Of a DNA stretch of 35,703 nt, positions 1-35,703 are shown piece by piece. The DNA is taken from assembly GCA_903906135.1 (NCBI GenBank), contig CAIVJE010000166.1:1-35703 (forward strand). The letters are read 5' to 3'. This stretch comes from an uncultured Verrucomicrobiota bacterium. Its GTDB lineage: Bacteria > Verrucomicrobiota > Verrucomicrobiia > Opitutales > Opitutaceae. How positions within the stretch are numbered: the first letter of the stretch is position 1; each line of letters opens with the position of its first letter. Both the position numbers and the translations under genes were made by a program. Under the pieces are notes generated by a model. It was not told the DNA's origin and did no database searches. It saw only the letters and a list, made by a program, of their open reading frames with translations.

Positions 1-1
1 C

Positions 2-340
2 ACGATTGGCATGAACCCATGGTTGTATGAAGGCACGGTGATGAAAGCCCCGCCGGATTATTTTTTCCACAAAGGCGGCATGATTAATCTGACGCGCTAC
101 CTCGCTTCCCACTACGGCACCCAAGGGGTTCGGGTAAATGTCGTTTCGCCCGGCGGTATTTTTAACGCCAGCAAACCCCAAGCCCCAGCCTTTCTCGAGC
201 GTTATGGAAAAATGACCATGCTCGGTCGCATGGCGGACCCGCGTGAACTGGGCGGCGCGGTGGTCTTTCTGCTCAGCGATGCCTCAACTTATATCACGGG
301 AGCTAATCTACCGGTCGACGGCGGCTATACTGCAAAATGA
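2..340 (+). CDS. Short-chain dehydrogenase/reductase, 5' end cut by window
   Basis: This is the C-terminal part of an NAD(P)-dependent classical SDR oxidoreductase. The frame is open to the first base, so the first ATG at 11 is internal and the Rossmann glycine motif and catalytic Ser lie outside the window. The catalytic Y-x-x-x-K is visible as YFFHK, with Tyr at 59-61 and Lys at 71-73. It is followed by the usual RVNVVSPGGIFN segment and the C-terminal VDGGYT motif. The tail resembles SDRs found in flagellin-glycan or nonulosonate-type surface sugar clusters (PtmA-like), but this is recognition from memory and the substrate is unknown. The stop overlaps the next start as ATGA, so the two SDR genes are probably translationally coupled. 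Confidence 0.88.
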   Translation, partial: TIGMNPWLYEGTVMKAPPDYFFHKGGMINLTRYLASHYGTQGVRVNVVSPGGIFNASKPQAPAFLERYGKMTMLGRMADPRELGGAVVFLLSDASTYITGANLPVDGGYTAK

Positions 341-1116
341 AATCCTGGCACTCTCTTGAAGGTAAAACGATCTGGGTCACGGGCGGAGCCGGCTATCTCG
401 GCTCAGCCATCACGCGCGAACTCGATGCGCACTGTGCCAAGGTAATCTGCTTTGACTTACCCGGCCGAGCGGAAGCGCTGGTCCGTGAACAAAAACTCAC
501 CCGCACGGTGCCTCTCGCGCTCGATTTTTATGATGCCGCGGGTCTACCCGCAGCCATCGATACGCTCGTGGCTACTCACGGCTTGCCCGACGGAGTCGTG
601 CATCTCGTGACGGCCTCATCGAGCGGCAAACGCTTGGAAGTGCTCACCGCGGATGAATTCCAACGCACCTTCGATCTGGCGCTCACCCCGACCTTCGTGT
701 TTTGCCGAGCCTTGGCTGAGAAAATGAAAATCCGGGGCTCGGGGAGCATCGTACTTTACTCCAGCATGTACGGCATCGTATCGCCTGACCCGCGCATTTA
801 TCATGACCCGATGGCGCCTAACCCCATTGACTATGGCGCCAGCAAGGCGGCCGTTTTACAGATGTCGCGCTATCTCGCCGTTCACTATGGACCGGCCGGC
901 ATTCGCTTCAACTGCATCTCGCCAGGCCCCTTTCCCAACCCAGCAGTGCAGAAAGCCCACCCTGGTCTTATTCAAGACTTAGATCGAAAAACCGCGCTCA
1001 ATCGCATCGGCCATAATCAAGAAATTGTCGGGCCTACGCTTTTTCTCTTAACCGACAGCGCCTCCTACGTCACCGGCCATAATCTCGTCGTCGACGGCGG
1101 CTGGACGAGCTGGTAA
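337..1116 (+). CDS. Short-chain dehydrogenase/reductase (second of a tandem pair)
   Basis: This is a complete 259-residue SDR predicted to catalyse an NAD(P)-linked oxidation or reduction in the cytosol. The nucleotide-binding glycine motif is TGGAGYLG at residues 15-22, spaced like extended SDRs although the length is that of a classical one. The catalytic Ser is at about 142-143 and Tyr166 and Lys170 form YGASK. NCISPGPFPNP and the C-terminal VVDGGWTSW are standard. It shares the C-terminal style of the upstream SDR, so the pair probably arose by duplication or acts on related intermediates. The ATG at 337 overlaps the upstream stop. An aldo/keto reductase follows 15 bases downstream, suggesting one operon. 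The exact substrate cannot be told from sequence; a modified sugar is an inference. Confidence 0.9.
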   Translation: MKSWHSLEGKTIWVTGGAGYLGSAITRELDAHCAKVICFDLPGRAEALVREQKLTRTVPLALDFYDAAGLPAAIDTLVATHGLPDGVVHLVTASSSGKRLEVLTADEFQRTFDLALTPTFVFCRALAEKMKIRGSGSIVLYSSMYGIVSPDPRIYHDPMAPNPIDYGASKAAVLQMSRYLAVHYGPAGIRFNCISPGPFPNPAVQKAHPGLIQDLDRKTALNRIGHNQEIVGPTLFLLTDSASYVTGHNLVVDGGWTSW

Positions 1117-1131
1117 ATCCAGACCACCACC

Positions 1132-2133
1132 ATGCATGCTATGATGGGGCGTAGCGCCCTCAGCGTTAGTCGACTCTCACTCGGCTGTGCGACCTTCGGC
1201 CGGGAAATCCCGGAAGCAACCGCTTTTGCCTTGATGGATTATGCCCGCGAAAACGGCATCACCCTATTCGATACCGCCGAAGCCTATGGCGGCGGCCAAG
1301 CGAAAGCCTATCGCCGTGACCACCTCGGCATAACTGACACGCGGGAAGTATCCGATGAAATGCATTCTTCGGAAAAAATTGTGGGGCGCTGGTTACAGGC
1401 CCGCGGCTGTCGCGACCAAATTACCCTTGTGACCAAGGTTACTCGGGAATTTACCCGCGCCCACGTCCGTACCGCGATCGAGGCCAGCCTCAGCCGCCTC
1501 CAGACCGACCGCATCGATCTTTATCTTTATCACAGTTACGATGGCGTCACGCCGATCGAAGAAACCACCGCCGCGATTGATGCAGTCGTCGGCGCTGGTC
1601 TCGCTCGCGCCGCTGGCTGCAGCAATCATTCTGGCCCGCAACTGCAAGCCGCCCTCGAAGCTAGTCGCCGACTGGGCCTCCGGCGCTTTGAAACCATCCA
1701 GCTGCCTTACAACCTCCTGCAATCCACTCACGATGCTTTCTCCGTGGTGCAGCGCGAGCAGGTCGGCGTAATGGCCTACAGTCCGCTCGCCGCGGGTTTT
1801 CTCACCGGCAAATACACCGCTGATCGTACGGCTGTACCCAAAGGCACCCGCTTCGATGTGATCCCTGGGCATGCGGATATTTATTTTAATGAGCGCAATT
1901 TTTCCCGCGTAACCTTGCTGCATCGCTTGGCCGCAAGAGTGGGCGTTCCGCCGCTGCAACTCGCGATGGCCTGGGTGCTCCAAAATCCACTGGTAACAAC
2001 CGTTCTCGTCGGCGCACGCACCCCAGCCCATCTCGATAACGCTTTGGCTGCGCAGAAAATGAACTTTGCTCCCGAGTGGTTGGCCGAGATCAAGTCCTGG
2101 GATACGCCCCCAGCCACTGCCGCTGCTTCTTAG
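1132..2133 (+). CDS. Aldo/keto reductase
   Basis: This 333-residue (alpha/beta)8-barrel oxidoreductase of the AKR superfamily uses NADP(H) to reduce carbonyl groups. The catalytic tetrad is in place: Asp47 and Tyr52 in FDTAEAYGGG, Lys102 in TLVTKV and His134 in LYLYHSYD. The late GARTPAHLDNAL segment is the usual cofactor phosphate-binding region. In-frame ATG codons at 1132, 1141 and 1144 are all possible starts; 1132 gives the longest form and lies 15 bases after the upstream SDR stop. Position next to two SDRs suggests a shared pathway of redox steps on a sugar or similar polyol, which is inference. It resembles the Tas/YajO-like AKRs that prefer small aldehydes. Confidence 0.9.
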   Translation: MHAMMGRSALSVSRLSLGCATFGREIPEATAFALMDYARENGITLFDTAEAYGGGQAKAYRRDHLGITDTREVSDEMHSSEKIVGRWLQARGCRDQITLVTKVTREFTRAHVRTAIEASLSRLQTDRIDLYLYHSYDGVTPIEETTAAIDAVVGAGLARAAGCSNHSGPQLQAALEASRRLGLRRFETIQLPYNLLQSTHDAFSVVQREQVGVMAYSPLAAGFLTGKYTADRTAVPKGTRFDVIPGHADIYFNERNFSRVTLLHRLAARVGVPPLQLAMAWVLQNPLVTTVLVGARTPAHLDNALAAQKMNFAPEWLAEIKSWDTPPATAAAS

Positions 2134-2210
2134 GATTAAAGCGCCAAAGGCATCCCGCGTTGGACATCCTTGGTAGCTCCTGAACTAGCCCCCTTTGATT
2201 TGTACCATCC

Positions 2211-2879
2211 ATGGCTACTCAAATAAACCCTTCAGTCTGGATCGCAGCACCATGGCGTAAACCACCCGCGGACCTCGCAGAACTTTCGCCCCAAATAATC
2301 TCGGCCAGCTGGCAACCCCTGCAGCAAGCGTGGCGGGCGGCGGGCGCTGAATCGGGATTTCAACCGGGCTGGGCGCGCATCAGCTGGGAGTCGCACGGAC
2401 TTTGGCTAGAGTCGATTTTTATGGGGAAAGCTCCCGGCAATCGTGCGCGTCAGCTGAATGAGTACACGTGGGAACTCGGCGATATTTGTGAATTCTTCCT
2501 GCAGATCGACGGCGGAGCCGAATACCTTGAACTCCATGTTACCCCAGAGAATCAGCGGCTCCAACTGGCCTGGCCGGTGATCGGTCAGCCGCTCCAAGCG
2601 GTACGCGCGGGCACCTTGCCGTTGGAAAAGTTCATGATCCCCCAAGGGGATTGGGTGAAAAGTGCGGTCCACATCGCTGCGGATTTCTGGGCCACCCGGA
2701 CTTTTATGCCCGCAGCTCGTTTCGGGCTGGAGCAATTGCGCGCGGGCCAATCATTGCGCGGGGCAGCGTGCCGTTATGACTGTACCTCGACGCAGCCCTA
2801 CGTGCTATCGTCGACGGCCTATTTCCAAGTGCCCGAATATCACGCCCGCGAAGCCTGGCACCGGATTGTGCTCGGCTGA
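2211..2879 (+). CDS. CBM9/DOMON-like protein of unknown role
   Basis: This is a 222-residue protein with no visible signal peptide or membrane segment. The middle (residues about 60-120) reads WESHGLWLESIFMGKAP..LGDICEFFLQ..YLELHVTPENQ. This is the pattern of the carbohydrate-binding family 9-like/DOMON fold, in which an acidic-aromatic strand is followed by an ELxVTP strand. Such domains bind sugars or haem, and many bacterial stand-alone copies are uncharacterised. The lack of a secretion signal argues against a role in extracellular polysaccharide degradation unless the start is wrong. It lies 77 bases after the aldo/keto reductase on the same strand, so it may be the last gene of that cluster. 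The fold call is moderate; no function is claimed. Confidence 0.65.
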   Translation: MATQINPSVWIAAPWRKPPADLAELSPQIISASWQPLQQAWRAAGAESGFQPGWARISWESHGLWLESIFMGKAPGNRARQLNEYTWELGDICEFFLQIDGGAEYLELHVTPENQRLQLAWPVIGQPLQAVRAGTLPLEKFMIPQGDWVKSAVHIAADFWATRTFMPAARFGLEQLRAGQSLRGAACRYDCTSTQPYVLSSTAYFQVPEYHAREAWHRIVLG

Positions 2880-2903
2880 AATGACCAGCCAGCGCGCAGA
2901 GCC

Positions 2904-4160
2904 CTAGACCACGCGCGACCAGAGCACCTTGAGGTAGCGACTTTCGGGGCAGTTAGAATAAACGGGGTGATCCACGCCCGGGCCGGTGCGATCGAAGAAT
3001 TGCAGTCGGCGATTAAGCCGATGGGCGCCCTTAATCACACATTCCTCAAAAGTCTCGAGTGAGACGAGACCGGAGCAGGAACAGGTAACGAAAAGACCGC
3101 CCGGTTTAACCAAACTAGCCGCGATCTGATTGAGGTCGGAATATTTTCGCATGCCCTCAGAGGCTCCGGCTGGCTCGCGCGTCATGACAAATTTCGGGGG
3201 ATCACAGAGCACAGCATCAAACTGCTCCCCATTTTTTTGCATCTGCCGAGCGTAAGCAAAAGCATCCGTATGCACCCATTTCAATTTATTCGGTGAGATT
3301 TGATTAAGGTTAGCATTGCGCCGCCCTTGCGCGATGGCGGTTTCGTCCAGATCTACTGCCGTGATCTCACTCGCTCCGCCCAAGGCGGCGTTAATGGCAA
3401 AACCACCGGTATAGCTGCAAAGATCGAGCACCCGAGCGCCCGAGACCATTGACCCAAAACGCCGCCGATTATCGCGTTGATCGCAGAAGAAGCCGGTTTT
3501 GTGGCCTTCGGTAAAATCCACTTCGTACTTCACGCCGCCTTCCTTGATCCGCACCTTATCGGGAGCGGAAGCGGTGAGCTCCTTCATCTGGGAGGGCTTA
3601 ATGCCTTCGAGGCTACCGAGGTCATGATCGACGTGCACGCGCACATGTTTTGTCCCCAGTAACTCATGGAGCAGCGGCAGAAATTGCGGTAGCCGCTGAA
3701 ACATCCCGAGCGAATAAACATCGCAGTACAAAACATCGGCATAGCGATCAATGGTGAGCCCGCTCAGCCCATCCCCATCCGAGTTAATTACTCGATAGGC
3801 GTCGGTCTGAGCATCGAGTTTAAACAGCGTCTGGCGCAACGCGATCGCCCGACGGATCGCCAATGCGAAATATTCTTCACCGATGGGTTCGCTCGAGTGA
3901 ACGACGACGCGTAATGGCATTTTAGCCCGCGGATTAAATAGTCCCGTCCCCACGCGATGGCCAAATTTATCATAAACCGACACCAGATCGCCAGGCCGTG
4001 CATCGCGCGAAACCTCCCCGAGCATGCGCGGGAAAATGGCAGGCTGAAAGGAAACAAACTTTAACTGCGCCCACGGCTTCGACCATTGCTCAGGAGGCAG
4101 CGGTTCGCCGAGAGCAGCGCGCCCAGGATTAATGGGTGATTTTTCATCGAGGTCTTCCAT
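2904..4160 (-). CDS. rlmI: Class I SAM-dependent 23S rRNA cytosine methyltransferase, RlmI-like
   Basis: This 418-residue RNA m5C methyltransferase belongs to the RlmI/COG1092 family; E. coli RlmI methylates C1962 of 23S rRNA. An N-terminal PUA-type RNA-binding domain covers roughly residues 35-110. The EGHKTGFFCDQRDNR signature follows at 218-232. The SAM-binding motif is LDLCSYTGGF at 245-254, the DPPK motif at 320-323, and the catalytic/release cysteines are in TCSCSG at 359-364. The N-terminus has about 30 extra residues relative to E. coli RlmI; ATG 4160 is the only clear start near the core. It converges on the CBM9-like gene with a 24-base gap and lies downstream of the deoA-like gene, separated by that gene's terminator, so it probably has its own promoter. 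Confidence 0.88.
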   Translation of the reverse strand: MEDLDEKSPINPGRAALGEPLPPEQWSKPWAQLKFVSFQPAIFPRMLGEVSRDARPGDLVSVYDKFGHRVGTGLFNPRAKMPLRVVVHSSEPIGEEYFALAIRRAIALRQTLFKLDAQTDAYRVINSDGDGLSGLTIDRYADVLYCDVYSLGMFQRLPQFLPLLHELLGTKHVRVHVDHDLGSLEGIKPSQMKELTASAPDKVRIKEGGVKYEVDFTEGHKTGFFCDQRDNRRRFGSMVSGARVLDLCSYTGGFAINAALGGASEITAVDLDETAIAQGRRNANLNQISPNKLKWVHTDAFAYARQMQKNGEQFDAVLCDPPKFVMTREPAGASEGMRKYSDLNQIAASLVKPGGLFVTCSCSGLVSLETFEECVIKGAHRLNRRLQFFDRTGPGVDHPVYSNCPESRYLKVLWSRVV

Positions 4161-4196
4161 GCGAGCTCACGCAAAGCCGCTCGAGCCCCAAGGGCA

Positions 4197-4232
4197 AAGA
4201 AAAAGGCCGATCCAGCAAAATTGGATCGGCCT
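4197..4232 (-). terminator. Intrinsic terminator of the thymidine-phosphorylase-like gene
   Basis: A perfect 11-bp stem (AGGCCGATCCA at 4204-4214 with TGGATCGGCCT at 4222-4232) encloses a 7-base loop. On the minus strand it is followed at once by a T-rich tract (TTTTTCTTT), the standard rho-independent layout. It starts 20 bases past the end of the minus-strand gene that ends at 4252. There is no T tract on the plus side, so it acts in one direction. Confidence 0.85.
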
Positions 4233-4251
4233 GAAAAAACACGAGGGCAAC

Positions 4252-5607
4252 TTAAGCCACCCGCTCAACGATCAGCGGAGGCGGGATCGGCCGCTTCGGC
4301 GCGAGCCGATAGGCATCTTTGAAATAATTGAGGGCCTGCTCGAGCTTAGCCTCATCGTTGTAATGGATCATCATCAACGGTTCACCTTGTTTAACCTGCG
4401 TGCCGACCTTTCTGATTTCCGAAACCCCGACGGCATAATCAATTTTATCGTGATGGGCAGCGTCCTTGCCGGCGCCCAGAATCGATACGCCCTTGGCGAT
4501 CATCGCCGCATTGATGGTGTGTACATAGCCGCGCTTGGGCGCGGGCAGCTTCCGAATATGGCGCGCGGTGGGGAATTTTTCAGGATGGTCGATATAGGAA
4601 ATATCGCCGCCCTGTGCCTTGATCATGTCCTTAAATTTTTCGAGTGCCGAACCATCCGTGAGATGACGCTGCACCGTCTGCTTAGCTGAAAGGGTCGAGC
4701 CAGCTACGCCGGCGAGACGCACGATTTCCATGCCGAGTTTCAGCACGAGCTCTTTCATGTCTTCAGGACCTTCACCTTTCAACAGGGCGATAGCTTCCTT
4801 AATTTCAAGCGCTGTGCCGACGGTGTCGCCGAGCGGCTGATTCATATCCGTGACCAACGCGACGCAGCGGCGCTTCATCGAACGGCCCACGCGCGTCATG
4901 GAACGGGCCAATTGCTTCGCTTGCTCGAGGTCGCGAATGAAAGAGCCATTGCCCCACTTCACATCAATCACGAGGCCCTCGGCCCCTTCCGCGAGTTTCT
5001 TTGAAAGCACACTGCCAGTAATCAGTGGCAGGCTAGGGATGGTGCCAGTCTCAAGACGAAGATCATAGAAAATCTGGTCCGCCGGCGCGAGCTCAGGACT
5101 CTGCTCAGCGATTGCGCCGCCCACCCGAGCTAATTGGTCGACGAAATGCGGGATCGTCATGTGGCTCTTGAAGCCCGGCACGGCCGAGAGTTTATCCAGC
5201 GTCGTAATTACATACTCTTGTTCTACGCCGCACATCATCGGCACCACCACCCCACTGGCCATGGCCAAAGGAGCTAAGACGAGCGCCGTTTTGTCACCCA
5301 CTCCGCCAGTGGAGTACTTATCAATTTTCGGCTTGGCGATATGCGATAAGTCGATGACTTCGCCCGAAAGCATCATTTCTTCAGTGAGAATAGCAGTTTC
5401 TTGGGCGGACATATTAGCGAAGTATATCGCCATGAGGAGCGCCGATTGTTGGTGCTTGGGCATTTCCCCATCTAAGGTAGAATCAATAATATAACGGATT
5501 TCCTCCTGCGTGAATTCCTGACCATCACGTTTCTTCTCAATTAAGGAAGTAAACGAAGGCTTAATAAAGCGGCGCGTAGGAATTGGACGTTTTCTCATGG
5601 AGGTCAT
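4252..5607 (-). CDS. deoA: Thymidine/pyrimidine-nucleoside phosphorylase family protein, divergent active site
   Basis: This 451-residue protein matches the thymidine phosphorylase family (E. coli DeoA is about 440), whose members split pyrimidine nucleosides with phosphate for salvage. An N-terminal helical domain is followed by the phosphate-binding loop KYSTGGVGDKT (97-107), LDKLSAVPGF (137-146), LAPADQIFYDLR (173-184), SVLSKKL (199-205) and DVKWGNG (215-221). The base-binding Arg184, Ser199 and Lys203 are kept. Two loops differ: the usual KHSTGG has Tyr98 in place of His, and the usual SGRGLGHTGGT is replaced by CGVEQEYVITT (126-136). Start ATG 5607 is chosen because the upstream extension looks non-coding; ATG 5598 is an alternative. 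Substrate may differ from thymidine. The gene is divergent from argS. Confidence 0.82.
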   Translation of the reverse strand: MTSMRKRPIPTRRFIKPSFTSLIEKKRDGQEFTQEEIRYIIDSTLDGEMPKHQQSALLMAIYFANMSAQETAILTEEMMLSGEVIDLSHIAKPKIDKYSTGGVGDKTALVLAPLAMASGVVVPMMCGVEQEYVITTLDKLSAVPGFKSHMTIPHFVDQLARVGGAIAEQSPELAPADQIFYDLRLETGTIPSLPLITGSVLSKKLAEGAEGLVIDVKWGNGSFIRDLEQAKQLARSMTRVGRSMKRRCVALVTDMNQPLGDTVGTALEIKEAIALLKGEGPEDMKELVLKLGMEIVRLAGVAGSTLSAKQTVQRHLTDGSALEKFKDMIKAQGGDISYIDHPEKFPTARHIRKLPAPKRGYVHTINAAMIAKGVSILGAGKDAAHHDKIDYAVGVSEIRKVGTQVKQGEPLMMIHYNDEAKLEQALNYFKDAYRLAPKRPIPPPLIVERVA

Positions 5608-5803
5608 AGTGTTGCGGGGGATGACGCCGTGCGGCGCAAGGGGGAAAAAAGCAACGAGTTTTATCGATTTTGTCGAGACTAAAATAAGCCATTTAAGTCT
5701 AAACCAAGAGATCGGTAGGGTCATGCAATTGGACCCTTTTGCCGGTCATCATGGCGCCAAAATCCTTCTTGCGCAATGCCAAGCGCGATTCCTGAATCCG
5801 CTA
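5608..5803. promoter_or_regulatory. Divergent intergenic region between deoA-like gene and argS
   Basis: These 196 bases lie between two outward-facing starts and must hold promoters for both genes. An AT-richer core at about 5655-5705 (TTTTATCGATTTTGTCG and TAAAATAAGCC stretches) is the best promoter candidate, but no convincing -35/-10 pair could be assigned. Both flanking reading frames extend into this region, and the translated extensions look non-coding. Confidence 0.4.
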
Positions 5804-7558
5804 ATGGATCTCCCGTTTAACATCGCCAATCACCTTGATGCCGCCCTGCGAGTGGCCGCCGGTAAGCTCAGTTTGCTCGAACGTGGCTTCCAGCCTGAGG
5901 TGCGCGTGGCCGACCCAGCCAATGGAGATTTTCAGGCCAATGGCGCCTTAGCTTTTGCCAAGCGCGAGAAGCAAAACCCGCGCGCGCTCGCGCAACAGAT
6001 CGTCGACTTACTCGGCGACCTCTCCGCTGATTTTGAACTAACCTTGGCTGGGCCTGGCTTTATCAATTTCCGCCTGAAGCCGGATGCCCTCCTCCGCTGG
6101 CTACAAATTTACGATTCAGAACAGCACCTCCAGTCGGGTGCAGCCAGTGCGCGCCGCGGACAAACCTGGATTGTGGATTACTCTTCGCCGAATACCGCCA
6201 AACAAATGCACGTCGGCCATTTGCGCTCTGCGGTGATCGGCGAGGCGCTCTGCCGGCTGCTGGTTTTCTCCGGCGCGAAAGTTATTCGCGATAATCATAT
6301 TGGCGATTGGGGCACCCAATTCGGCAAACTCATTTGGGCTTACAAACGCCACCTTGATCCCGCGGCCCTCGCCGCTGATCCGTTAGAAGAATTTGAGCGG
6401 CTCTATAAATTTGGCAACCATGCCGCCGAAGCTGATCCAGCCGTACTCACCCAAGCCCAGCAAGAGCTCGTGCAACTCCAGGGGGGCGATGCGACCAATT
6501 TAGCCATCTGGCAGAAAATCAACGATGTCTCCCTCGCCGCCTTCCAAGTCATCTACGACCAACTGGGCATCAAATTTGATTACACCCTCGGGGAGAGTTT
6601 CTATAACGACAAGGTTGCCCGCGTTTACCAAGAGCTCACCGCCAGCGGCCTCGCCACCGAGAGCCAAGGCGCGCTCGTCGTCTTCCACCCCGAACATCCT
6701 CGCTTCAAAACCCAACCCTTCCTCATCCGCAAAAAAGATGGCGCGGCCAACTACGCCTCCAGCGACCTCGCAACGGCGCTCTATCGCAGTGAGAATTTCC
6801 AAGCCGATGGCGTGGCCTACGTCATCGATTTTCGCCAGAGCGATCACATGGATCAGCTCTTTCTCACCACCAAAAAATGGTTCGAACAAACGCGGCGCCC
6901 GCTCCCCCAACTCGAGCATGTCGATTTCGGCACGGTGCTCGGGGAAGACAATAAACCGCTCAAAACTCGCAACGGGGAAAACATCCGCTTAAAAGATCTG
7001 CTGCACGAGGCGCGCGAGCGTGCCTTCCAGTTAGTCAGCTCTAAAAATCCAGATTTCCCTGAAGCTGAACGGCGCGCTATCGCCGATGTCGTCGGCGTCG
7101 CCTCAGTCCAATACGCGGACCTCTCACAGAATCGCTCCAGCGATTATGTCTTCACCTGGGAAAAAATGATCTCCCTCGAAGGCAACACGGCGGCCTATCT
7201 TTTATATGCCGTCGCGCGCATCCGTAGCATTTTCCGCAAAGCCGGTTTTGATCCAGCGCAACCACCGGTAAGTGGCGCCACCGCCCCAGCCACGGCGGCT
7301 GAAATCATGCTCGCCCGAAAATTGGTCAAATTCTCCGATGCGGTCCAACTCGCCACCAATAATCTGCGCCCGCATTTCCTCAGTCTCTACCTCTATGAAT
7401 TAGCGGGCGACTACAGCTCTTTTTATGCTGCGGATAAGGTGATCGTTGATGACCCGGCCTTGCGCGCACGCCGACTTCTCCTCTGCCATCGCACCCTCAC
7501 GGTTTTGGAAACTGGGCTGCATCTGCTCGGACTACGGACGGACTTAGCTCGCATGTAA
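5804..7558 (+). CDS. argS: Arginyl-tRNA synthetase
   Basis: This class I aminoacyl-tRNA synthetase charges tRNA-Arg with arginine. It has 584 residues from ATG 5804, the usual family length. An N-terminal Add-1 domain (residues 1-90) is followed by the class I HIGH motif as HVGH at 136-139 within SSPNTAKQMHVGHLRS. The KMSKS equivalent is the ArgS-type LGEDNKPLKTRNGENIRL, which lacks a classical KMSKS as is common in this enzyme. The C-terminal DALR anticodon-binding domain starts near residue 460 and ends in the family-typical GLHLLGLRTDLARM. The frame is open up to 5597, but the start at MDLPFNIANHLD aligns with the family N-terminus, so the longer form is not adopted. Confidence 0.95.
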   Translation: MDLPFNIANHLDAALRVAAGKLSLLERGFQPEVRVADPANGDFQANGALAFAKREKQNPRALAQQIVDLLGDLSADFELTLAGPGFINFRLKPDALLRWLQIYDSEQHLQSGAASARRGQTWIVDYSSPNTAKQMHVGHLRSAVIGEALCRLLVFSGAKVIRDNHIGDWGTQFGKLIWAYKRHLDPAALAADPLEEFERLYKFGNHAAEADPAVLTQAQQELVQLQGGDATNLAIWQKINDVSLAAFQVIYDQLGIKFDYTLGESFYNDKVARVYQELTASGLATESQGALVVFHPEHPRFKTQPFLIRKKDGAANYASSDLATALYRSENFQADGVAYVIDFRQSDHMDQLFLTTKKWFEQTRRPLPQLEHVDFGTVLGEDNKPLKTRNGENIRLKDLLHEARERAFQLVSSKNPDFPEAERRAIADVVGVASVQYADLSQNRSSDYVFTWEKMISLEGNTAAYLLYAVARIRSIFRKAGFDPAQPPVSGATAPATAAEIMLARKLVKFSDAVQLATNNLRPHFLSLYLYELAGDYSSFYAADKVIVDDPALRARRLLLCHRTLTVLETGLHLLGLRTDLARM

Positions 7559-7608
7559 TTCGAGCAATTCACTCTTGCCGCATCTGCGACGAATCGCAGA
7601 TTAACGCT

Positions 7609-8391
7609 ATGTCGCGCGACTCTTCAGCCTCCTCCGGACTAGAATATTATATCCGTGGCCAGCATGACACCGAGGCGCGGGGGCCTTTTACCGCTGAGCA
7701 GTTGGCTTCACTCACTGAATCGAGTGATCCCGCGAAAAGTGTAACGCCGGAAACTTTTTATTATGATAACGTCACTGATCAGTGGGCCACCATTGGCAGC
7801 CACGCTGAGCTGAAAGCCACGCTCTGGCCGGAGAAGAAAAAGTTAGGGTTCAAACAAAAAGACTTTAAAGTCATCAATATCGAGCAAGCGGACAGCGCTG
7901 CACCGATTACCGTTCAAGATTTTCTCGCGGCAGCAGAAGGCAAAACGAAGGAAACGAAAGGCAAGGCCGACCGGTCCATTGCCATGATGAATGCGGCCCA
8001 GTGGGGCACCCGGTCAGCGGCCCTGATCTGCCTGCTTAGCGCAGTCGCACTGCTTTTACCGAGCATCGAAGTAGTCCTCGCGCTGGATTGGGCTAAGCTC
8101 GGAAGCCAGCCGTTTATCCTGCTAGGATTAGTTGATGCTTTTATCGGGCTCCTGCTCCTGCTCGGCGTCATCAGCATTTATCCTTTCATCCGCTTTCGAG
8201 CCGCTTTTGGGTTAGGATTTCTTGGGGTCGTTTTTATCGCCCAAAATCAATACGCGCCGGCCTTAGCGATCGCGGCCGGTTCTCTTGGGTTATATTTTAG
8301 CACCATTTTTCTCAGCTACATTCCCCTCGCCCTGGCGGCGCTCTTAGGCGTGGGTGGCATGGCCCTACTGACGACGATGGCGTATCTTTGA
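7609..8391 (+). CDS. GYF-domain (DUF4339-like) integral membrane protein
   Basis: This 260-residue protein has an N-terminal cytosolic GYF_2/DUF4339-type domain (residues about 12-75). It shows the pattern YYIRGQHDTEARGPFTAEQL, then an aromatic strand near YYDNVTDQWATIG. A charged linker (about 75-130) is followed by four or five hydrophobic segments from about residue 133 to the C-terminus. GYF_2 domains are thought to bind proline-rich peptides, and in bacteria they are often fused to membrane segments of unknown role. The gene lies 50 bases after argS on the same strand and may be read through from it. No specific function can be assigned. Confidence 0.72.
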   Translation: MSRDSSASSGLEYYIRGQHDTEARGPFTAEQLASLTESSDPAKSVTPETFYYDNVTDQWATIGSHAELKATLWPEKKKLGFKQKDFKVINIEQADSAAPITVQDFLAAAEGKTKETKGKADRSIAMMNAAQWGTRSAALICLLSAVALLLPSIEVVLALDWAKLGSQPFILLGLVDAFIGLLLLLGVISIYPFIRFRAAFGLGFLGVVFIAQNQYAPALAIAAGSLGLYFSTIFLSYIPLALAALLGVGGMALLTTMAYL

Positions 8392-8584
8392 TGGGCCCCG
8401 CGGCGTGCCGCCGCCGCACGCACTGCCTCGAGGGCATGACGCGATCAGCCCGTGGGATAGCCTCGAGCCTCACGCAGTGAGCTTAGCCCGTTTTGGCGGC
8501 GTACTCACCTAAATAAAGGCTCATTTGCAGGCCGCCGTCGGGACTGGCTTTTCATTAACTAGCCATGCTCTGAATTTGCTCACC
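8392..8584. other. Intergenic region with a GC-rich hairpin
   Basis: These 193 bases separate the GYF-domain gene from the response regulator. A GC-rich self-complementary stretch lies just after the stop (GCGGC at 8400-8404 with GCCGC at 8410-8414). There is no T tract, so it is not a canonical intrinsic terminator. An in-frame extension of the regulator reading frame reaches 8525 but looks non-coding. Confidence 0.35.
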
Positions 8585-9262
8585 ATGCTACCATTCACTC
8601 TCCTTTGCATCGATGATGATACTTTAATTCGCGATTTCCTTATCAGGCAATTACGCGAAATCACGCCCCCTGAAACTATTATTTTTTCGGCTGGAGATGG
8701 CGCCTCAGGTCTGAGCCTAGCCCGCGAACATCGACCCGATCTCATTTTGCTCGATCTAGGCTTGCCGGATATTAGCGGCTTCCAGGTTATCGAGGGACTC
8801 CATCACCTCCAGGCCCGTACACGAATTTTGATTCTCACGGCTTCAGCTCCGGATCAAGTGCTTGCCCTAGTCCAGCGGAGCAAGGTAAGCGGCCTGTTGT
8901 TAAAGACAGATACCAGCACCACCGAACTGCTGGTCGCGATTCAAGCCATCCAGTCTGGCCAAAGATATTTCTCCCAGACCGTGCGTCACGCGATGGCGGC
9001 AGCTCGCGCGGAGCCGAATCATTTTACGAAAATCCTTTCCCCCCGGGAACTCGAACTCATGCCGTTATTTGGCTACGGTTGGGCTAATGATAAAATCGCC
9101 CGCCGCGCCGGCATCAGTCCCGCGACCATCCGGACTCATCGCCAGAATATCTTGAGCAAGTTAAACATTCACAGCACGGAGAAGCTCATCCACTGGGCTA
9201 TCCTCAAGGGATTTTCCGACTATCGCTATGAGCCGCAGGAGCCGGCCACCACGCATACCTGA
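8585..9262 (+). CDS. NarL/FixJ-type response regulator, orphan
   Basis: This is a 225-residue two-domain response regulator. The receiver domain (residues 4-120) has the acidic pocket Asp10-Asp12, phosphoacceptor Asp57 in LLDLGLPD, Thr85 in ILTAS and Lys107 in LLLKTD, so it looks competent for phosphorylation. The C-terminal LuxR-type HTH (about 148-210) is recognised by LSPRELELMPLFGYGWAND, then IARRAGISPATIRTHRQNI. It should bind DNA as a phosphorylated dimer. ATG 8585 is chosen because the receiver domain begins right after it; an earlier TTG at 8525 adds only non-domain sequence. No histidine kinase gene lies nearby, so its partner and target genes are unknown. A possible target is the following envelope gene, but this is only position-based. 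Confidence 0.9.
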   Translation: MLPFTLLCIDDDTLIRDFLIRQLREITPPETIIFSAGDGASGLSLAREHRPDLILLDLGLPDISGFQVIEGLHHLQARTRILILTASAPDQVLALVQRSKVSGLLLKTDTSTTELLVAIQAIQSGQRYFSQTVRHAMAAARAEPNHFTKILSPRELELMPLFGYGWANDKIARRAGISPATIRTHRQNILSKLNIHSTEKLIHWAILKGFSDYRYEPQEPATTHT

Positions 9263-9509
9263 AGGCGGGCCCAGCTTTAACTCGCTATCGCCGAGTAGCA
9301 TTTATTGTTAAAGGAGGGTCACCCTAAATCGGCTCGGGTTGCTGCCGCTGGCCCGGCGGAGCACATCAGCAGATGACCTAGGTTACCTCGCGGCATTCGA
9401 TAAAATGCCTAACCCAGCAACGGGTGAGGCCAGGCGCGCCCCCAACCGGGTCACTGCTTCCCCTGTTGACAGCCAGCGAGCCATTTCTAATTTGGGCCTC
9501 TTTCCCCCT

Positions 9510-11165
9510 ATGATTACTTGGATTCAACGCACTTTCCAGAGGCACACTAAGCTGGTGTTCCTGTTCCTCCTTTTCGCCATCACGATTCCTTTCGTCTTCA
9601 CGATCGGCGCCGCCCCTGGCATCGGCAAGGCCGGCAACAAGGTGAAAGAACAGATGTTCTTTGGTGTGAACCTTGGCAAGGAAGGCGATGCTCGCCGCGT
9701 CATGGGTGACGGCAACCTGAGCGCCCAACTTAAGGCCGGCTATAACGCCATCGAGGGAGCCCAACTCCAGCAATACGCTCTCCAGCGCATTGCGGGCTTA
9801 GCTGTGGCCGACGAAATCCACCTCCCAGCACCAACCGCTGATCAAGTGGCCAAATATGTCTTAACCCTGCGCGCATTTCAGGATCAAACAGGCCAGTTCG
9901 ACCAAAAGCGCTATGCCGCTTTTGGCGATGCGCTCAAGACCGACTCCTCTTTCACTACCGCCGATGTTAATCGCGTACTTCGCGATGATACGCGCCTTTC
10001 CCAAGTAGGCCAAGTCATTGGCGGGCCTGGTTACGTACTCCCTGCAGATATTAAGCAGCAATTGATTCGGGCCGAGTCCAACTGGACGGTGCAGGTTGCC
10101 ACGCTCGATTATGCGACGTTCACCCCCACCCTGGTGGTCACGGACGAGCTGCTTAAAAAATTCCATACGGAAAATTCTTTCCGCTACGAGGTACCGGCTC
10201 GGCCTCGTTTTAGTTACGTTGAGTTTAAGGCCGCAGAGTTTATGCCGCCGGGAGCACCGACCGAAGCTGAATTGCGCGCATTCTATTCCGCCAATATCGC
10301 CAGCTTTCCCGCGCCGATCGACACGACGAAAAAAGATCCTGCCCCAACGACCAGCCCAGTGGATAACTTTCCAAAAGTCCGGGCCCAGGTTGAGACCGCC
10401 TTGCGCAATGCCGCCGCCGGCCAACTGGCCTCCAAGGCCGCCAATGATTTCACGGTCGCCCTGTTTGAGCAAAAGCTTGCCGCAAACTCAACTGGCCTGA
10501 CGGCATTTCTAACCGCGCAGCGCCGGCCAGCAGTTGCGATCACGCCTTTTTCCCCAGATTTCCCACCCGCAAATCTCCCGTGGCTCGCCAGCTACGCCGA
10601 GCCGATTTCCCGGCTCTCAGCCGAACGCTTCTTCTCGGATCCACTGCCCACCGCCGACAGCATCGTCGTGCTACTCTGGCACGAAAGTCTGTCAGGCTAT
10701 CAACCGACTTTTATCGAGGTGCGTGAGCGCGTCGCTAGCGATTATAAGGAAAGTGAAAAACGGAAGCTTTTCAGCGAGCGAGGGCGCGCTTTGCACACAC
10801 AGCTGCAAGCCGCCGCCAAAACGGGGTCCGCAAATTTCACCGCGATTGCGGCTAACGCGAAATTAGAGGTTAAAAGCTTTGCGAATTTCACCCTGCGGAC
10901 TCCGCCTAAGGATTTACCCAGCACCGCGCTCAGTGCCTTGCAGAATCTCGCTCCGGGCGAAGTTTCCGCGATGACCGCTACCGCTGAGCAGGGCCTGATC
11001 GTCTACGCCCAAGACAAAAAGCTCCCCGACCTCAGTCCAGCTAATCCGCGTTATGCCGAGCTTCAAGCCCAGCTCATGCTTTTTACGGCCGGCACTAATC
11101 AAAATTCCTACCTCGGCAGCTTAGTGGAAAGCGAACTCAAGAAATCTACTCCCGTGACGCCCTGA
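9510..11165 (+). CDS. PpiD/SurA-N-like membrane-anchored periplasmic chaperone
   Basis: This 551-residue protein has one N-terminal transmembrane anchor (about 14-35, LVFLFLLFAITIPFVF) and a large periplasmic part. The order of anchor, SurA_N-like helical domain (about 75-240), a Pro-rich linker (about 255-285), then C-terminal helices and a PpiD-like tail (about 440-545) matches the PpiD/SurA_N_3 family. PpiD assists folding of proteins leaving the Sec translocon. No parvulin active-site pattern could be recognised in the middle, so isomerase activity is doubtful. ATG 9510 is chosen because the frame upstream to 9339 (from a TTG) reads as non-coding. An intrinsic terminator lies 55 bases past the stop, so it probably forms a single-gene unit. 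Confidence 0.8.
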   Translation: MITWIQRTFQRHTKLVFLFLLFAITIPFVFTIGAAPGIGKAGNKVKEQMFFGVNLGKEGDARRVMGDGNLSAQLKAGYNAIEGAQLQQYALQRIAGLAVADEIHLPAPTADQVAKYVLTLRAFQDQTGQFDQKRYAAFGDALKTDSSFTTADVNRVLRDDTRLSQVGQVIGGPGYVLPADIKQQLIRAESNWTVQVATLDYATFTPTLVVTDELLKKFHTENSFRYEVPARPRFSYVEFKAAEFMPPGAPTEAELRAFYSANIASFPAPIDTTKKDPAPTTSPVDNFPKVRAQVETALRNAAAGQLASKAANDFTVALFEQKLAANSTGLTAFLTAQRRPAVAITPFSPDFPPANLPWLASYAEPISRLSAERFFSDPLPTADSIVVLLWHESLSGYQPTFIEVRERVASDYKESEKRKLFSERGRALHTQLQAAAKTGSANFTAIAANAKLEVKSFANFTLRTPPKDLPSTALSALQNLAPGEVSAMTATAEQGLIVYAQDKKLPDLSPANPRYAELQAQLMLFTAGTNQNSYLGSLVESELKKSTPVTP

Positions 11166-11219
11166 GCTCATGGTCCGGGCCGCCCATCCCGCCATAAAGC
11201 CGCCCACCTATCAGGTCAC

Positions 11220-11250
11220 TGCCACCGCTCACCCGCGGTGGCATTTTTCT
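11220..11250 (+). terminator. Intrinsic terminator after the PpiD-like gene
   Basis: A perfect 8-bp GC-rich stem (GCCACCGC 11221-11228 with GCGGTGGC 11235-11242) and a 6-base loop are followed by ATTTTTCT on the plus strand; T11220-A11243 can extend the stem. This fits a rho-independent terminator for the gene ending at 11165. Confidence 0.88.
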
Positions 11251-11345
11251 GGATTGAAGCCAACGCCCACTGACTGTCGTCACAAAAAGATTAAACTTTC
11301 CAGCTCCTCCGCGGGTTATTGCTTAGTCACCTAAATTTTTAAATT

Positions 11346-12818
11346 ATGACCATCCCTTTCCGCCTCTGCTCCACTGTCATCCTCGCCGCCGCACTCGCCA
11401 GCACCCGTGTGCTCGCGCAAGGGACCCCGACCCCACCGGAACTCACGCTTTCGGCCTGCGTAGCTCGCGCCCTTCTCAAAAATTTTGACTTAGAAATCAG
11501 CCGCTATAATCCGCAACTCGCCACGGAAAACATCAACCTCGCCCAAAGCGGGTACGATCCCCTTCTCACGATCAGCGGTTCCCACGGAAAAAATTCCACT
11601 GGCGCCAGCGGCACCTCCCGCGCCACGAGCGCCACCAGTTCAGATCTTCGTGTGGGTGTTAGTCAGCAACTTTATAGCGGCACGTCCTTGAGCGCGAGTA
11701 GCAAGCTCGACCGCAGCGCCGCTAACCCTGCCTATACGGCCATTAACCCCGCCTATAATGCCGATCTTACTCTCGCCGTTCGTCAAAATTTACTCAACGG
11801 GGCAACGATTTCCGTCAATCAGGCTTCCCTCCGCCGCGCTGAAATTGGTTTGGCTCGCGCTAATCTCGAATTCAAAGCCCAAGCCTTGAACGTAATTCAA
11901 GACACCGAAGGTGCTTATTATAATTTAACCTTCGCTCGCGAACAATTAACGGTGCGCAATGCTTCCTTAGCCCTCGCCGTAAGGCTCTATGAAGAGGCTA
12001 AAGTCCGCCGCGATACCGGAGTCGCCACTGATCTCGATGTACTCTCGGCCGATGTCGGTGTCGCCAACGCCCGCCGGAATGTGATTCTAGCTGAACAGAC
12101 CGCCAAGGACCGCCAAGATGCCCTGCTGGCCCTCATTGGGCAATTTGAACTCGATGGCGCCGTGGGCACAGTACGCTTTAGCGAGGTCACCGAAGCCACG
12201 CCGATTTTCGCTTCCTCTTACCAGATGGCCAAACAAACCCAGCCCGATTACCTTTCCTCCATCGAAGCCATTGATCAGTATAAGCTCGATCTGCTTGTCG
12301 CCCGCGACGCAACCAAGGCCGACCTCAGCGTGGGCGCTGCGCTTGGCCTCAATGGGACCAACGGGAGCGGTACCGATGCTTTCGGCGATGCGCTCGATCA
12401 GCAAAATCATGCTTGGCAGGTTGATTTTTCCTTCAGCTATCCTTGGGGCCAAAAAGCTGACAAAGCACGCTACCGCCAAAGTCTGGCGACGCTCAACCGT
12501 GAGCAAGTTCGCCTTCGCCAAATTGAGCAAACAATCGAAGTGCAGGTTCGCAGTGCCGTTCGCTCCGTTGAAACCAACGTTGAGAGCGTCAAGCTGGCGA
12601 CCCTCGCTTCTAATCTAAGCCTCAAGCAATATGAGCTCGAAAAAGCCCGCTTCGACGCCGGCCTCTCGACCTCCTATCGCGTACTCCAAGCTCAAACAGA
12701 CCTAGACACTGCCCGCGTTAATGAACTGCAGGCTAAAGTCACTCTGCATACCGCTCTAGCCGCCTTGCATCGCATTGAGGGCAGCTCACTGCAGCGCTAC
12801 AGCGTCACACTGCCCTGA
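11346..12818 (+). CDS. TolC-family outer-membrane efflux protein
   Basis: This is a 490-residue outer-membrane channel protein of the TolC/OEP family. It has a cleavable signal peptide (about residues 1-25, a Thr/Leu/Ala-rich core ending near RVLAQ). The mature part begins with the usual LTLSACVARALLKNFDLEI. Two OEP repeats of long helices follow, with LARANLEFKAQALNVIQDTE in the first half and VRSAVRSVETNVESVKLA then RFDAGLSTSYRVLQAQTDL in the second. The RF(D/x)AGLSTS segment is a family landmark. These proteins form trimeric barrels with a periplasmic tunnel and partner an inner-membrane pump and a periplasmic adaptor, but no adaptor or pump gene is adjacent here. The start ATG 11346 is preceded by an AT-rich stretch (AAATTTTTAAATT) but no clear ribosome binding site. 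Confidence 0.9.
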   Translation: MTIPFRLCSTVILAAALASTRVLAQGTPTPPELTLSACVARALLKNFDLEISRYNPQLATENINLAQSGYDPLLTISGSHGKNSTGASGTSRATSATSSDLRVGVSQQLYSGTSLSASSKLDRSAANPAYTAINPAYNADLTLAVRQNLLNGATISVNQASLRRAEIGLARANLEFKAQALNVIQDTEGAYYNLTFAREQLTVRNASLALAVRLYEEAKVRRDTGVATDLDVLSADVGVANARRNVILAEQTAKDRQDALLALIGQFELDGAVGTVRFSEVTEATPIFASSYQMAKQTQPDYLSSIEAIDQYKLDLLVARDATKADLSVGAALGLNGTNGSGTDAFGDALDQQNHAWQVDFSFSYPWGQKADKARYRQSLATLNREQVRLRQIEQTIEVQVRSAVRSVETNVESVKLATLASNLSLKQYELEKARFDAGLSTSYRVLQAQTDLDTARVNELQAKVTLHTALAALHRIEGSSLQRYSVTLP

Positions 12819-12868
12819 TTATTCAATGCGGGTTTTTTGGCGACGCGACCCGCTCCTTTCCGAGTTCG

Positions 12869-12901
12869 CTCTATTTGTAATATAATATATTACAAATAGA
12901 G
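12869..12901. repeat. Perfect 33-base AT-rich palindrome
   Basis: Two exact 16-base arms (12869-12884 and 12886-12901) flank a single central A at 12885. The arms begin CTCTATTTGTAATATA. The element is strongly AT-rich in a GC-rich setting and sits 51 bases after the TolC-family stop and 118 bases before the TPR gene start. There is no T tract after it. The size and exact symmetry suggest an operator for a dimeric or tetrameric regulator, although a transcript hairpin is also possible. The inner part TTGTAAT...ATTACAA looks like a regulator half-site pair; the regulator is unknown. Confidence 0.75.
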
Positions 12902-13018
12902 TTTCAGGCTGGCGCCCAATTAGCGCTCGAGTTGATCAATGCCTCATGAGCTTTAGCGGAAGGTTCGCCCTGGTATTTGTACGCTCGACGTAGCCCGAGC
13001 GTCGCTCACCTTGCTGGT

Positions 13019-13711
13019 ATGGAAAAATCGCTTACCAGAGCGGCATCGGTCACACAATCAGCCAGCTCAACCTGGTTGGCTTTCACTGTGATCGGCCTGT
13101 GTGGCGGACTGATCGGAGCAACGGCCACTTACTTGGTTTTACTGCCTAAATTATCCGTCACCCCAATAGCGGCAGGGTCATTGGCTAAGACCGCCGCTGA
13201 TCCACTCGCCCACTTACCCCCGCCGGAACTCACGGCCGGCCAATCGCCCGCTCAAGCCGAGCGCACTTTAGGAAATTTTTATTACGACCACCAAAATTGG
13301 CCGGCCGCCATCCGTTCTTATCAATCAGCCATCAAGCAAGGCTCCGATGATGCTGATATTCGCACTGATCTGGGTAATGCCTATCGATTTTCTCAACGGC
13401 CAGATGACGCACTGGTACAATACCAGCTCGCTCAACAAATGAATCCCGCCCACGAGTTCAGCTTATTTAATCAAGGGGGGCTCTATTTGGAAGATCTGCA
13501 TCAACCACAAAAAGCCGTTACCGCTTGGCGTGAATATCTACGCCGCTTCCCTACTGGTCAAAATACCGCCAGCGCACAGCAATGGTTGGCTCAAGCAGAA
13601 AGCGTCCTGGCAGAATCACTGGCTGGTCCAAGGGCCAACTCGACGACCCCGAATAAAGCAGACCTGGATAAGCTCCTCCGACTCCTCCCACCTTCGAGTC
13701 AGCCCAAATAA
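13019..13711 (+). CDS. Membrane-anchored TPR protein
   Basis: This 230-residue protein has a single transmembrane segment (about 18-43, WLAFTVIGLCGGLIGATATYLVLL) and a periplasmic part containing tetratricopeptide-type repeats. The clearest repeats are NFYYDHQNWPAAIRSYQSAI, then the unit around ADIRTDLGNAYRFSQRPDDALVQYQLA and the FNQGGLYLEDLHQPQKAVTAW unit (about residues 75-180). Such proteins scaffold complexes; this one is typical of small bacterial TPR proteins with no known partner. ATG 13019 is preferred over a TTG at 12977 because the extension is Arg/Ser-rich and unstructured. It follows the 33-base palindrome, which could control it. The next membrane-protein gene starts 33 bases on. 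Confidence 0.78.
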   Translation: MEKSLTRAASVTQSASSTWLAFTVIGLCGGLIGATATYLVLLPKLSVTPIAAGSLAKTAADPLAHLPPPELTAGQSPAQAERTLGNFYYDHQNWPAAIRSYQSAIKQGSDDADIRTDLGNAYRFSQRPDDALVQYQLAQQMNPAHEFSLFNQGGLYLEDLHQPQKAVTAWREYLRRFPTGQNTASAQQWLAQAESVLAESLAGPRANSTTPNKADLDKLLRLLPPSSQPK

Positions 13712-13744
13712 CTCCCCAGCTCGGCCGCTACTCTGCTCACAGCT

Positions 13745-14332
13745 ATGTCTACCCCGTTCGCCATTCGTCTGATTGCCTGGGCTTGGTTAATCAGCGCGCT
13801 CTTACTCGGCCGAACGCAAGCGCTGGGGCGACTGCCCGGTCCAGCGACTCTAGGCCTTACCCTACTGCTCACCAGCGGCCTTTGGATCGCTTATGCGCGC
13901 GCAGCTAATTTCCGCACCTGGATCAACGCACTCGATCTGCGTTCCTTAGTTTTGCTCCACAGCACCCGTTTGGTGGGATATTATTTCCTACTGCTCTACA
14001 ATCGCGGTGAACTGCCGTATGCTTTCGCCGTCCCCAGCGGCTGGGGTGAAATGCTCGTTGCCGCGCTGGTCGTACCCGTATGCTTTCTGCCCCTGAGCGT
14101 CCGTCACCGGCACCGTGCGCTGACTATTTGGAATGTAATTGGCTTCACCGAAATCACGTTAGCTTTTATCACCGCCACGCGCCTGACGCTGGAGAATCCA
14201 ATGGCCTTGCGCGCCTTCGCCACCCTCCCCCTGAGCTTATTGCCGATTTTCCTCAGCCCGCTAATTCTTGTTACCCACCTTATTATTTACCAGCGCCTGC
14301 AGCGAGAAAACCCAGCTGCGTTAGCCAAATAA
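13745..14332 (+). CDS. Small polytopic membrane protein of unknown function
   Basis: This is a 195-residue protein with about five or six hydrophobic segments. They lie near residues 5-20, 30-50, 65-82, 95-118, 130-150 and 158-185. No conserved catalytic or transport motif was recognised. It sits directly after the TPR protein gene and probably shares its transcript. Its 3' end overlaps the convergent miaA gene by 12 bases (14321-14332), a tight arrangement without room for a terminator between them. Confidence 0.72.
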   Translation: MSTPFAIRLIAWAWLISALLLGRTQALGRLPGPATLGLTLLLTSGLWIAYARAANFRTWINALDLRSLVLLHSTRLVGYYFLLLYNRGELPYAFAVPSGWGEMLVAALVVPVCFLPLSVRHRHRALTIWNVIGFTEITLAFITATRLTLENPMALRAFATLPLSLLPIFLSPLILVTHLIIYQRLQRENPAALAK

Positions 14333-15232
14333 GTCGCCAACTTGAGTCGTCCCCGCGGCCAATTGTCGATGCGCCGGTAACTGGGTCTTAAACCAAGTCC
14401 GCTGCTTTTTAACGAGCGCTCGGGTGTGCTGTACGATGCTCGGAGCCAGCGCTTCAGCCGCTAAGCGACCTTCAATAAAATCAATGGTTTCCCGATAGCC
14501 GATCGCCCGCGCCGCGCTGGACTGAGCGGTCAGCCCTTGCGCTATTAAAGCACGCACTTCCTCGATCAACCCAGCGGCCATCATCTGCGCCACACGTTGC
14601 GCAATCCGCTGGTCCAGTTCCTCCGGCGGGCGCACCAACTCACAAAGCTGAACGGACCAATCAGCAAACGCGGCGGGCTGGGCCGCGAAACTTGCCTGTA
14701 GAACCGCGAGCGTCTGCCCCGACGACCGACAGCGCTCCAGTGCGCGCAGTACGCGGCGCGGATTTTGAATATCGAGAGCCCCCAAGCCAGCGGGATTCAA
14801 CGCGCGCAGCTCATCGACTAACTTGCCTAAACCCTCCGCGCTGAGTCGGGTGCGCAACTCAGCCCGTAATTCCGGTGACACCTCAACTTCATCCGCGATC
14901 GGGGAAAAAAAGGCCTTAAGGTAAAATCCGCTGCCGCCAGTTACCAGCACTGGGTGACCGCGGGCAGTTATCTCCTCCACCGCGCGCCGGGCCTTGACCA
15001 GATAAGTCGCCACATCCATCTGCATCGTAATCGGGCAAATATCGATCAGATGATGCGGCACCCGAGCCAATTCAGCGACCGTGGGTTTAGCCGTGCCGAT
15101 ATTCATACCCTGATAAAACAAAAGCGAATCACACGAAACAATTTCTGCCCCCCGCGACTCGGCCCAACGCAAAGCCAGTTCAGTTTTACCAACAGCCGTG
15201 CAACCAGTGAGAACATGAATTAAGCGTGACAC
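14321..15232 (-). CDS. miaA: tRNA dimethylallyltransferase
   Basis: MiaA transfers a dimethylallyl group to N6 of A37 in tRNAs reading UNN codons. From GTG 15232 it has 303 residues, the family length. The P-loop is GCTAVGKT (10-17), in place of the more common GPTASGKT. The DSLLFYQGMNIGTAKP block follows (35-50), with catalytic Asp35, then HHLID, VLVTGGSGFYLKAF and NPRRVLRALE. The C-terminal SAARAIGYRETIDF motif is standard. A TTG at 15244 would add four residues; GTG gives the better N-terminus (SRLIHVLTG). It is divergent from the lipid kinase gene and overlaps the convergent membrane-protein gene by 12 bases. Confidence 0.93.
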   Translation of the reverse strand: MSRLIHVLTGCTAVGKTELALRWAESRGAEIVSCDSLLFYQGMNIGTAKPTVAELARVPHHLIDICPITMQMDVATYLVKARRAVEEITARGHPVLVTGGSGFYLKAFFSPIADEVEVSPELRAELRTRLSAEGLGKLVDELRALNPAGLGALDIQNPRRVLRALERCRSSGQTLAVLQASFAAQPAAFADWSVQLCELVRPPEELDQRIAQRVAQMMAAGLIEEVRALIAQGLTAQSSAARAIGYRETIDFIEGRLAAEALAPSIVQHTRALVKKQRTWFKTQLPAHRQLAAGTTQVGDLFG

Positions 15233-15324
15233 GATGTAATCCAAGCACGTGCCACCCCCGCCGCAAAGCTAGTTTTTCTCTAATGACCCAAAGTGAGCGC
15301 GGCTGATTGTCACAAACTAAATTC

Positions 15325-16248
15325 GTGCAATTAAACCCGGCCCGCGCTTTGTTTAAGCCTTCGCCCTTGAAAGTTCGGTTCATCTTTAACCCTTACTCTG
15401 GTTCAAATCGGAAAAACCCGTATTTGCGCGACCGTGCGATCGAATTTATTGCTGAGCATAAAATCGACGCCACGCTAGTCTCGACTGAACGACCACGTCA
15501 CGCCACCGAACTGGCCCAACAAGCAGTCGCGGAAGGCTGCCAGTTAGTCGTCGCGATAGGCGGTGACGGCACCATGAACGAAGTCGCCACAGGCCTCGTG
15601 GGCACCACGGCTATTTTTGGCTTAATTCCCTGCGGATCTGGCAATGGCCTCGGTCGTCACCTCGGCATCAGTCGGCCTGGTCACGGCGCTTTTCGCACCC
15701 TGCTGGACGGTCGCCCACGGGCCATCGACACTGGCACCGTCAACGGTTTTGCATTTTTTAACGCCATGGGGCTGGGCTTTGAAGCTGATATTGCTGTTCG
15801 CTTCAGCCGCCTGACGCGCCGGGGGTTAAGCGGCTATTTTCGAGTTGGGGTCCCCTCATTTTTTTCCCATCAGCCCGAAGTCGTCACGGTCCACCATCCT
15901 CGCGGTACCGCTCAATTGCAGGCCTTCACTCTCGCAGTCATGAATTCTGACCAATATGGCAACGACGCTCGCGTTGCTCCAGGAGCCAAAATGGATGACG
16001 GAATTTTTGACTTAGTAAGCGTACCACGAGTGGGATTTTTTAGTGCCTGCGGTATGCTTTATCGCTTAGGAACCGATAGCTTTGATCAAGTTAAGGCAGT
16101 GACTCGCTTACATGGGGCAAATTTCGTGATTGAGCGAAGTAAGCCCGGCTGGATCCACACCGACGGCGAACCGCGGGCGACCACCGCCCGACTTGAAATC
16201 GCGCTCAAGCCCCAGAGTCTCCGCATCATGGTGCCCGCCGCTTCGTGA
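15325..16248 (+). CDS. Diacylglycerol kinase-like lipid kinase (DagK/LCB5 family)
   Basis: This lipid kinase of the DAGK_cat superfamily probably phosphorylates diacylglycerol or a related lipid alcohol at the inner membrane face. Family signatures are NPYSGSN (22-28), the ATP-binding GGDGTMNEVATG (79-90) and PCGSGNGLGRHLGI (102-115). The DGIFDLVSV and HTDGEP segments in the C-terminal beta-sandwich are typical. Length from GTG 15325 is 307 residues. No ATG lies in frame before the core: candidates are TTG 15307, GTG 15325 and TTG 15367, the last giving an N-terminus just before the first beta strand (KVRFIFNPYSG). The start is therefore uncertain. The gene is convergent with the GGDEF gene and divergent from miaA. 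Confidence 0.87.
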   Translation: MQLNPARALFKPSPLKVRFIFNPYSGSNRKNPYLRDRAIEFIAEHKIDATLVSTERPRHATELAQQAVAEGCQLVVAIGGDGTMNEVATGLVGTTAIFGLIPCGSGNGLGRHLGISRPGHGAFRTLLDGRPRAIDTGTVNGFAFFNAMGLGFEADIAVRFSRLTRRGLSGYFRVGVPSFFSHQPEVVTVHHPRGTAQLQAFTLAVMNSDQYGNDARVAPGAKMDDGIFDLVSVPRVGFFSACGMLYRLGTDSFDQVKAVTRLHGANFVIERSKPGWIHTDGEPRATTARLEIALKPQSLRIMVPAAS

Positions 16249-16293
16249 CTGGCAACGGTCGCAACCGTGGACCAAGCATCACGACTGCGCTGA

Positions 16294-17223
16294 CTATTTA
16301 TCAGTGAATAATACTGTCGTGCCGTCAGCACCGACGATTCGATTACGCCCCGATTTCTTAGCTGCGTAAAGCGCGCGATCAGCCGCCGCCACGAGCTCAG
16401 TTGTGCTCGAGCCGTCCTCGAGGCTAGAGGCCACCCCAGCACTCAAAGTGACGGCAATCGTCAAATCGGGGCGCACGATACAGGGAGTTTCGAGCAACAA
16501 GACCCCCAACCGCTTCATGCTCGCGATGGCCGTAGCGCGATCGGTCTCCACCATGATTAAAGCAAACTCTTCCCCACCATAGCGCGCCACTCGGTCAACG
16601 CTGCGAATTTGCCCAGCGAACAAGCTGGCCACATGGCGCAAGACTTCATCTCCCACTTGATGACCATGCGTGTCATTGATCAGCTTAAAGTAATCGACAT
16701 CGACCATGATGAGAGAAAAGGGGCGATGAAAGCGCATGCCCCGATCCCACTCTTCCTCGAGAATTCGCTGAAATTCACGGCGATTAAGCAAATGAGTGAG
16801 CTCATCCCGCTGCGCCAGTTGACGCATTTGCGCTAGCGTTTCATCTAATTTTAAAGCGTAGCGGAGTGACCGTTCGAGCAAGCGGGGCGTTACCGCGGCC
16901 TTCACCAGATAATCCACGGCCCCGGCCTCCATAGCCGCTAAGTCAACCTCTTCGCTGTCTTCAGCGGTCAAGACAATGACCGGGGTTACACAACCGCGGA
17001 GGCGAGCTTCCCGCAGCAGCGCCAAGCCATCATCTCCGCCCAAGCGATCAACGAGCAAGGCGGCCGCGTATTGGCCGCTTAATAATTTCTTCAGCCCGTC
17101 GCTCGAGGTAACCGCTACGGTGAGCACAAAGGGCTTACGCCGAAAACCACCAACCATCTCCTCCAGCAACCGCTGCTGATGACGGTCATCTTCAATGAGA
17201 AGAATTTTCCTTAACCGATTCAT
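16294..17223 (-). CDS. Response regulator with GGDEF diguanylate cyclase output
   Basis: This 309-residue protein makes the second messenger c-di-GMP from two GTP in response to phosphorylation. The receiver domain (5-120) has Asp12/Asp13, phosphoacceptor Asp59 in LLVDR, Thr86 and Lys108. A short helix linker leads to the GGDEF domain beginning at DELTHLLNRR (140-149). The metal-binding Asp175 is in VDVDYFK, and the active-site GGEEF is at 216-220. An inhibitory I-site RSVD (207-210) lies five residues before GGEEF, so product feedback is expected. This matches the PleD/WspR-type architecture. Its ATG overlaps the trpA stop (ATGA at 17220-17223), so it is probably translated by coupling to trpA. 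No partner kinase is adjacent. Confidence 0.93.
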   Translation of the reverse strand: MNRLRKILLIEDDRHQQRLLEEMVGGFRRKPFVLTVAVTSSDGLKKLLSGQYAAALLVDRLGGDDGLALLREARLRGCVTPVIVLTAEDSEEVDLAAMEAGAVDYLVKAAVTPRLLERSLRYALKLDETLAQMRQLAQRDELTHLLNRREFQRILEEEWDRGMRFHRPFSLIMVDVDYFKLINDTHGHQVGDEVLRHVASLFAGQIRSVDRVARYGGEEFALIMVETDRATAIASMKRLGVLLLETPCIVRPDLTIAVTLSAGVASSLEDGSSTTELVAAADRALYAAKKSGRNRIVGADGTTVLFTDK

Positions 17224-18035
17224 CGCTCAGCCGCCGGCGAGGCCACGCCAGCCACGAGATCGGCGGCCGTGATGCGCAAGCGAGCCGGCAGCCCCGCGCG
17301 GTTGGCAAGATTATCGCGGATGACATTGACGAGCGCACTGCCCACCACAACGCCATCTGCACAACGAGCCACTTGCCGCACTTGCTCACGGGTGGAAATA
17401 CCAAAGCCGACCGCAATGGGCAGTTTCGTGTGCTGCCGAATCCGCGCCACCGCTTCAGGTATATTGTTGGCCACTTGCTGACGCACGCCGGTGACCCCTT
17501 CGCGTGACACATAATAAATAAATCCTGTCGCCGCTGCGCTAATGATCGCCAAGCGCGCCGGGGGGGTCGTGGGAGCAACAATGAAAACCGTCTTCAATTT
17601 GTATTGGGTACACGCCGCCAAGACTTCGCCCGCCTCTTCGGGCGGCAGGTCCAGCGTCAACATGCCATCTACCCCAGCCGCTTTTGCCGCCTGGATGTAA
17701 GCCTCAACCCCATTAGAAAATATTAAATTATAGTAAGTGTAGAAAATGATAGGGACTTCGCTAAATTCCCGAATGCGGCGGACGAGTTCAAACACGCGCG
17801 CAGCAGTCATCCCCCCGTCCAGCGCCCGTTGCGCCGCCAACTGGTTAGTCGGTCCGTCAGCTAAGGGATCAGAAAACGGCACCCCGAGTTCCAACACATC
17901 AGCGCCAGCTTCTAAGACGGCGCGACACGCCGCGAGCGAGGTATCGAAGTCCGGATCGCCGGCACACAGATAGGCAATAAAAGCGGCACGTTTTTCACGA
18001 GCAGCACGGGCAAAAGTTTGGGCGAGACGATCCAT
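17220..18035 (-). CDS. trpA: Tryptophan synthase alpha chain
   Basis: TrpA cleaves indole-3-glycerol phosphate to indole and glyceraldehyde 3-phosphate, passing indole to TrpB. It has 271 residues. The signature ELGVPFSDPLADGP (49-62) includes catalytic Glu49 and Asp60. AYLCAGDPD (21-29) and FIYYVSREGVTG follow the family pattern, and the phosphate loop GFGIST is present. ATG 18035 (MDRLAQTF) is chosen; an upstream ATG at 18092 adds 19 residues without family support. trpB is not adjacent in this window, so the trp genes appear split. Instead the stop overlaps the start of a c-di-GMP synthase gene. Confidence 0.95.
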   Translation of the reverse strand: MDRLAQTFARAAREKRAAFIAYLCAGDPDFDTSLAACRAVLEAGADVLELGVPFSDPLADGPTNQLAAQRALDGGMTAARVFELVRRIREFSEVPIIFYTYYNLIFSNGVEAYIQAAKAAGVDGMLTLDLPPEEAGEVLAACTQYKLKTVFIVAPTTPPARLAIISAAATGFIYYVSREGVTGVRQQVANNIPEAVARIRQHTKLPIAVGFGISTREQVRQVARCADGVVVGSALVNVIRDNLANRAGLPARLRITAADLVAGVASPAAER

Positions 18036-18148
18036 GGATAATGAGGTTCGAAAGCTAGGCGGCAGGGGTCGAGAGAAAATTACGCTGGTCATTTTCGATG
18101 GGGATCAAGCGAACTCGCCCGATCGTCTCGAAACTGCCCGCCCTGAAA

Positions 18149-18928
18149 TTAGGGTAACCCAAATTCTACGAGCACCGGCCGGTGGTCCGACAGCAAGCTG
18201 CGGATGACCTTCGCCTTCGGGGCCCGACATTCCTCAGGGAGGAAAACATAGTCCAACATGCGCGCGGGCCACAGCGCCGGAAAGGTCCGCCCCGTTTTCG
18301 GCCACAAGGTATAGTTATTCGTCCCTTCAAGATAACCCAACAAGGTCGCCGTAGCATCAGGCCGATGGGCGGGGTTATTAAAATCCCCCGCCACCAGCGG
18401 CGGCGTAAGCCAATGGGCTGAACGATGCGCGTGCTGCTCCGCCACATAATGCTGTAATCGGGTGATTTGCTGCAGCCGTTGCCGACGCGAGCGATGGTGG
18501 AGATGCACATTAATGATCGGCAGACGCCTTTGATGGGGAAATTCGATTTCAGCAAAAACAAAACCCTTCTCCCCCAACTTTCCGGTCCCAAAAGGCACTG
18601 TCTCGCTATGCGCGATGGGATATCGCGATAAAAATGCATTACCGTAGTTCAAATGATACCGACCGCCGTGGCGGTTATTCACCCCATGGACGCAGTGCGC
18701 TAATCCGGTGTGCTCACTCAAGGATGCGAGGTGATCAAAACTGCCGTTCCAGCGCGAATTCTCGTCAATTTCCTGCAAAGCGACGAGATCAACGTCTAGG
18801 CGCTGAATCAGCCGGGCAATTTTCAGCAAATTCGCCCGTATCTTAGCCTTAGTCCTAAGCCCTTGAGGCCAAGGCATTGCCCCGCGAGCGTGGGCAATAT
18901 TGAAGGTGAGAAGGCGATAACGCGCCAT
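18149..18928 (-). CDS. Endonuclease/exonuclease/phosphatase family protein
   Basis: This 259-residue metal-dependent hydrolase belongs to the EEP superfamily (DNase I/exonuclease III/inositol phosphatase fold). The motifs are LTFNIAH (7-13), the metal-binding Glu53 in VALQEID (49-55), NVHLHH, GDFNNP and the terminal SDHRPV with catalytic His. Members act on DNA, RNA, phospholipids or phosphoesters, so the substrate cannot be told. There is no signal peptide. A longer reading frame to 18970 would start inside tRNA-His; its N-terminal GSRVRIPLAAP is the well-known translation of tRNA sequence, so ATG 18928 is the start. The gene begins only 6 bases after the tRNA CCA end and has no ribosome binding site in that gap. 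Confidence 0.88.
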   Translation of the reverse strand: MARYRLLTFNIAHARGAMPWPQGLRTKAKIRANLLKIARLIQRLDVDLVALQEIDENSRWNGSFDHLASLSEHTGLAHCVHGVNNRHGGRYHLNYGNAFLSRYPIAHSETVPFGTGKLGEKGFVFAEIEFPHQRRLPIINVHLHHRSRRQRLQQITRLQHYVAEQHAHRSAHWLTPPLVAGDFNNPAHRPDATATLLGYLEGTNNYTLWPKTGRTFPALWPARMLDYVFLPEECRAPKAKVIRSLLSDHRPVLVEFGLP

Positions 18929-18934
18929 GAAAAG

Positions 18935-19012
18935 TGGGGCGGCCAACGGGATTCGAACCCGCGACCCCAAGAATCACAATCTTGTGCTCTAACCAACTGA
19001 GCTATGGCCGCC
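18935..19012 (-). tRNA. tRNA-His (GTG anticodon)
   Basis: On the minus strand the sequence folds as a cloverleaf. The D-arm is in TAGCTCAGTTGGTTAGAGCA, the anticodon stem CAAGA/TCTTG encloses loop TTGTGAT with anticodon GTG, and the T-arm is GCGGGTTCGAATCCCGT. The extra 5' G (G-1, at 19012) pairs with C73, a hallmark of bacterial tRNA-His. CCA is encoded (18937-18935). Length is 78 bases including G-1 and CCA. Confidence 0.96.
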
Positions 19013-19213
19013 GTAAAATCTGGAACGGGGAACATCCATATCCGCCCCACCGCTGTCAACTATTCTCCCGAAGCGGCCCAAACCCCCTATTCTCCTTCAT
19101 GGCGCCAACTTCAGCTGAATCAGCTCAACGCGGCGCCATACACCCGCTCGTTTTCGTAACTTTTGTAAAAATCACCTCGCCTCACTCACGACTTGAGCTA
19201 TCGAATTTCATCC
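19013..19213. promoter_or_regulatory. Divergent promoter region between tRNA-His and the DUF47 gene
   Basis: These 201 bases must hold promoters for the minus-strand tRNA-His/phosphatase unit and the plus-strand phosphate transport pair. An AT-richer stretch at about 19151-19178 (TTTTCGTAACTTTTGTAAAAATC) is a plausible plus-strand promoter, with no exact -35/-10 match. No clear Pho box was recognised by eye. Confidence 0.35.
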
Positions 19214-19849
19214 ATGATTTCCTTCAAAAAGCTATTGGGTAAGGAAGAAAAGTTTTACGACTTGCTCGAGGCGAGTGCTGAAGAGGCTAAAGTAAGCGCG
19301 GGCTTGCTCGCCAAGATTCTGGCGAACGATAGCGCGGCTCAGACGTCGAGCATTCACGATATCATCCAGACTCGCCGCAAGGATAAGCGCATCACCCAGC
19401 AAATCACCGAGGAACTCTGCAAAACTTTCGTCACCCCGTTCGAACGTGAGGATATCGAGGCTCTTTCGCTCGCCCTCTATCGCATCCCCAAGACGGTCGA
19501 GAAAATTGTGGAGCGCTTAACCATCTGCCCCGCCCGCGTGCCTCGCGCCAGTATGCAGCGCCAGGTTGTCCTGCTGGAAGAAGCGGTCGACTCGGTTGTC
19601 TTCATGGTTAAAGAATTGCGCAAGGGCACGCAGATTGAACGCATCCAAGATGCGCATTCGCGCCTCCAATTCGCTGAAGGCGAGGCCGACAAAGTCATGC
19701 TAGCCCTCGTCAAGGACCTCTACAACGGCCCGTACGAAGCGAAGGAAGTGGTTATTTTAATGGAGCTTTACGATCTCGTGGAGACCGCCGTCGATCGCGC
19801 CCGCGACGCCGGCCTCGTGGTCTTTCAGATCATGTTAAAATATTCCTAA
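19214..19849 (+). CDS. DUF47/PhoU-like regulator of phosphate transport
   Basis: This 211-residue all-helical protein belongs to the DUF47 (YkaA/TIGR00153-like, PhoU-related) family. These genes usually pair with Pit transporters and are thought to tune phosphate uptake. Landmarks are ISFKKLLGKEEKFYDLLE at the N-terminus, the family-typical RKDKRITQQITEELCKTFVTPFEREDIEAL, and RARDAGLVVFQIMLKYS at the C-terminus. The central LYDLVETAVDRA motif resembles the PhoU metal-binding helix (E/DxxxD). ATG 19214 is chosen; a TTG at 19193 adds seven unsupported residues. The Pit gene follows after 26 bases, so the two form an operon. Confidence 0.9.
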   Translation: MISFKKLLGKEEKFYDLLEASAEEAKVSAGLLAKILANDSAAQTSSIHDIIQTRRKDKRITQQITEELCKTFVTPFEREDIEALSLALYRIPKTVEKIVERLTICPARVPRASMQRQVVLLEEAVDSVVFMVKELRKGTQIERIQDAHSRLQFAEGEADKVMLALVKDLYNGPYEAKEVVILMELYDLVETAVDRARDAGLVVFQIMLKYS

Positions 19850-19875
19850 GCCCGCCGCTGCACGCGACCGAGCCC

Positions 19876-20943
19876 ATGACTATATTCTTAATTGTTCTCC
19901 TGGCAGCGTTGGTTTTTGAGTACATCAACGGCTTTCATGATGCCGCGAATGCCATCGCTACGGTCGTTTCGACCAAAGTGCTGACGCCACGCCAGGCCAT
20001 TGCGCTGGCCGCGGTATTCAATTTAGTGGGAGCGCTCATGGGTACCGCCGTCGCCAGCACAATTGGCAAGGGGCTGGTGGACACTCATTATGTTACGATG
20101 ATTACGATCTTGGCCGGCCTCACCGGGGCGATCGTGTGGAACCTACTCACCTGGTGGTTGGGTCTACCATCAAGCTCCAGTCATGCTCTCATCGGTGGAC
20201 TATGTGGTGCGGCCATCGCTTCAGCTGATGGCAACTGGAACGTAATGCACTGGGCGACGACCGATGCCAAGGGAGCCGCCGCCGGCCTTTGGCCCAAAGT
20301 GGTATTGCCCATGCTCACGTCCCCACTCATCGGCTTTCTGGGTGGGGCGCTGCTCATGCTTTTTCTAACCATGCTGGTGCACCGCCTCCGGCCGCGAATC
20401 GTGAATGGCATTTTCGGGAAGCTACAACTCGTGAGCGCTGGCTTTATGGCGCATAGTCATGGTTCCAATGATGCGCAAAAAACGATGGGCATCATCGCCC
20501 TCGCCCTCTTCACCGGCACCAAATCGGGCGCCTTTAAGGATTTGCCTGACTGGCTGGCTTTTCTGCGCACTCCGGAATTCGTCGTAGATCAATGGGTGGT
20601 CATCACCTGTGCTGTCGTGATGGCGGCGGGTACGGCGGCTGGCGGCTGGCGCATCATTCGCACCATGGGTCACAAAATGGTTAAACTCCAACCGGTGCAT
20701 GGCTTCGCCGCCGAGACGACTGCTGCCATGGTCATCCACTTTGCCTCTACCTTGGGCATTCCCCTCTCCACCACTCACGCTATTTCCACCTCGATTATGG
20801 GTGTGGGCGTAGCGAAACGTTTTAGCGCCGTCAAATGGGGCGTGGTCGAACGCATTATCTGGGCGTGGATCTTCACCTTGCCAGCGTGTGGCCTCATCGG
20901 CTATCTCACCCAATTGTTCTGCACTCAATTGGGTTATCGGTAG
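19876..20943 (+). CDS. Pit-family inorganic phosphate transporter
   Basis: This 355-residue inner-membrane permease of the PiT family takes up phosphate (as metal phosphate or with cations). The two family signatures are present: GFHDAANAIATVVSTKV in the N-terminal half and GSNDAQKTMGIIALAL in the C-terminal half, reflecting the inverted repeat of the fold. About ten transmembrane segments are visible, with WWLGLPSSSSHALIGGL and GIPLSTTHAISTSIMGVG as the two matching pore-region motifs. It is shorter than E. coli PitA (about 500) because the central cytosolic loop is small, as is common when paired with a DUF47 protein. It ends 22 bases from the convergent SNF2 helicase gene. Confidence 0.94.
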   Translation: MTIFLIVLLAALVFEYINGFHDAANAIATVVSTKVLTPRQAIALAAVFNLVGALMGTAVASTIGKGLVDTHYVTMITILAGLTGAIVWNLLTWWLGLPSSSSHALIGGLCGAAIASADGNWNVMHWATTDAKGAAAGLWPKVVLPMLTSPLIGFLGGALLMLFLTMLVHRLRPRIVNGIFGKLQLVSAGFMAHSHGSNDAQKTMGIIALALFTGTKSGAFKDLPDWLAFLRTPEFVVDQWVVITCAVVMAAGTAAGGWRIIRTMGHKMVKLQPVHGFAAETTAAMVIHFASTLGIPLSTTHAISTSIMGVGVAKRFSAVKWGVVERIIWAWIFTLPACGLIGYLTQLFCTQLGYR

Positions 20944-20948
20944 GAAGG

Positions 20949-20973
20949 TCGGTCCTAGAAAATTTTAGGCCGA
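20949..20973. terminator. Possible shared hairpin between convergent genes
   Basis: The sequence TCGGTCCTA at 20949-20957 can pair with TAGGCCGA at 20966-20973, with one bulged T and an A/T-rich loop. It lies between the Pit stop and the SNF2 stop and overlaps the latter. The A/T loop (GAAAATTT) leaves no proper T tract outside the stem, so the terminator call is weak. Confidence 0.3.
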
Positions 20974-23541
20974 TGAGATGACCGGAGCCGATACCGGAGT
21001 CGGGGGAACGGCGAGCACCGCATTGAGTTGCTCGGCTTCACCGGTCTCAACGGCGCTGAGCTGAATCAAGCTGTGCAGCGAATTGAAATGCTTTGCCCAT
21101 TCAAAATCACCGCCATGCCCATCGATGACCTGATTAAAGAGCTGCTTCTTCTCGACCTTAAGCGCCTGGATGCGCTCTTCAATGGTGCCCGCGGTAACCA
21201 TGCGGTAGACGAACACCGTATTCGTCTGGCCAATCCGATGCACGCGGTCGATCGCTTGATCCTCCACCGCCGGATTCCACCAGGGATCGAGCAGGAAAAC
21301 ATAGTCGGCCGCATGCAAGGTAATGCCCGTGCCGGCCGCTTTAAGACTAACGAGCATGGCGGCGGCGCCTTGCGCGGTCTGAAAATCTCGCACGGGCTTC
21401 TGCCGATCAACCGTCATGCCCGTAATTTCATAACGGGGTAATTCTGGGTAATGCTGAATGAGGGCCGCGCGGACCCGGTCCAGCAGAGTAACAAATTGTG
21501 AAAAAATCACGACCTTGTGGCCACTCCCCACCACCTCGGCTAATTTTTCAATCAGCAGCTGCAGCTTGCCGCTGTCCGTCAGCGGAGAATTTAACCACGG
21601 CAGCAAATCTGGGTCACAACACACCTGCCGCAACCGGGTCAGGAGCGCGAGAAATCCAAATGATTTTTCCCGCAAGGCCAACCCGATGTCCTCGCCCAGC
21701 CGCGCTAAACCTTCCGTACAAATACGGGCATACTCGGTGCGCTGCACATCGGTTAGCGGACACAATAAATCCATTTCCACTTTGGGCGGCAGCTCTTTGG
21801 CTACTTCATTTTTTGTCCGCCGCAGAATAAAAGGCGCGACCTGCTTACGCAGCCGATTCATCGTGCCTTCGCGATCATGCAGTAAAGCGGCCTCAAAAGC
21901 CGTGCGTGAGCCGAGCAGACCGGGGAGCAAATAACGGAAGATCGACCAGAGATCGAGTTGCCGGTTTTCTAGCGGCGTACCCGTGAGCACTAAACGGTGT
22001 TGAGTGCGGATAGCGAAACAGGCCTGCGTTACTTTAGCGTCAGGATTTTTAATAAACTGACCCTCATCAAGAATCGCGTAGCCAAATTCTAGGCCATCCA
22101 GGAGCGACCGATGCTTGCGGAGTTGCGTATAGCTCGCGAGCCAGATGCAGGGCGCTGGGTTGGTCTTGAAATCATTACCTGATTTTAGCGTGTCGATCTT
22201 GGCACTGGGATAAAAGCGGGCCAACTCCTCTCGCCAGACCGGCACCACGCTCGCTGGGCACACCACCAAATGCCGCCGGCCCAACATCGGCCGGGATTCC
22301 AGCAAGGCGATAACTTGGGCGGTCTTGCCCAAACCCATCTCATCGGCGAGCAGGCCGTGACACTCCGTCTCGCACAAATGGTGCATCCACTCCACTCCAC
22401 GGCATTGATATTGGCGCAAAAATTCTGGGAGCGCCGGTGGCGCCGGCGATGGTGATAAAACTTTCTGCCGCCACGCGTCGAGCTCTGTGCCGAGTGTAAC
22501 TTTGATGCGGTTGTCGTTGAAGAGGGAGAAAATTAAATAAGGAGGAATTGTCCCATCAATAGAAGTTTCCTCAAAATTGCGGCGCCATTGGTTAAAGCTC
22601 TCCCACTTTTCCGGCGTCATGGTGACGATGCCTAAATCGGGCAAAAGCATGGGCGTCCGCCCATGCTTCAGCAAAGCCGCCGCTTGTTCCTCTGTTAGGA
22701 GCTTTTCACCCGCCCGGAAAATCCAGCGCAAATTGAGTCCGCCGCCGCTGTGGCGATCTGCCACGGCCTCAATCTCAATCACCCGTGCACCCTGCTTGAG
22801 ATTGCCAACCTTCACATCGAGTTCGATCGCGAATTGCTTTTTCCAGTGGGGCAAGAGGTCACGGAGAAAGCCGGGAATATCACTGAGCGCATCGAGCGCG
22901 TAAGCGTGGGTGCTTTGGTTGTAACGGAAGTGAGCCTTTCGCGCATAGGTCGCCAGCGCGATGAGCTTGGCCCGCTCAGCTGCCGTCGGATGGTTTAAGG
23001 TATTGCCGAGCGCCGGGATCCGGCTGCGCCCTTGCTTCCAGTAAGCGAGAAAAACCAATCCGTCTGCCGTCGTGGTGAAACTTAAGAGCAGATCCCGCGG
23101 GGGCTGATTAGGATCATGCTTAGGGGTGGATGGGTTACTAACCGCACCGTGACCGTTGGTCCCCTGACCCACGCTCGACTTGGCCGATGTCCTCGGCAGC
23201 AGCGACGCGATTTCATCAACCAATAATTCTTCAATCTCATGCAACCCGGCCACCGCGATGGCGTGAGCTAAGCTTAAGTCAGTTGACGAGGACCGCACCT
23301 TGAGTTCCTCCCCGTCCCACTCGATGACCGCATATTCTTCGCGTTTCTCAACCTTGCGGTGAATAATGGCATCCTTCGCGCCCAATTCTACTTCGCGGAT
23401 CTCGCCGTTACGATACATCTCATGACCGCGCTCTACTTGAGTCGCGTCAAAATGCCCCTCCCAGTCGGCCTCAAGGCGGCCGAACCAGAATTCGAGCGAT
23501 TGCGGAGTATAGATACGCTTGGGCCCGTGGGTTTGCATCAA
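20965..23541 (-). CDS. SNF2-family DNA-dependent ATPase/helicase with degenerate SWIM domain
   Basis: This 858-residue SNF2/Rad54-like double-stranded DNA translocase has its helicase core from about residue 375 to 815. Walker A is DEMGLGKT (400-407). Walker B is LDEGQ (491-495), DEGQ rather than the usual DEAH/DEAQ. LTGTPLENR (519-527), FSQF, and the motif VI region AIDRVHRIGQT near 760 follow. The N-terminus (about 20-105) has the SWIM layout, with FDATQVERGHEMYRNGEI followed by YAVIEWDG and SLAHAIAVAGL. The zinc-binding CxC and CxH positions hold Ser, Ala and His, so zinc is probably not bound. The middle (150-350) is a family-specific SNF2 N-terminal region. Bacterial members are associated with transcription recycling or repair; the role is not certain here. 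Confidence 0.9.
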   Translation of the reverse strand: MMQTHGPKRIYTPQSLEFWFGRLEADWEGHFDATQVERGHEMYRNGEIREVELGAKDAIIHRKVEKREEYAVIEWDGEELKVRSSSTDLSLAHAIAVAGLHEIEELLVDEIASLLPRTSAKSSVGQGTNGHGAVSNPSTPKHDPNQPPRDLLLSFTTTADGLVFLAYWKQGRSRIPALGNTLNHPTAAERAKLIALATYARKAHFRYNQSTHAYALDALSDIPGFLRDLLPHWKKQFAIELDVKVGNLKQGARVIEIEAVADRHSGGGLNLRWIFRAGEKLLTEEQAAALLKHGRTPMLLPDLGIVTMTPEKWESFNQWRRNFEETSIDGTIPPYLIFSLFNDNRIKVTLGTELDAWRQKVLSPSPAPPALPEFLRQYQCRGVEWMHHLCETECHGLLADEMGLGKTAQVIALLESRPMLGRRHLVVCPASVVPVWREELARFYPSAKIDTLKSGNDFKTNPAPCIWLASYTQLRKHRSLLDGLEFGYAILDEGQFIKNPDAKVTQACFAIRTQHRLVLTGTPLENRQLDLWSIFRYLLPGLLGSRTAFEAALLHDREGTMNRLRKQVAPFILRRTKNEVAKELPPKVEMDLLCPLTDVQRTEYARICTEGLARLGEDIGLALREKSFGFLALLTRLRQVCCDPDLLPWLNSPLTDSGKLQLLIEKLAEVVGSGHKVVIFSQFVTLLDRVRAALIQHYPELPRYEITGMTVDRQKPVRDFQTAQGAAAMLVSLKAAGTGITLHAADYVFLLDPWWNPAVEDQAIDRVHRIGQTNTVFVYRMVTAGTIEERIQALKVEKKQLFNQVIDGHGGDFEWAKHFNSLHSLIQLSAVETGEAEQLNAVLAVPPTPVSAPVISSA

Positions 23542-23727
23542 GCTAAAGGATAAACGCTAGGAACTTTCGCGTACGGCGTGCAACTCCTATTTGGCGTTTT
23601 TACCCCAGCTCACTATCGACCATAATTCACACCATTGTCACGCACGCGCCACGTTGAATTCACATTGCGAGCACATGCTGGTAATAACTCGATCGGGGGT
23701 CAGTGACCGACGAACGAGCTAACCTGC
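23542..23727. promoter_or_regulatory. Divergent region between SNF2 helicase and GT4 gene
   Basis: These 186 bases lie between outward-facing genes. They contain no convincing -35/-10 match, repeat or reading frame; promoters for both sides are presumed. Confidence 0.3.
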
Positions 23728-24897
23728 GTGAACCTTGCACTCGTTACAGAAACTTATTCTCCAGAAATAAATGGTGTCGCCATGACCCTAGGCCGCCTTG
23801 TGGACGGCCTCGCTCTACGCGGCCATCGGCTGACAATTATTCGTCCGCGCCAACGGCATGAGTCCCCGCGCTTCAGCATAACTCAACGCGTCGCCTGCCG
23901 CCAAGTGCGCCTACCAGGCATTCCAATTCCTGGTTACCCTCAACTTCGACTGGGCCTGCCCGCTGGTCGGCGCCTCCGCCAACTCTGGTCCTTGAGTCGC
24001 CCTGATTTAGTGCATGTCGCCACCGAAGGCCCCCTCGGCGCCTCGGCCATCACCACCGCGCACGAATTCGGCATTCCCGTGACCTCGAGCTTTCATACAA
24101 ATTTTGACCAATACACCCGCGATTATCGGATTGGTTGGTTAAAGCCGGTCGTCGCCGCGTGGCTGCGCCACCTCCACAATCGAACGCGCCGCACTTTCGT
24201 GCCCACGCCGACCTTGCTCACGCGGCTTTCTACAGAGGGCTACACTAACCTGCGTTTACTTTCGCGGGGCGTTGATACGGCACTCTTTAATCCCGCTCAG
24301 CGCGATGCATCATTGCGCGCCTCCTGGGGGGTAGCACCGGATGATCCCGTTATTGTGCATGTCGGACGAATCGCTCCGGAAAAAAACTACCCACTGCTCT
24401 TCCGCGCCTTCGACGCGGTTAAAGCAGTCGAACCACGGGCTCGACTCGTGCTGGTTGGCGATGGCCCCCGACTATCTGTGTATCAACGGCAACGTCCCGA
24501 CGTAATTTTCACGGGCTTTTACACCGGCCTTAATCTCGCCCGACACTACGCCTCGGGTGATCTCTACCTCCACGCGAGCTCTACTGAGACATTCGGTAAC
24601 GTTATTACTGAGGCCCTTGCGAGCGGACTAGCTGTCAGTGCATTCGATTACGCCGCGGCCCATGAATTCATTCGCCACAACGAGAATGGGCTGGTTGCGC
24701 CCGCCGGTGATGAAAGCATTTTTCTCGCCAACGCCGCGCGGCTCATGACTGACCGCACGCTGCGCCTGCGCCTACGCACCGCCGCACCCGCCGCCGTCCA
24801 CAACCGATCATGGGACGCCGTAATTGATGGGTTTGCCGCCGATCTCGCAGAAGCGATGCGCGAACCACTCGCGCCACCGAGCGCCACCAAAAATTAA
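23728..24897 (+). CDS. GT4-family glycosyltransferase
   Basis: This 389-residue GT-B retaining glycosyltransferase of family GT4 resembles the SqdX/MgtA/PimB group that adds sugars to lipids. The N-terminal acceptor domain begins LVTETYSPEINGVAMTLGRL, and TSFHTNFDQYTR is typical of this group. The donor-domain motif HVGRIAPEKNYPLL and the E-x7-E signature STETFGNVITEALASG are intact. The start is GTG 23728 and there is no signal peptide. It heads a plus-strand run with an LpxH-like phosphatase (33 bases on) and an MGDG-synthase-like enzyme, pointing to envelope glycolipid synthesis. The donor and acceptor are unknown; a glycolipid acceptor is an inference from the neighbours. Confidence 0.9.
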   Translation: MNLALVTETYSPEINGVAMTLGRLVDGLALRGHRLTIIRPRQRHESPRFSITQRVACRQVRLPGIPIPGYPQLRLGLPAGRRLRQLWSLSRPDLVHVATEGPLGASAITTAHEFGIPVTSSFHTNFDQYTRDYRIGWLKPVVAAWLRHLHNRTRRTFVPTPTLLTRLSTEGYTNLRLLSRGVDTALFNPAQRDASLRASWGVAPDDPVIVHVGRIAPEKNYPLLFRAFDAVKAVEPRARLVLVGDGPRLSVYQRQRPDVIFTGFYTGLNLARHYASGDLYLHASSTETFGNVITEALASGLAVSAFDYAAAHEFIRHNENGLVAPAGDESIFLANAARLMTDRTLRLRLRTAAPAAVHNRSWDAVIDGFAADLAEAMREPLAPPSATKN

Positions 24898-24930
24898 ACC
24901 GCCCACGACCACTCGCCCATCACCTCGCTC

Positions 24931-25746
24931 ATGAGCAAACCCGCCCTCCATGTCCGCTCCGTTATCATCTCCGATGTTCACCTCGGCACCGCCCACAGCA
25001 AGGTCGAGGAAGTAACACACTTCCTCAAACACGTCCGCTGCGATCGGCTTATTTTAAATGGGGACATCATTGACGGCTGGCGCCTGCGCCGCGGGGGAAC
25101 TTGGACTAAAGCGCACACCCGTTTTATTCGGCGCGTCCTGACCATGATTCAAAAACGCGACACGGAAGTAATTTATTTACGAGGGAATCATGACGATTTC
25201 ATCGGCCGCTTACTGCCACTGCAATTTGACCGCCTCAACTTAGTGGAAGAGTATATCTTGGAAACCGCCCAAGGACGTTACCTCGTCCTCCACGGCGATG
25301 TTTTTGATGGGATCATCAAGCACATGGTTATTTTAGCGCACCTCGGCGACGCCGGCTACGCTCTCCTCTTGCGCCTGAATCGCTTCTATAACTGGTTTCG
25401 CGCGCTTCGCGGCAAAGAGTATTTCTCACTCAGCCAAGCGATCAAGGCCCGCGTCAAACAAGCAGTTAGTTTTATCGGGAAATTTGAGGACCAAGTCGCC
25501 TCACTCGCGCGTGATCGCGGCTGCTGCGGTGTCATCTGTGGCCACATACATACCCCGGCCGATAAAATGATTGGCGATATCCATTACCTCAACTCGGGCG
25601 ACTGGGTTGAGTCACTCACGGCCATCGTCGAGCACTACGACGGCCGCTTTGAACTGCTCACCTTTCAGCAATTTCTGGCCCAATTTCCAGGACTCTCCGC
25701 TCACACGATTGATGAAATTGATGAGCTGTCGCCGCTGCCGGCCTGA
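24931..25746 (+). CDS. LpxH-like metallophosphatase (UDP-2,3-diacylglucosamine diphosphatase family)
   Basis: This is a 271-residue calcineurin-fold metallophosphatase. The metal-binding motifs are SDVHLG (14-19), GDIID (44-48), GNHDD (85-89), LHGDVFD (120-126) and GHIH (204-207). Overall it matches the stand-alone branch annotated as UDP-2,3-diacylglucosamine diphosphatase family, which differs from E. coli LpxH in having a longer central insert (about 130-190, hydrophobic/amphipathic). LpxH cleaves UDP-2,3-diacylglucosamine in lipid A synthesis; paralogues next to glycosyltransferases may act on other glycolipid precursors. Its stop overlaps the start of the next gene (TGATG at 25744-25748), so translation is probably coupled. 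Confidence 0.85.
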   Translation: MSKPALHVRSVIISDVHLGTAHSKVEEVTHFLKHVRCDRLILNGDIIDGWRLRRGGTWTKAHTRFIRRVLTMIQKRDTEVIYLRGNHDDFIGRLLPLQFDRLNLVEEYILETAQGRYLVLHGDVFDGIIKHMVILAHLGDAGYALLLRLNRFYNWFRALRGKEYFSLSQAIKARVKQAVSFIGKFEDQVASLARDRGCCGVICGHIHTPADKMIGDIHYLNSGDWVESLTAIVEHYDGRFELLTFQQFLAQFPGLSAHTIDEIDELSPLPA

Positions 25747-26894
25747 TGGAACGCTCTACCGCAGCGCCCGCACCTATGAAAAAAATCCTCATCCTCACCG
25801 CCGGCTATGGGGAAGGCCATAACAGCGCCGCCCGCGCACTCCAAAGTGCTTTCAACGAAAACCCTGAGGTCGAAGCTGAATTGATCGATCTATTTGCGCT
25901 GCGCGCACCCCGCCTCAATAATTTTTCCCGGCGCGCTTATCTCAAGCTTATCAATACCGCCCCGAAAATCTGGAGCGCCATTTATGGCTGGCTCGATCGC
26001 TCGCCCCTCGTGCCGCTGACTTTTAAGGCGCTCGGCAGTCATCGCGAATTACTTGGCCGCTTGATCGCGGAAAAACAGCCCAGCGCCATTTGCTCCACCT
26101 ACCCGGTTTACGCTTGGCTGCTCAACGATCTCCGGCGCCGCGGACGAAAATTCTGCCCGCATTACACAATTATAACCGACGCGCTTACGATCAATTCGCT
26201 CTGGTTTCGCACGCCTTCCGCCGGGTGGTTTGTGACCGACCCAGATTCTGGTGCCATGCTCTGCACTCGGGGAATTCCGGCCGAACAGGTGCACGTCAGC
26301 GGTTTTCCCGTTGCCCTGGCTTTCGCTGATCGCCGGCCAGAGTGGCAACCCCCGGAACTCACACGGACGACTCGGCGGAAAATTTTATTTATGATTAACT
26401 CAGGGCGCAGCCACGCCTTGCAGATTGCCCGAGCGCTGCTCCAACACCGTGACTGGCAAATTACTTTCACCGCCGGACGTGATTTAACTCTGCAGCAAGA
26501 GCTCAAAAACCTCGCCGCCGGGGCTCCCGCTCAGGCGACGGTGCTGGGCTGGACCGATAACATTCCCGAACTGCTCATGACCCATCATGTTGTCATCAGC
26601 AAAGCCGGAGGGGCGACGACGCAGGAATCCATCAATGCGCACTGCCCTTTACTCGTGAGTCAAATTGTACCCGGTCAGGAAGAAGGAAATTATGAACTCA
26701 TTCGCCGACACAACGCAGGGGCACTTACGGAAACCCCTCATGCTATCATCGCGACGCTTCAGCGCATCTTCGCCAGCGACGCGGCGATTTGGCAATACTG
26801 GCGCGCCAACCTCCAGCGCTTCGCCCAACCCGCCGCCGCGCGAACCATCGCCACCACGGTGCTGAGTAAGTCTGTCGTAATTGGCGATCAGTGA
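25746..26894 (+). CDS. MGDG-synthase-like / processive diacylglycerol glycosyltransferase (GT28)
   Basis: This is a 382-residue GT-B glycosyltransferase of the MGDG_synth plus GT28 C-terminal architecture, related to MurG, UgtP and plant MGD. The N-terminal KKILILTAGYGEGHNSAARAL loop (about 11-31) is diagnostic. The YPVYAWLLNDLRRRG region corresponds to the acceptor groove. The donor side has LFMINSGR, LGWTDNIPELL and SKAGGATTQESINAHCPLL. Members transfer glucose or galactose from UDP-sugars to diacylglycerol. Start ATG 25746 overlaps the upstream stop; an internal ATG at 25776 would give a start right before the first beta strand and is equally plausible. The neighbours suggest membrane glycolipid production. 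Confidence 0.88.
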   Translation: MERSTAAPAPMKKILILTAGYGEGHNSAARALQSAFNENPEVEAELIDLFALRAPRLNNFSRRAYLKLINTAPKIWSAIYGWLDRSPLVPLTFKALGSHRELLGRLIAEKQPSAICSTYPVYAWLLNDLRRRGRKFCPHYTIITDALTINSLWFRTPSAGWFVTDPDSGAMLCTRGIPAEQVHVSGFPVALAFADRRPEWQPPELTRTTRRKILFMINSGRSHALQIARALLQHRDWQITFTAGRDLTLQQELKNLAAGAPAQATVLGWTDNIPELLMTHHVVISKAGGATTQESINAHCPLLVSQIVPGQEEGNYELIRRHNAGALTETPHAIIATLQRIFASDAAIWQYWRANLQRFAQPAAARTIATTVLSKSVVIGDQ

Positions 26895-26899
26895 TCGCC
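26883..26899. repeat. 17-base perfect hairpin at the convergent gene end
   Basis: GGCGATCA at 26883-26890 is exactly mirrored by TGATCGCC at 26892-26899 around a central G. It covers the stop codon of the MGDG-synthase-like gene and lies 20 bases from the convergent waaA stop. No T tract follows on either strand, so a stability hairpin or bidirectional end signal is more likely than a classical terminator. Confidence 0.5.
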
Positions 26900-26918
26900 T
26901 GTTGGCCTGGCGCGAAAC

Positions 26919-28238
26919 TTAAGCCCCGCGCGCCGCGAGCTGCGCACGAATGACGAGCAGGGTGCGCTCGGTCGCTCCGCAATTCTCCGCATGCCATGCC
27001 CGCGCCGCCGCCGCGAGTTTCTCGCGCTGCGGCGCATCTTGTAACAATGCGACCGCCGCGGTGATCAGCTCAGGAGCGGACGCGACTTTGCACACCGCCC
27101 CAGCCTCGGTTAGGGTACGGATAATCTCCCGAAAATTGCTCATGTTCGGTCCGTGCAGAATTGGCTTACCGAGGACCGCTGCCTCGACCGGCGTCTGACC
27201 ACCTTCATGCGGAGCCAGACTCTTCCCCACGAATACTAAATCGGCCACCTGGGTGAATTGCCGGAGCTCACCCGTAGTATCGCCGACGACCACATCAACC
27301 GACGCGGACTCTCGCCCAGCGGCGAGCACTTGATCACGATAGGAACCAGTGGAGCGAAAATGATAAGTGAGTCCTGATGATTCCAGCCAACTCCGCAATT
27401 CCGCCCGACGTTCCGCATGACGAGGCACCAGCAATAAGGAAACGTTCAAGCCGCGCTCACGCGCCGAGCGCAACGCGGTGAGCAGCGCCGCCTCTTCACC
27501 CGGCCACGTAGAGGAACCCAGTAACACCAAACCAGTCCCGAGCCCCAGCTGACGTCGCAGGGCCGCCCGCGCACTCTCAGCCATCAACGGAATAGCGACA
27601 TCAAGCTTAAGATTACCAGTTGTCTGCAGATGCTCCGGCTTTAAGCCCAAAGCCTTGAAGCGTTGCTCATCTCGCCGTGAAGCACAGAGCACTTGAGTGA
27701 GACCGCGTGACAAGGGTCGGAGGAAAGCTCGGAAACGCAAGGCACGGCGAAAGCTCCGATCCGAAAGCCGGGCATTAATGCTCAGTACGGCCACGCCGCG
27801 CGCCGCCGCTTGGTACACGTGCTCAGGCCAGCGCTCTCCTTCCATCAAAATACAAAGATCTGGCTGGATCCGCCGCCAAGCGCGGGCATTAAAAGCCCAG
27901 AAATCTAACGGGAAATAACCAATCCCAATGGTCAAGGCGGCATACTTTTCTTTCGCTAATTTATAACCAGTACTCGTGGTCGTAGTGAGATAAACTTCCG
28001 TGCGCCCCTCTTGTTGCAACGACTCCAGCAAGGGAGCGAGCGCCAGCATCTCACCAACACTTACCGCCTGCAGCCAAATCCGCCGCACCCCTAATGGTTT
28101 CGCCGGCAATGGATCCGTGCCCCCAAAGCGGTGGCTGAATTTTTCGAGATAGCCCCCGCGGCGCCGCATCCGCCATAAATAATAGGGCGTCGCGATCAGC
28201 AACAGCGGTAGAAAAAGAAATCGATAAACCCAGATCAC
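26919..28238 (-). CDS. waaA: 3-deoxy-D-manno-octulosonic acid (Kdo) transferase
   Basis: WaaA (KdtA) adds Kdo from CMP-Kdo to lipid IVA at the inner membrane, the step linking lipid A to the LPS core. It has 439 residues from GTG 28238. An N-terminal membrane anchor (about 2-20) precedes the GT30 domain. Landmarks are WLQAVSVGEMLALAPLL, the LYLTTTTSTGYKLA segment, ALLGSSTWPGEE-like GSSTWPGEE, VGDTTGELRQF, and the C-terminal donor signature EGGQTPVEAAVLGKPILHGP with NFREI. The usual HNPLEPA is HxQTPVEA-like here, a mild variation. It implies the host makes Kdo-containing LPS. Confidence 0.92.
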   Translation of the reverse strand: MIWVYRFLFLPLLLIATPYYLWRMRRRGGYLEKFSHRFGGTDPLPAKPLGVRRIWLQAVSVGEMLALAPLLESLQQEGRTEVYLTTTTSTGYKLAKEKYAALTIGIGYFPLDFWAFNARAWRRIQPDLCILMEGERWPEHVYQAAARGVAVLSINARLSDRSFRRALRFRAFLRPLSRGLTQVLCASRRDEQRFKALGLKPEHLQTTGNLKLDVAIPLMAESARAALRRQLGLGTGLVLLGSSTWPGEEAALLTALRSARERGLNVSLLLVPRHAERRAELRSWLESSGLTYHFRSTGSYRDQVLAAGRESASVDVVVGDTTGELRQFTQVADLVFVGKSLAPHEGGQTPVEAAVLGKPILHGPNMSNFREIIRTLTEAGAVCKVASAPELITAAVALLQDAPQREKLAAAARAWHAENCGATERTLLVIRAQLAARGA

Positions 28239-28324
28239 GATTACAAAAGTGCCCAGCGGCGGCGCGGCTTTACCACCGGATTAAAATGCACTCTGTTTCG
28301 CATCAATAACCTAAGTGACGTTAT

Positions 28325-29362
28325 TTATTGGCCCAACACCCACGCAAAAATTAAGGGAGCGACGATGGTGGCATCGCTCTCGACAATGAATTTGGGCGTC
28401 GAAGCCGCCAGCTTACCCCAGGTAATTTTCTCATTTGGAACGGCTCCCGAATAACTGCCATAGCTGGTCGTGGAGTCACTGATTTGCGCAAAATACCCCC
28501 ACAACGGAATGCCGCGGCGTTCGAGATCTTGGTGCAACATTGGCACGACGCAGATGGGAAAATCTCCGGCAATGCCACCGCCAATTTGGAAGAAACCCAA
28601 ACTGCCCTCCCCATTCTTTAAACAGGTGGCCGTCTTTGTATAATATTGCGCCAACCAAGTCATGTACTCGATCCCCGTCCGGACCGTGTGGACATGCTTG
28701 ACGTCACCGCGAATCACCGCCGCCGCATACATGTTGCCGAGCGTGGCATCTTCCCAACCAGGCACGATAATCGGCAGATTTTTTTCGCAGGCGGCGATTA
28801 ACCAAGAATTCTTGGGATCAATCTGGTAACTCTTCCGCAGCTTCCCGCTCCGGATAATTTTATACATGAACTCATGCGGGAAATAACGTTCGCCCGCCCG
28901 ATCAGCCTTAATCCATTCGGCCAATACCACTCGCTCGATGCGCCGCATCGCTTCCATTTCAGGAATACAGGTATCGGTCACGCGGTTCATATGACGCCCC
29001 AGCAGCGCCTGCTCATCGGCTGCCGTTAGCTGACGATACTGCGGCACCCGCTCATAATAATCATGCGCCACCAGATTAAAAATATCTTCTTCTAAATTGG
29101 CGCCGGTGCAGACAATCGCATGAATTTTATCCTGACGAATCATCTCGGCCAGCGAAATGCCTAGTTCGGCCGTCGACATCGCCCCAGCCAACGTCACGAG
29201 CATTTGCCCACCCGCTTTGAGATGCGCCTCATAACCCTTCGCGGCGTCCAACATTGCGGCCGCGTTAAAGTGACGATAATTATGGGCGATGAACTGAGAT
29301 ACCGGTCCCTTCTTCCGCGCCAGGGCGGCATTGATGAATTCGGGCTTGGACTTCGCTTTCAT
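28325..29362 (-). CDS. Deoxyhypusine-synthase-family protein (bacterial DHS-like)
   Basis: This 345-residue protein matches the deoxyhypusine synthase family. In eukaryotes and archaea DHS moves the aminobutyl group of spermidine to eIF5A/aIF5A using NAD; plant homospermidine synthase evolved from it. Landmarks are LVTLAGAMSTAELG, HAIVCTGANLEEDIFNL, a glycine-rich QIGGGIAGDFPICVVPML, and DSTTSYGSYSGA. NEKITWGKL contains the family's catalytic Lys (about residue 317), equivalent to the Lys that carries the aminobutyl intermediate. ATG 29362 is the preferred start; ATG codons at 29419 and 29434 would add residues with no family match. Bacteria use EF-P rather than eIF5A, so polyamine synthesis or another acceptor is more likely than eIF5A modification. 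Confidence 0.88.
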   Translation of the reverse strand: MKAKSKPEFINAALARKKGPVSQFIAHNYRHFNAAAMLDAAKGYEAHLKAGGQMLVTLAGAMSTAELGISLAEMIRQDKIHAIVCTGANLEEDIFNLVAHDYYERVPQYRQLTAADEQALLGRHMNRVTDTCIPEMEAMRRIERVVLAEWIKADRAGERYFPHEFMYKIIRSGKLRKSYQIDPKNSWLIAACEKNLPIIVPGWEDATLGNMYAAAVIRGDVKHVHTVRTGIEYMTWLAQYYTKTATCLKNGEGSLGFFQIGGGIAGDFPICVVPMLHQDLERRGIPLWGYFAQISDSTTSYGSYSGAVPNEKITWGKLAASTPKFIVESDATIVAPLIFAWVLGQ

Positions 29363-29521
29363 AGATCTCAGCAAGCGTATGGGCTGCCCATTTGGCCACA
29401 CAAAAGTCGCCCGACTCATATTAACTAAATCCATAACATGCTGATAAACAGTTAAATAAAATTTATATCTAAAAATTAATGTTATATTTTAGCCCAACCC
29501 TGAATCGCCAAGAGTAATGGC
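29363..29521 (-). promoter_or_regulatory. AT-rich leader/promoter region of the DHS-like gene
   Basis: The stretch 29440-29495 is markedly AT-rich, with repeated TAAA/TATAT words, in contrast to the GC-rich surroundings. It lies just upstream of the minus-strand DHS-like gene and is the most likely place for its promoter. No precise -35/-10 pair is assigned. Confidence 0.4.
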
Positions 29522-29666
29522 TCACTCGGGCAGGCCATCGCCAGCCAGCAGCTTGGAATCTTCGGCCCGTTTCTCAAAAATTCAGCAGTGAGAATTCAAG
29601 CTCCGCCCCATCATCGATATAATTGTTGGTGGTCGGAGATTGACCCGCCAATCCCAGTTTTGACAT
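29522..29666 (-). pseudogene. Small reading frame interrupted by a one-base frameshift
   Basis: From ATG 29666 a frame encodes about 30 residues and stops at 29574-29576. The stop falls right after a run of five T. Dropping one T restores a frame that runs on as EKRAEDSKLLAGDGLPE to a stop at 29522-29524, giving about 46 residues in all with an acidic, protein-like composition. No family was recognised. It could be a decayed small gene, a sequencing slip in the T run, a programmed frameshift, or chance. No ribosome binding site is visible. It occupies most of the otherwise empty gap between the DHS-like gene and the HIT gene. Confidence 0.25.
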
Positions 29667-29699
29667 CGCCGAGGTGACGAGCAATCATGCTCGGGAAAT

Positions 29700-30197
29700 A
29701 TGGAACAGCTGCACGCCTATTGGCGCATGGAATATATTGAAGCGCCGCGCACCAAGGCTGGCGGCGATTTATTTTTAGAGCTCCCCGCCCTCGGTGATGA
29801 TGTCGCGGCCCTCATCATCTATCGCAGCCCGTTGAGCTATCTGATTCTCAATCGTTACCCCTACAATGCGGGCCACCTCCTCGCCGTGCCCTTTCGCAAG
29901 GTAGCTGATCTGGTCGAACTCACGTCCGCAGAACGAGCCGACCTCATGGACACCATAATCTTTGGGCAAACGGTGCTGCGGGCCGCCCTAAAACCAGATG
30001 CCTTCAACCTGGGGTTCAACCTCGGCGCTGGTGCGGGCGGGAGCATCACCCATTTACACGCTCACATCGTTCCCCGCTGGAATGGGGATACCAATTTCAT
30101 GCCCGTCATTGGCCAAACCCGCGTCCTCCCCGAAGCCCTGGCCTCCATGTATCAACGACTCCGCGGTATCGCCGATCACTTAAAATCCACGGCTTAA
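29700..30197 (+). CDS. HIT-family protein, probable Ap4A phosphorylase-like
   Basis: This is a 165-residue histidine-triad nucleotide hydrolase or phosphorylase. The active-site triad is HLHAHIV, with His118, His120 and His122. It is followed by PRWNGDTNFMPV, which is typical of the branch containing mycobacterial Ap4A phosphorylase. The upstream LILNRYPYNAGHLLAVPFR and NLGFNLGAGAGGSITH segments complete the HIT fold. These enzymes break diadenosine polyphosphates or nucleotidyl conjugates in the cytosol. The start ATG 29700 gives the usual length. phoH follows after 39 bases on the same strand, so it may head the phoH-ybeY operon. Confidence 0.92.
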   Translation: MEQLHAYWRMEYIEAPRTKAGGDLFLELPALGDDVAALIIYRSPLSYLILNRYPYNAGHLLAVPFRKVADLVELTSAERADLMDTIIFGQTVLRAALKPDAFNLGFNLGAGAGGSITHLHAHIVPRWNGDTNFMPVIGQTRVLPEALASMYQRLRGIADHLKSTA

Positions 30198-30236
30198 CCG
30201 ACCTCTCGCCCGCGCTCCAGCTTCTCCCTTCCCCCA

Positions 30237-31208
30237 GTGTCCGAATCCAAAACGCTCCGTTACCCCAACGCCCGCCACCTGCAACAGCTGTATTGTGGCA
30301 GCGAGGACAATCTCTTACTCGTTGAGCGCGCTCTTAACGTGCGGCTGATCACCCGGGATGAATGGCTGAAAATCGAAGGGCTGCCGACCGCGATGGACCG
30401 AGCTGAAGAGTTTTTTACGCTGCTTAACGGCGGGCGCACGCAGGGCCTCACCTTACGCACGCCCGATTTCATCCGGCTCCTCGAACTGTATCTTCATGAT
30501 GGCGGCACCAGCCTGCGCGCGCTGTTTACGGAACCACTGGTAATCACGACCAATCGCAAAAGCGTGGTCCCTAAAACCATCGGCCAAAAGCTTTACCTTC
30601 AAGCCATCCAAAAAAATCCGGTCGTATTTGGTATCGGTCCAGCGGGCACGGGTAAGACCTACTTAGCCATGGCCGCTGCAATTTCAGCTCTGCTGCAAGG
30701 CCAAGTTCAACGAATCATCCTAACCCGCCCAGCCGTTGAGGCAGGCGAGACACTCGGCTTCCTCCCGGGAGATCTGCGCGAAAAAATTCTACCCTATCTG
30801 CGACCACTCTACGACGCCTTACACGATATGCTCGACCCCGAAGATGTGGTCACCTTATCCGAAAAAGGCGTAATTGAAATTGCCCCCCTCGCTTACATGC
30901 GCGGCCGCACCTTAGCCAATGCTTACATCATCCTCGACGAAGCGCAGAATACCACCCCCGAGCAAATGATGATGTTCCTCACTCGTTTGGGTGATGAATC
31001 GCGCATGATTGTCACTGGTGATATTACGCAAATTGACCTCCCACGTAATAAACCCTCCGGATTAACCCAGGCTCCGCGCGTATTAAAAAATATCCCAGGG
31101 ATTGAATTTCATACCTTTACCTCCTCGGACGTCGTGCGCCATCCGCTGGTGCAAAGAATTATCGAAGCCTATGAGCACGCGAAAGGCACCGACGACCGCA
31201 GCCCATGA
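30237..31208 (+). CDS. phoH: PhoH-family ATPase
   Basis: PhoH is a cytosolic P-loop ATPase, related to the helicase domain of superfamily 1, usually found with ybeY and linked to RNA metabolism. It has 323 residues from GTG 30237. The N-terminal part (about 1-100) is the KH-like region of the long PhoH/PhoL form. Walker A is GPAGTGKT (134-141). Walker B is ILDEAQNTTPEQMMMFLTR, and the late GDITQIDLPRNKPSGL is the family's third landmark. The stop overlaps the ybeY start (ATGA at 31205-31208), which supports translational coupling and a shared function in RNA maturation. Confidence 0.94.
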   Translation: MSESKTLRYPNARHLQQLYCGSEDNLLLVERALNVRLITRDEWLKIEGLPTAMDRAEEFFTLLNGGRTQGLTLRTPDFIRLLELYLHDGGTSLRALFTEPLVITTNRKSVVPKTIGQKLYLQAIQKNPVVFGIGPAGTGKTYLAMAAAISALLQGQVQRIILTRPAVEAGETLGFLPGDLREKILPYLRPLYDALHDMLDPEDVVTLSEKGVIEIAPLAYMRGRTLANAYIILDEAQNTTPEQMMMFLTRLGDESRMIVTGDITQIDLPRNKPSGLTQAPRVLKNIPGIEFHTFTSSDVVRHPLVQRIIEAYEHAKGTDDRSP

Positions 31209-31741
31209 GTTCACCGGCTAATTCAGCTCGTACCGTCGCCATCCGCAACGCCCATCCGCAATTGCGCTTGGCCCGCCCCGCCATCACCGCGGCGATCGCC
31301 ATCCTGGATCAACACGCGGCGCGCTTCCTCGGCGGCTGTCCGCCCGGCGAATTATCACTGGCGTTCCTCACCGACCAATCACTCGCGAAAATTCATGCCG
31401 ATTTCATGAACGACCCAACTGCGACCGATGTCATCACCTTTGAAGGCGATGCCGCGGCTGGCCTCGCTGGGGAAATTTGCGTTTCGGCTGACACCGCCGC
31501 CCGTTTTATACGACTCAAGTCAAGCGGTCCGCAAACTTCTCGGCGCCAGGCGAAGCTAACGGCTGGACCAACCCCGTTCGCAGAGGAGCTGATGCTTTAT
31601 GTGGTCCACGGTTGGTTGCATCTGGCCGGTTATGATGACCTCGAGCCGGCTAAAAAACGCCGAATGCGGGCGGCCGAAACGCGCGCGATGAAATTGCTGC
31701 GGACGGCTCAAGCTGTGCCGGCTTTTAAGTTAATCCGCTAA
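31205..31741 (+). CDS. ybeY: rRNA maturation RNase YbeY, with altered third metal ligand
   Basis: YbeY is a zinc-dependent endoribonuclease needed for 16S rRNA 3' processing and ribosome quality control. It has 178 residues. The core NDPTATDVITF (69-79) is intact. The metal site HGWLHLAGYDD (135-145) has His135 and His139, but the third His of the usual HGxLHLxGYDH is Asp145. A similar Asp is seen in some other phyla, so activity is likely kept. A short extra loop (105-122) precedes the metal site. It directly follows phoH with a 4-base overlap. Confidence 0.92.
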   Translation: MSSPANSARTVAIRNAHPQLRLARPAITAAIAILDQHAARFLGGCPPGELSLAFLTDQSLAKIHADFMNDPTATDVITFEGDAAAGLAGEICVSADTAARFIRLKSSGPQTSRRQAKLTAGPTPFAEELMLYVVHGWLHLAGYDDLEPAKKRRMRAAETRAMKLLRTAQAVPAFKLIR

Positions 31742-31836
31742 CCGCAGAGCCAACGGACAGGCGAAGAAGACGGCCATCGCCAACATCTAAAAAAAATCAG
31801 TGGCATCCCTAGTCATCTCTGGTTCACTGCGACCTT

Positions 31837-32499
31837 ATGCCTACCACCCGCCTCACTACGCTGCGCAATGCCTTTCTCACAGGGCTGCTCTTGCTCGCAC
31901 CGCTCGTCGTCACGGTTTGGGCTTTTCTCAAAATCATTGATATCGTAGGGGGAAGTTTCCGGCCACTTTTTGATACGCTCATCCCGCACGGCTTGCAGGA
32001 TATTCCGCTGGTCTGGGAAATGGCGGTCACGGTGGTAGTCTTTGCCTTGGTCACACTGTTCGGACTGATCTCCCATTATTTTTTTGGGAAATACCTGCTC
32101 GATCTCGGTGAACGGCTGATCCTCGCTATCCCCGGTCTCAATACCGTTTATAGCTCAGTCAAACAGCTGGTCTCCACCTTCGGATCCCAAAATCGAAATC
32201 TCTTCAGTCGCGTCGTTCTGGTGCAATATCCACGGCATGGCGTGTGGACGCTCGGTTTTCTCACGAACAAAACCCAAGCAGAGGCGCAGACCCGCGCCGA
32301 CCGTGAACTCTGGTCCGTCTTTATCCCCACTTCACCAAACCCGACCAGCGGCTTTATGCTATTCTTCCCGCCAACCGAAATCATCGAGCTAGAAATGTCT
32401 GTCGGCGACGGTATGAAAATGGTGATTTCAGGCGGTGCGATGATTCCTGCCTGGCCGGAGGCCGAGCGCGCTCAAGCTGAGCTGAAAGCTAAAGTCTAA
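31837..32499 (+). CDS. DUF502 membrane protein
   Basis: This 220-residue protein of the DUF502 family has two transmembrane segments. They are about 14-33, LTGLLLLAPLVVTVWAFL, and about 60-80, MAVTVVVFALVTLFGLISHYF. A cytosolic domain with the family motif RLILAIPGLNTVYSSVKQL and the SGFMLFFPPTEIIELEMSV segment follows. The function of the family is unknown; it is widespread and often next to repair or RNA genes. The gene lies 95 bases after ybeY and 34 bases before the RecO-like gene. Confidence 0.9.
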   Translation: MPTTRLTTLRNAFLTGLLLLAPLVVTVWAFLKIIDIVGGSFRPLFDTLIPHGLQDIPLVWEMAVTVVVFALVTLFGLISHYFFGKYLLDLGERLILAIPGLNTVYSSVKQLVSTFGSQNRNLFSRVVLVQYPRHGVWTLGFLTNKTQAEAQTRADRELWSVFIPTSPNPTSGFMLFFPPTEIIELEMSVGDGMKMVISGGAMIPAWPEAERAQAELKAKV

Positions 32500-32533
32500 G
32501 CAGACCGGCTCTGCGCCTTGACCGTCACCCCCT

Positions 32534-33151
32534 ATGCTTGGTCAACAGCTCCAAACCGAGGCCTTTATCCTCGCTAAGCAGCCCTCAGGTTCCGATTCGT
32601 TTGAGCAGTTGACGGCCTTCTCCCGCTTGCAGGGTATCTTGCATTGTTTACGACGAATCAGTCAGAGCAAAACGGCGCTCACGCCTCTCGACCTATTTGA
32701 CGAGGCTGAACTTTGGCTCGAATCCACCAACCAAGGTCGCACGTGGTTCATCAAGGAGCACCGCTTCATCCAGCGCGAACCTGGCATCGGCCGATCCTAT
32801 GAAACCCTCCGCGCCGCCGCCGCCCTCGCCACGCTCGTCAGCCGTAACCCCGTAGCTGACGAATCTCGCGCGGCCGTCGCTAGCTTACTCCGATCCAGCC
32901 TAACCGCGCTCGGGGCCGGTGGCCGACCAGATATTATCTGGCTCAAGACACTCTTCTGTTTTCTCCGCGATGAAGGCTACCCCGTGAAACAACAGTGGTG
33001 GCTAGAACTCTCCACGAGCGAACGTGAGCTCGCGGCTACCCTCATCAATCAACCCCTCGCCGCCCAACTAGCCACTCCCGAGGCCGTCGCCGTAATCATC
33101 CGCCGGCTCGAGGAATGGATGCAGCGCGAAACGGAAGTGCGCGTGGCGTGA
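32534..33151 (+). CDS. recO: RecO-like DNA repair protein
   Basis: This is a 205-residue protein whose N-terminus (TEAFILAKQPSGSDSFEQL followed by FSRLQGILHCLRR) resembles the OB-fold start of RecO. It is followed by the LDLFDEAELWLE strand and a helical C-terminal domain (about 90-200) like the RecO C-terminal bundle. RecO anneals single strands and, with RecR, loads RecA onto SSB-coated DNA. The protein is shorter than typical RecO (about 240) and has only two Cys, so the zinc-finger of some RecO proteins is absent. The match is by pattern only and remote. Its stop is 9 bases before the nuclease-helicase gene, so the two are probably cotranscribed, which fits a repair role. Confidence 0.55.
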   Translation: MLGQQLQTEAFILAKQPSGSDSFEQLTAFSRLQGILHCLRRISQSKTALTPLDLFDEAELWLESTNQGRTWFIKEHRFIQREPGIGRSYETLRAAAALATLVSRNPVADESRAAVASLLRSSLTALGAGGRPDIIWLKTLFCFLRDEGYPVKQQWWLELSTSERELAATLINQPLAAQLATPEAVAVIIRRLEEWMQRETEVRVA

Positions 33152-33160
33152 GCTAGCCCC

Positions 33161-35703
33161 ATGGAGTTCTCCCTCGAACAGAAAACGGCCAGCCTAAGCG
33201 TCGGCGATTTCGCCAGCTTTACCCTCGGGCCCCAATCAGCTGTCGGCGGCCCCCAAGGCATCGAGCGCGCCCAACTAGGCCAACAATGGCACCAAACATT
33301 ACGCCGTCAGGTCGAACAAGAATTCACGATCGATGGCACGCTGCGCGCAGACGTGCAATTTGAGACCGCAATTAGCGGTCAACTGGTGCACCGCGGTTGG
33401 ACCTTTCTGCTCGCCGGTCGCATCGATCAGATAATCGGACGCACCTTGCGGGAAATAAAAAGTGTTACCCAGCGCCTCCCCGCTGACGAGGCTACGCTGC
33501 GGGCCGACTACCCCAGCTATTTTCGCCAACTCGCCGCTTACCTGGTGCTCGCCCGCACGACCGCGCTGCCGCAGAACCCATTAAAGACTGCCCTCGTTAA
33601 CCCTGGCGACCGCCCAACCCAGCCTGCGCCACTTCGGGCCGAACTCATTTTTGTCGAAACCAGTTCGGGGCTGACCCAAACAATCGCGCTAACCCCGTTC
33701 GACGAAGCGCTCATCTATCATCAGCTGGATGCGCTCGTCGAATTCCTAAATCTGCGCGCCCGCGCCACCGAGCGGCGCCGCGGCTTGGATTTTCAGCCGG
33801 CCTTTACGACCCTCCGCTCAGGACAGGAGAATATCCAAAAAGATCTAGCCGCCGCCTTTGCCGACCACGGCGGCGCCCCCAGCAAGGAGCGGATCTCGAG
33901 AAAAATTCTTTTTTTCGAAGCCCCCACAGGCTATGGCAAAACTGGCTGCGTGCTCGAATTCGCTCTCACCCAGCTGCGGGCGGGACATTTCGCTCGTCTC
34001 ATCTGGCTCACCGGTAAAGCCACCGGCCAATTGCAAGTGGTGCACACCCTTCAGCAGATGACCACCCCGAGAGAGCATAACCAGTCAGGCCACCAGACCC
34101 CTTTAGCTTTCTGGCAAGTGCGGAATAAATCGGAGCACTGCGTTAATCATACTTTTCACTGCGTGCGCGATGGCTGCGATTATCTCGCCGGGGCCCCCGA
34201 ACGGTGGGCGCAGAGCGGCCTGGCCAAATTTTATCGCGATGACCAACAACCGCGTGACCTCGATTACCTCCGCACGGCCGGCCGCGAGGCGCGGATTTGT
34301 CCCTATGAAATAACCCGCACCGCTCTGGCTTTTCAAGATGTCTGGATTGGCGATTTCAATTATGTCTTCGCCCCCGGTAATCGTGGAGTTTTTTTTGATC
34401 AACCCGGCTTTAATCCGGCGGAGACGCTGTTAATTATCGATGAGGCCCACAACCTGCCCTCGCGGGTGGCGGGAGCCTATTCCCACCGCGCCAATGAGCG
34501 AACGGCTCGCCTCCTCTTGGTTGAGCTCGAGCATTTACAGGCCCCCGCACCTTTGGGGCAGGCCATCGAGGATTGGATCATGTTGCTCGCCTCCCTCAAA
34601 CCGGCGGAATCGCTGGACCATGCGCTGGAAGATGAAATTCACGAACTCATCGCCCGCGTAGCCAATTTAGTTAGCACGCTCCCGCTAGACTATGCTGCGC
34701 TTGGGCCCCAGCACGCCGAAGCTCTTTGGCAATTTGCCGCCCTAGGCGACTTTCTAAATGATCGCACCTTAACAAAATTGCTCTGGGTGCCCCGGGAGGG
34801 TGAGCTCGAGTTTACCTGCGTCGATGCCGCTCCGGCCATCGGTGATACGCTCAGAAAATTTGGCGGCGCAATCCTGATGTCAGCTACCCTGCAGCCCTAC
34901 GATAATATCGCCGCGGCTTGTGGACTAACAGGCGAAGACGAGCCGGCAACGGCGGCCATGATGAATCGCAATTTATCAGCCAATCCTCCCCCGCCTTATG
35001 CCACCCTGCACGCGCCCACCCCCTGGCGCGCGGGCGCCTATGACATCGCCGTGGATCTGCGCGTTGAGACGACCTACAAAAAACGCGCCAGTCACTATGG
35101 CACGACGGCCGCCACGATTGAGACCCTGCACGCGGCCGCCACCCGGATCTCGGCCTTTCGCGCCCAACCCGCCGCGCTCGTGGCCGTCGCCATTTTCTTT
35201 CCCTCCTACGCCTACGCTGAAGCCGTCCTCCGCGCGCTGGAGCAAAGTGGCTCCGTGCTGCGCGTGGCCTTGCAACCCAAGTTACCTGACCTCGCCGCGC
35301 AATCAGCTTGGGTGGAAGAGAGCCTCAAGCTGGCCGACGCCCTTTTCCTGGTTCTCGGCAGTAGTTTCGCCGAAGGCATCGATCTCCTCGGCGGACGAGT
35401 TACGCATGCGATGGTCGTAGGCCCAGCCTTGCCCGAAGTTAATGCGGTGCAAAAAGCCCGACTCGCGGCGCTAGCAGGGCTCGGGCGCGAAGCGGCTTTT
35501 CGCCACGTCTATCAAATTCCTGGCCTGCAGAAAGTGAATCAAGCGCTCGGCCGACTCGTGCGGGCGCCAGGGCAACACGCCAAAGTTTTGCTGCATTGCT
35601 GCCGTTTTGCGGAGCCGAGCTACGCGGGACTCCTCGCGACCGACTACCAAATGTTCACGGAAATTGCCGCTGAGGCTGAGCTGCTAAATTGGCTCCACCA
35701 AAC
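33161..35703 (+). CDS. PD-(D/E)XK nuclease fused to XPD/DinG-like Fe-S helicase, 3' end outside window
   Basis: An open frame of at least 847 codons runs off the right edge. Residues about 35-200 hold a RecB/Cas4-type nuclease: motif I His44 in LGQQWH, Asp89 in AGRID, Glu98 and Lys100 in REIKS, and the QxxxY motif Gln123/Tyr127 in RQLAAY. The superfamily 2 helicase follows: Walker A APTGYGKT (254-261), DEAH (427-430) in IIDEAHN, SATLQ, GSSFAEGIDLLGG and the motif VI region NQALGRLVRAPG. Between motifs Ia and II, Cys327, Cys334, Cys339 and Cys380 can hold a 4Fe-4S cluster as in XPD/DinG/Rad3. The protein should unwind DNA 5' to 3' and cut single strands. It lies in a likely operon with the RecO-like gene. 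Confidence 0.88.
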   Translation, partial: MEFSLEQKTASLSVGDFASFTLGPQSAVGGPQGIERAQLGQQWHQTLRRQVEQEFTIDGTLRADVQFETAISGQLVHRGWTFLLAGRIDQIIGRTLREIKSVTQRLPADEATLRADYPSYFRQLAAYLVLARTTALPQNPLKTALVNPGDRPTQPAPLRAELIFVETSSGLTQTIALTPFDEALIYHQLDALVEFLNLRARATERRRGLDFQPAFTTLRSGQENIQKDLAAAFADHGGAPSKERISRKILFFEAPTGYGKTGCVLEFALTQLRAGHFARLIWLTGKATGQLQVVHTLQQMTTPREHNQSGHQTPLAFWQVRNKSEHCVNHTFHCVRDGCDYLAGAPERWAQSGLAKFYRDDQQPRDLDYLRTAGREARICPYEITRTALAFQDVWIGDFNYVFAPGNRGVFFDQPGFNPAETLLIIDEAHNLPSRVAGAYSHRANERTARLLLVELEHLQAPAPLGQAIEDWIMLLASLKPAESLDHALEDEIHELIARVANLVSTLPLDYAALGPQHAEALWQFAALGDFLNDRTLTKLLWVPREGELEFTCVDAAPAIGDTLRKFGGAILMSATLQPYDNIAAACGLTGEDEPATAAMMNRNLSANPPPPYATLHAPTPWRAGAYDIAVDLRVETTYKKRASHYGTTAATIETLHAAATRISAFRAQPAALVAVAIFFPSYAYAEAVLRALEQSGSVLRVALQPKLPDLAAQSAWVEESLKLADALFLVLGSSFAEGIDLLGGRVTHAMVVGPALPEVNAVQKARLAALAGLGREAAFRHVYQIPGLQKVNQALGRLVRAPGQHAKVLLHCCRFAEPSYAGLLATDYQMFTEIAAEAELLNWLHQ

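Follow-up and report, generated by a model that had tools for sequence, protein, structure and literature searches.

A predicted EndoDinG-type nuclease-helicase encoded directly downstream of a probable divergent recO gene in Opitutales

The nuclease-helicase gene and its domains

The window, meaning the whole stretch of 35703 bases analysed here, covers contig C166 from end to end; the genome to which it belongs is 2.8 Mb in size and assembled in 228 contigs. At its end lies an open reading frame on the + strand that runs from an ATG at 33161 to a last full codon at 35701, with no stop inside, and that encodes a nuclease joined to a helicase (hereafter the fusion). As the window is the complete contig, the stop codon lies outside it. 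The nearest homologue is 848 aa long and 89% identical, and about one residue of the protein is therefore missing. The truncation of this frame at the contig end was absent from the original prediction, which had been made from the sequence without database searches. The features in this part of the window are listed below.

30237-31208, + strand: PhoH-like ATPase (PF02562, E 9.5e-95)
31205-31741, + strand: YbeY rRNA maturation RNase (PF02130, TIGR00043)
31837-32499, + strand: DUF502 membrane protein (PF04367, E 8e-34), separated by 34 bp from the RecO-like gene that follows
32534-33151, + strand: most likely a divergent RecO, 205 aa, ending 9 bp before the fusion gene (hhalign probability 97.1, E 5.1e-11)
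33161-35703, + strand: nuclease-helicase fusion, predicted to be of EndoDinG type, 847 aa with the frame open through the contig end (848-aa homologue)
33182-33805, + strand: PD-(D/E)XK nuclease domain, approximately residues 8-215 (PF12705, 23.4 bits; H44, E68, D89, E98, K100, Q123, Y127)
33923-33943, + strand: Walker A motif PTGYGKT, residues 255-261, in helicase domain 1 (G257, G259, K260 and T261 invariant)
34139-34300, + strand: predicted Fe-S motif, Cys 327, 334, 339 and 380, shared with 9kqh and with six distant homologues
34439-34450, + strand: DEAH box, residues 427-430, read from the sequence and invariant
35186-35635, + strand: C-terminal helicase domain PF13307, residues 676-825 (Pfam E 3e-19)

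Elsewhere in the window, a gene for an SNF2-type helicase of 858 aa occupies 20965-23541 on the - strand. When the fusion gene was compared with that of the 89% identical homologue, the differences fell mostly at third codon positions (77, 43 and 311 at positions 1, 2 and 3, respectively), with dN of 0.064 and dS of 0.81 by the NG86 method. The fusion gene is under purifying selection.

The N-terminal 215 aa, scanned alone, matched PDDEXK_1 (PF12705) with 23.4 bits, which exceeds the cut-off of 22; in a Pfam scan of the full-length fusion at E up to 0.01, PF12705 was not listed. For the assessment of conservation, the window protein was aligned with 26 homologues to give 27 rows, leaving aside three copies of included rows (L001, L031, L032), two proteins cut by contig ends (L019, L026) and a 770-aa protein matched end to end (L013). 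At E up to 0.01, 8 of the 27 full-length proteins matched PF12705 directly. Residues H44, D89, E98, K100 and Q123 are identical in all 27, and Y127 in 26, in agreement with the expectation that the nuclease motif residues would be conserved among homologues. A further residue that had not been listed, E68, is also invariant (27/27), and may correspond to the EndoDinG 'E residue at the N-terminus of beta 2' in the part of PMC11981726 that deals with this subgroup. All seven nuclease residues, together with the four Cys, are kept in each of the six distant homologues compared, which come from records of a plasmid collection (Listeria, Paenibacillus, Legionella, Acetoanaerobium, Enterococcus and Cupriavidus), and all eleven residues are likewise kept in L013.

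The helicase part of the fusion was recognised by Pfam as Helicase_C_2 (E 3e-19) and DEAD_2 (E 9.8e-12), and both families (PF13307 and PF06733) were matched by all 27 aligned proteins. NCBIfam returned Rad3/DinG-type models, every one of them far under its cut-off. Across the 27 rows, C327 is present in 24, C334 in 25, C339 in 23 and C380 in 27, with all four in register in 23. Two proteins (L024, L027) have just three Cys in the Fe-S region, and two others have four (L028) or five (L030), not all in register. In the three rows that lack C327 (L024, L027, L028), the adjacent H326 is retained, which suggests that it may serve as an alternative ligand there; these three proteins may have altered their ligand set or lost the cluster. 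The window protein itself carries the four Cys characteristic of EndoDinG proteins, and a Fe-S cluster is predicted for it.

The AlphaFold runs were shallow because their input comprised only the window sequences and those of related loci. The full-length model of the fusion, built from three sequences, had a mean pLDDT of 31.3 and was uninformative, and the fold assignment therefore rests on Pfam and on a sequence match to 9kqh described below. Pfam, the conserved residues and 9kqh_A all agree with the original prediction of a RecB-superfamily nuclease and a Fe-S XPD/DinG-like helicase in a single polypeptide. Its residue numbers (H44, D89, E98, K100, Q123, Y127, C327, C334, C339 and C380) were correct, and the Pfam search that it had proposed placed PDDEXK_1 above its cut-off in the N-terminal part and found PF13307 and PF06733 in 27/27 proteins.

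Relationship to known nuclease-helicases

An 'EndoDinG' subgroup of DinG-like proteins has been described by Cheng 2025 (PMC11981726). In the portion of that paper concerned with the subgroup, its members are given an N-terminal PD-(D/E)XK domain with conserved H/E/D/E/K residues, XPD-like motor domains and a Fe-S CCCC motif. The example is a protein of Bdellovibrio bacteriovorus, for which endonuclease activity is mentioned as unpublished data, and section 3.7 offers just a general guess at a role in repair and replication. The word stem 'verrucomicrobi' does not begin any word of its main text, and a RecO neighbourhood is unmentioned in section 3.7. Among the matches listed in a literature search on EndoDinG, only this paper concerns it, and a search from 2024 onwards for a Bdellovibrio DinG endonuclease-helicase returned it alone. 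The fusion resembles EndoDinG in carrying H44, E68, D89, E98 and K100 (27/27), PF12705 at the N-terminus, a Walker A motif, a DEAH box and Helicase_C_2, a likeness drawn from the domains and motifs described for the B. bacteriovorus protein. As judged by these features, the window protein is an EndoDinG-type enzyme, an architecture already in print, and its RecO-linked position hints at the repair pathway in which it may act. The earlier statement that no characterised function was known was nearly right, although the architecture had already been named and an endonuclease activity had been mentioned as unpublished data (PMC11981726, as far as its treatment of the subgroup goes).

A profile of the 27 sequences matched the PDB chain 9kqh_A, a 'DNA 5'-3' helicase' of 748 aa, with an E-value of 1.6e-76 over positions 7-781 of 801. 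The alignment spans the nuclease domain, in which the two share H, E, E-x-K and Q-xxx-Y, and it also pairs the four Cys. The differences are that 9kqh_A is about 100 aa shorter than the fusion and carries Ala where the fusion has D89; no mention of the entry code was found in the literature searched. The Ala, which could be natural or an engineered mutation, is compatible with a nuclease that has decayed into a DNA-binding domain and leaves the work to the helicase alone, an explanation that is nevertheless very improbable for the fusion, given catalytic residues that are invariant in 27/27 proteins (Y127 in 26/27) and kept in six distant homologues.

Dna2 is an SF1 helicase with a Fe-S cluster in its nuclease domain. 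It shares with the fusion the presence of a RecB-type nuclease and a helicase on one chain, but the helicase of the fusion belongs to SF2 (DEAD_2 and Helicase_C_2, XPD-type) and its Cys lie within the helicase. Membership in Dna2, with its SF1 helicase, was rejected because the fusion carries an SF2 XPD-type helicase. The suggestion that the protein follows a Dna2-like logic with another helicase superfamily is borne out by DEAD_2 and Helicase_C_2, which define an SF2 helicase of XPD type.

Two other combinations of a nuclease with a helicase were considered. In ExoDinG, represented by DinG of S. aureus and B. subtilis, a nuclease also precedes a DinG-type helicase; however, that nuclease is a 3'-5' (DEDD) exonuclease in the passages of PMC12345164 and PMC12525004 that treat it, whereas the fusion has PD-(D/E)XK. 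No exonuclease family was listed for the fusion, PDDEXK_1 being found instead, and assignment to ExoDinG was rejected. The UvrD-Cas4 fusions join a PF12705 nuclease to a helicase, as the fusion does, but theirs is an SF1 3'-5' helicase, and they are located mostly beside Type III restriction-modification genes according to the section of PMC5704561 that covers them. The same portion of that study of Cas4-like nucleases reports SF1 UvrD fusions and a link with COG1205 helicases, and the terms 'DinG' and 'Rad3' are absent from its text.

The label 'Cas4', which formed part of the original prediction, does not hold. The window protein is devoid of Cys in residues 1-215, where the 26 others have 0 to 3, and the family scan of the N-terminal part returned PDDEXK_1 and a weak Colicin_E5 match only, with no Cas4 family reported. 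As its nuclease domain is without Cys, the protein is not to be called Cas4.

Distribution of the fusion and linkage to a RecO-like gene

The gene at 32534-33151, immediately upstream of the fusion, had gone unnoticed as a relative of recO. The window's own upstream protein gave no RecO match in Pfam, and its genome has no match to the RecO model TIGR00613 at E up to 10. An alignment of 22 upstream proteins (a 78-aa piece in L021 was omitted) was compared by hhalign with 15 RecO proteins of the phylum, consisting of matched stretches from 14 of 20 RecO loci and a protein from genome G059, and gave a probability of 97.1 and E 5.1e-11 over 143 columns. Within this alignment, 5/22 proteins matched RecO_N with E-values no higher than 1, the lowest being 0.00028, and one matched RecO_C (0.0029). 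In other members of the phylum, among them G118 and G110, where TIGR00613 is over its cut-off, the upstream-gene profile recovers recognised RecO genes, and weak TIGR00613 matches (E 5.8e-4 to 0.38) land on exactly the RecO-like gene in G024, G093, G026 and G141. The shallow AlphaFold model of the RecO-like protein (pLDDT 57.2) yielded no match in Foldseek with an E-value of 0.001 or less, with a Campylobacter RecO at rank 26 (E 0.52), and a PDB profile search with the alignment returned no RecO. On the strength of the profile comparison and the weak TIGR00613, RecO_N and RecO_C matches, the upstream gene is most likely a divergent RecO. It is the only RecO candidate seen in its own genome. 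A sample of 288 genomes drawn from the phylum includes 43 of the order, and all 43 have a RecO-like gene. TIGR00613 was over its cut-off in none of 13 genomes of the order (best E 5.8e-4) versus 38 of 83 other sampled genomes; as judged by these sequence comparisons, RecO has diverged so far in the order that its gene escapes the standard RecO model.

Homologues of the fusion had been predicted in related genomes, and in the same phylum sample, which leans on a few families, they were found in 39 of the 43 genomes of the order (23/25 in the window's own family and 16/18 in other families), with RecO-like genes retained in the four genomes of the order that lack the fusion. There were no matches in the same class outside the order, and 16 matching genomes elsewhere in the phylum, many of them with partial or weak matches. 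Of the nearest 57 genomes, 44 match, but for those that belong to other families of the order the count is just 11 of 20. When the order was sampled evenly by family, with a completeness of 90% or more required, the fusion was present in 28/44; eight of the 16 genomes without it are 1.3 Mb or smaller, and two families lack it in all sampled members despite genomes of at least 2.5 Mb (f2, 3/3; f16, 2/2). Given 23/25 in its own family, 11/20 in other families and 28/44 in the balanced sample, the fusion gene is near-fixed in its own family, and across the order as a whole it is common without being universal. A description as core in Opitutales was ruled out by the latter two counts.

Searches of mobile-element collections returned 14 plasmid-collection and 16 phage-collection records with matches to the fusion, and viral contigs gave at least five loci, with partial helicase matches only (25-26% identity) among the matches listed. 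Two 'plasmid' records with Listeria homologues (H1, L080) resemble pieces of chromosome, one being 2.9 Mb long and the other having transporter, regulator and phosphatase genes as neighbours, and these two therefore provide no evidence of mobility. On a conjugative plasmid of Legionella sainthelensi (L082:3839-7817), the gene of the homologue shares an overlap with one that encodes a GIY-YIG nuclease, and umuD and a Y-family polymerase gene lie nearby.

A role in anti-phage defence, in which the protein would unwind and degrade foreign DNA, had been offered as an option. The best PADLOC match was the CRISPR typeIV_DinG model (E 7e-59), and the uneven presence across the order (28/44) and the Legionella homologue adjoining a GIY-YIG nuclease gene on a conjugative plasmid also fit defence. 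However, the PADLOC match covers the helicase part alone (213-825), and no Cas family was found among the 25 window neighbours scanned (all but a few ORFs of the window, with the downstream side of the fusion beyond the contig), for which reasons the type IV CasDinG label was rejected. The neighbours with a recognised family are mostly housekeeping (arginyl-tRNA synthetase, PhoH, YbeY and tryptophan synthase). Together with near-universal presence in the window's own family (23/25), if less even presence order-wide, and with the small size (1.3 Mb or less) of 8/16 genomes without the fusion, as expected under gene loss, this makes defence an improbable function.

Conservation of the neighbourhood across Opitutales, which had been proposed as a check, was found in part. 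Both genes occur in 39 genomes of the order. In 22 of these, the RecO-like gene lies no more than 1.1 kb upstream of the fusion on the same strand; three further pairs are within 7 kb (25/39 in all), and the genes are apart in 14, of which three are far off on the same contig and 11 are on different contigs. These are raw genome counts that ignore phylogeny, and all 22 close pairs come from one order and most from one family. The close pairs account for 18/23 genomes of the window's own family and for merely 4/16 of other families of the order, the latter count standing against a RecO link. Examined by locus, a RecO-like gene lies upstream in 22 of 29 (L002-L030), and among the seven without one, three are cut by a contig end nearby and one has only 513 upstream bases. 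Close pairs at L028 and L030 belong to two further families. In genomes with a split pair, three of the four recO loci inspected keep DUF502 together with the RecO-like gene, and ten neighbours of the fusion gene scanned in other genomes gave no DNA-repair family match. The run of PhoH, YbeY, DUF502 and RecO genes may be a housekeeping operon, with the fusion gene merely behind it.

Outside the order, recO was on another contig or far off in 10 of the 11 phylum genomes tested (of 16 with a match to the fusion), which likewise argues against a RecO link. Assuming initiation at the first ATG, a 249-aa RecO frame in G059 (L122:149-3414) overlaps the start of an 840-aa fusion by a few bases. Its RecO_C match is above the cut-off (43.2 bits against 22.1), RecO_N (17.7 bits) and TIGR00613 (44.3 bits) are both under theirs, and the fusion has PDDEXK_1 above cut-off. 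The overlap suggests translational coupling.

These patterns bear on a possible RecO-independent role, to which we give appreciably less than an even chance, whereby the protein would process replication forks or flaps in the manner of DinG/YoaA, its nuclease trimming the product, and the proximity to RecO would reflect a shared operon position. Such a role fits the membership of the helicase in the DinG/XPD class, the separation of the genes in 14/39 genomes of the order, and Listeria and Enterococcus homologues with no recO annotated within 4 kb in incomplete gene tables. It is at odds with same-strand linkage within 1.1 kb in 22/39 genomes and with the overlapping recO-fusion pair of G059, outside the order.

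Possible place in RecO-linked repair

The genome of the window encodes RecR and a RecJ over its cut-off (RecJ matches occur in 42/44 genomes of the order), as well as AddA/AddB-like ORFs under curated cut-offs and a YoaA/DinG-like paralogue whose best match is YoaA (480.8 bits, cut-off 680). Replacement of AddAB or RecJ by the fusion was rejected, as AddA/AddB-like ORFs and RecJ are present in the genome. Given the presence of these genes, the fusion adds to them and does not replace them.

The favoured reading, held tentatively and at close to an even chance, is that the fusion combines an EndoDinG-type 5'-3' Fe-S SF2 helicase with a RecB/EXO5-like nuclease and processes gaps, flaps or ends in RecO-linked repair. 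What the sequences show is the two domains, their conserved active-site residues, the purifying selection, the near-universal presence in the window's own family and the recurrent position behind the RecO-like gene; the substrate and the contact with RecO are inferred. The motor would load onto the single strand of a gap, flap or resected end and, with a polarity taken by analogy from the XPD/DinG family, would travel 5' to 3', while the nuclease would cleave the strand emerging from it. The DNA trimmed or cleared in this way would let RecO, with RecR, load RecA or anneal strands, and the fusion would act alongside AddAB-like enzymes and RecJ. In a stronger form, which is unlikely, the Opitutales fusion would be the dedicated partner of the divergent RecO and the bacterial equivalent of Dna2, preparing single-stranded DNA and passing it straight to RecO as mediator, in parallel with AddAB and RecJ.

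Helicase-nuclease enzymes determine how broken or gapped DNA is trimmed ahead of recombination. The recurrent linkage of the fusion to recO, including the overlapping pair of G059, therefore provides a concrete hypothesis, namely that the fusion would show epistasis and physical contact with RecO.
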